Below are positions 1 to 64,000 of a stretch of DNA of 64,000 nucleotides, in pieces. The position numbers were made by a program, and so were the translations under genes. Below the pieces are notes generated by a model. That model worked only from the letters and a program-made list of their open reading frames with translations. It had not been told where the DNA came from and did not search any database. This DNA is from an uncultured Aquimarina sp. (GTDB lineage Bacteria; Bacteroidota; Bacteroidia; Flavobacteriales; Flavobacteriaceae), in the NCBI GenBank assembly GCA_947489685.1, contig CANLEM010000001.1, forward strand, positions 806,001-870,000, written 5' to 3'. The stretch's first letter is position 1, and every line of letters begins with the position of its first letter.

Positions 1-389
1 AAAAGTTCATTTCCTTCTTCTATATCTGTCAAAATAGATAATTTATCATATTCAACCAACTCTATTTTTGAATTCGATAGTGCATTCCAGTAATTAAGTT
101 TAATACGTGGACCATTAACTCCTCCTGCTTTTTCAATCACTACAAGTAAAGATAATGTTTCGTTGTTCGAGTAAAAATCAAGAGAGTCTACTAATGCCTT
201 TTGGTATGGGATTTTTTCGGTTATTTCTTTATCCGTATCCTTAAATTCCTTTACTAAAGATATATAGAAGTTGTCAATATACTTTCTGTCTTTTCTTTCT
301 TCGTTCCAATTGTCAATCCATAAAGCGATTAATACACCTAATAAAACTGGAATAATGTCCTTAACAAACGTTTTGAAATTATTTTTCAT
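1..389 (-). CDS. Hypothetical membrane-anchored protein, DUF6090-like (partial, runs off the left edge)
   Basis: Minus-strand ATG at 389; reads MKNNFKTFVKDIIPVLLGVLIALWIDNWNEERKDRKYIDNFYISLVKEFKDTDKEI..., an N-terminal TM helix followed by WIDNWNE, as in DUF6090-like proteins. Open to the window edge. Confidence 0.7.
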   Translation of the reverse strand, partial: MKNNFKTFVKDIIPVLLGVLIALWIDNWNEERKDRKYIDNFYISLVKEFKDTDKEITEKIPYQKALVDSLDFYSNNETLSLLVVIEKAGGVNGPRIKLNYWNALSNSKIELVEYDKLSILTDIEEGNEL

Positions 390-407
390 TTCTTCGTTGT
401 GTTCTGA

Positions 408-482
408 TTGTTGCTAACGTTCCGGCTAAAAAGCGTTGCTGTCCCGCAGGCAGTTATGATTTTTAGCCATTGTTGGTTGTAG
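408..482 (-). repeat. attC-like imperfect hairpin, site R1 (short type)
   Basis: + strand TTGCTAAC-GTTCC-GGCTAAAAA...CTGTCCCGCAGGCAG...TTTTTAGCC-ATT-GTTGGTTGTAG. Arms GGCTAAAAA/TTTTTAGCC are perfect; AAC/GTT triplets at the borders. Confidence 0.75.
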
Positions 483-487
483 TTTTT

Positions 488-1390
488 TTATGTTTTTAAT
501 CGTTTGTCAAACCAATCAATTACCAATTGATTTAATTCATTTTTATATTCTGTAAAATAGTGGTCGGTTTGGTAATTTTTCAATTCAAAGTCGTAATTAA
601 CTTCAGTTAATTTTTTTGCGATTATGTCTGCTTGTTTTGGATTCACTCTTTTGTCATTAGTTCCACATAAAATTAAAAGGCTACTGCTTTTGTCTAATTC
701 ATTTGTCCAATAAACTACCGAACGTTTTTTTAATTCAGATTCTTTATTATCCTGATAATTTGGCACACATTCCGCAATAACTTTGGATTCCATTTCTGGT
801 CTGTCAGAGATTAGTCCAAACAAATCGGTTGGTCCATTTCCGACAATAGCTGTTACTATCTTGTCCGATTTTTGCAGAGCAAGATAAGTCATCATTCCGC
901 CTCTTGACCAACCAAACATTCCTATACAATTTGGGTCGGCCCTATCAATTTCTTTGACAGTTTCTGTTAAATTTAGTACATCGTTTATTTCTGCTCCACC
1001 AAATTCATCTTTTTCCCGATAGTTACTACCAATTATTACGTAACCTTGTTCAGCTAATTTGGAAGCGTACATAATTAAAGTACCGACAGTTAATTGTGAA
1101 AAATCTCTATTTCCACCACGATTAAAAATTACAACAGGATATTTTCCGTTCTCTTTAGGTTCGATTACTATTCCACGAACTTTTAGGCTGTCACTTTGGT
1201 AAGTGATGAAATAAAAGTCTAATTTATTCAGATGTTTAAAGTTAGAATATAGTTGACCATCTTGTGAAATCCTATTCCAAATTGGCGTTTTTGAAATGTC
1301 TACTAATTTTTTCGATAAAATTTTTCCATTTTGGCTAAAACCAATGCTTATAAAAAGTATAAAGATTATCGATGTTAAGACTTTGTTCAT
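488..1390 (-). CDS. Secreted alpha/beta hydrolase (prolyl oligopeptidase/dienelactone hydrolase-like)
   Basis: Signal peptide, nucleophile motif GMFGWSRGG, late catalytic motif CGTNDKRVNP and TDHYF. Confidence 0.75.
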   Translation of the reverse strand: MNKVLTSIIFILFISIGFSQNGKILSKKLVDISKTPIWNRISQDGQLYSNFKHLNKLDFYFITYQSDSLKVRGIVIEPKENGKYPVVIFNRGGNRDFSQLTVGTLIMYASKLAEQGYVIIGSNYREKDEFGGAEINDVLNLTETVKEIDRADPNCIGMFGWSRGGMMTYLALQKSDKIVTAIVGNGPTDLFGLISDRPEMESKVIAECVPNYQDNKESELKKRSVVYWTNELDKSSSLLILCGTNDKRVNPKQADIIAKKLTEVNYDFELKNYQTDHYFTEYKNELNQLVIDWFDKRLKT

Positions 1391-1403
1391 TTGTTAAGTT
1401 AAA

Positions 1404-1530
1404 TTACAGCTAGCGTGTTTGTGTATGGTTAGTTGTGATGTTAAGCAACTAATTTAGTAAACTATCACGAACTGGAGAAAATTCCGAAGGCACTTTCCAA
1501 GCAATTAATTATACACGGTGTTAGCAACAG
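1404..1530 (-). repeat. attC-like imperfect hairpin, site R2 (long type)
   Basis: + strand TTACAGCTAGC-GTGTTT-GTGTATGGTTAGTTG...CAATTAATTATACAC-GGT-GTTAGCAACA; arms match 12/15. Confidence 0.65.
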
Positions 1531-1531
1531 T

Positions 1532-2965
1532 TTATTTTTCAACTATTAAGTATTCAACATACCTCAAGGCAGAAACAATCAAATTATTTCGACTTTTAGC
1601 TTGTTTTTCAAAATCATCAAGGGTTTCTCTATTTAATTTTCTTCCCTTTATAAAAACAGCCGAAGGATTTCGCAATGTAGACAAATTTAGTAAAGGATTA
1701 TCGTCTATTAATAGAAGGTTAGCAATTTTACCAACTTCAATAGTTCCCATTTCATTCATAATTGAATGAGTTTTTGAAGCATTTACTGTGGCGGTTTTCA
1801 ATATCTCATAATTAGAAAGTCCTGCTTCTTTGTAAAAAGAAAATTCTTGATGAATTGAAAATCCAGGTATTGTAACACCTATTCCAGCATCAGTACCGCA
1901 AATAAAGGTGACATCAACCTCATGAAGTTTTTCGATAATATTTATATGAAAGTCGTGCTGTTTTTTTATAGTATTAACAACAGAAGAATCATTTAATTTT
2001 GCAGTAGACCACCTTTCAAATTCTGCTTTACTATCGACCTTTTTAATTAGAGGGTTCATAAATTGTAATTGCTCTGATTCTAAAATATTATCATCAATGA
2101 GCATTTGATAAATGTTATTATAAACCGTTAAAGTTGGACTAAAAGAACTATGTTTTGATTTTGCAAAATCATTAATCACTTCTTTTAATTTTAATGTATC
2201 TAAAGTATAGTTTAAAGGTTGTTGTATAATATCCTCGGCATGTTCTATAGATTTTATTTGTGGATTAAAATGATAGGAATAAGGTACTTTTTGTGAAGGA
2301 TGAGCAACTATGTCCATATCAGAAATCTTGGCCTGTTCAATGATGGCATCAAAGATATCTTCGGTTAAGCCATAAAAAGTTTTAATAAAATCATACCCTC
2401 TTTTCTTATATGAAATCACTTTTTCTTTTGCATCACTTGGGTTTACTAATTGTAAGTTATCATCTCCTAAAAATTCTGGTCCTGTAAGTTTAGGACTTGT
2501 GGTGAAAAATATTGGAGAAATAATTTCATCATTATTTATATCTTCTTTAAGTCTTAAATGCATTGGCATTCCCCACAAGTTTCTAACTGCAGTAACACCA
2601 TTGGATAGATACAAACCAAGTTCATATTTATCCCATATGTGAACGTGCATATCTATAAGACCTGGTGTCAAATATTTATTTTTTGCATCAATAATTTTAA
2701 CATCTTTGATCTCAATATTGTCTGCGATGTTCTTAATTATACCATTTTTGATATATACCATTTTGTTGACTAAAATAGTGTCTTGATTCATTGGGACAAC
2801 ATTTACATTGGTAATCAGATAGGAATTACTTTTTGCAAATTCATTATTTTCAACTTTTAGGTAATTGGTACTTTGGTTATCAACGAATATTATAATAACC
2901 ATTGTTATTAATAAAATTCCACTAAGTATAGCAATAAATTTAAGAATTCGTTTTACTATTCTCAT
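1532..2965 (-). CDS. Amidohydrolase family protein (imidazolonepropionase-like)
   Basis: N-terminal TM helix; LTPGLIDMHVHIWD metal motif, CGTDAGIG, EVGKIANLLLIDDNPL C-terminal signature. Confidence 0.85.
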   Translation of the reverse strand: MRIVKRILKFIAILSGILLITMVIIIFVDNQSTNYLKVENNEFAKSNSYLITNVNVVPMNQDTILVNKMVYIKNGIIKNIADNIEIKDVKIIDAKNKYLTPGLIDMHVHIWDKYELGLYLSNGVTAVRNLWGMPMHLRLKEDINNDEIISPIFFTTSPKLTGPEFLGDDNLQLVNPSDAKEKVISYKKRGYDFIKTFYGLTEDIFDAIIEQAKISDMDIVAHPSQKVPYSYHFNPQIKSIEHAEDIIQQPLNYTLDTLKLKEVINDFAKSKHSSFSPTLTVYNNIYQMLIDDNILESEQLQFMNPLIKKVDSKAEFERWSTAKLNDSSVVNTIKKQHDFHINIIEKLHEVDVTFICGTDAGIGVTIPGFSIHQEFSFYKEAGLSNYEILKTATVNASKTHSIMNEMGTIEVGKIANLLLIDDNPLLNLSTLRNPSAVFIKGRKLNRETLDDFEKQAKSRNNLIVSALRYVEYLIVEK

Positions 2966-2977
2966 ATTGTATTTAAT

Positions 2978-3049
2978 TGTTGCTAACGTTTAGTATATGA
3001 ATCGTAGCATCCCGCAGGGTGCTATGATTTTATATACAGTGTTATCACC
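2978..3049 (-). repeat. attC-like imperfect hairpin, site R3 (short type)
   Basis: + strand TGTTGCTAAC-GTTTA-GTATATGAATCGTAGCATCCCGCAGGGTGCTATGATTTTATATAC-AGT-GTTATCACC; extended imperfect stem with internal TAGCATCCC/GGGTGCTA. Confidence 0.75.
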
Positions 3050-3054
3050 TTTTT

Positions 3055-6000
3055 TTATTTGTGTGCAGTTAATATAGTTAATGATTTTGCTAAATTCAAC
3101 TTGTCGGAATCATCCAATTCTATAAGATTGGCATTCGCAACATTTTCACAAAATTTCTTAGCCCAACTTGGAATGAGTGAGATAAAGCGAGTTCCAGAAT
3201 TATCAGGAAATCCGTAACCAACAAAACCCAATTCATTGAAATTTGTTATCAAATGAGACAAGCCTCTCTCTTCTAGTTGCTCGAAGTTTTTGCTATACTG
3301 ATTGATAGCTCTTTCTAATACTTTTCCTATAGGATGATTTAAGTTAATTATTACGCTAGAGATATAATTTTTCATATGAGAGCTATCATTCTGAAGCGGA
3401 AGTATCCCAAATATCTCGGCATGCTCTTCATGGAATGGACAAAAGTTGAATGAAGTGAAATAATTTTTGTTTACATCAGCTGCACCTTTCTTAAATATTT
3501 CAATTATATAGTTATCACCATTTTTTTTCGCTAGCCTTATACTAGACCTAGAAAACTTTTTAGATATCCCATATTTGATTAGACTAGATAGGGAATGCCA
3601 TTCAGATATAGTACTATCATAATGAGGAAATCCAAAATTATCTAATACAACTTGATTCTCTTCAGTAGGATTCATAGTACTTATATCATAAACTTTATTC
3701 TCGATGTGATTTTTAAAATAGGGATTCATACCGTGCATTTCATTTACTAAAAACTGAGGCACTATTTCTATTGTTTCATTGATACTATTTAACTCCTTAA
3801 GATTTATTTTTCCCGTGTTATCAACTATTGGAATAGGCCAATCATATATTGATAGAATCTCTTCTATAATTTCGTTGTTAGCTAGGTACAAATTGATCCT
3901 GGCCAATAAAATTAACCTATCAATCAAAGGGCTGTTTTCTAAAGTTAATTTGAATTTTTCTTTAATATCTTCTTTATATTGATTTCTAATAATTTCTTCG
4001 ATCAAAGATTTATCTCCTTTGAGAGAGTTTCTTGAAAGGGAAGTAATCATTGCGTTATTTTTCGAATTTTTCACGTTTAAAACAACTCTATTGGGTGGTA
4101 CATTCTTCCCACCAAGATTTATTTGATCCAACGAATTGGGAACTAAAATACCTTGTAGGTATATCCTTTTGAATTTAGTACTATTCGAGCTGTTGGATAC
4201 GTGTTTGGCTTTGATATTGGCGTTGTTTGCACCCCACCTCACTGGTATATAGTGATTTTGATTATTAAGACTAATGAGCATTGTGGCCCCTGCTTGTATG
4301 TTTTGCAATGTTCCTGCTGCTCTTCTGGTTGATCCTAAAACAGTTGGCTTAGGGAAAAAATAAGAAATTGATCCAGAGAATTGTACTCCTTCAATTTCCA
4401 CATCAATTAATTTCGTCTGTTCCTCCATAGATAAAGAAGCAGCTGCCTTATCCGAATTTATAACTATGTCGTCAAGTTTAAAAGCTAATGATTCTTTCCA
4501 AATGCTATAATCTTTATAATAATCTTGGTAAAAAGTTTCGTTTTCTGCTGTTTCGGTAGCAGATAACACCATAATCTGTTCATCTTGTTCATTGATTAGA
4601 ATGGGATAGTCTACAAACCCAAACACCTCCTTTATGTATTCAGATACTTTTAGAGACTCTGAATTTTTGAAGTCACCCTTTTTCCACTTCTCACCGATTA
4701 CATTAATTGTAATCGTTGTTCCGATATTTAAACTTTCTTGAGGAACCTTGATTACTTTAAATTGTTGATTGTAATTTTCTATTTCAATATCCAAGCTTTC
4801 GGAATTTTCATTGATAAATGGATCCGTTTTGGTTTTTATAGTTATATGATCAGCAATTTCAAAACAACTAATTAGACCGACACCAAATCGAGATATTGGA
4901 CTTACATTTAAGTTTAAATTTTCAAATTCATCACTTCTATAATAACTTTTACCAATAATGGATAGATAGTTTCTTATAATATAAAGACTCATTCCAGAAC
5001 CAGTATCCGTTACTGTTATTTTGGAATTGCCGTTTTCTTCGTGGGTGACATCAATTTTTATAAACAGTTCGCTTTTAGCAATTGAAGCACCTTTTTCTAT
5101 ATATTGAAGTTCTCGAACTTTTAATGCATCTATGCTGTTTTGAATAATTTCACGTAAAAACACATACGGGTCTCCATCATATATTTCTCCACTTATCAAC
5201 TCAAACATTTTTCCTCGATCAAATTCAAAACGAATGTCAATTGGTTCGAATCCTTCTGCATCAATATCCCACTCCAATTTTATGGTGCCCAGTGTATAGC
5301 CTGGTAATTCTTCGAGAAGTTGTTCGTTTTCTGAAATTTGTTCTGAGATCCAGTGCCTCATATCTTTTAAAGAAGCATATACTTTATGATCATCTGTTTT
5401 GCCCTGAATATTTAAGGTTAAAACGTTGTCATTTTTTCTTTCAAAATGTACTGGCTCAAGAGCAATGTGTTTTTTCCATTCATTTGCTGAGAATAAATTT
5501 CGTGGATTCACAAATTTCCATAATGAATAAGGTGTGCGATTTTTCCCAATATCAAGCAAATCGATAAATCGCATATATGTTGTTAGAGCTTGAAGATTAA
5601 TTGATTCGTCAAGTACTATTGCTTTTCTTTTAAGAGTTCTAATTTTAGAAATATCATACCAATGCCCAGCACAAACCTCACCAATAAGTTCTCCTAATCT
5701 AGAATCTGTGTCATCAAAAAAAGACTTAACTCTAGTTTTACTTCTCTCTGAATGAGTATGCCTAACGTATTCTAGCCAAACGTTTTTTAATACTTCCGAG
5801 CTATCATTTACGTGACCGTGTCGATCCGTATTTAAATGTTTTGATTTTGCATAACTTCTCCATTTAATATCTTCGTTGTCTAATAAGGCAAAATCAGTAA
5901 TTGATTTTCCTGAAGTTGTTTTTCCTGTAACAATTAGCTCTTTTTCGTCTTCACTGACAGCCATTCCCCAATCATGTCCATAAATTGCGCATGCTAAAAT

Positions 6001-6261
6001 ACAAGCCTCTACGCCACAAAGTCGATTTATAATATCATCACCTAATAAATCCTCAGAAATTCGAAACAATGACTCCATATGAAACTGATCATGCGGAGTG
6101 TATTCATCAAATAATAGATTTGTCTGTGTTAGTTGGGGGAGAACATATTCTGCAAACCTTTCAAGTTTAGCATACAAGTTATGTTTAGCATTCTCTTTTT
6201 GAGGTTTTGATTCATCATATACCTTTTTAATCAGTTTGGATTTGGCAATTTCTATTAGCAT
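3055..6261 (-). CDS. Large protein with N-terminal HD-like phosphohydrolase region and Hsp90/GHKL-type ATPase domain
   Basis: HD-like motifs TPHDQFHMESLF, IYGHDWGM, GHWYDI, YMRFIDLLDI; GHKL/Hsp90 motifs FLREIIQNSIDALKVRE (N box), ITVTDTGSGMS, SRFGVGLISCFEIAD. Confidence 0.75.
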   Translation of the reverse strand: MLIEIAKSKLIKKVYDESKPQKENAKHNLYAKLERFAEYVLPQLTQTNLLFDEYTPHDQFHMESLFRISEDLLGDDIINRLCGVEACILACAIYGHDWGMAVSEDEKELIVTGKTTSGKSITDFALLDNEDIKWRSYAKSKHLNTDRHGHVNDSSEVLKNVWLEYVRHTHSERSKTRVKSFFDDTDSRLGELIGEVCAGHWYDISKIRTLKRKAIVLDESINLQALTTYMRFIDLLDIGKNRTPYSLWKFVNPRNLFSANEWKKHIALEPVHFERKNDNVLTLNIQGKTDDHKVYASLKDMRHWISEQISENEQLLEELPGYTLGTIKLEWDIDAEGFEPIDIRFEFDRGKMFELISGEIYDGDPYVFLREIIQNSIDALKVRELQYIEKGASIAKSELFIKIDVTHEENGNSKITVTDTGSGMSLYIIRNYLSIIGKSYYRSDEFENLNLNVSPISRFGVGLISCFEIADHITIKTKTDPFINENSESLDIEIENYNQQFKVIKVPQESLNIGTTITINVIGEKWKKGDFKNSESLKVSEYIKEVFGFVDYPILINEQDEQIMVLSATETAENETFYQDYYKDYSIWKESLAFKLDDIVINSDKAAASLSMEEQTKLIDVEIEGVQFSGSISYFFPKPTVLGSTRRAAGTLQNIQAGATMLISLNNQNHYIPVRWGANNANIKAKHVSNSSNSTKFKRIYLQGILVPNSLDQINLGGKNVPPNRVVLNVKNSKNNAMITSLSRNSLKGDKSLIEEIIRNQYKEDIKEKFKLTLENSPLIDRLILLARINLYLANNEIIEEILSIYDWPIPIVDNTGKINLKELNSINETIEIVPQFLVNEMHGMNPYFKNHIENKVYDISTMNPTEENQVVLDNFGFPHYDSTISEWHSLSSLIKYGISKKFSRSSIRLAKKNGDNYIIEIFKKGAADVNKNYFTSFNFCPFHEEHAEIFGILPLQNDSSHMKNYISSVIINLNHPIGKVLERAINQYSKNFEQLEERGLSHLITNFNELGFVGYGFPDNSGTRFISLIPSWAKKFCENVANANLIELDDSDKLNLAKSLTILTAHK

Positions 6262-6286
6262 TTATAATTTGTAATTATTTTCAATT

Positions 6287-6422
6287 GGTGATAACGGTCT
6301 CGGCTATGAGTAGTTGCGTGGTTTATCACTTAACTTTGCAAGTACACACCAAGTTGGAAATTCCTGTGGAATTTCCAAAGTAGGCGAGAACGAGCAATTA
6401 CTTATAGCCATTGTTGTAACTT
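6287..6422 (-). repeat. attC-like imperfect hairpin, site R4 (long type)
   Basis: + strand GGTGATAAC-GGTCTC-GGCTATGAGTAGTTGC...TTGGAAATTCCTGTGGAATTTCCAA...GCAATTACTTATAGCC-ATT-GTTGTAACTT; outer arms 14/16, inner hairpin perfect. Confidence 0.75.
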
Positions 6423-6427
6423 GTTTT

Positions 6428-6793
6428 TCAATCATTAATTTTTTTAGCAATCAGATATAAATTACTGGAAGTCGAATGAAAAAATAAGGTGTCATTACTC
6501 GTAGATAAAATCCATTGACTATCTCCTTCATTTCCTTCGCCATCTATGAGTATTGTTTTTTCTTCCAACTTATAAGTCCATTTACCACTTTCGCCTTTTT
6601 TTAAAGTTCCGTCATAACTGTCAAATGTCCCATTACTCTTTAAATGCATCCAATTCTCAATTAGATCAGTAGATTTATCATTTTCAACAATATTCAATAT
6701 TTGCCATTTTCCAATAAAATATTCAGGGGATTTTTTGCAGGCAGAAAATCCAATAAATATCAATAGTATTAAATTTCTAATTCTCTGTTTCAT
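6428..6793 (-). CDS. Small lipoprotein, lipocalin-like
   Basis: Signal peptide with lipobox-like FSAC; GKWQILNI...GKWTYKLEEKTILI pattern as in lipocalin-like Bacteroidota lipoproteins. Confidence 0.6.
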   Translation of the reverse strand: MKQRIRNLILLIFIGFSACKKSPEYFIGKWQILNIVENDKSTDLIENWMHLKSNGTFDSYDGTLKKGESGKWTYKLEEKTILIDGEGNEGDSQWILSTSNDTLFFHSTSSNLYLIAKKIND

Positions 6794-6800
6794 TTAAAAT

Positions 6801-6840
6801 AAGTTACAACAATTCAGTATATGTAAAAGTACATATATTA
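6801..6840 (-). repeat. Terminal cassette end (R5): core AAGTTACAAC followed by a short hairpin
   Basis: AAGTTACAAC is the exact reverse complement of GTTGTAACTT at 6413-6422; followed by ATATGTA-AAAG-TACATAT. No GTT border found on the right side. Confidence 0.5.
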
Positions 6841-6907
6841 CCAATTGTACGTATTTGTAATTAATTAAAATTGTTTAGGGGTATATAAAGCTACAAATTA
6901 AAAAACT

Positions 6908-6933
6908 AAACACCACTTGATAAAAGTGGTGTT
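6908..6933 (-). terminator. Hairpin downstream of the vWA gene
   Basis: AAACACCACTT-GATAA-AAGTGGTGTTT. Confidence 0.6.
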
Positions 6934-6963
6934 TACATAAAAACATATATCCAAAATAAATAA

Positions 6964-8136
6964 TTATTGATCCCAGCTAAAGGATTTTTTACCCCCTTGT
7001 TTTTTAATGGCATTTAATAAAGCCGTTTCGAGACTGGTCTCATCCTTTTTGCTATTACTTTTAATAAATGCAGTCCTTTTTTTGTTTAATTCTTGTATTT
7101 TTTGCTGTATTTCTTTGCGTTGAGCACTTTTTTTGGCAATGTGCTGTTTTAATTCGCTAGTAGATTTACCTTTAAGTTCTTGCGGTAGTTGATCATCTGC
7201 AATTTCTTCTAATTCAAATTCTTTGTCCTCTGCTGCATCGATCAGATCCCAGCTTTTGTTCTTATAAAAACCAGAACTCTTACTCACAGTTCTGCTTACA
7301 GCATTTGCGGCACTATAGGATTTTGCATTACTATCTTGCTCCCGTTGCAAACTTCTTTTTTGAGCTCCGTGACTACCGTAATAGATATAGGTGTCATTTA
7401 ATTGATGATTGAGCTTTAAAATAATATCATCATAGGGTGTAGCAATATGTACAGTTTGGCGATTATGGTCTATAGCACTGTACTCTCCATGAGTGATATC
7501 GGCTCCATTTTTCCACATTGTATCTATTCCTTGTCTATAATTACCGCAAAAAATAGTATTTACGGTGATATCTTTTTCCAAAGCATCTGTAGCAGCATCT
7601 TTATAATCGGTTGGGCCTTGCGTAAAAGGTTCATTTCCGGCTATAAAAATTAACTTAAGGTGGTCGTTGTTTTTTTTCCAATCTAATTGATTAATAGAGG
7701 TGGTAATTACCTTACCACAATACTCATTACCTCCATTTGTGGTTAGCGCAAAAAGCTCCTTAGAGATTTCGTCCAAATCCTCAGAGAATGGTAATACTTG
7801 GCGTATATACCCTTCTTTGGATGACAAACGATCATTACCATATTCATAAAGTGCTATCTGAAGCTTTATGGTATTATGACCACATTTGGCATAAGACAAC
7901 TCATTTACAATTTCCCATAATTGTGCTTTGGCCTGGTCTATTAGCCCATCCATACTGTTACTGGTGTCTAATAATAAAGCTACTTGTATATTGCTGGTAT
8001 TTGGGTCTGTTTTGGTGGTTTGGATCTTATGTGATCCCTCATTCTGAAATGATAAATCCTTATTTGGTTTATGATTTGCATTGCAAGAAATATGAATCAA
8101 TAGGCTTAATGCGCTCCATATAAAAAAAGTTTTCAT
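6964..8136 (-). CDS. vWA-domain protein (secreted/lipoprotein)
   Basis: Likely start is internal MKTFFIWSALSLLIHISCNA; MIDAS-like VALLLDTSNSMDGLIDQAK. The ORF track extends further upstream without a clear signal. Confidence 0.75.
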   Translation of the reverse strand: MKTFFIWSALSLLIHISCNANHKPNKDLSFQNEGSHKIQTTKTDPNTSNIQVALLLDTSNSMDGLIDQAKAQLWEIVNELSYAKCGHNTIKLQIALYEYGNDRLSSKEGYIRQVLPFSEDLDEISKELFALTTNGGNEYCGKVITTSINQLDWKKNNDHLKLIFIAGNEPFTQGPTDYKDAATDALEKDITVNTIFCGNYRQGIDTMWKNGADITHGEYSAIDHNRQTVHIATPYDDIILKLNHQLNDTYIYYGSHGAQKRSLQREQDSNAKSYSAANAVSRTVSKSSGFYKNKSWDLIDAAEDKEFELEEIADDQLPQELKGKSTSELKQHIAKKSAQRKEIQQKIQELNKKRTAFIKSNSKKDETSLETALLNAIKKQGGKKSFSWDQ

Positions 8137-8354
8137 GGCTTTGTTTTTTAAATTTACGGTAAAACTAGAGCGAACTTTTTTGATCAAAAATCTATAATGA
8201 GTAAAAGAGTGGTGTAATTGAGTAAACTCGACTTTTGATTTAGGGAAGTTTCTTTTTTTGTCGTAAAAACGCTTTCTAAACCCCATTTCTGGAAATTCGT
8301 GATTTTATTATCCGGTTTAAATGGATTAAGTTTATCCTATTCAAATAAAATATA

Positions 8355-10568
8355 ATGAAAAAAATAGGCGTCATACTAGTTGTACTTTGGTTACTGCCGG
8401 CGTGCATATATGGTCAGGAGAAAAAAGAAGCTGCCAGACCGGTTGCGCCTATGAGTATCAAGGGGTCTGTTAAAGAAGAAAGTACCAAAAAACCTATTAA
8501 AGGAGTCGATATCACGATAATGGGTAAAGGAACAGTGATCACAGATGTATTTGGAGATTTTAAAATACAGGCACGGGTTGGTGACGAGTTGGTGATTAGT
8601 CATGATAGTTTTGAGACCGTACATTATACCATTAAAGATGGGCAACGAATAGATGTAGAAGTACAAGAAAATCCTCAAGAGTCTAAATCAAAATCTTTTT
8701 CTAAGAAAAAAAGAGAATCGGTTTATCAAGAAAACCTAAATCAGGCAAAAGAAACGCTTAATAAAGATGCCGCAACTAGTATTGAGTTTATAACCAATGC
8801 ACTAGAGAGTGTAAGAGATGATGACGCTTCTGGCGACGCCAAAAAATCTGAGTTATATGAGACTTTGGCAGATATCTATAGCTATTGGAAGCAACCAGAT
8901 TTGGCAGAAAGTAATTATTTGATTAGTCTTTCAAACAAATACAATACTGATGTAAAAATAAAACTAGGCGCAGCCCAACTGGAAAACAAAAATTATCAAG
9001 GTGCTTTTAAAACCTTTGATCAGTTACATCGCTCACGATTAAACTCTAATCAAAGAATGTTGGTGTATGAAGGATTAGGAGATAGTAATAAGGGACTAGA
9101 AAATTATAAGGTTGCGATACAAAACTATAATAAAGCGCTTGCCATTGGCGAACGAAAAAAACTGGACGATAAAGTAATATCACTCAATTCTAAATTGGCC
9201 GAAATATTGCAGCAACAAGGAAATATATCTGATGCCGAAGGGTATTTGGATAACTCGGTGCAATTAGCACGCCAGAAAGATCGAAAAACGGCTGCCAGAC
9301 AAAGAAGTGTAGCTGCCGATTTTTATAATAAGAGTAATAGTTATGATAAAGAAATACAATTAAGAAAAGAAGCATTAGAAGATATCGGAGAGATTGAAGA
9401 AATTGCCGATGACGAAGCCCCATCCGAAGAGGATAGAGCGATTACCACACAAGTTCAAAATTATAAAATAGCAAACGCGTTTGCTGCTCAAGAAAAATTT
9501 GACGAGGCAATTACTTATTTTGAAGAAAGTAAAAAAGAAGCAGCTTCTAAGAATGATTTGATTGTTCAAAAGGATGCGACCAGAAAATTAGGTGAGGTGT
9601 ATCGCGAAAAAGGAGAGCTAAAAAAAGCATCCGAAGCTTTTGAAGAGTATGAGGCAATTGTAGATAAGCTACATATCCAAAAAGAACAAGAAATATCTCA
9701 AGCAGCACGATTTAGCCGTGAACTTGCATTAAGTGCAAATCGTATTACTACTCTAGAAAAAGATCGAGAATTAAACGAAACACGATATCAATTGGCTTTT
9801 GCCTCTCAAGAATTGGCTAATCAAAAAAGTCTACGGCAGCAGATTGTGATTTACTTTTTGATTGGACTTACTGTTTTATTACTGCTAGCGGCTTATCTTA
9901 TGTATCGCAATATGAAACAGCAACGATATGCCAACAACCTATTGGCTTTAAAATCGTTACGCTCTCAAATGAATCCGCATTTTATTTTTAATGCATTAAA
10001 CTCTGTAAACACATTTATAGCCACAAACGATGAAAGAACTGCTAATCGCTATCTCACAGATTTTTCGTTATTAATGAGGGCAGTTCTAGAGAACAGCGAA
10101 GAAAATTTTATTCCGCTAGAAAAAGAAATTGAATTACTAAAATTATACACGCAATTAGAGCACTTTAGATTTCAGGATAAATTTGAATATACTATTGATG
10201 TGGATCCCGATATTAGTGTAGGCGAATATATGATTCCGCCAATGTTGTTGCAACCTTATGTCGAGAATGCAGTATGGCACGGGTTGCGGTACAAATCAGA
10301 GAAAGGGTTGCTCTCCATACATTTCCGCAAACTTGATTACGATGCGATTGAGATTACCATAAGTGATAATGGTATCGGGAGAAAAAAATCTCAAGAATTA
10401 AAAACGCAAAATCAAAAATTACAAAAATCTCAAGGAATGGGTAATATCAAAAAAAGAATAGCCATTCTTAATAAGATGTATAAGGACAAAGTGGATGTTT
10501 TTATAACAGACTTAGAGGGTAATACCGAAGGAACTCTGGTAAAATTAATACTTAAAAAAGACAAATGA
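8355..10568 (+). CDS. LytS-type sensor histidine kinase with N-terminal carboxypeptidase-regulatory-like domain and TPRs
   Basis: SIKGSVKEESTKKPIKGVDITI (CarboxypepD_reg-like), TPR-like helical repeats, TM segment, LRSQMNPHFIFNALNSVNTFI (His_kinase), PPMLLQPYVENAVWHG, ISDNGIGRKKS. Confidence 0.9.
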   Translation: MKKIGVILVVLWLLPACIYGQEKKEAARPVAPMSIKGSVKEESTKKPIKGVDITIMGKGTVITDVFGDFKIQARVGDELVISHDSFETVHYTIKDGQRIDVEVQENPQESKSKSFSKKKRESVYQENLNQAKETLNKDAATSIEFITNALESVRDDDASGDAKKSELYETLADIYSYWKQPDLAESNYLISLSNKYNTDVKIKLGAAQLENKNYQGAFKTFDQLHRSRLNSNQRMLVYEGLGDSNKGLENYKVAIQNYNKALAIGERKKLDDKVISLNSKLAEILQQQGNISDAEGYLDNSVQLARQKDRKTAARQRSVAADFYNKSNSYDKEIQLRKEALEDIGEIEEIADDEAPSEEDRAITTQVQNYKIANAFAAQEKFDEAITYFEESKKEAASKNDLIVQKDATRKLGEVYREKGELKKASEAFEEYEAIVDKLHIQKEQEISQAARFSRELALSANRITTLEKDRELNETRYQLAFASQELANQKSLRQQIVIYFLIGLTVLLLLAAYLMYRNMKQQRYANNLLALKSLRSQMNPHFIFNALNSVNTFIATNDERTANRYLTDFSLLMRAVLENSEENFIPLEKEIELLKLYTQLEHFRFQDKFEYTIDVDPDISVGEYMIPPMLLQPYVENAVWHGLRYKSEKGLLSIHFRKLDYDAIEITISDNGIGRKKSQELKTQNQKLQKSQGMGNIKKRIAILNKMYKDKVDVFITDLEGNTEGTLVKLILKKDK

Positions 10569-11296
10569 ATTTAACTGCAATTATTGTAGATGATGAGGCT
10601 AATAGCCGAACTATTTTAAGAAATTATTTGGGTAAATATTGCCCAACGGTTAAGGTGTTGGGTGAAGCAGCTAGTGTAAAAGAAACATTAACGTTGTTAG
10701 AATCTCATGATCCCGATGTATTGTTTCTGGATGTAGAAATGCCCTATGGTAACGCTTTTGATTTTTTAGAGCAGGTTCCGGATCGAACCTTCGAAATTGT
10801 TTTTGTAACGGCCTATGATAATTATGCTGTAGAAGCATTAAATGCCCAAGCCACCTATTATTTGTTAAAACCAATTGCTATTGATGATCTTATTAAAGCA
10901 GTAACTCATGTAACCCATATTAAGCAAAGAGAAAATGCGTTGCAGGATACAGTTTTGGTGCCTAAAACGGCATTGGTAGAAGGTAAAATTACAATCCCAC
11001 AACAAGATGGTTTCGAAGTGTTAGAGATTGCCGATATTTTATATTGCGAGGCAGATGATAATTATACCAAAATTTATCTCGAAAAAGGTCAGAAACTAGT
11101 AAGCAAAACGCTTAAATATTTCGAAGAATCTTTAAAAACTCAGGGTTTTGCTCGAATACACAAAAGCCATTTGGTAAATGTGAGTAGGATTGTGAGATAT
11201 AGGAAAGGGAAGGGGGGAAGTGTTGTTCTTTCTTCGGGTAAAGAACTTTCTGTATCTTCTTCAAAAAAAGGAGCCCTTTTGGATTATTTTAAATAG
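10565..11296 (+). CDS. LytTR-family response regulator
   Basis: Receiver IIVDDEANSR...DVLFLDVEMP; C-terminal LytTR domain (ILYCEADDNYTKIYL...ARIHKSHLVNV). Overlaps kinase stop by 4 nt. Confidence 0.92.
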   Translation: MNLTAIIVDDEANSRTILRNYLGKYCPTVKVLGEAASVKETLTLLESHDPDVLFLDVEMPYGNAFDFLEQVPDRTFEIVFVTAYDNYAVEALNAQATYYLLKPIAIDDLIKAVTHVTHIKQRENALQDTVLVPKTALVEGKITIPQQDGFEVLEIADILYCEADDNYTKIYLEKGQKLVSKTLKYFEESLKTQGFARIHKSHLVNVSRIVRYRKGKGGSVVLSSGKELSVSSSKKGALLDYFK

Positions 11297-11301
11297 TTTA
11301 T

Positions 11302-12117
11302 TTAAAAATCTAAACCTTCTACAGCATAGGTAACTGCTGTATTTGTCTTTACAATATCTTGTAACACTTGTATATCTCCATTGGTATAGAGCATATGTTT
11401 TCCGGGTGTAGTACTTGGGTTTAGTATTTTATTTGTGGTTAGTATCGCTTTGGTTTGCCTGGCCACAGCTTCTCCCGAATCAATTATTTTAACACTATTA
11501 GATAACATCTTTTTTAAAATAGGGATTAAATATGGATAATGTGTGCACCCTAAAACAAGATGGTCAATATGTTGTGCTACCATGGGTGTAAGATAAGAAT
11601 GAAGCAGCTCATGCATTTCTGAAGAATGGATCTTGCCTTCTTCTATAAGTTCGACTAATCCTGTACCAATTACTTCTATTACTTCAATGTTTTGAGCATA
11701 CAGATCAGAGGTTTCTGCAAATAATTCGCTGGATAAGGTGCCTTTGGTGGCGAGTACGCCAACTTTTTTGGTTTGGGTGTGGATTGCAGCAGGTTTTATA
11801 GCAGGTTCGATACCGATAAACGGAATATCATATGTAGATCGCAATACTTTTATAGCATTTGTAGTGGCTGTATTGCAGGCCACAACGATAATTTTGCAAT
11901 TAAACTCTAGAAGTTTTTCTGTGTTTTTAATGCTAAGTGCTAAGATTTCTTCTTTGCTGCGTTTACCGTATGGTGCATATTTACTATCGGCCAAAAAGAT
12001 AGTGTTTTCATTGGGTAAAGCAGTTGTAATTTCTTTCCATATGGAAGTACCCCCAATACCCGAATCAAATATACCAATTGCTTGATTTTGCACCATTTCT
12101 ACTGTAATTTGTTTCAA
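11302..12117 (-). CDS. murI: Glutamate racemase
   Basis: IGIFDSGIGGTSIWKEI, VACNTATTNAI, LGCTHYPYL. Confidence 0.95.
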   Translation of the reverse strand: MKQITVEMVQNQAIGIFDSGIGGTSIWKEITTALPNENTIFLADSKYAPYGKRSKEEILALSIKNTEKLLEFNCKIIVVACNTATTNAIKVLRSTYDIPFIGIEPAIKPAAIHTQTKKVGVLATKGTLSSELFAETSDLYAQNIEVIEVIGTGLVELIEEGKIHSSEMHELLHSYLTPMVAQHIDHLVLGCTHYPYLIPILKKMLSNSVKIIDSGEAVARQTKAILTTNKILNPSTTPGKHMLYTNGDIQVLQDIVKTNTAVTYAVEGLDF

Positions 12118-12122
12118 AAATA

Positions 12123-12156
12123 AAAAAGACAGCGAGATCTTGTCTCACTGTCTTTA
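12123..12156 (-). terminator. Hairpin between ompH-like gene and murI
   Basis: AAAGACAGCGAGA-TCTTG-TCTCACTGTCTTT. Confidence 0.6.
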
Positions 12157-12181
12157 ATTTTTATCTGTCAAAGTAGATATA

Positions 12182-12691
12182 TTATATACCTAAATCTTTT
12201 TTTACATCTGCCATAAGGTTTTTACCGTCGGCCATGATTACTCCAGTTCCTGTAGTCGAATCTAATACATACTGAAAACCTTGAGCTCTTGCAACCTTTT
12301 GGATTGAAGTACGAGCTTTTTCATATATAGGCTTCATTAATTCGATCTCTTTTTTCTGAAGATCCTGAAGTGCATTAGTTCTGTAATCGTTAATACTTTT
12401 TTCGGTAGCTTGAATTTCTTGCTGTCTTTTTAAGTTCTCTTCATCAGTTTTAGTTTCTGCTTCTTGAGAATATCTTTTGATAGTGCTTTGTAATTCTAGA
12501 ACCATATTTCTAATCTCAGCGTCATAAGTTTTGTTCAACTTTTCGATCTCGCTTTTAGCAGCTTTAAATGCAGGCATTGCTTCAACCAATTCTTGCGATG
12601 CTATATGTGCTACTTTAGATTGAGCGTTTACAAAACCTGAAGTTCCTATAGTAATTGCAATAGCTACTAGTAATGTTCTAAATTGTTTCAT
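12182..12691 (-). CDS. OmpH/Skp family periplasmic chaperone
   Basis: Signal peptide, KVAHIASQELVEAMPAFKAAKSEIEKL, coiled coil, C-terminal YVLDSTTGTGVI. Confidence 0.9.
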   Translation of the reverse strand: MKQFRTLLVAIAITIGTSGFVNAQSKVAHIASQELVEAMPAFKAAKSEIEKLNKTYDAEIRNMVLELQSTIKRYSQEAETKTDEENLKRQQEIQATEKSINDYRTNALQDLQKKEIELMKPIYEKARTSIQKVARAQGFQYVLDSTTGTGVIMADGKNLMADVKKDLGI

Positions 12692-12742
12692 TTGTAAGTA
12701 ATATTAAAGGGTGTTATAAATTTTAAATTATTTTTCTAATTA

Positions 12743-13588
12743 TTAGCAGCCTCCATCATTTGATTGACCACCGTCTTCTTTTAATTTTTCTTTTGCAGCT
12801 TTTAAAGCATTGATAGAATCCTTTTTCTTTTTTTGTAATTCTAACAATTTTGCTCTTCTTTCTTCAAATTCTTTTCTCTTCGCAGCTCTAATAGAGTCTC
12901 TTTCTGCCTTACGTTGCGCTAATAGTTGTTCTCTTTCTGATTGCTTTTGCAATGTAGCTCTTTCTCGATCTGTTACTTCTCTTTCTTGCTCAGCATTTCT
13001 CTTTTCAGACCTTTCTAGAGATTTCTTTTCCTTCTTACTATTTAGCTGCTTTCTTTTTGATGCTCTATTTAATCTAAGCAGAACCTGATCACTAATATCA
13101 TATCGATCTGCAGAGTACAACATCACCAAGTCGGCAGTTTTATCAAAAACAAAATCATATTTTTTGTTTTTTGCAATTTCCTGAACGGCAACAAAAACTT
13201 GATCTTGAACCGGTTGTACCAATCTTTTTTTCTGAAGAAATAAATCTCCATTAGGACCGAATCGTTTTTGCTGATATTCTAATATTTCTTTTTCTTTAAA
13301 GAAGATATCCTCTTCTCGTTCTTCAATTAATTCTTTAGTTAATAAAACTCTTTCATTATTAAGATCCTTTCGCATTTCTTCTACTTCCTTCAATTCGGCT
13401 TCGATCTCAACTTTCCATTTTTGTACTTTGGTTTCAAGTTCAGAAGCAGCTTCATTATATTCTGAAACATTTTCTAGGATATACTCCATATCGATGTAAC
13501 CAATTCTGATACCTTTTTGTGCATTTGCTGTTTGTGTGAATGATAGCCAAGCCATCACAGCAAAGATTAAAAGAGCCTTTGTTTTCAT
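12743..13588 (-). CDS. OmpH/Skp family protein with long charged C-terminal tail
   Basis: RIGYIDMEYILENVSEYNEAASELE, YDFVFDKTADLVMLY, then K/E/R-rich tail. Confidence 0.88.
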   Translation of the reverse strand: MKTKALLIFAVMAWLSFTQTANAQKGIRIGYIDMEYILENVSEYNEAASELETKVQKWKVEIEAELKEVEEMRKDLNNERVLLTKELIEEREEDIFFKEKEILEYQQKRFGPNGDLFLQKKRLVQPVQDQVFVAVQEIAKNKKYDFVFDKTADLVMLYSADRYDISDQVLLRLNRASKRKQLNSKKEKKSLERSEKRNAEQEREVTDRERATLQKQSEREQLLAQRKAERDSIRAAKRKEFEERRAKLLELQKKKKDSINALKAAKEKLKEDGGQSNDGGC

Positions 13589-13623
13589 AACTTTGTTTAT
13601 TTATTGAAATAATCGTGCCAAAA

Positions 13624-16260
13624 TTAAAACTGCTGTCCTATAATAAAATGGGTTTCAAAACCATTAGCCCCTGTATTGGTTCCTGGTATAGGATCAAATC
13701 CATACCCTAAATCAATACCTAATAACCCAAAAGCTGGCATAAATATACGTAAACCTGCTCCAGCAGAACGGTTTAACTGAAAAGGATTGAATCCTTTAAA
13801 GCTGTCGTATGATGCTCCACCTTCTAAAAATGCTAGCATATAAATTGATGCCGCTGGTTTTAGTGTTATAGGATAACGAAGTTCTAACGAATATTTGTTA
13901 TAAATTGTTGCACCATCTCCATCAAAATCTTGATCATTTGGTCTGCTTAACGGAATTAAAGACTGATTAGGGTATCCTCTAAGTGCCACAACTTCTCTTC
14001 CATCAAGACTTGTAGCTCCTAATCCATCTCCTCCAAGAAAATAACGCTCAAAAGGAATATTACCTCGATCATTATTATAAGCTCCTAAGAAACCATACTC
14101 GGCACTAGTTTTTAGAACCAAAGGTTTTTTGCCAAGATTTACAAGACGAGTATACCATGTTCCATCAAACTTAAGTTTGTAATACTCTAACCACTTAAAG
14201 CGTTCTTGATCAATTTCTCCGATTGCATCATTTATTTCAGTATTTCTAACAACATCTCTAGAATCTGTTAAGTCAAGATTGCTTCTTTCTTCATCCAAAG
14301 CACTTCGTTGCGATGCTAAGGCGCTATAATCCTTTCCATCAAACAAAGAATATGGTAGAGATAGCTTAGCTACAATATTAAATTCGGATCCACCAATTGG
14401 AAAAATAGGGTTTACCGTGGTGTTATTACGACTTAATCCTATAGTGTATGATAAATCATTTGATGATCCATTACCAAAGGTAAATAATCTAGTGTTATAA
14501 TTCTTTAAATTATAATGTCTAACACTTATTGCTTGAGATAAGGTGAAGTAATTGTCTGGCCAGTTTAATCTTTTGGCAATACCAATCGATCCACCCGTAA
14601 TAAGAAATTTACTATCCCTATCCACATCACGGTTAATATTGTTAAATAAAAACTGAATAGTATGCGAAAAAGAAGTAGATAGTTGATAAGGTCTTTTTCC
14701 TCCTAACCATGGTTCTATAAATGAAAGGCTGTACGTTTGAAAAAACCTACTGGCCTGAGCTCTTAGTCGTAACGTTTGTCCGTCACCCATAGGTAATGGG
14801 CTATAGGCTTTGCCATTAAAAATATTTCGAATAGAGAAATTATTAAATGCTAATCCCAGGGTTCCTACAAATCCACCACCTCCAAATCCACCTTGGAGTT
14901 CTATCTGGCTGGATCCTTTTTCTACTACAGGATAATTAATATCAATTGTCCCAGCTTGTGGATTGGCATTTTTAAATTGAGGTTCTAGTTGTTCAGGATC
15001 AAAGAATCCTAACTGTCCAATTTCACGAACGGTTCTTACTACCAAGTCCTTGCTGTATCGTTGTCCTGGTCTTGTACGTAAAATCCTGTGTATTACATGG
15101 TCATTGGTTTTATCATTTCCAGTTACCGTGATATGATCAAAATAAGTAAGTTTCCCTTCACGAATTCGAATTTCGAAATCTATAGTATCATTATATACGT
15201 TAGTTTCTACAGCGTCAATACTAGAGAATAAATATCCGTTATTTTGATATAAATTGGTGAGATCATCAGCATCAGGCTTGGTATTATCTGCGATTTGTTT
15301 TTCAAGCAAAACCCCATTGTATACATCACCTTTTTTAATAACTAGTTGCCTGGCTAATTCTCGGTCAGTATATACGCTATTACCCAAGAAATTAATATTT
15401 CCGAAATAATATTTATTACCTTCTTCGATATTTAAGTTTAACGATACGCTCTTATTATCCTCTACGATTAATGTGTCAGACGTTATACGAGCATCTCGAT
15501 ATCCCTTTTCCTTATATTTGGTTATAATATTAGCTTTATCTTCTTGATAATCGGCTTTGATATATTTTGAGCGTTTCCAGAAACGATATCCCTTTTTTTG
15601 CTTGGTGTTTTTCATTGCCCTGCGCACCTTGGCATCAGATAATTGCTCGTTTCCAACAATGTTAATTTGATCAACTTTAACACGATCCCCTTTATCTAAG
15701 CGAAGTACCATGTTTACTTTATTAGAGGCAATAGTATCTTTAACTGGAGTGGTGTTAATGGCAACTTTGGTGTTTAAAAAACCTTCTTTTTTGTATTTAT
15801 TAGAAATAAAGTTTCGGGTAGTAGTAATAAGGTTTTCTGTAACCTTAGCTCCTTTGGTTAAACCATTATCTTTAATTAATTCTTCTCCTTTACGCTTTTT
15901 TACACCTTCTATTCTAACTTCATTAAGTTCTGGTACTTCCTGAATATTAATTTCAATATCAGCAACCTCTCCTTCGACATTGGTGATATAAAAATTAATA
16001 TCGCTAAACAATTCAAGATCCCATAACTTTTTGATCACCTTACTAATTCGATCTCCAGGAAGAAAAATACGTTCTCCTTTTCTAAGCCCTGTGAAAGTGA
16101 TTACCGTTTTCTCGTTGTAGCTGGTAGTACCGGTTACATTGATTTCTCCAAGAATATATTGTTTCCCATTAGAGCCAGGTACACTTTGTGCAGATATTGT
16201 TAATGTGTTTATAAATAAGGCAAGTAACGTAAAATACGCAATAGGTAATTTTTTTGTCAT
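13624..16260 (-). CDS. bamA: Outer membrane protein assembly factor BamA
   Basis: POTRA repeats and C-terminal surface-antigen barrel (GYGFDPIPG...FETHFIIGQQF). Start chosen at MTKKLPIAYF rather than the track's extension into uppS. Confidence 0.92.
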   Translation of the reverse strand: MTKKLPIAYFTLLALFINTLTISAQSVPGSNGKQYILGEINVTGTTSYNEKTVITFTGLRKGERIFLPGDRISKVIKKLWDLELFSDINFYITNVEGEVADIEINIQEVPELNEVRIEGVKKRKGEELIKDNGLTKGAKVTENLITTTRNFISNKYKKEGFLNTKVAINTTPVKDTIASNKVNMVLRLDKGDRVKVDQINIVGNEQLSDAKVRRAMKNTKQKKGYRFWKRSKYIKADYQEDKANIITKYKEKGYRDARITSDTLIVEDNKSVSLNLNIEEGNKYYFGNINFLGNSVYTDRELARQLVIKKGDVYNGVLLEKQIADNTKPDADDLTNLYQNNGYLFSSIDAVETNVYNDTIDFEIRIREGKLTYFDHITVTGNDKTNDHVIHRILRTRPGQRYSKDLVVRTVREIGQLGFFDPEQLEPQFKNANPQAGTIDINYPVVEKGSSQIELQGGFGGGGFVGTLGLAFNNFSIRNIFNGKAYSPLPMGDGQTLRLRAQASRFFQTYSLSFIEPWLGGKRPYQLSTSFSHTIQFLFNNINRDVDRDSKFLITGGSIGIAKRLNWPDNYFTLSQAISVRHYNLKNYNTRLFTFGNGSSNDLSYTIGLSRNNTTVNPIFPIGGSEFNIVAKLSLPYSLFDGKDYSALASQRSALDEERSNLDLTDSRDVVRNTEINDAIGEIDQERFKWLEYYKLKFDGTWYTRLVNLGKKPLVLKTSAEYGFLGAYNNDRGNIPFERYFLGGDGLGATSLDGREVVALRGYPNQSLIPLSRPNDQDFDGDGATIYNKYSLELRYPITLKPAASIYMLAFLEGGASYDSFKGFNPFQLNRSAGAGLRIFMPAFGLLGIDLGYGFDPIPGTNTGANGFETHFIIGQQF

Positions 16261-16264
16261 TTCT

Positions 16265-17002
16265 TTAACTGAGCTGCTCACTAGTTTTTCCAAATCTTCT
16301 TTCTCTTTTTTGATAATTGTAAATGGCTTCAAATAAATCTGATTTTTTAAAATCAGGCCATAAAACTTCTGTAAAATATAATTCTGCGTACGCAATCTGC
16401 CATAATAGGAAATTACTGATACGTTGCTCCCCGCTGGTACGTATCAATAAATCAACATCAGGTAGATTTTTTGTATACAAATGCTCATTAATGACTGTTT
16501 CATTTATAAGATGTGGCGAAATTACACCATTTTTAACTTTAATACTTATTTCTTCGATAGTTTTTATCAGTTCTTCACGACTTCCATAACTTAACGCTAA
16601 AGTTAGCGTCATGCGATCATTAGATTTAGTCTTTTCAATCACTTCCAAAAGCTCTACTTGGGCTTTTTTTGGTAATGATTCTAGATTTCCAATCGCATTA
16701 AGTTTGATGTTGTTTTTTTGAAGAGTTTTTATTTCTTTTTTAAGAGAGCTTACCAAAAGTTTCATTAGGGTTTCTACTTCCAGTTTTGGTCTGTTCCAGT
16801 TTTCTGTAGAAAAAGCATATAAGGTAAGATACTTTACTCCAATTTCGGCACTGCTTTCTACTGCTTCTCGTACAGCCTTGGTACCATTTTCATGGCCGAC
16901 TGCTCTAAAAAAGCCTTTCTTTTTAGCCCACCTACCATTGCCATCCATAATGATGGCTACGTGCTCAGGGATATTAGAGTTTAATTGTTCTTTATTAATC
17001 AT
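16265..17002 (-). CDS. uppS: Isoprenyl transferase (undecaprenyl diphosphate synthase)
   Basis: HVAIIMDGNGRWAKKKG, RTSGEQRISNFLLWQIAYAELYF. Confidence 0.95.
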   Translation of the reverse strand: MINKEQLNSNIPEHVAIIMDGNGRWAKKKGFFRAVGHENGTKAVREAVESSAEIGVKYLTLYAFSTENWNRPKLEVETLMKLLVSSLKKEIKTLQKNNIKLNAIGNLESLPKKAQVELLEVIEKTKSNDRMTLTLALSYGSREELIKTIEEISIKVKNGVISPHLINETVINEHLYTKNLPDVDLLIRTSGEQRISNFLLWQIAYAELYFTEVLWPDFKKSDLFEAIYNYQKRERRFGKTSEQLS

Positions 17003-17004
17003 TA

Positions 17005-17682
17005 TTAGAATGCACAATCACAAGGTATTCTACCCCAGGTATATGATAATGTAATACCTGTAAAAATATACCAGTCATTGTTATTTAAATTACCAAATCC
17101 TGTACCAAATCTGTCGTCAGGATCACTACCGTCCAAATTATCGGTAAAGGTGTAACGAGCACCAATTTCGGCTCCTATTACAAAATCTCTACCAAGAGTT
17201 TTCTTTATTCCTAATACCATAGGGATAGCAAAACTCCACCTATCACTATACGCTTCAATTTGGTTGTTCGAATCTACAGCTTGAGCACCATAATTAAATG
17301 TTGTGATTCCGCTATAAATATATGGAGTAAATTGGGGTTTACCATCATATAGGTACCATTCCCAGAAATTAAACTCCATTCCCAATGATATTTCTTTTAC
17401 AGAATTAGAAAAGCTGAATCCTCTTACTTTCCTTCTTTCATCTCCTTTTGAGTCATCCGCATCTAATGCTGCGTATAAAAATGATGCTCTAAACGCATGG
17501 CGCTTACTTCTATTCCATTTTCCTATCGCACCAAAAGCAACATCATTGGGTGCAATATAGTAAGTAGATCCAACATCACCTACAAAATTAGCTCCTCCTG
17601 CGATTAATCCTACTTCATAGGTTTGTGACGCCATTGATTGTACAAAAAACACGATAATTATAAACGATGCTAAGTATCTCAT
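17005..17682 (-). CDS. DUF6089-like outer membrane beta-barrel protein
   Basis: Signal peptide, barrel-like repeats, position upstream of uppS-bamA typical for Bacteroidota. Confidence 0.75.
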   Translation of the reverse strand: MRYLASFIIIVFFVQSMASQTYEVGLIAGGANFVGDVGSTYYIAPNDVAFGAIGKWNRSKRHAFRASFLYAALDADDSKGDERRKVRGFSFSNSVKEISLGMEFNFWEWYLYDGKPQFTPYIYSGITTFNYGAQAVDSNNQIEAYSDRWSFAIPMVLGIKKTLGRDFVIGAEIGARYTFTDNLDGSDPDDRFGTGFGNLNNNDWYIFTGITLSYTWGRIPCDCAF

Positions 17683-17782
17683 AGATTTTCAAAAGTTTGC
17701 AAATATAACAATTAACTTTAGTACACAAGAATTTGAGTAAAATAGTATGAATTAAAAAACACTTTTTAGTAGATTTTATTGT

Positions 17783-18667
17783 TTAATTGCGTTTATCTTC
17801 TCCCCAAAGCATCTTTTTACGTAATGTTTGTAGGAAACTCTCGTCCTGCAAAATAACCATATTTATCTTGAAAGGAGCCTTTTTAATAATTACTGTAGTC
17901 TCATTGGGTAATGTATGGATTCTCGAATCCAAAGAAACCAGATATGTGTCTTCTCGTCCAGACACTTGTAACTTTATTTCCTGATTATCGGGTATTACCA
18001 GTGGTCTTGCATTAAGGTTGTGTGGTGCAATAGGTGTAAGCATCATACTTTCGGCATCTGGCATCATTACAGGCCCACCGCAACTTAAAGAATAACCTGT
18101 GGACCCTGTTGGGGTCGAGACAATTAGGCCGTCTGCCCAATACGAGGTTAAAAATTCATTATTAAGGCTGGTATGTACGGTAATCATAGAGGTAGTATTT
18201 CTTCTGCTAACTGCGATCTCATTCATAGCAAAATTTAATACGCCAAATTCTTCGGTTGCAGGTAAAGTTTCTACAGTTACCAAACTTCTTGAAGAGATAT
18301 AGAACTTTTTGTTAAGGATTAAAGAAATACTCTCTTTTATTTCTTCTTTTTGAATGGTTGCCAAAAAACCAAGTCTTCCGGTATTTATTCCGGCAATTGG
18401 AATACCCAAATCTCTAACATAGGTTATAGTCTTTAAAATAGTACCATCGCCACCAATACTAAAAAAGAGATCGTATGAAGTATCTAGTTCTTCAAATGTG
18501 CTGAAATGAGAATATGATTTATCGATTTCATCATGAAGATTTATGAGTTCAAGAAAATTCTTTTCAATAACTACCTCTACACCATTTTCGTCAAGAGTTT
18601 CTAATAGTTGTTGGATATATATTCCAGAATTCTTGTGATAGAACTGTCCATAAATACCGATTTTCAT
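17783..18667 (-). CDS. nadK: NAD kinase
   Basis: FSIGGDGTILKTI, GINTGRLGFLA, STPTGSTGYSLSCGGP. Confidence 0.95.
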   Translation of the reverse strand: MKIGIYGQFYHKNSGIYIQQLLETLDENGVEVVIEKNFLELINLHDEIDKSYSHFSTFEELDTSYDLFFSIGGDGTILKTITYVRDLGIPIAGINTGRLGFLATIQKEEIKESISLILNKKFYISSRSLVTVETLPATEEFGVLNFAMNEIAVSRRNTTSMITVHTSLNNEFLTSYWADGLIVSTPTGSTGYSLSCGGPVMMPDAESMMLTPIAPHNLNARPLVIPDNQEIKLQVSGREDTYLVSLDSRIHTLPNETTVIIKKAPFKINMVILQDESFLQTLRKKMLWGEDKRN

Positions 18668-18704
18668 TAGGATGTGATTTGTGTTAGTTGGTTAGGTAAA
18701 AATG

Positions 18705-19361
18705 TCAAATATTCAAATATTTTTCAAGATACTGGGATCTTTCTTTTAGATTCGTTAAAAACGAATCTTCGTAATGTTTAGAAACAATGTTATAACTATA
18801 TCTTCTAAACGTTTGTACTATATTATTAATGTCGCTATCATTAATTTTGATGGTGATTTGCGCAACATCATTTTCCATATTAGAAATAAATAGGCCTAGA
18901 ACTTTGGCATTATTAGATTCTATAATTTGCGAAATTTCACTAAACGAATAATCCAATATTCCTTTTTCTACAATTAAAATATTTCCTGGTTCACTAAGAA
19001 AAGGAGTTTCATTAAAAAGATTCATAATGTCTCCTAATTCAAAAAAACCTAAATACCTATTATTGTCATCAAGAACAGGCATTATATTAGAATTATTTTG
19101 CGCAAATGCTTCCAAAATATCAAGCCAATTATGATCTTTTCTAACATAAAAACCTTCTAGCGCATATTGATATGCACTTAGAGTTTTGTCTGTTTCAAAA
19201 CATCTAATATCTGCTTCAGAAATACACCCCATATATGTTTTGTCTTTAATAACAGGGAAATGAGTATATGTGAGTTCATTAAATAATAGCTGTGCATCCG
19301 TAACGTTTACAGCGATATCTAATGGTGCTATTTCATTAACTACGTACAAATTTGTCTTCAT
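18705..19361 (-). CDS. CBS-domain protein
   Basis: Paired CBS-like segments (AQLLFNELTYTHFPVIKDKTYMGCISEADI; NNSNIMPVLDDNNRYLGFFELGDIM). Start at MKTNLYVV preferred. Confidence 0.85.
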   Translation of the reverse strand: MKTNLYVVNEIAPLDIAVNVTDAQLLFNELTYTHFPVIKDKTYMGCISEADIRCFETDKTLSAYQYALEGFYVRKDHNWLDILEAFAQNNSNIMPVLDDNNRYLGFFELGDIMNLFNETPFLSEPGNILIVEKGILDYSFSEISQIIESNNAKVLGLFISNMENDVAQITIKINDSDINNIVQTFRRYSYNIVSKHYEDSFLTNLKERSQYLEKYLNI

Positions 19362-19463
19362 AATTTTTTGGGGTGCTATATTATGCAAAATAATCAAAAA
19401 ATATACAAACAAGGCGTTCCCAAGTTCGTATTTTTGCTTTTTTAGATAAAGACATCAAAAATC

Positions 19464-20177
19464 ATGACAAAGTTAAGTGTTAACGTTAATAAAATAGCAA
19501 CTCTACGTAATTCGAGAGGAGGAAATACTCCAGATTTACTCAAAGTAGCATCAGATATTCAGGATTTTGGAGGGCAGGGTATTACCATACATCCAAGGCC
19601 CGATGAGCGCCATATAAGATATCAGGATGCGTATGATTTAAAACCTATTGTGCATACAGAATATAATATTGAGGGTAACCCAATTCCTAAGTTTGTGGAT
19701 TTGGTGTTGTCCATTAAACCAACACAGGTGACTCTGGTGCCTGATGCTGTGGATGCTATAACAAGTAATGCAGGTTGGAATACCAGAAAACACAAAGATT
19801 TTTTAAAAGAAGTAATTGCAGAGTTTAAAAACAATGAAATTAGAACTTCAATTTTTGTCGATCCGGTAGAAGATATGATTGAAGGAGCAGCAGAGACAGG
19901 AGCAGACCGTATCGAGTTGTATACCGAAGAGTTTGCTTCAGAATATATAAAAGGAAACAAAACTGCAGTGCAACCTTATGCTACATGTGCCCAGGTGGCT
20001 ATAAATAATGACTTAGGAGTTAATGCCGGTCATGATTTATCATTGGATAACATTAAATTTTTCAAAGAAAATATCCCTGGTTTATTAGAGGTTTCTATTG
20101 GCCATGCGCTAATAAGTGAATCTATTTATCTGGGATTAGAAAATGTGATCAACATGTATATACATCGTCTTAAATAG
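19464..20177 (+). CDS. pdxJ: Pyridoxine 5'-phosphate synthase
   Basis: LSVNVNKIATLRNSRGG, GITIHPRPDERHIR, LEVSIGHALISESI. Confidence 0.95.
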   Translation: MTKLSVNVNKIATLRNSRGGNTPDLLKVASDIQDFGGQGITIHPRPDERHIRYQDAYDLKPIVHTEYNIEGNPIPKFVDLVLSIKPTQVTLVPDAVDAITSNAGWNTRKHKDFLKEVIAEFKNNEIRTSIFVDPVEDMIEGAAETGADRIELYTEEFASEYIKGNKTAVQPYATCAQVAINNDLGVNAGHDLSLDNIKFFKENIPGLLEVSIGHALISESIYLGLENVINMYIHRLK

Positions 20178-20185
20178 TTTGTGAT

Positions 20186-20953
20186 ATGCAATTACATGGA
20201 AATGTCATAGGAGAAGGTCGTCCGTTTATTATACTTCACGGTTTTTTGGGAATGGGAGATAACTGGAAAACGTTAGGGAAGAAAATTTCGGAACAAGGTT
20301 TTCAGGTTCATTTATTAGACCAACGAAATCACGGAAGAAGCCCACATAGTGATGAGTTTAGTTACGAGATTATGGTATCAGATTTGAATGCTTATTGCAA
20401 GACTAATGATTTAAGAGATTGTTACCTATTGGGGCACTCTATGGGAGGCAAAACGGCGATGCTTTTTGCGGCACTACATCCCGATTTGATTCATCATTTA
20501 ATCATAGCAGATATTGGGCCTAAGTATTACCCGTTGCACCATCAGGATATTTTGGATGGCTTAAGTGCTTTGGATTTTGAACATATAAAATCAAGAGGTA
20601 ATGCAGATAAAGAATTAAGTCATTATGTTCCTGATGTTGGAGTAAGGATGTTTCTTTTAAAGAATTTATATTGGAAAGAAAAAGGAGTGTTAGGTTTAAG
20701 GATGAACCTAGAGGCGTTAATCAAAAACGCTAATGAAATAGGGGTAGAACTCCCTGGTGAATATAGTTTTGATGGGCCAACATTATTTCTTAAAGGAGAA
20801 AAATCTAACTATATACTTAAAGAAGATGAAACACGAATACAGAGGCAATTTCCTAATGTATTGATAAAAGAAATTTCGGCTGCCGGGCATTGGTTACATG
20901 CCGAAAATCCTGTAGATTTTTTGACAGAGGTATTAGAATTTGTCAATAAATAA
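20186..20953 (+). CDS. Alpha/beta fold hydrolase (YbfF-like esterase)
   Basis: LHGFLGMGDNWKTLGK, DQRNHGRSPHS, LLGHSMGGKTAM, AAGHWLHAENP. Confidence 0.9.
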   Translation: MQLHGNVIGEGRPFIILHGFLGMGDNWKTLGKKISEQGFQVHLLDQRNHGRSPHSDEFSYEIMVSDLNAYCKTNDLRDCYLLGHSMGGKTAMLFAALHPDLIHHLIIADIGPKYYPLHHQDILDGLSALDFEHIKSRGNADKELSHYVPDVGVRMFLLKNLYWKEKGVLGLRMNLEALIKNANEIGVELPGEYSFDGPTLFLKGEKSNYILKEDETRIQRQFPNVLIKEISAAGHWLHAENPVDFLTEVLEFVNK

Positions 20954-21069
20954 ATAAAAAATACTATGTATGCATAATATTTTCGTGATTTCGTTGGATA
21001 ATTGGTATTTTCCATTAATTTTGGAAATTCAATTTTACGAATTCTAAAAAAAAACAATTCTAATTTATT

Positions 21070-22326
21070 ATGAAAAAACTTCTATTGTTAGTTCTATTCA
21101 TCTCGGTGGCTACAGTCACTTATGCTGGTGGATATAGAGTTAGTGTACAAGGGCAGAGGGCAATGGCTATGGGTCATACAGGGGTTGCTGTTGTGAATAG
21201 TGCAGAACTTGTATTCTTTAACCCAGCGGGTTTAGTATACCTAGAGAATAAACTAAATGTAAGTGTTGGTGCAAGTGGTATTTTTACAGATGTAATTTAT
21301 CAAAATGAAGACTTAGGAATATCGTCTGAAACAGATAGTTCTGTAGGAACTCCAATTAACTTGTATGCTTCTTACCAAGTAAATGAGTGGATGTCTGTTG
21401 GACTTGGGGTGTATACACCTTATGGTAGTGAAGTTACTTGGCCTACAGATTGGGCTGGGTCTCACTTGGTAAATAATATAGAGCTTGCAGCGATTTATAT
21501 TCAACCAGTTGTTTCGTTTAAGTTGTCTGATTACTTTAGTATTGGTGGTGGACCGATTTATGTAACAGGTTCGGTAAACTTTAATCGTAATTTAAATAGA
21601 ACATTAACAGATTTTGAAGGAAATCGCTCAAATGTAACTATAGATGATTCTGGTGTAAATAACTGGGGATGGAGTGTAGGAGCAATGTTTAACCCAACAG
21701 AGAATTTGCGTATAGGGTTTAATTATCGTAGCGAGATTATTCTTGAGGCTGAAGGTGGAGATGCTACTTTTACGAATATACCAAATTCGCCTGCGGTTCC
21801 TTTTGCTAATGAGTCTACAGCTTTTGACGCAGAATTACCATTACCTGCAGAGTTAACTGTAGGACTTTCTTATCAATATAATAAGTGGTTGTTTGCGTTT
21901 GATTTCAACAGGCAGTTCTGGGATGTATATGAGTCTTTGGATATAGACTTTGCTAATACACCTACGGGTCCTGATTCTGTAAACCCACGTAACTATAAGA
22001 ATTCTTCTGTATATAGATTTGGACTACAGTACGAAGCTACAGAGAAAATTACACTTAGAGCAGGATATTATAGAGATGAGTCACCGGTTCGAGAAGGTTT
22101 CTTTGCGCCAGAGACACCGCGAAATGATTCTGATGGATTTTCAGGAGGTTTAAGCTTTGCAATAACGCCAAAGTTAGCTATTGACGCTTCTTTCTTTTAT
22201 TTAAGATTCGAAGAAGTTAATGCTTCTTATGATTTTTATGAAGAAAATGGACAAGCGGTTCCGTTTGAAGGAACGTATAAATCAAGCGCATTTGCGCCAG
22301 GACTTGGTTTAACTTATAAAATGTAA
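21070..22326 (+). CDS. OmpP1/FadL/TodX family outer membrane transporter
   Basis: Signal peptide; GGYRVSVQGQRAMAMGHTGVAVVNSAELVFFNPAGLVYLE. Confidence 0.9.
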   Translation: MKKLLLLVLFISVATVTYAGGYRVSVQGQRAMAMGHTGVAVVNSAELVFFNPAGLVYLENKLNVSVGASGIFTDVIYQNEDLGISSETDSSVGTPINLYASYQVNEWMSVGLGVYTPYGSEVTWPTDWAGSHLVNNIELAAIYIQPVVSFKLSDYFSIGGGPIYVTGSVNFNRNLNRTLTDFEGNRSNVTIDDSGVNNWGWSVGAMFNPTENLRIGFNYRSEIILEAEGGDATFTNIPNSPAVPFANESTAFDAELPLPAELTVGLSYQYNKWLFAFDFNRQFWDVYESLDIDFANTPTGPDSVNPRNYKNSSVYRFGLQYEATEKITLRAGYYRDESPVREGFFAPETPRNDSDGFSGGLSFAITPKLAIDASFFYLRFEEVNASYDFYEENGQAVPFEGTYKSSAFAPGLGLTYKM

Positions 22327-22333
22327 TTTAGAG

Positions 22334-23905
22334 ATGATAAAGAAAAATATAAAATATCTAGCAGTTCTGGCACTTGGTTTAGTAGCATGTGAGCCAGAAT
22401 TTGATAACCCAATAGATGAGTCAGGTGTATTTACAAGCGGAGAGGCCGATTTTAGTAATTTCCTTGCTTTAGGTAATTCACTTACTGCTGGTTTCGCAGA
22501 TGGAGCTCTATATATTACAGGACAAGAAAATTCATTTCCTAATATATTATCAAAGCAATTTGCTTTGGCAGGTGGAGGAGAGTTTACACAACCATTAATG
22601 GTAGATAATGCAGGGGGTGCTTTACTTAATGGAACTCAGATTTTAGAAAATAGATTTGTATTAGCTTTTGATGCGCAGGGTAATCCTGGACCGGCAAGAT
22701 ATACAGGTGCCGCACCTACGACAGAAATTTCTACTAACCTTGGTAGTTCATTTAACAATTTGGGAGTGCCAGGAGCAAAAAGTTTTCATTTGGCTGCTCC
22801 AGGTTACGGTAACTTAGCAGGAGTAGCAACGGGTCAGGCAAATCCTTATTATGCTAGATTTGCTTCTTCTCCAACATCTACTGTAATTGGTGATGCTGTT
22901 GCACAAAATCCTACGTTTTTTAGCTTGTGGATAGGGAATAATGATATTTTGAGTTATGCAACTTCTGGAGGAGTAGGAGAAGATCATAATGAAACTGGAA
23001 ATATAGACCCTACTACATACGGAGGAAATGATATCACTAATAACAATGTATTTGCTTCGATTTACAACGATTTAATTGGAGCATTAACTGCTAATGGAGC
23101 TAAAGGTGTGGTATTAAACTTGCCGGATGTTACTTCGCTTCCATTTTTTACAACTGTTCCTAACAATGCTTTAGTATTGGATGCAGCAACAGCAGGTAGT
23201 TTAACTGGGTTTTTTCAAGCAGTTGCTGGTATCGTAACAGCTCAGATCGCAGGAACTGGAGTTCCTTTGGCGCAAGCGCAAGCTGTAGCTGCACAATATG
23301 CAATTACATTTAATGCTGGGCCAAATAGATTTTTAATCAAGACCGAAGTTACTGCAACTAACCCTCTTGGATTTAGACAAATGACAGAAGAAGAGTTGTT
23401 ATTGCTTACAATCGATAGTGCTGCTTTGGCGCAAGGATATGGATCTGTAGTGCTTACTCCTGAAGTTCTTCAGGTGTTAGGTATTCTTCAAGCTGGAGGG
23501 ATGCCAACTGCAGAGCAAGGAGCTTTAGTAATAGCCGCTATTAATGCGATTGATGATCAGGATGCTTTGGACTCTGCCGAGCTTACGGCTGTTTCTAATG
23601 CTAGAACATCATTTAATACTACTATCGCCGGACTTGCAACGGCTAATGGGTTGGCATTTTATGATGTAGCTAGTGATTTGGCTCAGGCGGCAAATGGTGG
23701 AATACCGTTTGATAGTGGAGTTATTACTTCTGATTTTGTTACCGGAGGAGGATTTTCTCTAGATGGGGTACACCCTACACCTAGAGCGCATGCATTGGTG
23801 ACAAATGGGATTATTGATGCTATCGAGGCTACATATGATGCAGATTTACCACGTGTTAATCCTGGAGACTTTGGGACTGTTACATTAAGTAATGATGTGA
23901 ATTAA
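22334..23905 (+). CDS. SGNH/GDSL-type lipoprotein hydrolase
   Basis: Lipobox LGLVAC; ALGNSLTAGFADG, LWIGNNDILSYA, SLDGVHPTPRAHAL. Confidence 0.88.
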   Translation: MIKKNIKYLAVLALGLVACEPEFDNPIDESGVFTSGEADFSNFLALGNSLTAGFADGALYITGQENSFPNILSKQFALAGGGEFTQPLMVDNAGGALLNGTQILENRFVLAFDAQGNPGPARYTGAAPTTEISTNLGSSFNNLGVPGAKSFHLAAPGYGNLAGVATGQANPYYARFASSPTSTVIGDAVAQNPTFFSLWIGNNDILSYATSGGVGEDHNETGNIDPTTYGGNDITNNNVFASIYNDLIGALTANGAKGVVLNLPDVTSLPFFTTVPNNALVLDAATAGSLTGFFQAVAGIVTAQIAGTGVPLAQAQAVAAQYAITFNAGPNRFLIKTEVTATNPLGFRQMTEEELLLLTIDSAALAQGYGSVVLTPEVLQVLGILQAGGMPTAEQGALVIAAINAIDDQDALDSAELTAVSNARTSFNTTIAGLATANGLAFYDVASDLAQAANGGIPFDSGVITSDFVTGGGFSLDGVHPTPRAHALVTNGIIDAIEATYDADLPRVNPGDFGTVTLSNDVN

Positions 23906-23931
23906 TACAGAACAATTTTTGTAAATATGAT

Positions 23932-23962
23932 AAAACCTGCTAATTAGTTAGCAGGTTTTTTT
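23932..23962 (+). terminator. Rho-independent terminator
   Basis: AAACCTGCTAA-TTA-GTTAGCAGGTTTTTTT. Confidence 0.85.
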
Positions 23963-23993
23963 ATATTCATACCTTAATATTAAGGGATACAAC

Positions 23994-24341
23994 ATGAAAT
24001 TCTTTTTAAAACTTCTTTTAAGTGCGGTTGCCGTATTAGTATTGGCTGAAATTTTACCCGGCGCGCAAGTAGATAATTATGTGAGTGCTTTGATTGTGGC
24101 TGTGGTGTTAGCAATTCTAAATACGATTGTGAAACCGGTATTGATCTTTCTTACACTACCTGCTACAATAATTACATTAGGATTATTTTTGTTAGTAATA
24201 AACGCTGCGATCATCTTATTGGCAGATTATTTTATTCCTGGTTTTAATGTAAACGGATGGCTATGGGCACTGGTCTTTAGTGTTTTGCTGTCTATATTTC
24301 AATCTATACTACATTCAATTTTGAAAAAAGATAAAAGCTAA
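23994..24341 (+). CDS. Phage holin family (superfamily IV) small membrane protein
   Basis: Four hydrophobic helices; LAILNTIVKPVLIFLTLPATIITLGLF, typical of PF04020 proteins. Confidence 0.85.
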   Translation: MKFFLKLLLSAVAVLVLAEILPGAQVDNYVSALIVAVVLAILNTIVKPVLIFLTLPATIITLGLFLLVINAAIILLADYFIPGFNVNGWLWALVFSVLLSIFQSILHSILKKDKS

Positions 24342-24364
24342 CTGTTTTTCAGAGAGTTAAAAAT

Positions 24365-24394
24365 TTGTTGTGATGTAAAAAAGTATTACTTTTG
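24365..24394 (+). promoter_or_regulatory. Bacteroidota-type promoter upstream of tig
   Basis: TTG (24365-24367), N19, TACTTTTG (24387-24394) matches TTG-N19-TAnnTTTG. Confidence 0.6.
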
Positions 24395-24426
24395 CAACCC
24401 AATTTTTAGTAGTAAACGTAGAGATA

Positions 24427-25749
24427 ATGAATATTTCAAAAGAGCAATTAGACGAATTAAACGCAGTAGTTACTGTCGATATCGCCAAAGAAGATTATAC
24501 TGATAAGGTAGAGAATATCCTTAAGGACTATCGTAAAAATGCGAATATTCCTGGGTTTAGAAAAGGCCATGTCCCTATGGGATTGGTTAAGAAACAATAT
24601 GGAAAAGCAGTTTTGGTAGATGAGGTTAATAAACTGTTGCAAGAGGCTTTAAATAAGTATCTTACCGAAGAGAAATTGGATGTTTTGGGTAATCCTTTAC
24701 CTAAAGAACAAGAAAATTTTGATTGGGAAGCAGAAGATTACTCTTTTGAATTTGAGTTAGGGTTAGCTCCAAAGTTTGAAGTTAATTTGAATGGAAAAAA
24801 AGCAATAACACATTATAAGATTGTTGCTAATGATGAAATGATTGATAATCAAATCAAAACTATTCAAAAACAATACGGAAAACTTGTTCCTAAGGATGTA
24901 GCTGAAAAAGAGGACTTAATTGCTGGATCTTTTGCTAATGAAGAAAAAGAAATTAATAACCAAACTACAGTTTCTCTTGACAAGATTAAAGGAAAAAGAA
25001 ACCTTGACAAGTTTTTAAGTGCCAAGATTGGAGATGCTATTACATTAAAAACTAAAGGATTGTTTAATGATGATCATGATTTGATTAATGCATTAAAAAT
25101 TTCACATGATGATGCTCATGATTTGGATATTGAAGTAACATTTACAGTTACCGAAATAAATAAACAAGAGCTGGCAGATTTGGATCAAGAATTGTTTGAT
25201 AAGTTGTATGGCCCTGGTACGATAAAATCAGTAACCGAATTAAGAGATAAAATTAAGCAAGATGCTGAGAAGCAGTTCGAACAGCAGTCAGAACAACAAT
25301 TGCTTAATGCTATTACAGAAGCTGCTTTAGAGAATACTAAATTTGAGCTTCCTGTAGAATTTTTGCAAAAATGGATTCGAGCAACAGGAGAACAGCCAAT
25401 AACGGTTGATGAAGCTAAAGATGAATTTGAAAAAAGTGAAAAAGGATTGCGTTATCAGTTGATTGAAGGTAAAATTATCAATGATAATAATCTTCAGGTT
25501 ACTTTTGATGAACTTAAAGACTTTGCAAAAGATTTGATTAAAGGTCAGATGGCTCAATTTGGGCAAAATTCTCCAGAAGATAAAGAGTTAGAGGATATTG
25601 CAGCAAGAATATTGTCCAACCAAGATGAGGTTAAGAGAATCTCTGAACAGTTAATGAGTCAAAAACTGTTAAATTATTATAAAGAGAATGCTAAACTTAA
25701 AACAAAAGAGGTTAGCTTTGATGAATTCATAAAAGAAGTTTACAAATAG
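24427..25749 (+). CDS. tig: Trigger factor
   Basis: IPGFRKGHVPMGLVKKQYGKAVLVDEVNKLL; followed by clpP and clpX. Confidence 0.93.
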   Translation: MNISKEQLDELNAVVTVDIAKEDYTDKVENILKDYRKNANIPGFRKGHVPMGLVKKQYGKAVLVDEVNKLLQEALNKYLTEEKLDVLGNPLPKEQENFDWEAEDYSFEFELGLAPKFEVNLNGKKAITHYKIVANDEMIDNQIKTIQKQYGKLVPKDVAEKEDLIAGSFANEEKEINNQTTVSLDKIKGKRNLDKFLSAKIGDAITLKTKGLFNDDHDLINALKISHDDAHDLDIEVTFTVTEINKQELADLDQELFDKLYGPGTIKSVTELRDKIKQDAEKQFEQQSEQQLLNAITEAALENTKFELPVEFLQKWIRATGEQPITVDEAKDEFEKSEKGLRYQLIEGKIINDNNLQVTFDELKDFAKDLIKGQMAQFGQNSPEDKELEDIAARILSNQDEVKRISEQLMSQKLLNYYKENAKLKTKEVSFDEFIKEVYK

Positions 25750-25789
25750 TAAATGTTATAATATACTAAGGAATTTATACTTATATTTA

Positions 25790-25824
25790 GGGCGTTAAAC
25801 CATCTTTTGGTTAACGCCTTTTTT
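25790..25824 (+). terminator. Terminator between tig and clpP
   Basis: GGGCGTTAAACCA-TCTT-TTGGTTAACGCCTTTTTT. Confidence 0.75.
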
Positions 25825-25852
25825 ATAAATAAAAATTTACAGAAAAAGAAAT

Positions 25853-26527
25853 ATGGATTACGGAAAAGAATTCGAAAAATACGCTACTAAGCATCATGGG
25901 ATTAATAGTAACTACTATAATCAGATTGTGAGCAGTATGTATCCAACAGGAATGACTCCTAATATCATAGAAGAACGCCAAATGAATATTGCTATTTTTG
26001 ACGTTTTTTCAAGATTGATGATGGATCGAATTATATTTTTAGGAACTGGCATTAATGATCAAGTTGCTAATATTGTTCAGGCGCAGTTGTTGTTTCTGGA
26101 AAGCGTAGATTCTTCAAAAGATATTCAGATATATATTAACTCACCAGGAGGAAGTGTATATGCTGGACTCGGGATATATGATACCATGCAGTTTATCAAA
26201 CCTGATGTGGCTACAATATGTACAGGTATGGCAGCTTCGATGGGAGCAGTATTGTTATGTGCTGGGCAAAAAGGAAAACGTTCGGGATTACCTCATAGCC
26301 GTGTGATGATTCATCAACCGTTAGGAGGAGCTCAAGGACAAGCAAGTGATATCGAAATCACAGCACGAGAAATACTTATATTAAAAGAAGAATTATATAA
26401 GATCATCGCAAAACATTCTGGACAAAAGTATGATAAGGTATATGAAGATAGTGATAGAGATTACTGGATGAAAGCTGATAAGGCCTTGGAATATGGAATG
26501 ATTGATGAAATTTTAAGTAGAGAATAA
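25853..26527 (+). CDS. clpP: ATP-dependent Clp protease proteolytic subunit
   Basis: [43 protein letters not shown]. Confidence 0.97.
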
Positions 26528-26619
26528 TAGTATTGCTCTTGTAATAAAGAGGAATTTGTATAGGTGATCTGTAGCGTAGACACAGATGATGAATTATGAT
26601 GAATAGAAACTAAATAACG

Positions 26620-27852
26620 ATGGCTAAAGAAGATTTAGAATGCTCTTTTTGTGGGAGAAAGAAGCCTGAAACTAATTTATTGATCGCAGGATTGGATGCA
26701 CATATTTGTGATCGATGCATAGTTCAGGCACATGGGATTGTTGTAGAAGAAGCCAAAGATGAAGAAACTGGAGAGCTTAGTAACGAATTGATGTTACGAA
26801 AGCCTATGGCAATTAAGAAGTTTTTGGATGAATATGTGATAGGACAGGAGTTTACCAAAAAAGTAATGTCTGTTGCTGTTTATAATCATTACAAGCGATT
26901 GCTTCAACCCCAAACCGAAGATGATATCGAGATTCAAAAAAGTAATATCATCATGGTAGGACAAACCGGTACGGGAAAAACATTAATGGCTAAAACCATA
27001 GCCAAAATGCTTAATGTGCCGCTGGCAATTGTAGATGCTACAGTGCTTACCGAAGCAGGGTACGTAGGAGAAGACGTTGAAAGTATTTTAACAAGATTGC
27101 TGCAAGCTGCTGATTATAATCTGGAGAAAGCACAACGTGGGATTGTATTTATCGACGAAATCGATAAAATCGCGCGTAAAAGTGATAATCCTAGTATTAC
27201 TCGTGATGTTTCGGGAGAAGGAGTGCAGCAAGCGCTATTAAAGCTCTTAGAGGGTACCATTGTAAACGTTCCGCCAAAGGGAGGTAGAAAACATCCCGAT
27301 CAAAAGTTTATTGAAGTAAATACAGAAAATATTCTTTTTATAGCTGGAGGTGCATTCGACGGAATTGAAAAAATTATTCAAAAGCGTTTAAATATGCAGG
27401 CAGTAGGGTATAGTGCTTCAAAAAGTGAAGATGCTATCGAAAAGGATAATCTATTGCAATATATTATACCTAAAGATTTAAAAGATTTTGGATTGATTCC
27501 GGAGATCATAGGTCGATTACCTGTGCTTTCGTATATGAATCCTTTAGATGCCGAAACATTAAGGTCTATCTTAACAGCTCCCAAGAATGCTATAATTAAA
27601 CAGTATAAGAAATTGTTTGAGATGGATAATATAGAGTTTTCTATTACCGACGGTGCATTGGATTATATTGTAGATAAAGCTATGGAATATAGGCTTGGTG
27701 CGCGTGGTTTAAGATCTCTATGTGAAGCTATTTTGACAGATGCGATGTTTGAATTGCCCGAGAGTGAGGAAAGTGAGTTTAGAGTGACCAAGGATTATGC
27801 AGAGAAGAAACTTAATAAGTCAACTGTTAAAAAACTAAAGGCAGTTTCTTAA
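26620..27852 (+). CDS. clpX: ATP-dependent Clp protease ATP-binding subunit ClpX
   Basis: Zinc-binding CSFCGRKK...[30 protein letters not shown]. Confidence 0.98.
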
Positions 27853-27878
27853 CTTATTAGAAGACTCATTTATATATA

Positions 27879-27917
27879 AAAAAACACCTTTATATCCGAT
27901 ATAAAGGTGTTTTTTGT
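27879..27917. terminator. Bidirectional-looking terminator between clpX and convergent small ORF
   Basis: AAAAAACACCTTTATATC-CG-ATATAAAGGTGTTTTTT. Confidence 0.8.
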
Positions 27918-27946
27918 TGGTAGTGATTAGTTGGATAAATCTTATT

Positions 27947-28282
27947 TTAATAAGTATAGGATATCCGTTCTTTGTTATTAGTAATAATGTCTTCTGTATT
28001 TCTTAAAGCGATATGACTATCTTTAAGTTGAATGTCAAAATTGTTCTCATGAAGTAAAGCCTCGTAAAAAGTAACCTTAGAAATTTCGCTGTAACATACA
28101 GCATCGTCTTCTAATGTGTTCTTTTGTTGAAGTGCTTCAAACGAAGAAATGCCCTTATCAGTTTTTACAACTTCGGCTATTTCATTATTCTTACTGTCAT
28201 TAGGAGTTGTAGTTTTAATTTCTTGTGCACTTATTCCTGCAACTAAGAACAAAAAAACAAAACAAGATATTGTAGATTTCAT
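27947..28282 (-). CDS. Small secreted hypothetical protein
   Basis: Signal peptide MKSTISCFVFLFLVAGISAQ; no recognised domain. Confidence 0.6.
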   Translation of the reverse strand: MKSTISCFVFLFLVAGISAQEIKTTTPNDSKNNEIAEVVKTDKGISSFEALQQKNTLEDDAVCYSEISKVTFYEALLHENNFDIQLKDSHIALRNTEDIITNNKERISYTY

Positions 28283-28534
28283 ATTTTCAGGGCTTGGAAA
28301 AATTTATAACTATCTGGTAACAAATTTAATATGAAAATAAGCCGTCAAAAAGTAATTCTTAAACTTTTAGATTAAACGCTTTTTTTGAACGATGAAAAAC
28401 ACTTTTTTTTGTTAAAAATTACATTTCGTACATAATTTTTTTACGGTTTAACCGTATTTTTTAATTCATTTTCCGACCATATGTTGTTAAAAACGTCAAA
28501 TTTCTTCAGATCGGTATGCCTTGACTCTTGACAA

Positions 28535-30064
28535 TCAGGAAAATGATTTTATACTATTCAATTCTAGCAATTCATCCATGTAAGTTCTCTTGTTCGAAAG
28601 CCTGGGGATTTTATGTTGTCCGCCCAATTTATTATTTTTTTTAAGCCAGTCATAAAACAATCCTTTTCTAGCCTCTTGTATTTGGAGCATATTTAAGGTA
28701 GTGTCGTTATATCGTTTAGCTTCGTAATCACTGTTTACTTGTTGTAGGTTTTGATCCAAAAGATGTTTAAACAAATCAATATCCTCAGGAGGTTTATTAA
28801 ATTCGATAACCCACTCATGGGCACCTTTTTCTCTTCCTATCATAAAAATGGGTGCTACTGTATATTCTACGATTTCGCTATTTGTTGTTTTGGTGGTTTT
28901 TCGGAGTGCTTCTTCGGCGTTTTCAATAATCAATTCTTCACCAAATACATTAATGTGGTGTTTTGTTCTGCCCGACACTTTTATTCGGTAAGGGTTGGTA
29001 GATGTAAAACGTACCGTATCTCCTATTTGATATCTCCATAACCCTGCATTAGTAGTAATTATAACGGCATAATTTTCTCCTATTTCTACTTCGCTTAAGG
29101 GAATTACCTTTTCATCTTTAGTGCCATAAGTACCCATAGGGATAAATTCATAAAATATTCCATAATCCAACATTAATAATAGTTCTGAGGAGTCATTATG
29201 ATCCTGAATAGCAAAGAAACCTTCAGAAGCATTATATATTTCATAATACTTAAAAGAGTTTTTGGGTAAGATTTTGTTGTATTGATCTCTGTAGGGCTCA
29301 AAACTTACTCCCCCATGAAAATATACTTCTAGATTGCTCCAAATTTCAAAAAGATTTTCTTTTCCAGTGGCTTCAAGTACTTCGTTAAGTAAAACAAGCA
29401 TCCAGGAAGGTACACCCGCCAGGCTTGTAACATTTTCCTGAATAGTTTCGTTAACTATGGCTTTCATTTTATACTCCCAATCACTCATTAATGAAACTTC
29501 GCTACTTGGAGTAGAGCTAAAATCAGCCCAAAACGGCATGTTGTCAATAATAATTGCAGATAAATCACCAAAAGAAGTTCCATTTTCTTTATACAGTTCT
29601 TTACTGCCACCAAGCCGAAGACTTTTTCCTGTAAAAAGCTTAGCATTTTCATTATTGTTAAGATACATACACAACAAATCTTTTCCTGCTGCAAAATGAC
29701 AATCCTCAAGAGATTCTTGACTTACAGGAATAAACTTACTTTTTGCACTGGTGGTCCCGCTAGATTTAGCAAACCATTTGATTGGGGTTGGCCAGAAAAT
29801 ATTATGTTCTCCTAGACGACTCCTTTCGATCATGGGTTCGTAATCCTCATAAGATCTAATAGGAACGCGTTCTTTAAAAGTTTCATAATTATGAATTGTA
29901 GAGAAATCATAGCTCTTTCCAAATTCTGTGTTTTTCGCTGTTTCCAATAATACATGCAATAATTCGAGCTGGACTTCATTGGGATACTTTAAGAAAAGTT
30001 CCATTTGATGAAATCGCTTTTTTAAGAACCAGCTGGCAATAGAATTAACTAGTGGGATTGGCAT
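28535..30064 (-). CDS. GH3 auxin-responsive promoter family protein (adenylate-forming fold)
   Basis: KSSGTTSAKSKFIPVS, YNASEGFFAIQD, GLWRYQIGDTVRF. Confidence 0.9.
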   Translation of the reverse strand: MPIPLVNSIASWFLKKRFHQMELFLKYPNEVQLELLHVLLETAKNTEFGKSYDFSTIHNYETFKERVPIRSYEDYEPMIERSRLGEHNIFWPTPIKWFAKSSGTTSAKSKFIPVSQESLEDCHFAAGKDLLCMYLNNNENAKLFTGKSLRLGGSKELYKENGTSFGDLSAIIIDNMPFWADFSSTPSSEVSLMSDWEYKMKAIVNETIQENVTSLAGVPSWMLVLLNEVLEATGKENLFEIWSNLEVYFHGGVSFEPYRDQYNKILPKNSFKYYEIYNASEGFFAIQDHNDSSELLLMLDYGIFYEFIPMGTYGTKDEKVIPLSEVEIGENYAVIITTNAGLWRYQIGDTVRFTSTNPYRIKVSGRTKHHINVFGEELIIENAEEALRKTTKTTNSEIVEYTVAPIFMIGREKGAHEWVIEFNKPPEDIDLFKHLLDQNLQQVNSDYEAKRYNDTTLNMLQIQEARKGLFYDWLKKNNKLGGQHKIPRLSNKRTYMDELLELNSIKSFS

Positions 30065-30185
30065 TTTTTGATGTATATTTATGCGAAAATTGTGGTTTAT
30101 TTGTGTTCAGATTGTTGTGATCTGAAAACTAAAATAATAAAAATAATTACATTCTTCCCAGAACCTTAATTTATAATACAACTTT

Positions 30186-30980
30186 ATGCAATATCAAGGG
30201 GTACTTACAAAGATGCAAACCGAAATAGGGAGTCCTATTCAATATTATCTGGTTTTCGAATCTGATTTTATTCATATCAATCAATTATTGAATAAAAAAA
30301 TAAATATAGCATTTGTGGGATATCAATGTCTTGCTTGTGGCGAGAATAAAAAGATATTTAGACAAGGATATTGTTATGATGATTTTTATAACCAACCTCA
30401 AGTGGGGGATTGGGTTATGCGTCCCGAGTTAAGTACAGCGCATCTTGGTGTCGAAGATAGAGATCTTGAGTTTGAAAAAAAGGCGCAACTTCAACCTCAT
30501 ATTGTATACTTGGCTAATTCTAGTAATGTTAAAGTGGGAGTAACGCGTAAATCTCAAGTTCCTACACGATGGATAGATCAAGGAGCGCATGAAGCGATTG
30601 AGATTGTCGAGGTGCCAAACAGATATTTGGCAGGGATTACTGAGGTAGCTTTAAAAGAACAGGTGGCCGATAAAACAAATTGGCGCACCATGCTAAAAAA
30701 TGAAATTGTAGATGAGGATCTTGTAGCGTTTAAGGATAAGATGAAAGGTTTTATTCCTGATGAGGTGAAAGAATATTTTATCGAAAACGGAAAAGAAACC
30801 AAATTAGATTTTCCGGTGTTGCGATATCCAGATAAGTTGAAAAGCCTTAACCTTGAAAAAACACCTGAGTACTCTGGTATTTTAAAAGGAATTAAAGGGC
30901 AGTACCTTATTTTTGAAGATAATACCGTTTTTAATGTTAGAAATAATGAAGGTTATGTTGTGCGGTTAACTATTAATTAA
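30186..30980 (+). CDS. DUF2797 domain protein
   Basis: LACGENKKIFRQGYCYDDF; VYLANSSNVKVGVTRKSQVPTRWIDQGA. Confidence 0.85.
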   Translation: MQYQGVLTKMQTEIGSPIQYYLVFESDFIHINQLLNKKINIAFVGYQCLACGENKKIFRQGYCYDDFYNQPQVGDWVMRPELSTAHLGVEDRDLEFEKKAQLQPHIVYLANSSNVKVGVTRKSQVPTRWIDQGAHEAIEIVEVPNRYLAGITEVALKEQVADKTNWRTMLKNEIVDEDLVAFKDKMKGFIPDEVKEYFIENGKETKLDFPVLRYPDKLKSLNLEKTPEYSGILKGIKGQYLIFEDNTVFNVRNNEGYVVRLTIN

Positions 30981-32439
30981 CCCTTTCATTAATTATAGCC
31001 AGTTCTTCTTTTCCGTAAATTTCGCATTGTTCGAGGGTGCTTACAATATCTTCGATAGTGGTTCTTGGGTTTATAAGGCACATTCTAAGTACAACTTGCC
31101 CTTGTAAAACAGTTGTTACCAGTAGTGCCTCTCTAGAATCGGTTATTTTTTTCGAAATATTTTGATTTACACGATCTAATTCTTCTTCAGAGAGATTTTG
31201 TTGTATAGGGTTGTATCTAAAATTTATAATAGCCAATGTAGCTGGTGATGTAATTTCCCATAAAACACTTTTTCTTAAAATCGCTTCAGTTTGTTCTGCT
31301 AAGTCGATATTATAAGTTATGGCCTTTTTGAAAGATGCTAGTCCAAAAGTTTTTAAAGACATATAAAACTTCAAAGCACGAAAACGTCGGGTAAGCTGGA
31401 TACCATGATCATAAAAATTGATTTCGGATTGATTGCCTTCTATATCTCTAAGGTATTCAGGTTTTTCAGTAAAAGTACTACTCAGCCATTCATGGTTTTT
31501 GACCAGTAAGCAACCCATCTCATAGGGTTGAAAAAACCATTTATGTGGATCTACAGTTAACGAATCTGCTCGCTCTATTCCTTTTAAAAGTTGTTTTCCG
31601 TTTTCTGAGAGTATAGCTGCTCCTCCATAAGCTCCATCAATGTGAAACCATAAATTTTCGGTTTTACAGATATTGGCCATTTCCTCAAGAGGGTCTACAG
31701 TTCCCGTGTTAGTAGTTCCTGCAGAGGCAATAATGCAAAAAGGTTGTAACCCTTCTAGGCGATCTCGGGCGATTATATTTTTTAGCTTATTTAGGGATAT
31801 TTTAAATTCGAGATCTGTTGGGATTATTCTAATTTGCTCTTTTTTAAACCCAATAACCTTAATTGCTTTTATGTTAGATGAGTGCGCTTGGTCAGAAAGG
31901 TATATGGTAGCTTTCGAAAAATCACTTCCGCATTTTATTCTACGTGCTGTTACCAAAGCTGTTAAATTGGCCATAGAACCTCCACTAGTAAAGATACCTC
32001 CTCCTTTTTTTGTTGGAAATCCAAAAATATTCAATAACCAATTCATGGTTACGATCTCTAATTCTGCAGCAGCAGGGGATGCCGCCCAACCACCAGAAAA
32101 GATATTGAATCCGGTAGCCAAAGTATCCGCCATTACGCTAATATAATTACTGGGGCCAGGAACAAAAGAATAGGACTTAGGATGTGATACAATGTTACTA
32201 TGTGGTATGATTTGATTCATTACAAAGTCTAAAACTTCATTGGGAGACGAAGGCAAATTAGGGATGTCTTCGGCAAGTAAAGAATCCATTTCTTCTCTCG
32301 AAGCCATGGCTACTGGCTTTTTATCTTTTTGGGTTTCAAAATGATCTACAATATGGTCAATAACCTTATAGCCATATTGTTTCATTTCTTCTTTAGATAA
32401 TTTCAATTTCGAATTGAGGTCATTTTTAATCATGATCAC
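30973..32439 (-). CDS. PLP-dependent group II amino acid decarboxylase family
   Basis: GGIFTSGGSMANLTAL, FHIDGAYGGAAI, SLTVDPHKWFFQPYEMGCLLV. Confidence 0.92.
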   Translation of the reverse strand: MIMIKNDLNSKLKLSKEEMKQYGYKVIDHIVDHFETQKDKKPVAMASREEMDSLLAEDIPNLPSSPNEVLDFVMNQIIPHSNIVSHPKSYSFVPGPSNYISVMADTLATGFNIFSGGWAASPAAAELEIVTMNWLLNIFGFPTKKGGGIFTSGGSMANLTALVTARRIKCGSDFSKATIYLSDQAHSSNIKAIKVIGFKKEQIRIIPTDLEFKISLNKLKNIIARDRLEGLQPFCIIASAGTTNTGTVDPLEEMANICKTENLWFHIDGAYGGAAILSENGKQLLKGIERADSLTVDPHKWFFQPYEMGCLLVKNHEWLSSTFTEKPEYLRDIEGNQSEINFYDHGIQLTRRFRALKFYMSLKTFGLASFKKAITYNIDLAEQTEAILRKSVLWEITSPATLAIINFRYNPIQQNLSEEELDRVNQNISKKITDSREALLVTTVLQGQVVLRMCLINPRTTIEDIVSTLEQCEIYGKEELAIINERVN

Positions 32440-32535
32440 ATATTTTTATCACAACATAGGCAAATGTAAGAAGTGTATGTTGTGATTTACTTGTATAATC
32501 TGATAAAAAAATGGTACGTTGCTAGTATTTACAAA

Positions 32536-33174
32536 CTAATCTATAATAAATTTTATACTCTGAAATATAGAAATAGTTATTAAGGCAATACCGATTATTC
32601 TATGAAGTTTGGTTTTGGAGCCTTCTTGTTTCTGAGACATTTTATTTCCCCATTTACCATAGAAATAGAGGGTGCCGATTTTGCCCAGATAAATCCCTAG
32701 GAAAAATAATGCAAGTGATGAAATTGGGTTTTGAGTCGTTAATTCAAAAATATATTTGTTGGTAAGGGATATAGCGATAATCCAGTAAATAATGACCGGG
32801 GGATTAAGTAGTGCCAACGAGAATCCGGTTAAAAATTTGGATTTGGGTAATTTAGTTCGGTATTTGGATTTCGACTTTGCATTGTTTTCTTTTGATTTGA
32901 TCACCATAAAATAGATGCCAATACCAAAAAATACTGTAATAAAAACTATTTGAATCCATCTGTTTTCCTGAAAAAAATCTGATAACTCCATACTACAGTG
33001 TAGTGCAAAAAAAGCCAACAATACTTCGCCTACGCCTGCGGCCATTGCTACATAGGATGCTTTTTTAATATTTTCTTTAATAGAGGTGTTAATTACTGCC
33101 AAATTAACTGCTCCTATAGGAGCTGCTCCTATCATAGCAATTATGGTTCCAATAAAAAGATATAGTATAGTCAT
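32536..33174 (-). CDS. LysE family translocator
   Basis: MIGAAPIGAVNLAVINTSIKENIKKASYVAMAAGVGE; five to six TM helices. Confidence 0.85.
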   Translation of the reverse strand: MTILYLFIGTIIAMIGAAPIGAVNLAVINTSIKENIKKASYVAMAAGVGEVLLAFFALHCSMELSDFFQENRWIQIVFITVFFGIGIYFMVIKSKENNAKSKSKYRTKLPKSKFLTGFSLALLNPPVIIYWIIAISLTNKYIFELTTQNPISSLALFFLGIYLGKIGTLYFYGKWGNKMSQKQEGSKTKLHRIIGIALITISIFQSIKFIID

Positions 33175-33229
33175 ACCAGCTTAGTTGTGATTATTTGTAA
33201 AATCTTACAGAGGATAAGAACAAAAAACA

Positions 33230-33251
33230 AAGAAGCGGCATTTGCCGCTTC
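33230..33251 (-). terminator. Hairpin downstream of the duplicated module
   Basis: AAGCGGCA-TT-TGCCGCTT. Confidence 0.5.
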
Positions 33252-33297
33252 CTACCCTAAGTAATATAATGATAATTTAAAAACACATTATAGATTT

Positions 33298-33741
33298 TTA
33301 AAAACTTCCGTTGACGCCTATTCGCATCTTCTTGATAATATCTTCAAAGTAGAGTATAGTCCAGATAATTTTTTCGGTATCGGCATATGGGACTAGTTCT
33401 TCAATAACTTCTTTGGTGGTAGTTAGATTTTTTTCGGTTGCTTCGGTGTTGCTTTTCAAGATTTTAAGATGTCGTGAGTCTTCTTTAATTCCTATGTCAC
33501 TTAATTTTACACCAGCTTCATTGGTTAGAGAGATTAGGGGGAGTATAGTCATGATTTCTTCTACACGATCCTTGTATAGTTTTATGAGTTCTCCTTTTTT
33601 CAATACTTCAAGATCATTAATAGTATGAAATTTACTTATTTGTTTCTTCTGAGTAAAAAATACTGGGTTGTATGCCTTTTGCGCTATAGAACCTTGAATA
33701 ATTACAATAAAGAAAAAAATGGTAGATAAGAATTTGAACAT
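33298..33741 (-). CDS. Small secreted hypothetical protein, module copy B
   Basis: Signal peptide; shares KGELI-LY-(R)VEEI-TILP--LTNEAGV-LSDIGIKE and C-terminal YADTEKI-W-ILYFE-IIKK-RIG-NG-F with 35597-36034. Confidence 0.7.
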   Translation of the reverse strand: MFKFLSTIFFFIVIIQGSIAQKAYNPVFFTQKKQISKFHTINDLEVLKKGELIKLYKDRVEEIMTILPLISLTNEAGVKLSDIGIKEDSRHLKILKSNTEATEKNLTTTKEVIEELVPYADTEKIIWTILYFEDIIKKMRIGVNGSF

Positions 33742-33807
33742 ATAATTTTTGATAAAATGTTTTTTGATCCGATTTTAGGAATCCCAAAAATCGGATCAAA
33801 TTAAAAT

Positions 33808-35085
33808 CTACTGCATAACCATATAGTTATTCATAGATTGCTTTAATTTAAATTTGGGGGCTATATTATTTTGTGGATCATCAAAAAGATCTTTTACATC
33901 AATAAAATTTTTGGTGAACCTATTATATTTTAGAATGTTTAAAGCATTTTTCTTAATTACCTGATTAGGCATTTCAACCCCTCCGCTGTGGATGTTGAAG
34001 AAACTATTGTCCATCATAAAGGCTTTTTGTATCGAAGCTAATGAAGTATACGATTTATCGAATTTTACAACATCTGAAAAACCAGAGATTTTCGATTTGT
34101 GAATATAAGTCATTGCCGAATTTGAAGTATAAATTGCCGATCCCGTATGCTGAAAATTTGTTTGGTCTGATAGGTTAACTAATGTTGCATTAGTAATGGT
34201 AACATCGGTAATGTCATTTGGTTTGGTAAACCCAAGATTTTTATTGTAACCGTCTACCTCTATTGCATAAGAACCAGTAGGGCTGGTAATATATGGATGA
34301 CGTATTGCTACTATGTTATTCAAATTTCCTTTGAAACCTTCAGAAATATGATAATCATCTTCATTGGCCTTGAAAGAGATTAGATTTTGGATATTATTGG
34401 TACCTCCATGAAAATTAAAAGAATCTTGCCCGGAGTGACTTATCATAATGTTATCTATAATAGAAGAAGAGCCTATTCCATATAGCGTAAGTCCATTAGA
34501 TCCTTGTCTTCTTTTAGTGGTGTTACCAGAAAATTCGATTCTTACATATCTTAAGATTGCAGTTTCTTCATCGGTTTGATTACCGCCATATGATGAGAAC
34601 TGAGGATTAAAATTTCCCTCCATGATACCCGTGCCAGAGGCAGTGTTTGTTTTTCCTGATCCAGCGATAATTATACCACCCCAGTCTCCACTATTTCTTG
34701 ATTTAGCACCTTTGTTGGATGTAAAGACTATAGGATAAGATTTTGTACCCGCAGCAATAAGTTTTGATCCTTTGGTAATGATAAGATTAGCTGGATTTTT
34801 GTGATCACCTCTTATAATGGTTCCTTCTTGTATAGTCAAAGAAGCACCACTAGTAACATAAACATCGCCTGATATTAAATATACGACGTCATTGGTTAAG
34901 TAAGTGTTGTTTGCAATAATATTAGGTAGTTTTTCTTCAGCATTTGGATATTCTGTCTTGTTAGGAGAGAAGTTCGTCCATACTTTTGCCCATCTGTCGT
35001 CATTTTCATTAAAATCTTGTGCATAAATAGTAAAAGAAAAAAATAATAGGATAAAACCTGTAACCAGTGAGCAATTTTTTATCAT
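33808..35085 (-). CDS. Secreted repeat-rich (probable beta-helix) hypothetical protein, module copy B
   Basis: Signal peptide; SGDVYVTSGASLTIQEGTIIRGD, GDWGGIIIAGSGKTN; paralogous to 36075-37343. Confidence 0.7.
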   Translation of the reverse strand: MIKNCSLVTGFILLFFSFTIYAQDFNENDDRWAKVWTNFSPNKTEYPNAEEKLPNIIANNTYLTNDVVYLISGDVYVTSGASLTIQEGTIIRGDHKNPANLIITKGSKLIAAGTKSYPIVFTSNKGAKSRNSGDWGGIIIAGSGKTNTASGTGIMEGNFNPQFSSYGGNQTDEETAILRYVRIEFSGNTTKRRQGSNGLTLYGIGSSSIIDNIMISHSGQDSFNFHGGTNNIQNLISFKANEDDYHISEGFKGNLNNIVAIRHPYITSPTGSYAIEVDGYNKNLGFTKPNDITDVTITNATLVNLSDQTNFQHTGSAIYTSNSAMTYIHKSKISGFSDVVKFDKSYTSLASIQKAFMMDNSFFNIHSGGVEMPNQVIKKNALNILKYNRFTKNFIDVKDLFDDPQNNIAPKFKLKQSMNNYMVMQ

Positions 35086-35531
35086 AATAGTTTATTTTGG
35101 GGTTAAAACTATTGGAGGAAATTTATCTCCTTCAATTTTGGGATTACTAAGTTAACAGAGTTTTGTTAAAGTTGGTTACGTGTTTACCGTAAACTTTGTA
35201 TGTTCGTCGTTGTTTTAACTATAATTATGAAAACATTAAGAGTATTATTCCTACTAATGTTAATTTTAATTTTTTGATTATCAGAGAAATAGAAAATTTA
35301 CATGTATATTGTCTAGGTATTTTGTAATACAGCGATTTTGATTTAATTTTGTTAAAAAAAAGGGTTTTTTCCCCTAAATGCTTATATGTTTTAATGCCTT
35401 TTAGGAGTTAAATGTCAGATTTAATTTACCGAAAGTATTGTGTTAATCATCAGATAATTAGAAAAATGAATTCAGATTGATGTTTAAAGCGTATAAATGT
35501 CAAAGGATTTTTTTGGAAATGTTTTAATAAT

Positions 35532-35562
35532 AAAAAAGCGACTTTAATTTAAAGTCGCTTTC
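35532..35562 (-). terminator. Hairpin downstream of module copy A
   Basis: AAAAAAGCGACTTTAAATTAAAGTCGCTTT-like: AAGCGACTTT-AATTT-AAAGTCGCTT. Confidence 0.7.
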
Positions 35563-35596
35563 TAAAATATTGTTGTTTTATAAAGAGAGATAATAT

Positions 35597-36034
35597 TTAG
35601 AAATTTCCGTTTGCGCCAATTCGTATCTTTTTTATAATCTCTTCAAAATATAAGATCGCCCAAACAATTTTTTCGGTATCCGCGTAGGGGATAAATTCAG
35701 ATATTACATCATCAGTACCTTCAATGGTCTCTAGTGTCGTTTCGTGAAACTTATCAAGAGATTTTAAATGATCAGAACTTTCTTTAATACCAATATCCGA
35801 CAAAGAGACGCCAGCTTCGTTTGTTAAGGCGAGATACGGAAGTATGGTAGTTATTTCTTTTACTCGTTCTGTATACAGTTGGATTAACTCACCTTTTTTT
35901 AATTCTTCTAGTTGATCAATGGTATGAAATTTTCCAGTCATAATATTTTGATCAAAAAACACATTCTTTTTGGACTGTGCATGGCTATAACTGGCGATAA
36001 AGATTATAAAAAGGATACTAGTTAGTGTTTTCAT
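35597..36034 (-). CDS. Small secreted hypothetical protein, module copy A
   Basis: Signal peptide MKTLTSILFIIFIASYSHAQ; paralog of 33298-33741. Confidence 0.7.
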   Translation of the reverse strand: MKTLTSILFIIFIASYSHAQSKKNVFFDQNIMTGKFHTIDQLEELKKGELIQLYTERVKEITTILPYLALTNEAGVSLSDIGIKESSDHLKSLDKFHETTLETIEGTDDVISEFIPYADTEKIVWAILYFEEIIKKIRIGANGNF

Positions 36035-36074
36035 TCTTTTGAAGGTTTTTTATGAGCGATCATGTTTGCTAAGT

Positions 36075-37343
36075 CTATTGCATAACGGTATAGCTTTCAG
36101 GATCTTTAAGCGAGAATTTAGGATGTTTTTTGTCAAGAGGGTCGGTAAATAAATCTTTAACACTTTTGAAATTATTGGTATACATATTATATTTTAGTAG
36201 TTGATCTGTTCGGATCTTAAACTCAAAGCTAATCAATACTGGCGTATTATGCACATTAAAAATGCTATTTTCTAACAAAAAACATTTTTCAATATCATGA
36301 TAAGATTGATATGATTTATCAAACATAACAACATTTGCAAAGCCCGATATCTTTGATTCAGTAATTTCTAATCTTGCCAAGTTTTTTGAGGAAATGGCGG
36401 CCACTGTATGTTTATAATTTTTTTGATCAGACAAGTTGATTAAGGAGGCATTTTTTATTTTGACATGTGATAGAGAGCTCGGATTGATATATCCTTCTTT
36501 TTTATCATAGCCATCAGTTTCTATAGCATAAGAACCACTAACATCGCTAATATATGGATGTCTTACTGCTAATATATTATGCAATTCTGCCTTATATCCA
36601 AGCGTAAAATCAAAATCATCATCCTTTGCTTTATAGGATATTAAATTATGCATGTCTACCGAGCCTCCAAAACACTCGAAAGAATCATCGGCCGAGTAGC
36701 TTACCATAATATTGTTTACAATTGATTTTTTTCCTAAAGCGTATAGCGATAGGCCATTTAATTCTTTGGATTGGTTAATTTTTTTTCCTGCAAATTCAAT
36801 TCTTACGAAAGACATTTCTGTGGTTAACTCATCTTCATTATCACCACCATAGCTAGCGTATTGAGGCAAAAAGTTTCCTTCCAGAACTTTTGAAACCGAA
36901 GGAGAATTAATTTTCCCGGATCCGGCTATAACGATACCTCCCCAATCTCCAGGTTTTCTGGATTTAGGAACATTATTGGATGTAAAAACAATAGGAGACG
37001 TTTTCGAGCCATTAGCTACAAGTTTTGCTCCTTTGGTTATCACCAAACTCGTAGAGTTTTTGGCATCACATCTTATAATGGTGCCTTCTTCAATGGTGAG
37101 TGTAGCATTATTAGTAACATAAACGTTTCCGGACATTAGATATACTACGTCGCTTCTTAAACGAGAATTGGTTTCGATAAGATTAGGAAGAATTTCTTCT
37201 GGTTCAGGATAGTCCTGAAGATTAGGATCAAAACAAGTCCATCCTTTGGTCCATTTCAGTTGCGGATCACTAATTTCTGTTTGTGAAAAAGAGAAAATAG
37301 AAAAACAACAACAGAGTACTATTGGTATTATATTCAATTTCAT
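36075..37343 (-). CDS. Secreted repeat-rich (probable beta-helix) hypothetical protein, module copy A
   Basis: Paralog of 33808-35085 along its length, both ending in -VMQ. Confidence 0.7.
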   Translation of the reverse strand: MKLNIIPIVLCCCFSIFSFSQTEISDPQLKWTKGWTCFDPNLQDYPEPEEILPNLIETNSRLRSDVVYLMSGNVYVTNNATLTIEEGTIIRCDAKNSTSLVITKGAKLVANGSKTSPIVFTSNNVPKSRKPGDWGGIVIAGSGKINSPSVSKVLEGNFLPQYASYGGDNEDELTTEMSFVRIEFAGKKINQSKELNGLSLYALGKKSIVNNIMVSYSADDSFECFGGSVDMHNLISYKAKDDDFDFTLGYKAELHNILAVRHPYISDVSGSYAIETDGYDKKEGYINPSSLSHVKIKNASLINLSDQKNYKHTVAAISSKNLARLEITESKISGFANVVMFDKSYQSYHDIEKCFLLENSIFNVHNTPVLISFEFKIRTDQLLKYNMYTNNFKSVKDLFTDPLDKKHPKFSLKDPESYTVMQ

Positions 37344-37552
37344 AACTGGGGTGGGGGTGTTTGGTTTAGAATTAAAATTATACCATTATTTTACTTTTAC
37401 TGACAATTGTAACGTTATTAAAATGTTAACCTAATTTTGAAGAATATATTGTTCAGAGGAGTATAGTTTTTTCCACAAAACATATACTGGAAATTGAAGA
37501 AATCCAGCGTTATAATTTGTTATATGTATTGTTAATAAGCTTTTGAGGGAGC

Positions 37553-40177
37553 TTAATTTTTAACAGAATCCTTTTTCTTCTTTCCGCCTAAGAATCCACC
37601 CAGAATATTTTTGGCTGTATTTTTTAGTGCATCCTCGTTAGTTGTGGTTGTTTTGGTAGAATCATTTTTCTTAGTTCCACCCAGAAGATCTGTTAGTACC
37701 TTTTTGCCTTCGCCTACGATCTTGTCTGTTGCTTTTTCTTTTTGTTTATTCACTATTTGTTGTGTGAGTTGTTTTACTGCCTGGCCGGTGCTTAAATTTA
37801 CTTTTGGGTTTGTGAAATTTCCTGAAATTCCGATAGGAAGCCCGACAGTCATACTATTAGCTTCTTTTTCGTCAAGTTGAGATAGTAAACTTCCTACTTC
37901 GTTGCCTAGATATTTAGCCGGAACATCAACAGTAACATTGTAATTCATACTTTGATCAAAACTATGATTTCCGCCTGCAGTAATTTTTATGCCTTCTACA
38001 TCAAATTCGAATGGCTTAACATTTATTTTTCCATCATCAAAGCTTAGGTTAGTTTTGATATCTTTTAAATTTAATTTGTCAAGTTCTATAAAATTAAGTT
38101 GACCATCTAATTTTGATAATAGCGGAGTTTTGGTTGTAGATACTTGCGCATTTAAGATTTCTGCAAGGGCTTTTCCTTTTAACGATGTTAATACCGGCGT
38201 GAGGTCGTCGTTTAATCTACCATTAAGGTTAATTTGAGAGGTAAGATTACCAGTTAATGCTCGAGCAATTGGAGCGAGACCTTTAATCAATTCAAGGTTA
38301 TTGAAAGATTGAACAATATCTATTTTGCTTAAATCTAAAGCCATGTCAAATGTAGGGACTTCGGATTTTGTAGATACATTACCATTAAAAGCTAATCCTC
38401 CATCAAATATATTTGAGGTAACATTTTGTAAATAGGCAGTCTCATCTTTGATTTTTACTGTTCCTTTGGTGTTTTGTAAGGTAAGATTATCATAGATTAC
38501 TTTTTTCGTATCAAAATTAAGAGTGGCATCTAGGAAAGAAGGGATTTTCATTCCTTCGTTTTCTTGGTTGTTTGTATCGGGGGTTTCTTCGGGAGTTTCT
38601 GAATCATTCACCATAAAATCACTAACCGCAAAAACATTTGATGTAACATCAAAATTTCCTTTCAAATCTTGTTTAGAAAATAAGAAACCCATCAGGTTAT
38701 CGATCGTTCCTGTTGCTCCAAGATCAGATTGACCAGTGCTAGCTTGCATTTTATCCAAAGAAATCGTTTGTGGATTAAAGCTAACATCTGCAGCTGCAAT
38801 TTTAACCTCATTAGGTAAATCAGACGAGGCATATGTGAATTCAGAAATGCTTGCAGTACCCGAACTTTTTACATTTTGATATTGTTCTTTTTCTAGAGAT
38901 TGCATATCAAAATGAGTGCGTACATCTGCTTTTACTATTCCATTAATCTTTTCTTCTAACTCTAATGGATATGCTTGATTTAGATTAGCCAGGTTTAAAG
39001 TTCCGTCCAACATCATGTCAACGATCATATTTTTAGTGATGTTTTTTAAATAGCCTTTGGCAGCAAATGAATCCTCGTCTATTTTAAAAGTTAAGTTTTC
39101 TATTTTTACATAGGTGTCATCAACTAATCCTGTTTCATTCTTTATCTGAGTATCAATATTAATATTTCTAACTCCTTTAGGAAGGTCAGGGTATTTGAAG
39201 GATGCATTATGAGATTTTATTTGTATATCCATAGTAGGTATATACGTGTCGTCAGATTTTCCTTTAACAATTCCATTAATCGAAAAATCTCCTGCGGTGG
39301 TCACTCCATCAAGGTTTTTGGCATAAGTTTCTGGTATAACGGCAAGAAAGTTTTTAAAATCAGAAGTAGGGGTCTTAAAACTTAGATCTATATCGGTATC
39401 TTTCTCATTAAGCTGAACAAATCCTGCAAATTCTAAAGGCAATCTATTAATAAGTGCTTTGTTTTCTTTAAACGAATATCGCTGATTTTTAAGATCTAAT
39501 TCTATTTCTGCGTCTAATTGCAGCTTGTTATTGTTTAAGTATTTAGTATCCTCTAAGCTAAATGATGCTTCGGTGTCTGTTTTAGTGTCTAGAATTACTT
39601 TTTCTCCAGAAACGGATCCATCACCCTGATGATTAAGGTTAGTCATTTCTAAAACAGTCTTACTCACATCATCGATAAAAAAGATTTTACTATCATTAAT
39701 TTCATAATGTTCTAGGGCAAATACAAAAGAACTATTACTTTCCTCTTCGGGAGCGGGTACAGCCTCTTTTTCATCGGTTTTGGTAATATCAAAATTCGAA
39801 TTACCAAGAGAATCAGTTTTAATGGCAATATGGGCCTCATCAATAATGATTTTTTGAACATTTATAGCTTCAGAAGTGTCTTTAAACAATTCGTTAACCG
39901 ACATGTTGAGCGCTATTTTTTTTGAATATGCAAGTGTATCTCCTTCAAAAGGAGCATAGTTTATGATCGAAAGTTCGTCAATAATTACAGAAGCTCTAGG
40001 GAAACTTCTTATCAAGCTAATATCAATGTCGGCAAAATCAACCTTTGCATTTACATGTTGATTAACTATATAACGTACCTTTTCTTTGATAGTTCCCTTA
40101 AATATAAAAGGAATTGAGATGATTCCGATAATACAAAGCAAAAGAATAACACCAAGAATTTTAAGGGCTTTTTTCAT
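37553..40177 (-). CDS. AsmA family protein
   Basis: N-terminal TM; VDFADIDISLIRSFPRASVIIDELSI; AsmA-like C-terminal region (NLTSQINLNGRLND, LSKLDGQLNFIELDKLNLKDI). Confidence 0.88.
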   Translation of the reverse strand: MKKALKILGVILLLCIIGIISIPFIFKGTIKEKVRYIVNQHVNAKVDFADIDISLIRSFPRASVIIDELSIINYAPFEGDTLAYSKKIALNMSVNELFKDTSEAINVQKIIIDEAHIAIKTDSLGNSNFDITKTDEKEAVPAPEEESNSSFVFALEHYEINDSKIFFIDDVSKTVLEMTNLNHQGDGSVSGEKVILDTKTDTEASFSLEDTKYLNNNKLQLDAEIELDLKNQRYSFKENKALINRLPLEFAGFVQLNEKDTDIDLSFKTPTSDFKNFLAVIPETYAKNLDGVTTAGDFSINGIVKGKSDDTYIPTMDIQIKSHNASFKYPDLPKGVRNINIDTQIKNETGLVDDTYVKIENLTFKIDEDSFAAKGYLKNITKNMIVDMMLDGTLNLANLNQAYPLELEEKINGIVKADVRTHFDMQSLEKEQYQNVKSSGTASISEFTYASSDLPNEVKIAAADVSFNPQTISLDKMQASTGQSDLGATGTIDNLMGFLFSKQDLKGNFDVTSNVFAVSDFMVNDSETPEETPDTNNQENEGMKIPSFLDATLNFDTKKVIYDNLTLQNTKGTVKIKDETAYLQNVTSNIFDGGLAFNGNVSTKSEVPTFDMALDLSKIDIVQSFNNLELIKGLAPIARALTGNLTSQINLNGRLNDDLTPVLTSLKGKALAEILNAQVSTTKTPLLSKLDGQLNFIELDKLNLKDIKTNLSFDDGKINVKPFEFDVEGIKITAGGNHSFDQSMNYNVTVDVPAKYLGNEVGSLLSQLDEKEANSMTVGLPIGISGNFTNPKVNLSTGQAVKQLTQQIVNKQKEKATDKIVGEGKKVLTDLLGGTKKNDSTKTTTTNEDALKNTAKNILGGFLGGKKKKDSVKN

Positions 40178-40274
40178 GTGTTTGGGTTGGTTATGTTTTT
40201 GTTAAAGGGTTTTATATAGTAACGATATGCAAAGATACTATGTTGCTTTTTTTAAGTTAAGTATTTGTTAGATT

Positions 40275-40982
40275 TTATATGTCCATATCGATTTCTTCTC
40301 CTTGCTTTAGATTAAATTTCTTTCTTAAAGTATAGACTGCCAAATACAGTAAAGGAGTATCTAACGCCGCTACCAATACTTTAAATAGAAAGCCATTTAG
40401 TAATAATAACCCAAACTTATCCCAAGAAATAATGCCTCCGAAGCACAATAACAGTAGTACTGTGGCTGTATCGATCAATTGTGATGAAAAGGTAGAGAAG
40501 TTATTTCTTAGCCAGAGATGTTTCCCTTTAGTAATACGTTTCCAAAAATGAAAAATCTGAATATCTATATATTGGGCAAAAAGATATGCTATCATAGACG
40601 CAAAAACGGCAATGGCTGTTGCTCCAAAGACATTTTTAAATATTTCATCATTTATTGGTGACCAAGAAGTGGCAGGAACTACTGTTGCCGCTGATACTAT
40701 TAATAAAGAAAAGAAAGAAGCAAAAATTCCTGCGGTTACTATTTGGTTGGCCTTACGTTTTCCGAAAATTTCACTAATAATATCAGTGATTAAAAAAGTT
40801 ATTGGGTATGGTAATATACCAACCGAGATTTCAAAAGTATACATGCCAAAAAAATCCCAATAAAAGAATTTCTGAAAAATAAGGTTTGATGCAACCAATG
40901 ACGAAATAAACAATGCACCTAGTATAAGATAAATCTTGTAAGCGAATTGTTTATCCTTTGGACTCAAGGAGGGTTTGTTCAA
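40275..40982 (-). CDS. Queuosine precursor transporter (YhhQ/VUT family)
   Basis: PYPITFLITDIISEIFGKRKANQIV; multiple TM helices. Confidence 0.9.
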   Translation of the reverse strand: MNKPSLSPKDKQFAYKIYLILGALFISSLVASNLIFQKFFYWDFFGMYTFEISVGILPYPITFLITDIISEIFGKRKANQIVTAGIFASFFSLLIVSAATVVPATSWSPINDEIFKNVFGATAIAVFASMIAYLFAQYIDIQIFHFWKRITKGKHLWLRNNFSTFSSQLIDTATVLLLLCFGGIISWDKFGLLLLNGFLFKVLVAALDTPLLYLAVYTLRKKFNLKQGEEIDMDI

Positions 40983-41090
40983 AATAAACTAGTTAATAAT
41001 ACTTCGTGTAAAAATAAGGCGAAGTGATTTTGTTTTACTTAATTTGTTCTTAAAAATAAGAAGTTCTATCCAGAATATAAATGTCTCATA

Positions 41091-42215
41091 TTGAAAACAC
41101 CGAATCTTGTATATATTTCTTTAGGCAGTAATATCGGAAATCGATTGGATTTTCTTCAAAAAGCTGTTCATAAAATTCATCAAATCATTGGAGAGGTAAA
41201 AGTTATTTCTGGAGTTTATCAAACTCCTTCGTGGGGATTTGAAAGCGACGATTTTTATAACGCTTGTATAGCCATACGAACATTTTATAACACAAATGAG
41301 GTTTTAGATTATCTACTGCAGATTGAAGTAAATCTAGGAAGAAATAGAAAAGGTGATGCAGGCTATCATGCAAGAACCATTGATTTGGATATTATACTTT
41401 CTTCAGAAGGTATAATCAATACTAAAAGGTTAATTGTTCCGCATCCTGCAGTACAGGATAGAAAATTTGTTTTGGTTCCTTTGGCTGAAATTGCTGGTTA
41501 CGAAGAGCATCCTATATTGAGGCAAACCGTAAAGGAGTTGCTAGAAAATTGTACAGATGACTCAATGGTGTCATTAATCGATAAAAAAATTATAAACCCC
41601 AAAGCACACTATAATCTATCACAGTTTCAGTATTTAACAATTGAAGGAAATATTGGAGCCGGAAAAACAAGTCTAGCACAACTTATTGCAAATGAGTTTA
41701 ATGCCAAGTTGATTTTAGAACGTTTTGCAGATAATCCATTTTTACCAAAGTTTTATGAAGACATGGAGCGGTATGCATTTCCTTTAGAAATGTCATTTCT
41801 TGCCGATCGATATCAGAGGTTACAGGATGATATTGCGCAACTTGATCTTTTTTCGGACTTTGTAGTAAGCGATTATGATGTTTTTAAATCTCTAATTTTT
41901 GCAAAAGTTACATTACAAGAAGAAGAGTTTGCACTCTACAAGAGAGTGTTTGGTGTGATGTACAAAAATCTTCCTAAACCAGGGATGTATATTTATTTGT
42001 ATCAAAATACCGAACGTCTTTTGGAAAATATCAAAAAACGAGGTAGGAATTATGAGCAAAAAATTATGCCAGAGTATCTCAATAAGATAAACAAGGGTTA
42101 TTTACAATTTATAAAATCGCAATCAGAACTTAATGTCAAAATCATCGATGTCTCGGACCTCGATTTTGTAGCAAATCGAGTTGATTTTATCTCTATTTTA
42201 AACCAAATCTGTTAA
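41091..42215 (+). CDS. folK: Fusion: HPPK (FolK) + deoxynucleoside kinase
   Basis: YISLGSNIGNRLDFLQKAV and GYHARTIDLDIIL (HPPK); then YLTIEGNIGAGKTSLAQLIA and FLADRYQR (dNK). Apparent TTG start. Confidence 0.9.
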   Translation: MKTPNLVYISLGSNIGNRLDFLQKAVHKIHQIIGEVKVISGVYQTPSWGFESDDFYNACIAIRTFYNTNEVLDYLLQIEVNLGRNRKGDAGYHARTIDLDIILSSEGIINTKRLIVPHPAVQDRKFVLVPLAEIAGYEEHPILRQTVKELLENCTDDSMVSLIDKKIINPKAHYNLSQFQYLTIEGNIGAGKTSLAQLIANEFNAKLILERFADNPFLPKFYEDMERYAFPLEMSFLADRYQRLQDDIAQLDLFSDFVVSDYDVFKSLIFAKVTLQEEEFALYKRVFGVMYKNLPKPGMYIYLYQNTERLLENIKKRGRNYEQKIMPEYLNKINKGYLQFIKSQSELNVKIIDVSDLDFVANRVDFISILNQIC

Positions 42216-42254
42216 CTGTTTGACTTTTTTAAATAACCTACAAGCGATATGAGT

Positions 42255-43559
42255 TTAAGATTTTTGAAGTTCTCTAGCCACTTTTTGCACTTCATCAAGC
42301 ACACGCAGCAAATTTCCGCTCCATAGTTTTTCTATCTGTTCTTCGGTATATCCGCGTTTCACTAATTCTATAGTTACATTAAAAGTTTCTGATGCATCAC
42401 TCCATCCCTCAATTCCGCCACCGCCATCAAAATCAGAACTAATCCCAACATGATCAATACCTATTTTATCAACCATATAGTCTATATGATTTACAAAATC
42501 AACAACATCTACTGCAGGTGGTAAGTTATCCATTTTTTTAACTTTTGCTCTGCGTATGGCCGCCATAGTCCCTAAAAAATCGTAATATTTTTCTTTTTCT
42601 TCTGTACTTAGTTTCATTACCTCTTCTCGTTCCAGCCAGGTAACTCCCATAGAATCGGCTATTTGTTTTCCGATTTCAACTTCTTTCACTACACGTTTTT
42701 CAAATTTTGCGGTGTTGAGATACGATGTAAATGCAACAGTTTGCACAACACCTCCGTTTTCTTTTAACCATTCTAGTTGTTCGTCATCTAGATTTCTACT
42801 ATGATCACATAATGCCCTTGCCGAAGAATGTGAAGCGATAATAGGAGCTTTAGTAAGTTCAATCATTTGTCGCATAGATTCTTTGGATGGGTGTGAGACG
42901 TCAATCATGATGCCGTGAGTATTCATTTCAGCAATAACTTCTTTCCCAAGATCACTTAGTCCATTGTGTAACCAGATTCCGTCGGCTTCTCCTGTGTTTG
43001 AATCACATAATTGGCTATGGCCATTGTGAGAAAGCGACATATACCGTGCTCCTAAGTCATGAAACTTTTTTACGTTGGCAATATCAAGACCAACAGGATA
43101 CCCATTTTCTATTCCGATCATAGCAACTTTTTTGCCTTTTTTATGAATTCGCCGCACATCATCTGATGTTAATGCCAATTCTATTTGATCGGGAGCAATT
43201 TCTTTGGCGAGTTTATGGATGGCATCAAACTTAGACATGGCAATATCATAAGCTTTTGCGTATCCAGATGGAGTTAGAGAGTCCTGACCAGTGTATACAA
43301 TAAACCAAGCAACATCCAGCCCGCCTTGATTCATTTTAGGTAATGTAATTTGAGAGTTTAGGTCCTGCGTGTAATTGATAGAATCTGTGAAATTTTTAAT
43401 ATTAATGTCGCAATGTGTATCTAATGTGATTACTCTTTCATGTATTTCTTTAGCTTTTGCGATGAGTTGGTCGTTAGATAATGTCTCTTTTTCAGATTTT
43501 TCTTGCTTGCATGATATCATGAGAAATACAATGGCTATCAGTATCGAGATTTGCTTCAT
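42255..43559 (-). CDS. Membrane dipeptidase (M19), lipoprotein
   Basis: Lipobox LMISC; TLDTHCDIN, SLSHNGHSQLCDS, IDVSHPSKESM, HVGISSDFDGGGG. Confidence 0.93.
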   Translation of the reverse strand: MKQISILIAIVFLMISCKQEKSEKETLSNDQLIAKAKEIHERVITLDTHCDINIKNFTDSINYTQDLNSQITLPKMNQGGLDVAWFIVYTGQDSLTPSGYAKAYDIAMSKFDAIHKLAKEIAPDQIELALTSDDVRRIHKKGKKVAMIGIENGYPVGLDIANVKKFHDLGARYMSLSHNGHSQLCDSNTGEADGIWLHNGLSDLGKEVIAEMNTHGIMIDVSHPSKESMRQMIELTKAPIIASHSSARALCDHSRNLDDEQLEWLKENGGVVQTVAFTSYLNTAKFEKRVVKEVEIGKQIADSMGVTWLEREEVMKLSTEEKEKYYDFLGTMAAIRRAKVKKMDNLPPAVDVVDFVNHIDYMVDKIGIDHVGISSDFDGGGGIEGWSDASETFNVTIELVKRGYTEEQIEKLWSGNLLRVLDEVQKVARELQKS

Positions 43560-43570
43560 GGGTGTGTGTT

Positions 43571-44113
43571 TTATTTCACATTAAACTTACAAAACAAATC
43601 CCAAACAACGACACCAGTGCTAACCGAAATATTTAGAGAATGTTTACTCCCAAATTGAGGGATCTCTATGACTATATCACTTTCAGAAACAACATCCTGT
43701 TGTACACCTTTAACTTCGTTTCCAAAAATAATAGCATAGGTTTGATTACTTTCGGGTTCAAAAGTATGAAGCATTGTGGCATTTTCGGCTTGCTCAATAG
43801 ATAAGATTTTAATGTTTTCGGCTTGCAGACTTTTAACCAATTCTAGCGTATCCTCTTTATGCTCCCAATCTACAGTTTCGGTAGCGCCTAGCGCGGTTTT
43901 TTGTATATCTTTATGAGGCGGCTTTGCAGTAATACCGCACAGATATATTTTTTTAATCAAAAAGGCATCGGCGGTTCTAAAAACTGATCCAATGTTATTT
44001 AAGCTGCGTATATTATCCAATATGATAATTAAAGGCGTTTTTGTAGCTGCTTTAAATTCGGCAATCGTTTTTCGATCGAGCTCGCTATTTTTAAGTTTTC
44101 TGTTTTCTTCCAT
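43571..44113 (-). CDS. SpoU/TrmH-type RNA 2'-O-methyltransferase
   Basis: NIGSVFRTADAF, IIFGNEVKGV, IEIPQFGSKHSLNISVSTGV. Confidence 0.92.
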   Translation of the reverse strand: MEENRKLKNSELDRKTIAEFKAATKTPLIIILDNIRSLNNIGSVFRTADAFLIKKIYLCGITAKPPHKDIQKTALGATETVDWEHKEDTLELVKSLQAENIKILSIEQAENATMLHTFEPESNQTYAIIFGNEVKGVQQDVVSESDIVIEIPQFGSKHSLNISVSTGVVVWDLFCKFNVK

Positions 44114-44248
44114 TACTGCAAAAATATCATTTATTCATTTTATTATCGAAATTTGATTGTGAATAAAATTGAATAACTCCTGGTGATGATATTTCAAAAA
44201 AAATAGGAGAATAGCTACTTTAGCTTCATTCATAAAATTAGATGTTGA

Positions 44249-46876
44249 ATGGCAGGAAAGAAAGGCAAGAAGGTAACTCCTTTAATGAAACAGTATAATG
44301 CAATTAAGGCAAAGTATCCGGATGCATTATTATTATTCAGAGTTGGAGATTTTTATGAGACTTTTGGGTCAGATGCGATAAAGGCTGCGGCAATTTTAAA
44401 TATTGTTTTAACCAAAAGAGGTAATGGTAGTGAGCAAGAGACGGCTTTGGCTGGTTTTCCGCATCATTCTTTAAATACCTATTTACCAAAACTTGTTAAG
44501 GCGGGAGAACGTGTGGCAATTTGCGATCAGTTAGAAGATCCCAAACAAACTAAAACTATCGTAAAACGAGGAGTAACAGAGTTGGTGACTCCAGGTGTAG
44601 CGCTAAACGATGAGGTTTTACAAAGTAAAACCAATAATTTTTTATGCGCTGTTCATTATGGAAAAAAAGGTTTGGGAATTGCTTTCTTGGATGTGTCTAC
44701 GGGTGAGTTTTTAACAGCTCAAGGTGATGTGACACAGATGGATAAATTAATGCAAAATTTTAATCCTAGTGAAGTACTGATTACCAAACCCAAGAAACAA
44801 ACGTTTTATGATAATTTTGGAAAGAATTATCATTCGTTTTTTATTGAAGACTGGGTATTTAAAACGGATTATGCGCTTGAAACTTTAAATGGCCATTTTG
44901 GAACTAATTCCTTAAAAGGGTTTGGAGTTGATCATTTGAGTGAAGGGGTTATAGCAGCTGGAGTTATTTTACATTACTTGAGTGAAACACAGCATCACAA
45001 ACTGCAGCACATAACTGCGATCCAGCGTATTGCCGAAGACCAGTATATCTGGATGGATAGATTTACTATTCGTAATTTAGAACTGTATCGTGCTAATGCT
45101 ACAAATGCTGTCACACTTTTGGATGTGATTGATAAGACTATTTCTCCAATGGGAGGCAGAACATTAAAACGGTGGTTGGCTTTACCATTAAAAAATATCA
45201 CCAGTATTCAGAAACGTCATGAGGTGGTGCAGTATTTTTGGGATACGCCTGTATTACATCAAAAGATTCAGCATCAAATCAAGCAAATAGGAGATATAGA
45301 ACGATTAATTTCTAAGGTAGCAACAGGTAAGGTGTGTCCACGTGAAGTTATCCAGCTTAAAAATTCTTTGGAGGCTATAGCACCTATTAAATTACAGGCT
45401 TCTAATAGTAATAATGAAGCACTTAAAGTTATAGGAGAAACCCTAAACGATTGCGAATTACTTCGGGATAAAATTAAAGAAACACTAAATGAGGAGGCTC
45501 CCGTAAATGTTTTAAAAGGAAACACCATTGCTGACGGTTATTTGGATGAACTCGATGAATTACGATCAATAGCTTTTTCGGGTAAAGATTATTTGGATAA
45601 GATGTTGGAGCGTGAAACCGAAACTACAGGTATTACATCGCTTAAGATCGCTTCTAATAATGTATTTGGTTATTATATAGAAGTTCGAAATACGCATAAA
45701 GATAAGGTACCTGATACCTGGATCAGAAAGCAGACACTTGTAAATGCCGAACGATATATTACGGAAGAACTAAAGGAATACGAAGCTAAAATCCTTGGTG
45801 CAGAAGAAAAAATATTGACACTCGAGCAGCAGCTATTCAACGATTTGGTGATTTGGATGAGCGAATATATTAAGCCAGTGCAATTGAATGCTGCATTAAT
45901 AGGTCAATTAGATTGTTTATGCTCTTTTGCTCAATTGGCTCAAGAAAATCAATATGTTCGACCTTTAATGGATGAGTCCTTTGATCTTGAAATTAAAAAT
46001 GGGCGTCATCCTGTGATCGAAAAACAATTGCCTCCAGGAGAGCAATATATAGCCAACGATGTGTTGTTGGATCGAGAACAACAGCAGATGATCATGATTA
46101 CAGGGCCAAATATGAGTGGTAAGTCGGCAATATTAAGACAAACAGCTTTGATTGTTCTATTGGCTCAAATGGGATGTTTTATACCGGCAGAAGAAGCTAG
46201 AATTGGTGTAGTTGATAAAATATTTACCCGTGTTGGTGCAAGTGATAATATTTCTATGGGAGAGTCAACGTTTATGGTAGAGATGAACGAAACGGCTAAT
46301 ATTCTTAACAATATTTCGGATCGCAGTTTGGTACTGTTAGATGAGATTGGGAGAGGAACCAGTACATATGATGGGATTTCTATTGCTTGGGCCATTAGTG
46401 AATTTTTGCATGAACATCCGGCAAGACCTAAAACATTATTTGCAACGCATTATCATGAACTCAATGAAATGTGCGAAACCTTTGGGAGAATCAAAAATTA
46501 TAATGTTGCTGTTAAAGAGTTAAAAAATAATGTACTTTTTTTAAGAAAACTTGTTCCGGGAGGTAGTGAACACAGCTTTGGAATCCATGTAGCAAAGATG
46601 GCAGGAATGCCACAACAAGTGCTGCATCGAGCTAATAAAATGCTTAAAAAGTTAGAAAAATCTCATAGTAGCGAGGAGCTTACCGATAAAATTAAAGGTA
46701 TGCAGGAGGAAGATGAACTACAACTTAGTTTTTTTAATCTTGATGACCCTTTATTAGAAGAAATTAAAGAAGAAATATTGCATATTGATATAGATACGCT
46801 TACTCCCGTAGAAGCATTGATGAAACTTAATGAGATTAAACGTATGTTAACCAGGAAGAAAGCATCTCAGGTGTAA
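44249..46876 (+). CDS. mutS: DNA mismatch repair protein MutS
   Basis: [58 protein letters not shown]. Confidence 0.98.
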
Positions 46877-46971
46877 TTTTTTTTATTCTTTTTTCGAAAA
46901 AGACTTTGGTATTATTATAATTGTTTTAAATTTGCATCCGCAATAACGAATTGCGTAGTTCTTAAAATACT

Positions 46972-47043
46972 GCGAAAGTAGCTCAGGGGTAGAGCATCAC
47001 CTTGCCAAGGTGAGGGTCGCGGGTTCAAATCCCGTCTTTCGCT
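46972..47043 (+). tRNA. tRNA-Gly(GCC)
   Basis: GCGAAAG acceptor pairs with CTTTCGC; anticodon loop CTTGCCAAG; GGGTTCAAATCCC T-arm. Confidence 0.95.
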
Positions 47044-47062
47044 CTGAGATAAAATATACCAT

Positions 47063-47147
47063 GCTGAAGTGGTGGAATTGGTAGACACGTTGGACTTAAA
47101 ATCCAATGGCCTGTAAGGCCGTGCGGGTTCAAGTCCCGCCTTCAGTA
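47063..47147 (+). tRNA. tRNA-Leu(TAA)
   Basis: GCTGAAG...CTTCAGT acceptor (one G-U); anticodon loop ACTTAAAAT; long variable arm; CGGGTTCAAGTCCCG. Confidence 0.93.
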
Positions 47148-47148
47148 C

Positions 47149-47181
47149 TTAACCCTCTTAATCGTAAGATTTTGAGGGTTT
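47149..47181 (+). terminator. Terminator after tRNA pair
   Basis: AACCCTC...GAGGGTTTTTTTG. Confidence 0.7.
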
Positions 47182-47273
47182 TTTTGTTTTTGTAAAATGC
47201 TTTGTTATAAGCATTTTACCCTAAATAATGACATTTTGTTTAGGTACCACGTTAAAAGATCCAAGTGTCTTTA

Positions 47274-47822
47274 TTATTTATTTTTTACCGTTGGAACGAG
47301 ACTTATAATTTCTACTTCTTGATTTAACAATGTTGTATTTAATTCGGGGATACGTATTAAGTTTCTCAAATTATTTAATTCTGATTTTGTTTTTTTATTA
47401 ATGATGTTTCGTAAATATCCTGAGACAGCAGGTTTTATAATATTAGTATTTAAAACTTCATTAGAAATTGTATCCAAATCGTTGGATCGATAACTATTAA
47501 CCGCAAAGCGATACGTTACATTTACAGATACGCTTTTTTCGTCGTAAGACATAGTAGATAATTCGTAAAGATAGAAAAGAGTATCCTTTTGTATAATAGG
47601 CATTACTTCTTGATTTATATCCAAAGGGCTTTTAGAATCTTGTTTTTCTTTGCAAGATGTTAGTGTTAGTATAAAAAGTACGAATAAATGTATAATTCTT
47701 CGTTTCATAAAGCGGCATATTAGAAATATGGGGATTTGTAAAAATAATAAATAGATGAAATTAATTAAACAATTCCTTAAAAACGATAAAACTAGTCTTT
47801 TGTTGAATAGCTTATTGATCAC
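47274..47822 (-). CDS. Hypothetical lipoprotein (likely shorter start at internal MKRRIIHLF)
   Basis: MKRRIIHLFVLFILTLTSCKEKQ lipoprotein signal inside the ORF. Confidence 0.6.
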   Translation of the reverse strand: MINKLFNKRLVLSFLRNCLINFIYLLFLQIPIFLICRFMKRRIIHLFVLFILTLTSCKEKQDSKSPLDINQEVMPIIQKDTLFYLYELSTMSYDEKSVSVNVTYRFAVNSYRSNDLDTISNEVLNTNIIKPAVSGYLRNIINKKTKSELNNLRNLIRIPELNTTLLNQEVEIISLVPTVKNK

Positions 47823-47899
47823 TCATAAATTCACTTTCTTTTTTTAAGTAATAATAACTTTTATATCTTGAACGTTTTAATATCCAAATCTATAACGCA

Positions 47900-49027
47900 G
47901 TGAACAACGAACAAGAATACATTGATAGATTAAAAACAGAAAACAGATTACTTCAGGATAAACTGGATAAGATTAATGCAGGAAAACAGAAGAAAAAAAG
48001 GTTTAGAAAATGGCTTCTTAAAAAGTCTAGTGTTCCGATTTTTGGTAAAAGACTTAAAAAGAGTATAAGTAATGCTATTAATGAGTACAAGGAGTATAAA
48101 ACAGTATCTGTAGATACCGTTTCTGATGTTTCTAGTAGCTTGATATGGAGAATTACGCGAATAGGATTATTTGCTTTTTTGGTTGCAATAGTGCCAGCCG
48201 CAGTATTGATTTTTCAAACTAAGTTATTGATGAATCAAAATAAGTTGATTACAAGTCAAAATAATCTGGTAGAAGCAGATCGAAGATCATCCCTTGTTTT
48301 TGTGATGGGAGATGTATTGGCGGACCTCAATGAAGAATTAAAATATAAAGGATCAGGAAGTCGAAATATTAGTAAAACCTTAGAAGCAAGAATAATTGGA
48401 TTGTGTATGGCTATGAAGCCCTATCGATTTATCGAAAATGGTGAATTAATAAAAAAACCAATTAGTCCAGAGCGGGGGCAATTATTATTTAGCTTGTTAA
48501 AAAGTGATTTGGGAACAGAATCTTCTCAGGATATATTAAACTCTGCTGATTTTAATTACACTAACCTTAGAAAAGTGAATTTAGGAAGGAGTGTAAATCT
48601 AAAATATGCAAGGTTGAATTATGCCGACTTGAGCGAAGCACAAATGCCAGCTGCTAATTTGGAACGAAGTGAGCTTAAAGAGGCGCAGATGAATAAAATA
48701 AATTTATCAGATGCAATTCTTAAAAGAGCGAGATTACACAATGCTAATCTGCAGCGAGCAGAATTATTAAGTGTAGATTTAACTCATGCAAATTTGTTTG
48801 GCGCCGATCTTACCGGAGCCGATTTATCTGAAGCAACATTATGGGGTACAAAACTAGAAAATGCTAACTTAACCGATGTTATTCTTGATAATGCAATCGT
48901 TGATAGACAAGATTGGATTGACTATATAGATGATTCATTAAATGTAAAAGGAGCTAGTGATATAGCAAGTAAATACAGAGTTAAAAAACAAGGAAAACAA
49001 CAATTTGTGCTAGTGCCTAGAAAATAA
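47900..49027 (+). CDS. Pentapeptide-repeat protein with N-terminal coiled coil and TM segment
   Basis: A(N/D)LXX repeats (LNYADLSEAQMPAANLERSEL...ANLFGADLTGADLSEATL); TM LFAFLVAIVPAAVLIF. Confidence 0.88.
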   Translation: MNNEQEYIDRLKTENRLLQDKLDKINAGKQKKKRFRKWLLKKSSVPIFGKRLKKSISNAINEYKEYKTVSVDTVSDVSSSLIWRITRIGLFAFLVAIVPAAVLIFQTKLLMNQNKLITSQNNLVEADRRSSLVFVMGDVLADLNEELKYKGSGSRNISKTLEARIIGLCMAMKPYRFIENGELIKKPISPERGQLLFSLLKSDLGTESSQDILNSADFNYTNLRKVNLGRSVNLKYARLNYADLSEAQMPAANLERSELKEAQMNKINLSDAILKRARLHNANLQRAELLSVDLTHANLFGADLTGADLSEATLWGTKLENANLTDVILDNAIVDRQDWIDYIDDSLNVKGASDIASKYRVKKQGKQQFVLVPRK

Positions 49028-49028
49028 C

Positions 49029-49463
49029 TTATTTTGATTTCATGAAAATAAGTTTGTGTATTTTTCCTACTAGCCAATTTCCCGCGGGAAAGTACAGAGC
49101 AAAAAATAATGCCATCCCCAAACTAAAATTTTGAGGGCTAAAGAGCTGATCTAAAATATTATCAGGATACACATAAGATGTTTGTAACCAGTACCCTAAA
49201 AATTCTAATATGCCCATAGCGACTAATCCATAGGCGTACTGATTAAAGAAATTAAAGTTTTTTAATAATATAGAGATAGGTACCATATACAAAATGTAAC
49301 AAGTGATCACTTGCCACCAGTATGAAAATTTGGCAATTTCCATTTCGGCACCAAAACGATTCATACCTAATCCCCATATAAAATAAACGATTATATAAGT
49401 TAGTATTAATGTCTTAGGGGTTTGTTGTATAGTTTTAAACTTGTCTATTAGCATATCAATCAT
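49029..49463 (-). CDS. Hypothetical integral membrane protein
   Basis: Four hydrophobic segments; next to methyltransferase gene. Confidence 0.6.
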   Translation of the reverse strand: MIDMLIDKFKTIQQTPKTLILTYIIVYFIWGLGMNRFGAEMEIAKFSYWWQVITCYILYMVPISILLKNFNFFNQYAYGLVAMGILEFLGYWLQTSYVYPDNILDQLFSPQNFSLGMALFFALYFPAGNWLVGKIHKLIFMKSK

Positions 49464-49466
49464 AAG

Positions 49467-50171
49467 TTACACTTTTATGGCAGAGATCATTCGAAAAAAT
49501 GGTTTCCTCTTAATTTTGAATTCTTTAATAGTACTTTGCTCTAAGATTTTTCTTAATTCATTAACCGAGAAAGCTCTTTGAATGGCAATTAAACCATCAT
49601 TTTTTGCCATATCGGAAATTGGTAATACATAACCCATTATTTTAAATAAATAATAGGCCGCTCGACTCCTGTACAGTTCACTAAAAATAATATGTTTTAT
49701 CTTTTTTTCTTTCGTTTTCTGTAAAAAATGAATAAGATTCTCATTATCAAAGTGGTACATAAAATGACTACTTATTAAGAGATCGCAGTCCGGAATTTTG
49801 AAGTTTTTATCTAATATGTTGGAAACCAGAAAACTAATGTTTTTCTGATTGTGGTTTTTTTCTTTAGCATAAGATATACTTGCAGGATTTCCATCTATTC
49901 CAATAAAAGAATTATGAATACCGTGTTGAGTAAGTTTTTTGGAAATATGAAAAATACAATCACCTCCTCCGCACCCCAGATCAACTATACGCAATACTTT
50001 TTCACCATTATTCTTTTTACAATACTTTAAAACAGCGTTTGCTAATTGTCTATGATTACCTAAAACTGAATTTATCCATTTTAAACTAGATAGTGTTTGT
50101 TTAAGTGATTTTCCGGACAAGGACAAGTCATCCAATTTTTCTGATGTAATTAATCTTACTCTGGGGTTCAT
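49467..50171 (-). CDS. Class I SAM-dependent methyltransferase
   Basis: LRIVDLGCGGGDCIFHISK; DLLISSHFMYHF. Confidence 0.88.
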   Translation of the reverse strand: MNPRVRLITSEKLDDLSLSGKSLKQTLSSLKWINSVLGNHRQLANAVLKYCKKNNGEKVLRIVDLGCGGGDCIFHISKKLTQHGIHNSFIGIDGNPASISYAKEKNHNQKNISFLVSNILDKNFKIPDCDLLISSHFMYHFDNENLIHFLQKTKEKKIKHIIFSELYRSRAAYYLFKIMGYVLPISDMAKNDGLIAIQRAFSVNELRKILEQSTIKEFKIKRKPFFRMISAIKV

Positions 50172-50252
50172 TAATTGTATTGGATTAATTCAAGGTTTTA
50201 CGATATGTAGTCATAAGAATAATAATAACTTTACAAAAAAAGAAATTGTAGT

Positions 50253-50819
50253 ATGAAAATAAGTGAGATTATAAAAAAAAGAAGATCAGTTTTTCCTCCA
50301 CAATATAATGATACCCCTATTCCGGAAGCTTTTATAAAAACAATTTTAGAAAATGCAAATTGGGCTCCCACTCATAGATTAACAGAACCTTGGCGGTTTA
50401 AAGTACTACGAGGTGATGCAAAAGATAGATTGGGTACGTTTTTATCAGATACTTATACAGATATTACGTCAAATGTTGAGTTTTCTCCGTTTAAGCACAA
50501 AAAGATTATTAACAACTGTAAATCGGCAAATGTAATTATTTTGATATGCATGCAAAGGGATCCCGAAGAACGAGTGCCTGAGTGGGAAGAAATAGCATCT
50601 ACAGCAATGGCTGTTCAGAATATGTGGTTAACATGTGCAGCATATGGTGTGGGTTGTTATTGGAGTAGCCCTAAATTAATTGACTACATGGGGGATTTCT
50701 TAGAATTTGAAGAAGGAGAACGTTGTTTGGGTATTTTTTATATGGGTAACTATAATGCAGAAGTTGATCTAAACTCAAAAAGAAGTACCCTAGAGAATAA
50801 AGTAAAATGGTTAGATTAA
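50253..50819 (+). CDS. Nitroreductase family protein
   Basis: IIKKRRSVFPPQYNDTPIP, ANWAPTHRLTEPWRFKV, AAYGVGCYWSSP. Confidence 0.9.
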   Translation: MKISEIIKKRRSVFPPQYNDTPIPEAFIKTILENANWAPTHRLTEPWRFKVLRGDAKDRLGTFLSDTYTDITSNVEFSPFKHKKIINNCKSANVIILICMQRDPEERVPEWEEIASTAMAVQNMWLTCAAYGVGCYWSSPKLIDYMGDFLEFEEGERCLGIFYMGNYNAEVDLNSKRSTLENKVKWLD

Positions 50820-50824
50820 AATAT

Positions 50825-50856
50825 AAAAGCCATCTCAAATGTTTGAGATGGCTTTA
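50825..50856. terminator. Terminator between convergent genes
   Basis: AAAGCCATCTCAAA-TG-TTTGAGATGGCTTT. Confidence 0.85.
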
Positions 50857-50878
50857 AAAAAAATACATTAAATTTTGG

Positions 50879-51226
50879 TTACTGCTTTTTTAGAGCGTCT
50901 TTAGCAGCGTCAACCGCTTTGTCCGTTCCTTCTTTTGCAGCATCTACTGCTTCACCAGCAGCGTCTTTTGCAGCATCTACTGCTTCACCAGCAGCGTCTT
51001 TTGCAGCATCAACCGCTTCACCAGCAGCATCTTTTGCAGCATCAACCGCTTCGCCAGCAGCGTCTTTTGCAGCCTCTGCAGCTTCACCAGCAGCATCTTT
51101 TGCAGCGTCTACAGCTTCTGTAGCTGCATCTTTAGCAGCTTCTTCAGCTTTATTAGCTGTTTCTCTACATGATGTTACTGATACTGCTAACATTAGAGCC
51201 ATAGCTCCTAGAAAAATTTTTTTCAT
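50879..51226 (-). CDS. Lipoprotein composed of 11-residue Ala/Asp/Lys repeats
   Basis: Signal plus lipobox SVTSC; repeats of AAKDAAGEAVD (33-bp DNA period). Confidence 0.8.
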   Translation of the reverse strand: MKKIFLGAMALMLAVSVTSCRETANKAEEAAKDAATEAVDAAKDAAGEAAEAAKDAAGEAVDAAKDAAGEAVDAAKDAAGEAVDAAKDAAGEAVDAAKEGTDKAVDAAKDALKKQ

Positions 51227-51336
51227 AATAAATAGATATAGTTATTTGGTTACTTAACGTCAAATGTAACACTTTATTTTAACAGTTAAAAAAGCTTCCT
51301 TAATTGTAAGTGTAAAAGATGTCAAATATTTTTGAC

Positions 51337-52095
51337 TTAAGAATCGTTACTTTTTTCAATAAGATACTTCCAGTATTGTTTGGGAAGATGCTGTAAATGA
51401 GGTTTTATGTTTTTTCTGGAAGTAATATTTGCACTTTTGTAATTTGTATTCCATAATTCCTGGAGTCCACTTTCCTTGATTTTTTCGGAAAATAAGGTGT
51501 TAATATTGTCAAAAGTTATGATTTCTACAGAAACAAGATCGTAGTATATACCATATTTTCTTGTGGTATCAAATAGCAACCACTTATGATTGGTATAGTA
51601 ATCTTTAAAGTGATGAGCAATCAATGGTAGTACGTTAAAATCTGGTGTAACCGTCGCAACATATAAGTCATCGTTAGTTAATCGGAAACGAATAAACGCT
51701 TCCATTCTATGTTTTTCACGTTGGACCATTTGGGCAACCTGATTAATCTTTAAAACATCCTTATTACTAAAATCGGTACTTAAGGAATACCTTTTTGCAA
51801 AAATATGCTTCATGTACTTCAATAGTGTATTCTCAACTCCTTTAATTTCACTCAAAAAAACTTTAAAAAAATCCCTTTGTTGTGCGGCATTAGTTTTTTC
51901 TTTAAACCCTTTCCATACCCGACGTGCTTTATGTTCTTCTGTAATCACTTCTTTAGTGAGTGTGAACATTTGATTATTAGTTTGTGAAGCTTTTCTAATT
52001 GTGGGATCTATGATTTTTTGGTCATATATTAAAAAGATACAAGACAAAAATCCATCAAAACTTCCGTCATAAATTAAGATGGTTTGCGGATTCAT
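51337..52095 (-). CDS. TIGR03915-like probable DNA metabolism protein
   Basis: ILIYDGSFDGFLSCIF, MVQREKHRMEAFIRFRLTNDDLYVATVTPDFNVLPLIAHHFKDYY, WLLFDTTRKYGIYYD. Confidence 0.85.
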   Translation of the reverse strand: MNPQTILIYDGSFDGFLSCIFLIYDQKIIDPTIRKASQTNNQMFTLTKEVITEEHKARRVWKGFKEKTNAAQQRDFFKVFLSEIKGVENTLLKYMKHIFAKRYSLSTDFSNKDVLKINQVAQMVQREKHRMEAFIRFRLTNDDLYVATVTPDFNVLPLIAHHFKDYYTNHKWLLFDTTRKYGIYYDLVSVEIITFDNINTLFSEKIKESGLQELWNTNYKSANITSRKNIKPHLQHLPKQYWKYLIEKSNDS

Positions 52096-52108
52096 GTGTA
52101 TTCACTTT

Positions 52109-52345
52109 TTAAAAAAATATCAAGTTGGTAACATCTAGACATAACATATTGTATTTATTTTTTATGTTTTGATAAAGAAACACAACACTCATCTTTAGTA
52201 TAGATATGAGATTCTTAATACCTGTATTATTCCCAATACCTTTATGGATATTCGTTCTTTTGCTACCGCGTTTAGTACAAAACACATTGTATTTGAGGGT
52301 GTCAGAAAGAATTGAGAGCTTCTCTCTAATTCGATCAAACGGCAT
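52109..52345 (-). pseudogene. Truncated, frameshifted N-terminal remnant of TIGR03916-like radical SAM protein
   Basis: RIREKLSILSDTLKYNVFCTKRGSKRTNIHKGIGNNTGI resembles the family N terminus; +2 shift then reads ESHIYTKDECCVSL, resembling the next segment; the radical SAM core is absent. Confidence 0.65.
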
Positions 52346-52745
52346 AAACAGTAGTGGATGATTTTATTTGATTTTTAAGCGTTCTTAGTACTTCATCAAT
52401 ATCAACCAAAATTTGATGATCGGTAAAGCGTAGCACAGTAATGCCCATAGAGGAAATGAATAATTTTTTAGGAGCATCTTGATTGTAAATTTCAAGAAAT
52501 TCATGAGCGTAACCATCTATTTCGATCGCTATTTTTAGTTGAGGACAATAAAAGTTGAAATGATAGCGCCCCATAGTTTGATTTCTTAAAAAATGATATC
52601 CTTTTTCATTTAGCTTTAGTTCAAGTTCGTCAATAACTTTGATGGTATTATTTAGAGAGTGTCGAATTATTTTCTCTGGCATTTTTTGATGCAATGGAAT
52701 AATGTGTGTGGACATAATTGACATATTTAGTTGTAATTTTTCCAA
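52335..52745 (-). CDS. DUF559-like/PDDEXK-type small endonuclease-like protein
   Basis: GRYHFNFYCPQLKIAIEIDGYAHE...KLFISSMGITVLRFTDHQI pattern. Confidence 0.7.
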   Translation of the reverse strand: MEKLQLNMSIMSTHIIPLHQKMPEKIIRHSLNNTIKVIDELELKLNEKGYHFLRNQTMGRYHFNFYCPQLKIAIEIDGYAHEFLEIYNQDAPKKLFISSMGITVLRFTDHQILVDIDEVLRTLKNQIKSSTTVYAV

Positions 52746-52749
52746 ATTT

Positions 52750-52764
52750 ATGGAAAAATTCCAT
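52750..52764. promoter_or_regulatory. Palindromic operator 1
   Basis: ATGGAA-AAA-TTCCAT. Confidence 0.55.
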
Positions 52765-52791
52765 ATAAATTAAAATTTAATTATGTTAAAA

Positions 52792-52821
52792 TTGGAAATA
52801 TTCCAAAATCTTGTATCTTTG
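52792..52821 (+). promoter_or_regulatory. Promoter with overlapping palindromic operator 2
   Basis: TTGGAA-ATA-TTCCAA (52792-52806) overlaps TTG-N19-TATCTTTG (52792-52821). Confidence 0.65.
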
Positions 52822-52881
52822 TTATTAGTTATCCCAGATTAAAAGGTATGTATATGATATAATAATTAAAATCCTGATTTT

Positions 52882-53649
52882 ATGGATAATTTAACTGACC
52901 AAACAATTAAGCGATTTAAACAAATTCGCGAAGAGAACCATTATACCCAAGCTGATTTTGCCAGTATTTTGCAAATCAAAAATTCGACTGCTGATATCGA
53001 AAGGGGTAAGACAAAAATATCTGGAAAAGTTGTAGCTAGATTACTACAAGAATTCAGCATTAATCCTTTATGGTTATTTGGAGAAAGTCATCAAAAAAAT
53101 ATTCAACTGCACTTAGGTGATGTTTCTCCCAAAGTGGTAACCGTAGATACTCAAAATAACGAAAATATTGTTTTAGTTAATGTCAAGGCGGCTGCGGGGT
53201 ATCCGCATAATGTGCAGGATGTAGATTGGTATCAACAATTGCCCGCGTTTGATATCCCATTACCCGAATACCGAAATGCGACATATAGAGGTTTTCAGGT
53301 TGAAGGTGATAGTATGATGCCTGTATTAGAGCCAAAAGAATGGGTGATTGGAAAAGCAATTAATAACCTTTCTGAGATTGGCAATAATTCGATTTGCGTG
53401 GTAGTACTTGAAGATAGTGTTGTGGTAAAAAAAATAAAAAAGAATGAAGACGCTTCTGTGATTACATTAGTTTCTTTAAACTCTGAGTATTTACCATATA
53501 ATATTCAAACACATCAAATCGTAGAGTTGTGGGAAATAAATAGTAAGTTAAGTTTTAATATTGATGCTAATTCTGATACTGCAAGTTTAAAGCAATTACA
53601 AGAAGCGATGCTTGTGTTAACTTCTGAAGTAAGAAGTTTAAAAAGTTAA
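52882..53649 (+). CDS. XRE-family HTH plus S24 (LexA-like) domain repressor
   Basis: N-terminal HTH (IREENHYTQADFASILQIKNSTADIERG); C-terminal FQVEGDSMMPVLEPKEWVIG and VVVLEDSVVVKKIKK. Confidence 0.88.
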   Translation: MDNLTDQTIKRFKQIREENHYTQADFASILQIKNSTADIERGKTKISGKVVARLLQEFSINPLWLFGESHQKNIQLHLGDVSPKVVTVDTQNNENIVLVNVKAAAGYPHNVQDVDWYQQLPAFDIPLPEYRNATYRGFQVEGDSMMPVLEPKEWVIGKAINNLSEIGNNSICVVVLEDSVVVKKIKKNEDASVITLVSLNSEYLPYNIQTHQIVELWEINSKLSFNIDANSDTASLKQLQEAMLVLTSEVRSLKS

Positions 53650-54647
53650 TTAATTATGTCTAATGCTTTAGCATGTGCTATGGCTTCGTCTGAAGTGCGT
53701 ACCAATAGGATAGGTGTTATTTTGAAGGAATCTATTATTTTTTGAATCCGTTTTTCTTTACGTTTGTGATTTACACTTCTTAAATATATCGCCAAAATGC
53801 GATTGGGATATTGTGTTGCTATTTTGGTATAAATATCGGCATCCTTTTCTCCACTATCTCCAATTAAAACAAATTTCATTTCAGGATACATTTTTAAAAG
53901 ATTTAGAATTTCTGATTGCTTATGAGGCATTTTGGGCTTTGGTGTTTTGTCAAACGGAGTTCTAAAATCTCTAAGTAAAATTGGGCCCTTAGGAAAGTTG
54001 TTTTTTTTGAAAAAAGCACTTAAATAATCATATAAATTCCAAGGACTATTACTTACATAAAAAAATGGATTAACCGGATTATTTTTCTTCCCTTTATGAA
54101 GTTTGTCATAAAATTTTACAGTACCCTCAATGGCTAATCTTTTATCAAAATTTTTAAAAAAAGTATTTGCGATAACGCGCCATTTAAAAAAAGAAGCGAC
54201 TCCTGTGTGCAAAATAGTGTCATCAATATCACTAATAATACCGTATTCTGCATCAGATGATGGAATAAGCATTTGACTTATGAAATTGTTGTTGTCGCTT
54301 ATTTTCTTTTTTGTTTCACCATCTTTATAGGATACAGAGTAGGTTAACCATCCTTTTTGGTCAAGGTATGTAGAGAGCGTCGAGATATCTTTTTCTAGAT
54401 GATAGTACCCTTCGGGATCTGTTGATGTTTCTATAATGTCTCCATCAGGAAGTTTTAATACTACAGGTGTGTTTCGTATTTCGTCACTTTCAAATTGTCG
54501 ATAAATATTTCGTAACGTTTTTAATACACTTTGGTTTAGGCTAAAATCTATGTTTTCATCTTCAAGAGCTCTTCCGGTGGCACGAAAAAGGTAAGGAGTG
54601 CCATAACCTAGGTAGGGGTTGATCCGTAAAGCTTTCTTTTTGAACAT
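53646..54647 (-). CDS. App1 family phosphatase (DUF2183)
   Basis: YGIISDIDDTILHTGV, FFYVSNSPWNLYDYL, FVLIGDSGEKDADIY. Confidence 0.9.
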   Translation of the reverse strand: MFKKKALRINPYLGYGTPYLFRATGRALEDENIDFSLNQSVLKTLRNIYRQFESDEIRNTPVVLKLPDGDIIETSTDPEGYYHLEKDISTLSTYLDQKGWLTYSVSYKDGETKKKISDNNNFISQMLIPSSDAEYGIISDIDDTILHTGVASFFKWRVIANTFFKNFDKRLAIEGTVKFYDKLHKGKKNNPVNPFFYVSNSPWNLYDYLSAFFKKNNFPKGPILLRDFRTPFDKTPKPKMPHKQSEILNLLKMYPEMKFVLIGDSGEKDADIYTKIATQYPNRILAIYLRSVNHKRKEKRIQKIIDSFKITPILLVRTSDEAIAHAKALDIIN

Positions 54648-54676
54648 GTAAAAAAATAGATTTTGACATAAAAATA

Positions 54677-54706
54677 AACAACCTCGCCAAAAGGAGCGAG
54701 GTTGTC
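54677..54706 (-). terminator. Terminator of hppA
   Basis: ACAACCTCGC-CAAAAGGA-GCGAGGTTGT. Confidence 0.75.
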
Positions 54707-54733
54707 AAGATATAATTTTGTGTTTTTTTTATT

Positions 54734-57034
54734 TTAATGAAGTTTTGTAGCCACAATTTTTGATTGTGAATCTTCATTTTCTTTAAGTTCAGCACTTTTT
54801 TCTAAAGTAGTTTTAGACGGTTGAACAATTTCGATATCGTTATCTGCAACAGCTGTTTCTTCGGTATGGCCTCCTAAAATTGGAGCGATCACCAATCCGA
54901 TTAAACATGTTAACTTGATTAAAATATTCATAGATGGACCAGAAGTATCTTTAAACGGATCTCCAACAGTGTCTCCTGTTACAGCAGCCTTATGAGCATC
55001 AGAACCTTTGTAAGTCATCTCTCCATTAATTTCTACACCAGCTTCAAAAGATTTTTTTGCATTGTCCCATGCGCCTCCTGCATTGTTTTGAAAGATGGCC
55101 CATAACACACCACTTACAGTAACACCAGCCATATATCCTCCAAGCATTTCGGCAATTGCTAATTTATCCATTCCGAATAATAAAGGTACAAAGGCTATTA
55201 CTATAGGAAATCCAATAGTTAATAATCCCGGTAACATCATTTCTTTTAGTGAAGCTTTTGTGGAAATAGCAACACATTTGTCGTATTCTGGTGTTCCGGT
55301 ACCTTCCATAATCCCGGCAATATCTCTAAATTGACGACGTACTTCTTGTACCATTTCCATGGCTGCTTTACCTACAGCATTCATTGCTAGTGCCGAAAAT
55401 ACTACTGGTACCATACCACCAACAAAAAGCATTGCTAATACAGGTGCTTTAAAAATATTAATTCCATCTATCCCTGTAAAAGTAACATATGCAGCAAATA
55501 ATGCTAAAGACGTAAGTGCTGCAGAAGCAATAGCAAATCCTTTACCTGTTGCAGCTGTTGTATTTCCAACAGAATCAAGAATATCTGTACGCTCTCTAAC
55601 AATTGGTTCTTGTTCGCTCATTTCTGCAATACCACCGGCATTGTCCGAAATAGGACCGAAAGCATCAATAGCCAATTGCATTGCTGTAGTGGCCATCATA
55701 GCAGAAGCTGCTAATGCAACTCCATAAAACCCTGCAAAAGCATAAGATGCCCAAATTGCACCAGCAAATAATAAAACAGATGGGAACGTAGAAATCATTC
55801 CTGTAGCCAAGCCTGCTATTATGTTGGTTCCAGCACCTGTGCTTGATTGTTGAACAATTTTAAGAATAGGTGATTTGCCCAATCCAGTATAATATTCAGT
55901 AACAGATGAGATTACTGCTCCAACTGTCAAGCCTACTAGAGTAGCATAAAAAACTCTCATTGCAGAAATCTCTACAAGACCTTCTCCAAAAAATTCCATT
56001 TTCATAGTCTCTGGGAGCATCCATTTACATAATGCGAAACAGCTTACCGCTACTAATATTATTGATGTCCAGTTACCAATATTAAGAGCCCCCATTACTT
56101 GAGCTTCTTTGGCTTCATTACTTTTAATTTTTACCAACATAGTTCCTATAACCGAGATGATAATACCAACACCTGCTATTGCCATAGGTAGTAAGATTGG
56201 TCCAATACCTCCAAAGGCATCTGAAATTGAACCTCCCATGTCTTTAATTACGTAATTTCCTAATACCATAGCAGCCAATACTGTGGCAACATAAGAACCA
56301 AATAAATCAGCTCCCATTCCTGCTACATCTCCTACATTGTCACCTACATTATCTGCAATGGTAGCTGGATTACGAGGATCGTCTTCAGGGATACCTGCTT
56401 CAACTTTACCAACAAGATCTGCACCTACATCTGCTGCCTTGGTATAAATACCTCCACCAACACGAGCAAATAATGCAATAGATTCTGCACCCAAAGAAAA
56501 ACCAGCTAACGTTTCAAGAACTATAGTCATTTTATCTGTAGAAACCCATTCGCCTCCCATAAAAACATTATAAAATATAATGAAGAATGCCGTTAGTCCT
56601 AATACTGCTAAACCTGCTACTCCAAGCCCCATAACAGTACCACCTCCAAAAGATATTTTTAGTGCATTAGGCAAACTGGTTCGAGCAGCCTGGGTGGTTC
56701 TAACATTTGTTTTAGTAGCAATCTTCATTCCTATGTTTCCTGCAAATGCAGAGAAAACAGCTCCAAAAATAAAGGCTATTACAATTAACCAATGCGTAGT
56801 GTCTACCACAATAGAAACAATAAATAACAGGATACTAACGATAACCACAAATATGGCAAGTAATTTATACTCTGCATTTAAGAAAGCTAAGGCACCTTCA
56901 TAGATATGATCCGAAATTTCTTTCATTTTACCATCACCGGCATCTTGTTTCATTACCCAAGATTTTTTAATAAGCATATAAATTAGCCCTAGTACTGCCA
57001 AAGCAATTGGCATATAAATCATATTTGATTCCAT
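54734..57034 (-). CDS. hppA: Membrane-bound (ion-translocating) pyrophosphatase
   Basis: [72 protein letters not shown]. Confidence 0.96.
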
Positions 57035-57088
57035 TAAATATATTTTAAGTTAATTAGTCGCTAAAAGTAGTAAAAATACCCTAAATAC

Positions 57089-57127
57089 AAAAAGCTCAAT
57101 ATTTATAATAAAATATTGAGCTTTTTA
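57089..57127 (-). terminator. Terminator of ppa
   Basis: AAAAAGCTCAATATTT-ATAATA-AAATATTGAGCTTTTT. Confidence 0.8.
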
Positions 57128-57146
57128 TGATTTTTTGAAATAAAAT

Positions 57147-57674
57147 TTAAGAGATGCTAAACAATCCCTCAGGTTTATCTTCGATATCGTCAAAACGTTT
57201 TACGCAGGCTTCAATAATGCTTTTGGCCTCATCAATATTACCCCATCCACCAACATCAACTTTTTTCTCTTCAAGATCCTTGTATACCTGAAAAAAGTGT
57301 TCGATTTCTTTTATTAAGTGAGGGTTCATTTCTTTTAAATCGGCTAATCTATTTGCAATAGGATCTGCAACAGGAACACAGATGATCTTTTCATCTGGTC
57401 CTTTTTCATCTGCCATATGAAAAACACCAATAGGCTTAACTTCAATTACACAACCCGGAAATGTAGGTTCTGTAACTAATACCAATACATCTAGAGGATC
57501 ACCATCCAATGCAAGAGTTTCTGGAATAAAACCATAATCAGCAGGATACATCATAGATGAAAATATCATGCGATCGTAGCGTATTTTTTTGATATCAAAA
57601 TCGTATTCGTATTTATTTCGACTTCCCTTAGGAATTTCAATAAGTACATCGAAGCTTTCGCGAGTAGCTGCGCT
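57147..57674 (-). CDS. ppa: Soluble inorganic pyrophosphatase
   Basis: IEIPKGSRNKYEYD, YPADYGFIPETLALDGDPLDVLVL. Start at MSAATRESF preferred. Confidence 0.94.
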   Translation of the reverse strand, partial: SAATRESFDVLIEIPKGSRNKYEYDFDIKKIRYDRMIFSSMMYPADYGFIPETLALDGDPLDVLVLVTEPTFPGCVIEVKPIGVFHMADEKGPDEKIICVPVADPIANRLADLKEMNPHLIKEIEHFFQVYKDLEEKKVDVGGWGNIDEAKSIIEACVKRFDDIEDKPEGLFSIS

Positions 57675-57861
57675 CATAATCTTTGTTTTCTTTTTAATGG
57701 GCGGCAAAGATAGGTATTACAAGGGGTTAGTTAAAATTTATTCGGAGAAAATATCAAATTTGTACTTAAAATTTAATCTTAAGTTAACCAATAACGTTTT
57801 CGGTAGGCCGATCGTGTCAAGATTAATGCAATTTTATCCTGAATTTATTTAAGAAAATAGA

Positions 57862-60357
57862 TTAGAAATAAAATCCAAATGATCCTGTAACTCCAAATTT
57901 ACGGGCATCAGGGTTGTCAAAATAATTTCCTCTAAAATGAAAATCAATTCTAAAAATTTTAAAAATATTACCTACACCAAGGCTATACTCCCAATACACT
58001 TCGTCTTCGGGTGCAATTAGGATTTCGTTAGAAGGTGCACTAAGCAAGATATTTTCATCAGACAATTGTCCCCAGGCTCCTCTAACACCAACTAATTCTC
58101 TTAAATTAAGTTTTCTTAGTAATGGTATTCTAGAAAAAATCCTTCCGTTAAAATTATGTTCTAAATGTAATGTTGCATAGGTATCGGTAACAAATTCGTA
58201 AAAATTAAGTAACGGAAATGTATTGTATATCGATAAATAGGTTTGGTTACCAGGTATTACACTTAATAGGCCTAAAGGCACGTCTCCAAAAGTTTTTCCT
58301 AGTTCGAGTGTGCTGTTTAACCTTCCAAAACCTCCAATATTCCAGGGCTGTTGATATAAAAGTTGGATTTTTTGATACTCAAAATCACTTTCGATTAATC
58401 CTTTGACACCCACGCTATAATTAAGAAACAAGGTGGCAAAATCTCCTTCGTTTACTGTGATTTTATCAACACCATAACCTGTTGTTTTTCTTCCAGGAAA
58501 ATATGCTAAAGAAGTGGCAATTTCGGTTTGCTTGATTTCTGATTCTAGCACATTCGTTTCTGAGTCTATAAAATCCAAACTAAACAAAGATCTATCTGCG
58601 GGTTTTAATGTCCTAAAGGACCCAGTAACTCCTACCGTAAAATTTTTCTTAGGTTCTAACTGCATAGAAAATGCAGTCAAATTAATCGAAGTTAGCCTGT
58701 CGTTATCCCCAGTAGCTATTATTGAAGAGGAAGCTAAGCTTCTTCCTTCTACATCATTGGTATTTGTCAAACTGGCTCCTAATTGCTCTACATCTCTTCG
58801 GTTTCCGGCGGATACAATGAGTCTAGATTTTCGATCTACAAGATATTTACCGGATACTCCATATTTAAACTTCGTATCCTTAAATCCGTAGGCTCCATAC
58901 CCTTCGATTCTCCATCTATCGTTGGCTGTAAAATAAGTTCGTCCCCCGGCTCTTAATCTCCAGCCTTCGATGTCATTAAAACCGACAGTAGAGAATAGAG
59001 GTCCAAAATCGAAACCATCAAACTCTACATATCCCGTAGCTAATATGGTTCCTATGTTATAGAGTCTTTTAAAAGCTTTTACGGTTCGTAAGGTGTCTAA
59101 AAGCTTATATACTTTTTGTTCATCTTTATTAAGTTCTTCCATTCTGGCATTCTTCCAGAATGAATCTTCGCGATTATAAATGTCCTGATCGTAGGGATCT
59201 ACTTGGCTTTGATAGAATTTTCTATCCTTTTTTTGGTCAAATTTGTAATTGTCAAATAGTGTTGTTCTTTTTCCGTATACACCGCGAGATTTTTCCTTTT
59301 TACTAAAAGCAAAATCGGATTGAAAATAATCTTTGGTAATCAAAAATATCGAATCATTTAGCACATCAAATTCCTGTTCGATATATAAATCTTTTACCCA
59401 GTTAATATTGGCGCTTTTAGTAATTTCGAGATTAATTTCTTTAATGGCCCATGTAGTATCGTTTACCCAAAAATCACCTTTAAAAGTAAGTTCGTTCTTT
59501 CTTCTAGGGTAATAAATAATATTGTAGCACCATTTATTGCCAATGTATGCACTGTCTGAAAGTACATAATTATACACGCCGACTCCTGTTCGAGATAACG
59601 GACTAGTAAAACTTTTGTCGAAAAATTTTAGATAATTATCATATACATCGTAATCGGAGTATAAATCTTTTACGAATGCAATAAGTGTTTGATTATCGCT
59701 AAAACCAGCATTTTTGTTTCCAGTTAGTACTTCTTTAGTTTCATTAATAACATTGTCCCCATAGACTTTTGAGATAGCTTCATTAAGAAAAATAGGTAAA
59801 TATGTTTTTCCGGTTATTCTCGAAGTATCCACATCATTAAAAATGAATTCCATACCATTAAAAATCCTGCTATTGATTAGGCTACTATCTATAGTGTTTA
59901 GGTCAAACTCTAATTTTTCATACTTATCATATGTGTATTGTTTGAATTTTTTGACCCCGTTTTCTCTTCGATTATCCCATATTTTTTTCAGAATATCTAT
60001 TGCGGGATTATTTTTCTTGGAAGTTTTACCTTTGTAAATAACCACTTCGTCTAATGAAGCAGCTTCTTCTTCCAAGGTAATTTCCATATTATACGTAACT
60101 CGTTTGGTGAGTTTTACGTTTTTGGTTTCAAAACCAATAAAAGAGATTTTAATGCTCGAATGATTGTCATCAGATTCCATATAAAATCTACCATTCTCAT
60201 CGGTAATAGTACCTATGGTAGAATTAACGAAAACTATATTTGCAAAAGGTATGGGTTGTTTGTTGCTGTCGTAAACCTGACCACCAACTTTGGTTTGCGC
60301 AAGAAGAAAAGTACAACTAAATATTGTTAGAATTCCCCCTAAAATCAAATCTCTCAT
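57862..60357 (-). CDS. DUF5686 and carboxypeptidase-regulatory-like domain outer membrane protein
   Basis: GGQVYDSNKQPIPFANIVFVNSTIGTITDENGRF; C-terminal barrel ending GVTGSFGFYF. Confidence 0.85.
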   Translation of the reverse strand: MRDLILGGILTIFSCTFLLAQTKVGGQVYDSNKQPIPFANIVFVNSTIGTITDENGRFYMESDDNHSSIKISFIGFETKNVKLTKRVTYNMEITLEEEAASLDEVVIYKGKTSKKNNPAIDILKKIWDNRRENGVKKFKQYTYDKYEKLEFDLNTIDSSLINSRIFNGMEFIFNDVDTSRITGKTYLPIFLNEAISKVYGDNVINETKEVLTGNKNAGFSDNQTLIAFVKDLYSDYDVYDNYLKFFDKSFTSPLSRTGVGVYNYVLSDSAYIGNKWCYNIIYYPRRKNELTFKGDFWVNDTTWAIKEINLEITKSANINWVKDLYIEQEFDVLNDSIFLITKDYFQSDFAFSKKEKSRGVYGKRTTLFDNYKFDQKKDRKFYQSQVDPYDQDIYNREDSFWKNARMEELNKDEQKVYKLLDTLRTVKAFKRLYNIGTILATGYVEFDGFDFGPLFSTVGFNDIEGWRLRAGGRTYFTANDRWRIEGYGAYGFKDTKFKYGVSGKYLVDRKSRLIVSAGNRRDVEQLGASLTNTNDVEGRSLASSSIIATGDNDRLTSINLTAFSMQLEPKKNFTVGVTGSFRTLKPADRSLFSLDFIDSETNVLESEIKQTEIATSLAYFPGRKTTGYGVDKITVNEGDFATLFLNYSVGVKGLIESDFEYQKIQLLYQQPWNIGGFGRLNSTLELGKTFGDVPLGLLSVIPGNQTYLSIYNTFPLLNFYEFVTDTYATLHLEHNFNGRIFSRIPLLRKLNLRELVGVRGAWGQLSDENILLSAPSNEILIAPEDEVYWEYSLGVGNIFKIFRIDFHFRGNYFDNPDARKFGVTGSFGFYF

Positions 60358-60466
60358 CTAAAGCTATTAAAATTAATACTTGTGATAATGTTAGTGGATC
60401 ACCTCAATTTTCAGGCCAATTTTTGATATTCCTGAAATTGATGAAACGCAAAATAAAAGCTTTATT

Positions 60467-61444
60467 TTATTTATACATTACTTTTTTTACAGCTTTAACA
60501 ACATCTTTACTATTAGGTAACCATTCTTCTAATAATCCTGGAGAATACGGAGTTGGAGTATCTGCGGTATTAATTTTAATGATGGGAGCATCTAAATAAT
60601 CAAAAATATTTGATTGAACCTGATATGTGATTTCTGAAGCAATATTGGCGAGTGGCCATGCTTCTTCTAGTATGATCAAGCGATTTGTTTTTTTAACTGA
60701 AGTAAATATAGCATCAAGATCCAAAGGGCGTACTGTTCTTAAATCTATAATTTCGCAAGAGATATTTTCTTTTGCCAACTCATCTGCCGCTTTGTAGGCT
60801 TCTTTGATAATTTTTCCGAAAGAAACGATTGTAACATCATTACCTTCTCTTTTGGTTTCGGCCACTCCTAAAGGGATTGTGTATTCTCCTTCGGGTACTT
60901 CGGCCTTATCACCGTACATTTGTTCACTTTCCATAAAGATAACGGGATCATTATCTCTTATGGCTGATTTTAATAATCCTTTAGCATCTTTTGGGTTAGA
61001 AGGGATAACTACTTTTAAACCAGGAGTATTTGCAAACCAATTTTCAAAAGCTTGAGAGTGCGTTGCTCCTAATTGCCCTGCCGATGCTGTAGGACCTCTA
61101 AAAACAATAGGTATATTAAATTGACCACCACTCATTTGACGCATTTTGGCGGCATTGTTTATGATTTGATCAATACCTACCAATGAAAAGTTAAAGGTCA
61201 TAAACTCTATGATGGGCCGATTACCATTCATAGCACTTCCTACACCAATTCCTGAAAAACCTAATTCTGAGATAGGAGTATCCAGAACCCTTTCTGGGCC
61301 AAACTCATCTAGCATACCTTTACTAGCTTTATAGGCTCCATTGTATTCTGCTACTTCTTCACCCATTAAATAAATAGATTCGTCGCGACGCATTTCTTCA
61401 CTCATGGCTTCGCAAATTGCTTCTCTGAATTGTATCGTTTTCAT
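60467..61444 (-). CDS. pdhB: Pyruvate dehydrogenase E1 component subunit beta
   Basis: QFREAICEAMSEEMRRDESIYLMGEEVAEYNGAYKASKGM; DTPISELGFSGIGVGSAM. Confidence 0.93.
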   Translation of the reverse strand: MKTIQFREAICEAMSEEMRRDESIYLMGEEVAEYNGAYKASKGMLDEFGPERVLDTPISELGFSGIGVGSAMNGNRPIIEFMTFNFSLVGIDQIINNAAKMRQMSGGQFNIPIVFRGPTASAGQLGATHSQAFENWFANTPGLKVVIPSNPKDAKGLLKSAIRDNDPVIFMESEQMYGDKAEVPEGEYTIPLGVAETKREGNDVTIVSFGKIIKEAYKAADELAKENISCEIIDLRTVRPLDLDAIFTSVKKTNRLIILEEAWPLANIASEITYQVQSNIFDYLDAPIIKINTADTPTPYSPGLLEEWLPNSKDVVKAVKKVMYK

Positions 61445-61608
61445 TAATATAAATGTTATTTTTGTGCTATACGAAAGGCAAAAGTAGCAATTAAAACCCT
61501 TTGATTACTCCTGAATATTGAAAAATTTATTATGCACGCATAGTAAATTAGACATTTTATTTGTACCTTCGCCTTTATTATTAAATTCTCAAAAAATACC
61601 TATATAAA

Positions 61609-62355
61609 ATGAAGATATTAGTATGTATTAGCCATGTGCCAGACACGACTTCCAAAATTAATTTTACGGATGGTGATACTAAATTTGACACAAATGGGGT
61701 GCAATTTGTAATTAACCCTAATGACGAATTTGGATTAACTCGAGCAATGTGGTTTAAAGAAAAGCAGGGCGCATCTGTTGATGTGGTAAATGTTGGTGGC
61801 CCAGAAACCGAGCCTACATTGCGTAAAGCACTTGCTATTGGTGCAGATAATGCTATTAGAGTTAATACTGAAGCAACAGATGGTTTTTATGTAGCCAAAC
61901 AATTAGCTAAGGTTATTCAGGATGGAGGTTATGATCTTGTTATAGGAGGTAGAGAGTCTATTGATTATAATGGAGGTATGGTTCCGGGTATGGTTGCTGC
62001 TCTTACTGGAGCAAATTTTGTAAATACTTGTATCGGATTAGAAATTGATGGTAATACAGCCACAGCTACTCGCGAAATTGACGGAGGTAAAGAAACATCT
62101 ACTACAACGCTACCTTTGGTAGTAGGCGGACAAAAAGGTTTGGTTGAAGAGAGTGATCTTCGTATTCCGAACATGAGAGGTATCATGATGGCTCGTAAAA
62201 AACCACTTACAGTGGTTGACCCTGTAGATGTAGCCCAAGAAACTAAAGCGGTACAATTTCAAAAACCAGCTCCAAAAGGAGATGTGAAGTTAGTATCCCC
62301 AGACAACGTTCAGGAACTTATAGATTTATTACATAACGAAGCAAAAGCTATTTAA
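61609..62355 (+). CDS. etfB: Electron transfer flavoprotein subunit beta
   Basis: MKILVCISHVPDTTSKINF, VIGGRESIDYNGGMVPGMVA, RIPNMRGIMMARKKPL. Confidence 0.95.
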   Translation: MKILVCISHVPDTTSKINFTDGDTKFDTNGVQFVINPNDEFGLTRAMWFKEKQGASVDVVNVGGPETEPTLRKALAIGADNAIRVNTEATDGFYVAKQLAKVIQDGGYDLVIGGRESIDYNGGMVPGMVAALTGANFVNTCIGLEIDGNTATATREIDGGKETSTTTLPLVVGGQKGLVEESDLRIPNMRGIMMARKKPLTVVDPVDVAQETKAVQFQKPAPKGDVKLVSPDNVQELIDLLHNEAKAI

Positions 62356-62366
62356 AAGAAAAAAAT

Positions 62367-63335
62367 ATGTCAGTTTTAGTATATACAGAAAGTGAAGGAG
62401 GGAAGTTTAAAAAAGCGGCTTTCGAAGTAGCATCTTATGCAAAAGAGGTGGCTAATATGTTAGGAACAACCGTTACGGCTGTAAGTATAAATGGAGGAGC
62501 GAGTAGTGAGTTAGGTGCTTATGGTGTTGATAAAGTATTAGAGGTTAGTGATGATAAATTATCCGGATTTAGTGCAAAAGCATATGCAGATGTCGTAAAA
62601 CAAGCAGCAGAAAAAGAAGGAGCAAAAGTGGTTGTGGTAAGTTCTACAGCAGATAGTAAGTTTTTAGCGCCGTTATTGTCTGTAAATCTTAATGCAGGTT
62701 ATGCTTCAAATGTAGTTGGGTTACCCGAAAGTACATCTCCATTTACAGTTAAGCGAACCGCTTTTACAAATAAGGCATTTAATATTACAGAGATGTCTAC
62801 TGATGTTAAAGTAATTGGATTGTCAAATAATGCATTTGGATTAAAAGAAAATTCGGGAGCTGCTTCGGCCGAAGCGTTTTCGCCTTCTTTATCTGATGCA
62901 GATTTTGGTGTAAGCGTTACCGCTGTAGATAAGGCTACAGATAAGGTTTCTATTGCTGATGCCGATATTGTTGTCTCTGGAGGACGTGGATTAAAAGGAC
63001 CAGAAAACTGGGGATTGATAGAAGATCTAGCCAACGTTTTGGGAGCAGCTACAGCTTGTTCAAAACCAGTGAGTGATATGGGGTGGAGACCTCATAGCGA
63101 ACATGTAGGGCAGACAGGAAAACCTGTGGCTTCAAATCTTTATATTGCAATAGGAGTTTCTGGGGCAATTCAGCACCTTGCAGGGATTAATGCAAGTAAG
63201 GTGAAGGTGGTTATAAACAACGACCCCGAAGCACCTTTCTTTAAAGCTGCAGACTATGGAATTGTAGGAGATGCTTTTGATGTCGTGCCAAAACTTATTG
63301 AAAAATTAAAGGAATTTAAGGCGAATAACGCATAA
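62367..63335 (+). CDS. etfA: Electron transfer flavoprotein subunit alpha
   Basis: IVVSGGRGLKGPENWGLIEDLANVLGAATACSKPVSDMGWRPHSEHVGQTGKPVASNLYIAIGVSGAIQHLAGI. Confidence 0.97.
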   Translation: MSVLVYTESEGGKFKKAAFEVASYAKEVANMLGTTVTAVSINGGASSELGAYGVDKVLEVSDDKLSGFSAKAYADVVKQAAEKEGAKVVVVSSTADSKFLAPLLSVNLNAGYASNVVGLPESTSPFTVKRTAFTNKAFNITEMSTDVKVIGLSNNAFGLKENSGAASAEAFSPSLSDADFGVSVTAVDKATDKVSIADADIVVSGGRGLKGPENWGLIEDLANVLGAATACSKPVSDMGWRPHSEHVGQTGKPVASNLYIAIGVSGAIQHLAGINASKVKVVINNDPEAPFFKAADYGIVGDAFDVVPKLIEKLKEFKANNA

Positions 63336-63357
63336 TTTTCATAAATTGTGCCCAATT

Positions 63358-63409
63358 AAGGGCTGTTTGAACCTAGGTAAAAGTCCATTTGTTCAAACAG
63401 CCTTTTTTT
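63358..63409 (+). terminator. Terminator of etfBA
   Basis: AAGGGCTGTTTGAAC...GTTCAAACAGCCTTTTTTT. Confidence 0.8.
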
Positions 63410-63422
63410 ATTGAAAAATGTT

Positions 63423-64000
63423 ATGAGTTTAGTTCGACTGAACATAAAAGGGATATCATATAGTCAAACCCAAAATGGGGCATATGCTCTAATCCTTAGT
63501 GAGATGGATGGAGAAAGAAAGTTACCTATAGTAATAGGTGCTTTTGAAGCACAATCTATAGCAATAGCTTTAGAAAAAGAGATTAAACCTCCTCGTCCGT
63601 TAACACATGATCTTTTTAAAAATTTTGCCGATCGATTTGATGTGGTAGTAAAACAAGTTATCATTCATAAATTAGTGGATGGCGTATTTTACTCTAGTAT
63701 TATCTGTGAGAGAGATAAAATTGAAGAGATTATAGATGCGCGAACAAGTGATGCTATTGCATTGGCGCTTCGTTTTCAGGCTCCCATATTTACCTATAAA
63801 AATATTTTGGATCAGGCAGGGATTTATCTTAAGGTAAACCCTAAGAAAGACGATGAAAATGATCCTGAAAGTTTGTTGGTCGATGAATTAGTTTCTGATG
63901 ATGTTGAAATGGTAGGTAAAGAAACTAGTTATAAGGATTTATCTTTGGAGGAGTTAAATAAAATGCTGGACCAAGCGGTTAACAATGAAGACTATGAATT
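63423..64000 (+). CDS. Bifunctional nuclease family protein (DUF151), partial at right edge
   Basis: MSLVRLNIKGISYSQTQNGAYALILSEMDGERKLPIVIGAFEAQSIAIALEKEIKPPRPLTHDLF; ARTSDAIALALRFQAPIF. Absent from the ORF track but open to the edge. Confidence 0.9.
   Translation, partial: MSLVRLNIKGISYSQTQNGAYALILSEMDGERKLPIVIGAFEAQSIAIALEKEIKPPRPLTHDLFKNFADRFDVVVKQVIIHKLVDGVFYSSIICERDKIEEIIDARTSDAIALALRFQAPIFTYKNILDQAGIYLKVNPKKDDENDPESLLVDELVSDDVEMVGKETSYKDLSLEELNKMLDQAVNNEDYE

Follow-up and report, generated by a model that had tools for sequence, protein, structure and literature searches.

The window analysed here, a stretch of 64,000 nucleotides from an uncultured Aquimarina species (positions 806001-870000 of contig C1), opens with a run of minus-strand genes separated by hairpins, raising the question of whether these genes are mobile cassettes and, if they are, what kind of recombinase moves them. 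Judging from the sequences, we consider it very probable that the array belongs to a cassette-capture platform working like an integron, with a tyrosine recombinase, hairpin attC-like sites and an attI-like site, and a G/TT cut.

The proximal part of the array occupies positions 1-6811 of the window. From there it extends leftward past the window edge as far as about C1:798,600, and its total length is therefore about 14 kb, with the ORFs on the minus strand. Its unit is a cassette, a gene plus a hairpin site, and the minus-strand ORFs and the four hairpins (R1-R4) listed in a preliminary description are all present. Cassette 1 (6295-6809, minus strand, as are all features of the array) encodes a lipocalin-like lipoprotein of 121 aa (ORF 6428-6793), a weak match to PF13648 slightly under the cut-off, and has hairpin R4 (6293-6415; 49.7 bits with the covariance model described below), its R' and R'' boxes agreeing at 10/10 positions. 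Cassette 2 (2987-6294) consists of a 1068-aa HD-CE and HATPase protein assigned by Pfam (ORF 3055-6261) and hairpin R3 (2985-3043; 62.6 bits). In cassette 3 (1414-2986), an amidohydrolase of 477 aa, also assigned by Pfam (ORF 1532-2965), is combined with hairpin R2 (1412-1522; 48.5 bits), in which the core is degraded from GTT to GCT; R' and R'' again agree at 10/10. The 300-aa alpha/beta hydrolase of cassette 4 (418-1413; ORF 488-1390; PF00326) precedes hairpin R1 (416-474; 54.1 bits), and the boxes have diverged, with an R'/R'' match of 7/11. The ORF list and the leftward array place the start of cassette 5 at 1-417, with an ORF (3-389) that continues out of the window to the left. Leftward of cassette 4, the array encodes HAD, leucine-rich repeat, DUF6058, AraC-type and GDSL proteins, and the cassette products are mutually unrelated. 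PADLOC returned no defence matches for nine cassette proteins, and an Rfam search of window positions 1-7000 gave no match up to E = 1.

Scanning for exact stems by regular expression and chaining boxes produced an excess of chance matches and was unusable alone; a covariance model built from 19 hairpins of this genome was used in its place (this model is also named R1, and is distinct from hairpin R1). Such a search had been proposed in the preliminary description, and it recovered sites in the arrays of Bacteroidota relatives. Read in gene orientation, a site has the layout AAC-N3-stem...stem-N5-GTT, with lengths of 45-187 bp among 20 sites taken by hand. The AAC and GTT are conserved and the right box reads GTTR-N5-M-A-T, which does not match the RYYYAAC/GTTRRRY consensus; the earlier caution that the cores do not fit that consensus beyond AAC/GTT was right. 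Some cores are mutated (GCT), and some cassettes, such as cassette 4, have diverged boxes.

When the 19 hairpins are read on the bottom strand, 93% of the pairs are standard and 12 pairs are doubly changed, and covariation is 0.509; shuffling lowers it to 0.163, and no slid register exceeds 0.124. A single G.T wobble is found on the bottom strand of all 19 sites, its gene-strand equivalent being an A.C mismatch. The same pair is present in all 116 distinct rows from GTDB loci, a count that leans because the covariance model was trained on that pair; more generally, the site statistics rest on sites from a model trained on this genome, and the alignment leans to structure. A second conserved C/A (G.T on the bottom strand), 10 bases outward from the core, occurs in 88 of 114 sites. 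Although one-base asymmetries are present in some sites, the constant feature is the G.T wobbles. Of the 116 scored sites, 114 fold more stably on the bottom strand (p = 1.6e-31), a bias not seen in random control windows, and 97.5% of cells are paired on that strand; as in attC sites, the bottom strand forms a hairpin in which the R and L boxes pair. The substrate form of attC is the folded bottom strand (PMC3053210), and the strand bias and wobbles favour a folded bottom strand as the substrate here as well. It is also possible that the conserved G.T wobbles act as a strand label.

The preliminary description further held that the ends of a cassette pair with each other, R' with R'', and not over a hairpin. 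The four complementary end pairs that it reported were all found, and the rule is borne out by counts over related arrays: at least six of seven outer bases match in 38 of 79 consecutive site pairs within a cassette, compared with 5 of 102 over a hairpin and about 3% at random. The first of these is a lower bound, as missed sites leave some pairs non-adjacent. Complementarity of R' and R'' within the cassette is a feature shared with integrons; to our knowledge, assembly of R'/R'' over a cassette is an integron signature, absent from IS605 and pdif modules.

On its right side the array adjoins a palindrome and a core, ...TATATGTACTTTTACATATACTGAATTG/TT (window 6811-6845 and 6808-6810, minus strand). 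This attI-like site (6811-6845, minus strand) comprises the palindrome TATATGTACTTTTACATATA (6817-6837) and then TGAATTG/TT, placing the predicted crossover at 6810/6809. The palindrome pattern has only two zero-mismatch matches in 4.7 Mb, the window site and a site on C3, another contig of the same genome. The C3 copy lies directly 3' of the stop codon of a gene encoding a 375-aa tyrosine recombinase (C3:813748-814875), and a second array with the same hairpins comes next. Only about 35 bp of sequence is common to the two main attI copies, and two weaker attI-like places, at C3:156.6k and C3:7.7k, are likewise at the head of cassettes. As in an integron, the attI-like site adjoins the integrase gene and heads the array, though it is on the 3' side of the gene, and the arrangement is therefore unlike that of the usual integron. 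The window array has no adjacent integrase: there are no tyrosine recombinases in the window and seven elsewhere in the genome, in agreement with the earlier report of no integrase in view. The check proposed earlier, for a tyrosine recombinase near the sites, was positive on C3, where one stands directly before an attI and array, but not in the window. A site-specific recombinase had been proposed all the same, and that proposal is supported by the presence in trans of a tyrosine recombinase whose attI-like site matches; the attI-like element at the right end of the array, the trans integrase and the bottom-strand signature had been missed. Solo hairpin sites also occur in this genome (G000) away from the main arrays, at C3:703570, C1:765227 and C3:170571, and are possibly off-target insertions or remnants.

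That these are mobile cassettes joined at G/TT, as originally proposed, is supported by homologous cassettes of different arrays, which are bounded at or near G/TT. Cassette 2 occurs again at C3:153-156.6k, with 79% identity over 3,328 bp; the homology starts no more than two bases from the predicted crossover (window 6293) and stops 13 bases past the next GTT, and the copy on C3 is behind an attI-like element, whereas that in the window is behind hairpin R4. Similarly, the first cassette of a further Aquimarina array (L117) is matched at 85.6% by the cassette at C3:819557-819965, with G/TT at both ends, and two arrays within one genome have 1,674 bp in common at 99.8%, ending at attC cores. 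In comparisons of 15 pairs of closely related loci, sequence identity stays at about 0.95 as far as the attI crossover and has dropped to about 0.3 at 20 bases past it. Whether genes vary beside a conserved flank had been named as a further test of mobility: the right-hand neighbour of the window array is a gene found in 44 of 55 genomes of the genus, and all 20 genus relatives compared at this right-flank locus (20/20) have neither a site nor any of the array genes there. The next conserved gene in G000 is about 72 kb away, and the array therefore lies at one end of an inserted region, with about 72 kb inserted relative to the genus relatives (C1:740.8-812.9k, which takes in DNA left of the window and window positions 1-6850). 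This insertion also carries a run of large plus-strand genes (L016:6287-11719).

The C3 recombinase passes the XerA-like model NF040815, scoring 230 bits against a cut-off of 220, while two relatives are marginal (224.5 for the Persicobacter homolog and 219.3 for L146). The catalytic residues are intact in 26 proteins, with R235, R327 and Y359 invariant and H324 and H350 conserved in at least 90%. An N-terminal extension of about 100 residues is predicted to fold as beta-beta-alpha-beta-beta-alpha-beta, and a structure search with it gave nothing below E 0.08. Pfam HARP matched the N-terminal domains of two distant members (L105 and L097) weakly, at E 0.015-0.041, and with these values under the cut-off, only two distant members matching and no confident structural relative, we did not assign a HARP identity to the domain. 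The weak HARP-like similarity of L105 and L097 is a lead on possible recognition of branched DNA by the extension. In one relative (L094, in the second array of G330, 17878-18966), a short segment before the catalytic His/Arg box is missing that is present in the near-identical sister L093, and because of this gap the L094 copy may be inactive.

Relatives of the recombinase were found in 35 of 398 genomes of the order at E <= 1e-70. Sites were found in 54 genomes of the order; 18 genomes have both recombinase and site at the strict setting, and 36 have sites without the recombinase. This mismatch is partly a matter of the strict filter and of long sites, yet solo sites do exist. A scan of species-level GTDB genomes gave at least 509 recombinase relatives. 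The best 80 of these are nearly all from Flavobacteriia, with Aquimarina, Maribacter, Arenibacter, Winogradskyella and Gillisia among the genera, and in their loci the R1 covariance model found 117 sites, all of them (117/117) oriented the same way with respect to the recombinase; only two are not downstream of it. A palindrome with arms of at least 8 is found 3' of the recombinase stop codon in 80% of the best 80 loci (control windows, 5.8%); the crossover motif occurs in 68 of 79 loci (control windows, 3.9%). The attI-like palindromes differ by species, and same-orientation hairpin arrays come after them. More distant relatives with sites are found outside the class and also on a Persicobacter plasmid. 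Most loci have one palindrome before the crossover; ten (L137, L141, L144, L149, L150, L152, L156, L159, L160 and L184) have two in tandem, and tandem-palindrome loci include Winogradskyella, Psychroserpens, Gelidibacter and Maribacter.

Could this simply be an ordinary IntI integron or CALIN with a diverged integrase, in which case the mechanism is not new? The logic of the array is identical to that of integrons, and the predicted fold of L146 (mean pLDDT 85), a relative standing in for this genome's recombinase, is closest to IntI4 (2a3v; E 1e-16) and then to XerA. Integrons, however, take their definition from an integrase domain regarded as necessary for single-strand recombination. In the relevant passage of Roy, Partridge and Hall (PMC7784347), citing Messier and Roy 2001, an additional domain of about 30 residues separates IntI from other recombinases. 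In our alignment, 18 residues of the recombinase lie between conserved boxes that are 61 residues apart in IntI4, with the same gap relative to IntI1 and IntI2, and the additional domain, about 43 residues of IntI4, is missing from every aligned family member. On the integron model TIGR02249 the C3 recombinase scores 196 bits and the family 175-204, below the cut-off of 265, whereas IntI1 and IntI2 from plasmids reach 506 and 411. The same model detected nothing at E <= 1e-60 in the 398 genomes of the order, the control genomes being equally silent and the plasmid IntI proteins serving as the positive control. A small tree separates the family from IntI, but as it contains three IntI rows, has long branches and gives support of 84/89, this placement is suggestive only. 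Together with boxes unlike GTTRRRY and an attI after the integrase stop codon, these results make a merely diverged IntI system unlikely in our estimation, and the non-canonical boxes and an enzyme that is not IntI support the earlier suggestion of a diverged or separate system.

We give less credence still to two explanations that dispense with an integron-like process. The genome has other Xer-like genes, the linked recombinase is in an XerA-like family, and IS200/IS605 elements also use bottom-strand hairpins, so that a Y1 transposase of the IS200/IS605 type, or the housekeeping XerC/XerD moving the cassettes as pdif-type modules, might be invoked, leaving the linked recombinase to dimer resolution only. 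Such a division of labour seems very unlikely to us, since arrays in dozens of genomes are directly preceded by a dedicated recombinase and its matching attI-like palindrome, identity between loci drops at the crossover of that very site, and the R'/R'' assembly is, as far as we know, typical of neither IS605 nor pdif. The pdif sites known to us are short, double-stranded XerC/D sites flanking modules, with no attI, no long hairpin and no R'/R'' rule. Scarcely credible, finally, is that the hairpins serve as transcription terminators or RNA elements in an accessory island reshuffled by homologous recombination. Hairpins do lie between co-directional genes, in an array inside an insertion of about 72 kb, but the G.T pairs of the bottom strand become A.C mismatches in transcript sense, the stability bias (114/116) is towards the bottom strand, the box complementarity within cassettes and the G/TT ends are left unexplained, and Rfam provided no match.

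Compared with known systems, the array resembles sedentary chromosomal integrons and CALIN in its co-directional unrelated genes, R'/R'' complementarity, AAC/GTT cores, bottom-strand hairpins, attI at the head of the array and tyrosine recombinase. It differs from chromosomal integrons in a recombinase that lacks the IntI additional domain, has the N-terminal extension of about 100 residues and is co-directional with the cassettes, in an attI that is a short palindrome plus crossover past the recombinase stop codon, and in GTTR-N5-M-A-T boxes with conserved bottom-strand G.T wobbles. XerH and XerS have a palindromic site near the recombinase gene. The single-recombinase Xer/dif systems (XerA, XerH-difH, XerS-difSL) resemble the present one in this and in the XerA-like model match, but here there are linked cassette arrays and hairpin sites, a patchy accessory distribution, and other Xer-like genes in the genome. 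The Vibrio cholerae VCR integron has long attC-like sites (120-190 bp) common to many cassettes and a folded bottom strand (PMC3053210), whereas here there is no IntI patch and site length varies widely (45-187 bp). Acinetobacter plasmid pdif modules are alike in being gene modules bounded by tyrosine-recombinase sites (PMC7399989).

The cassette anatomy, the common attI, the bottom-strand signature, the boundaries at or near G/TT and the linkage of integrase, attI and array over many genomes can be read directly from the sequences. From these we infer catalysis by the C3 recombinase, use of single-stranded DNA, and action in trans. On the mechanism that we consider most likely, cassettes would be excised as circles by the tyrosine recombinase, which would recognise the folded bottom strand of each attC-like hairpin and the double-stranded attI-like site; the cut would fall between G and TT, and new cassettes would enter beside attI. 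The C3 recombinase has its own attI and array, and the window array, with an attI copy and no integrase, would be a second platform, probably served in trans by the C3 recombinase because the attI copies match.

We do not file the system as an IntI integron because the IntI domain is missing and the box consensus does not fit, though most structural features of an integron are present. We favour reading it as an integron variant that has gone unrecognised and is possibly independent. We put at about even chances the stronger proposal of a second, independently evolved integron, in which a Bacteroidota XerA-like recombinase, having no IntI additional domain, gained the capacity to recombine folded single-stranded hairpins with a palindromic attI, the strand being chosen possibly via the N-terminal extension and the G.T wobbles. 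No description of the system was found in the open-access literature searched, and it is likely, though not certain, that the system is new to the literature. The IntegronFinder 2.0 survey recorded a single complete integron in Bacteroidetes proper, in Salinibacter (PMC9024848). If our reading is correct, a large reservoir of mobile genes carried by marine bacteria, with at least 509 relatives of the recombinase in one scan, would have been overlooked by current detection, and it would become testable how single-strand recombination arose from Xer enzymes.
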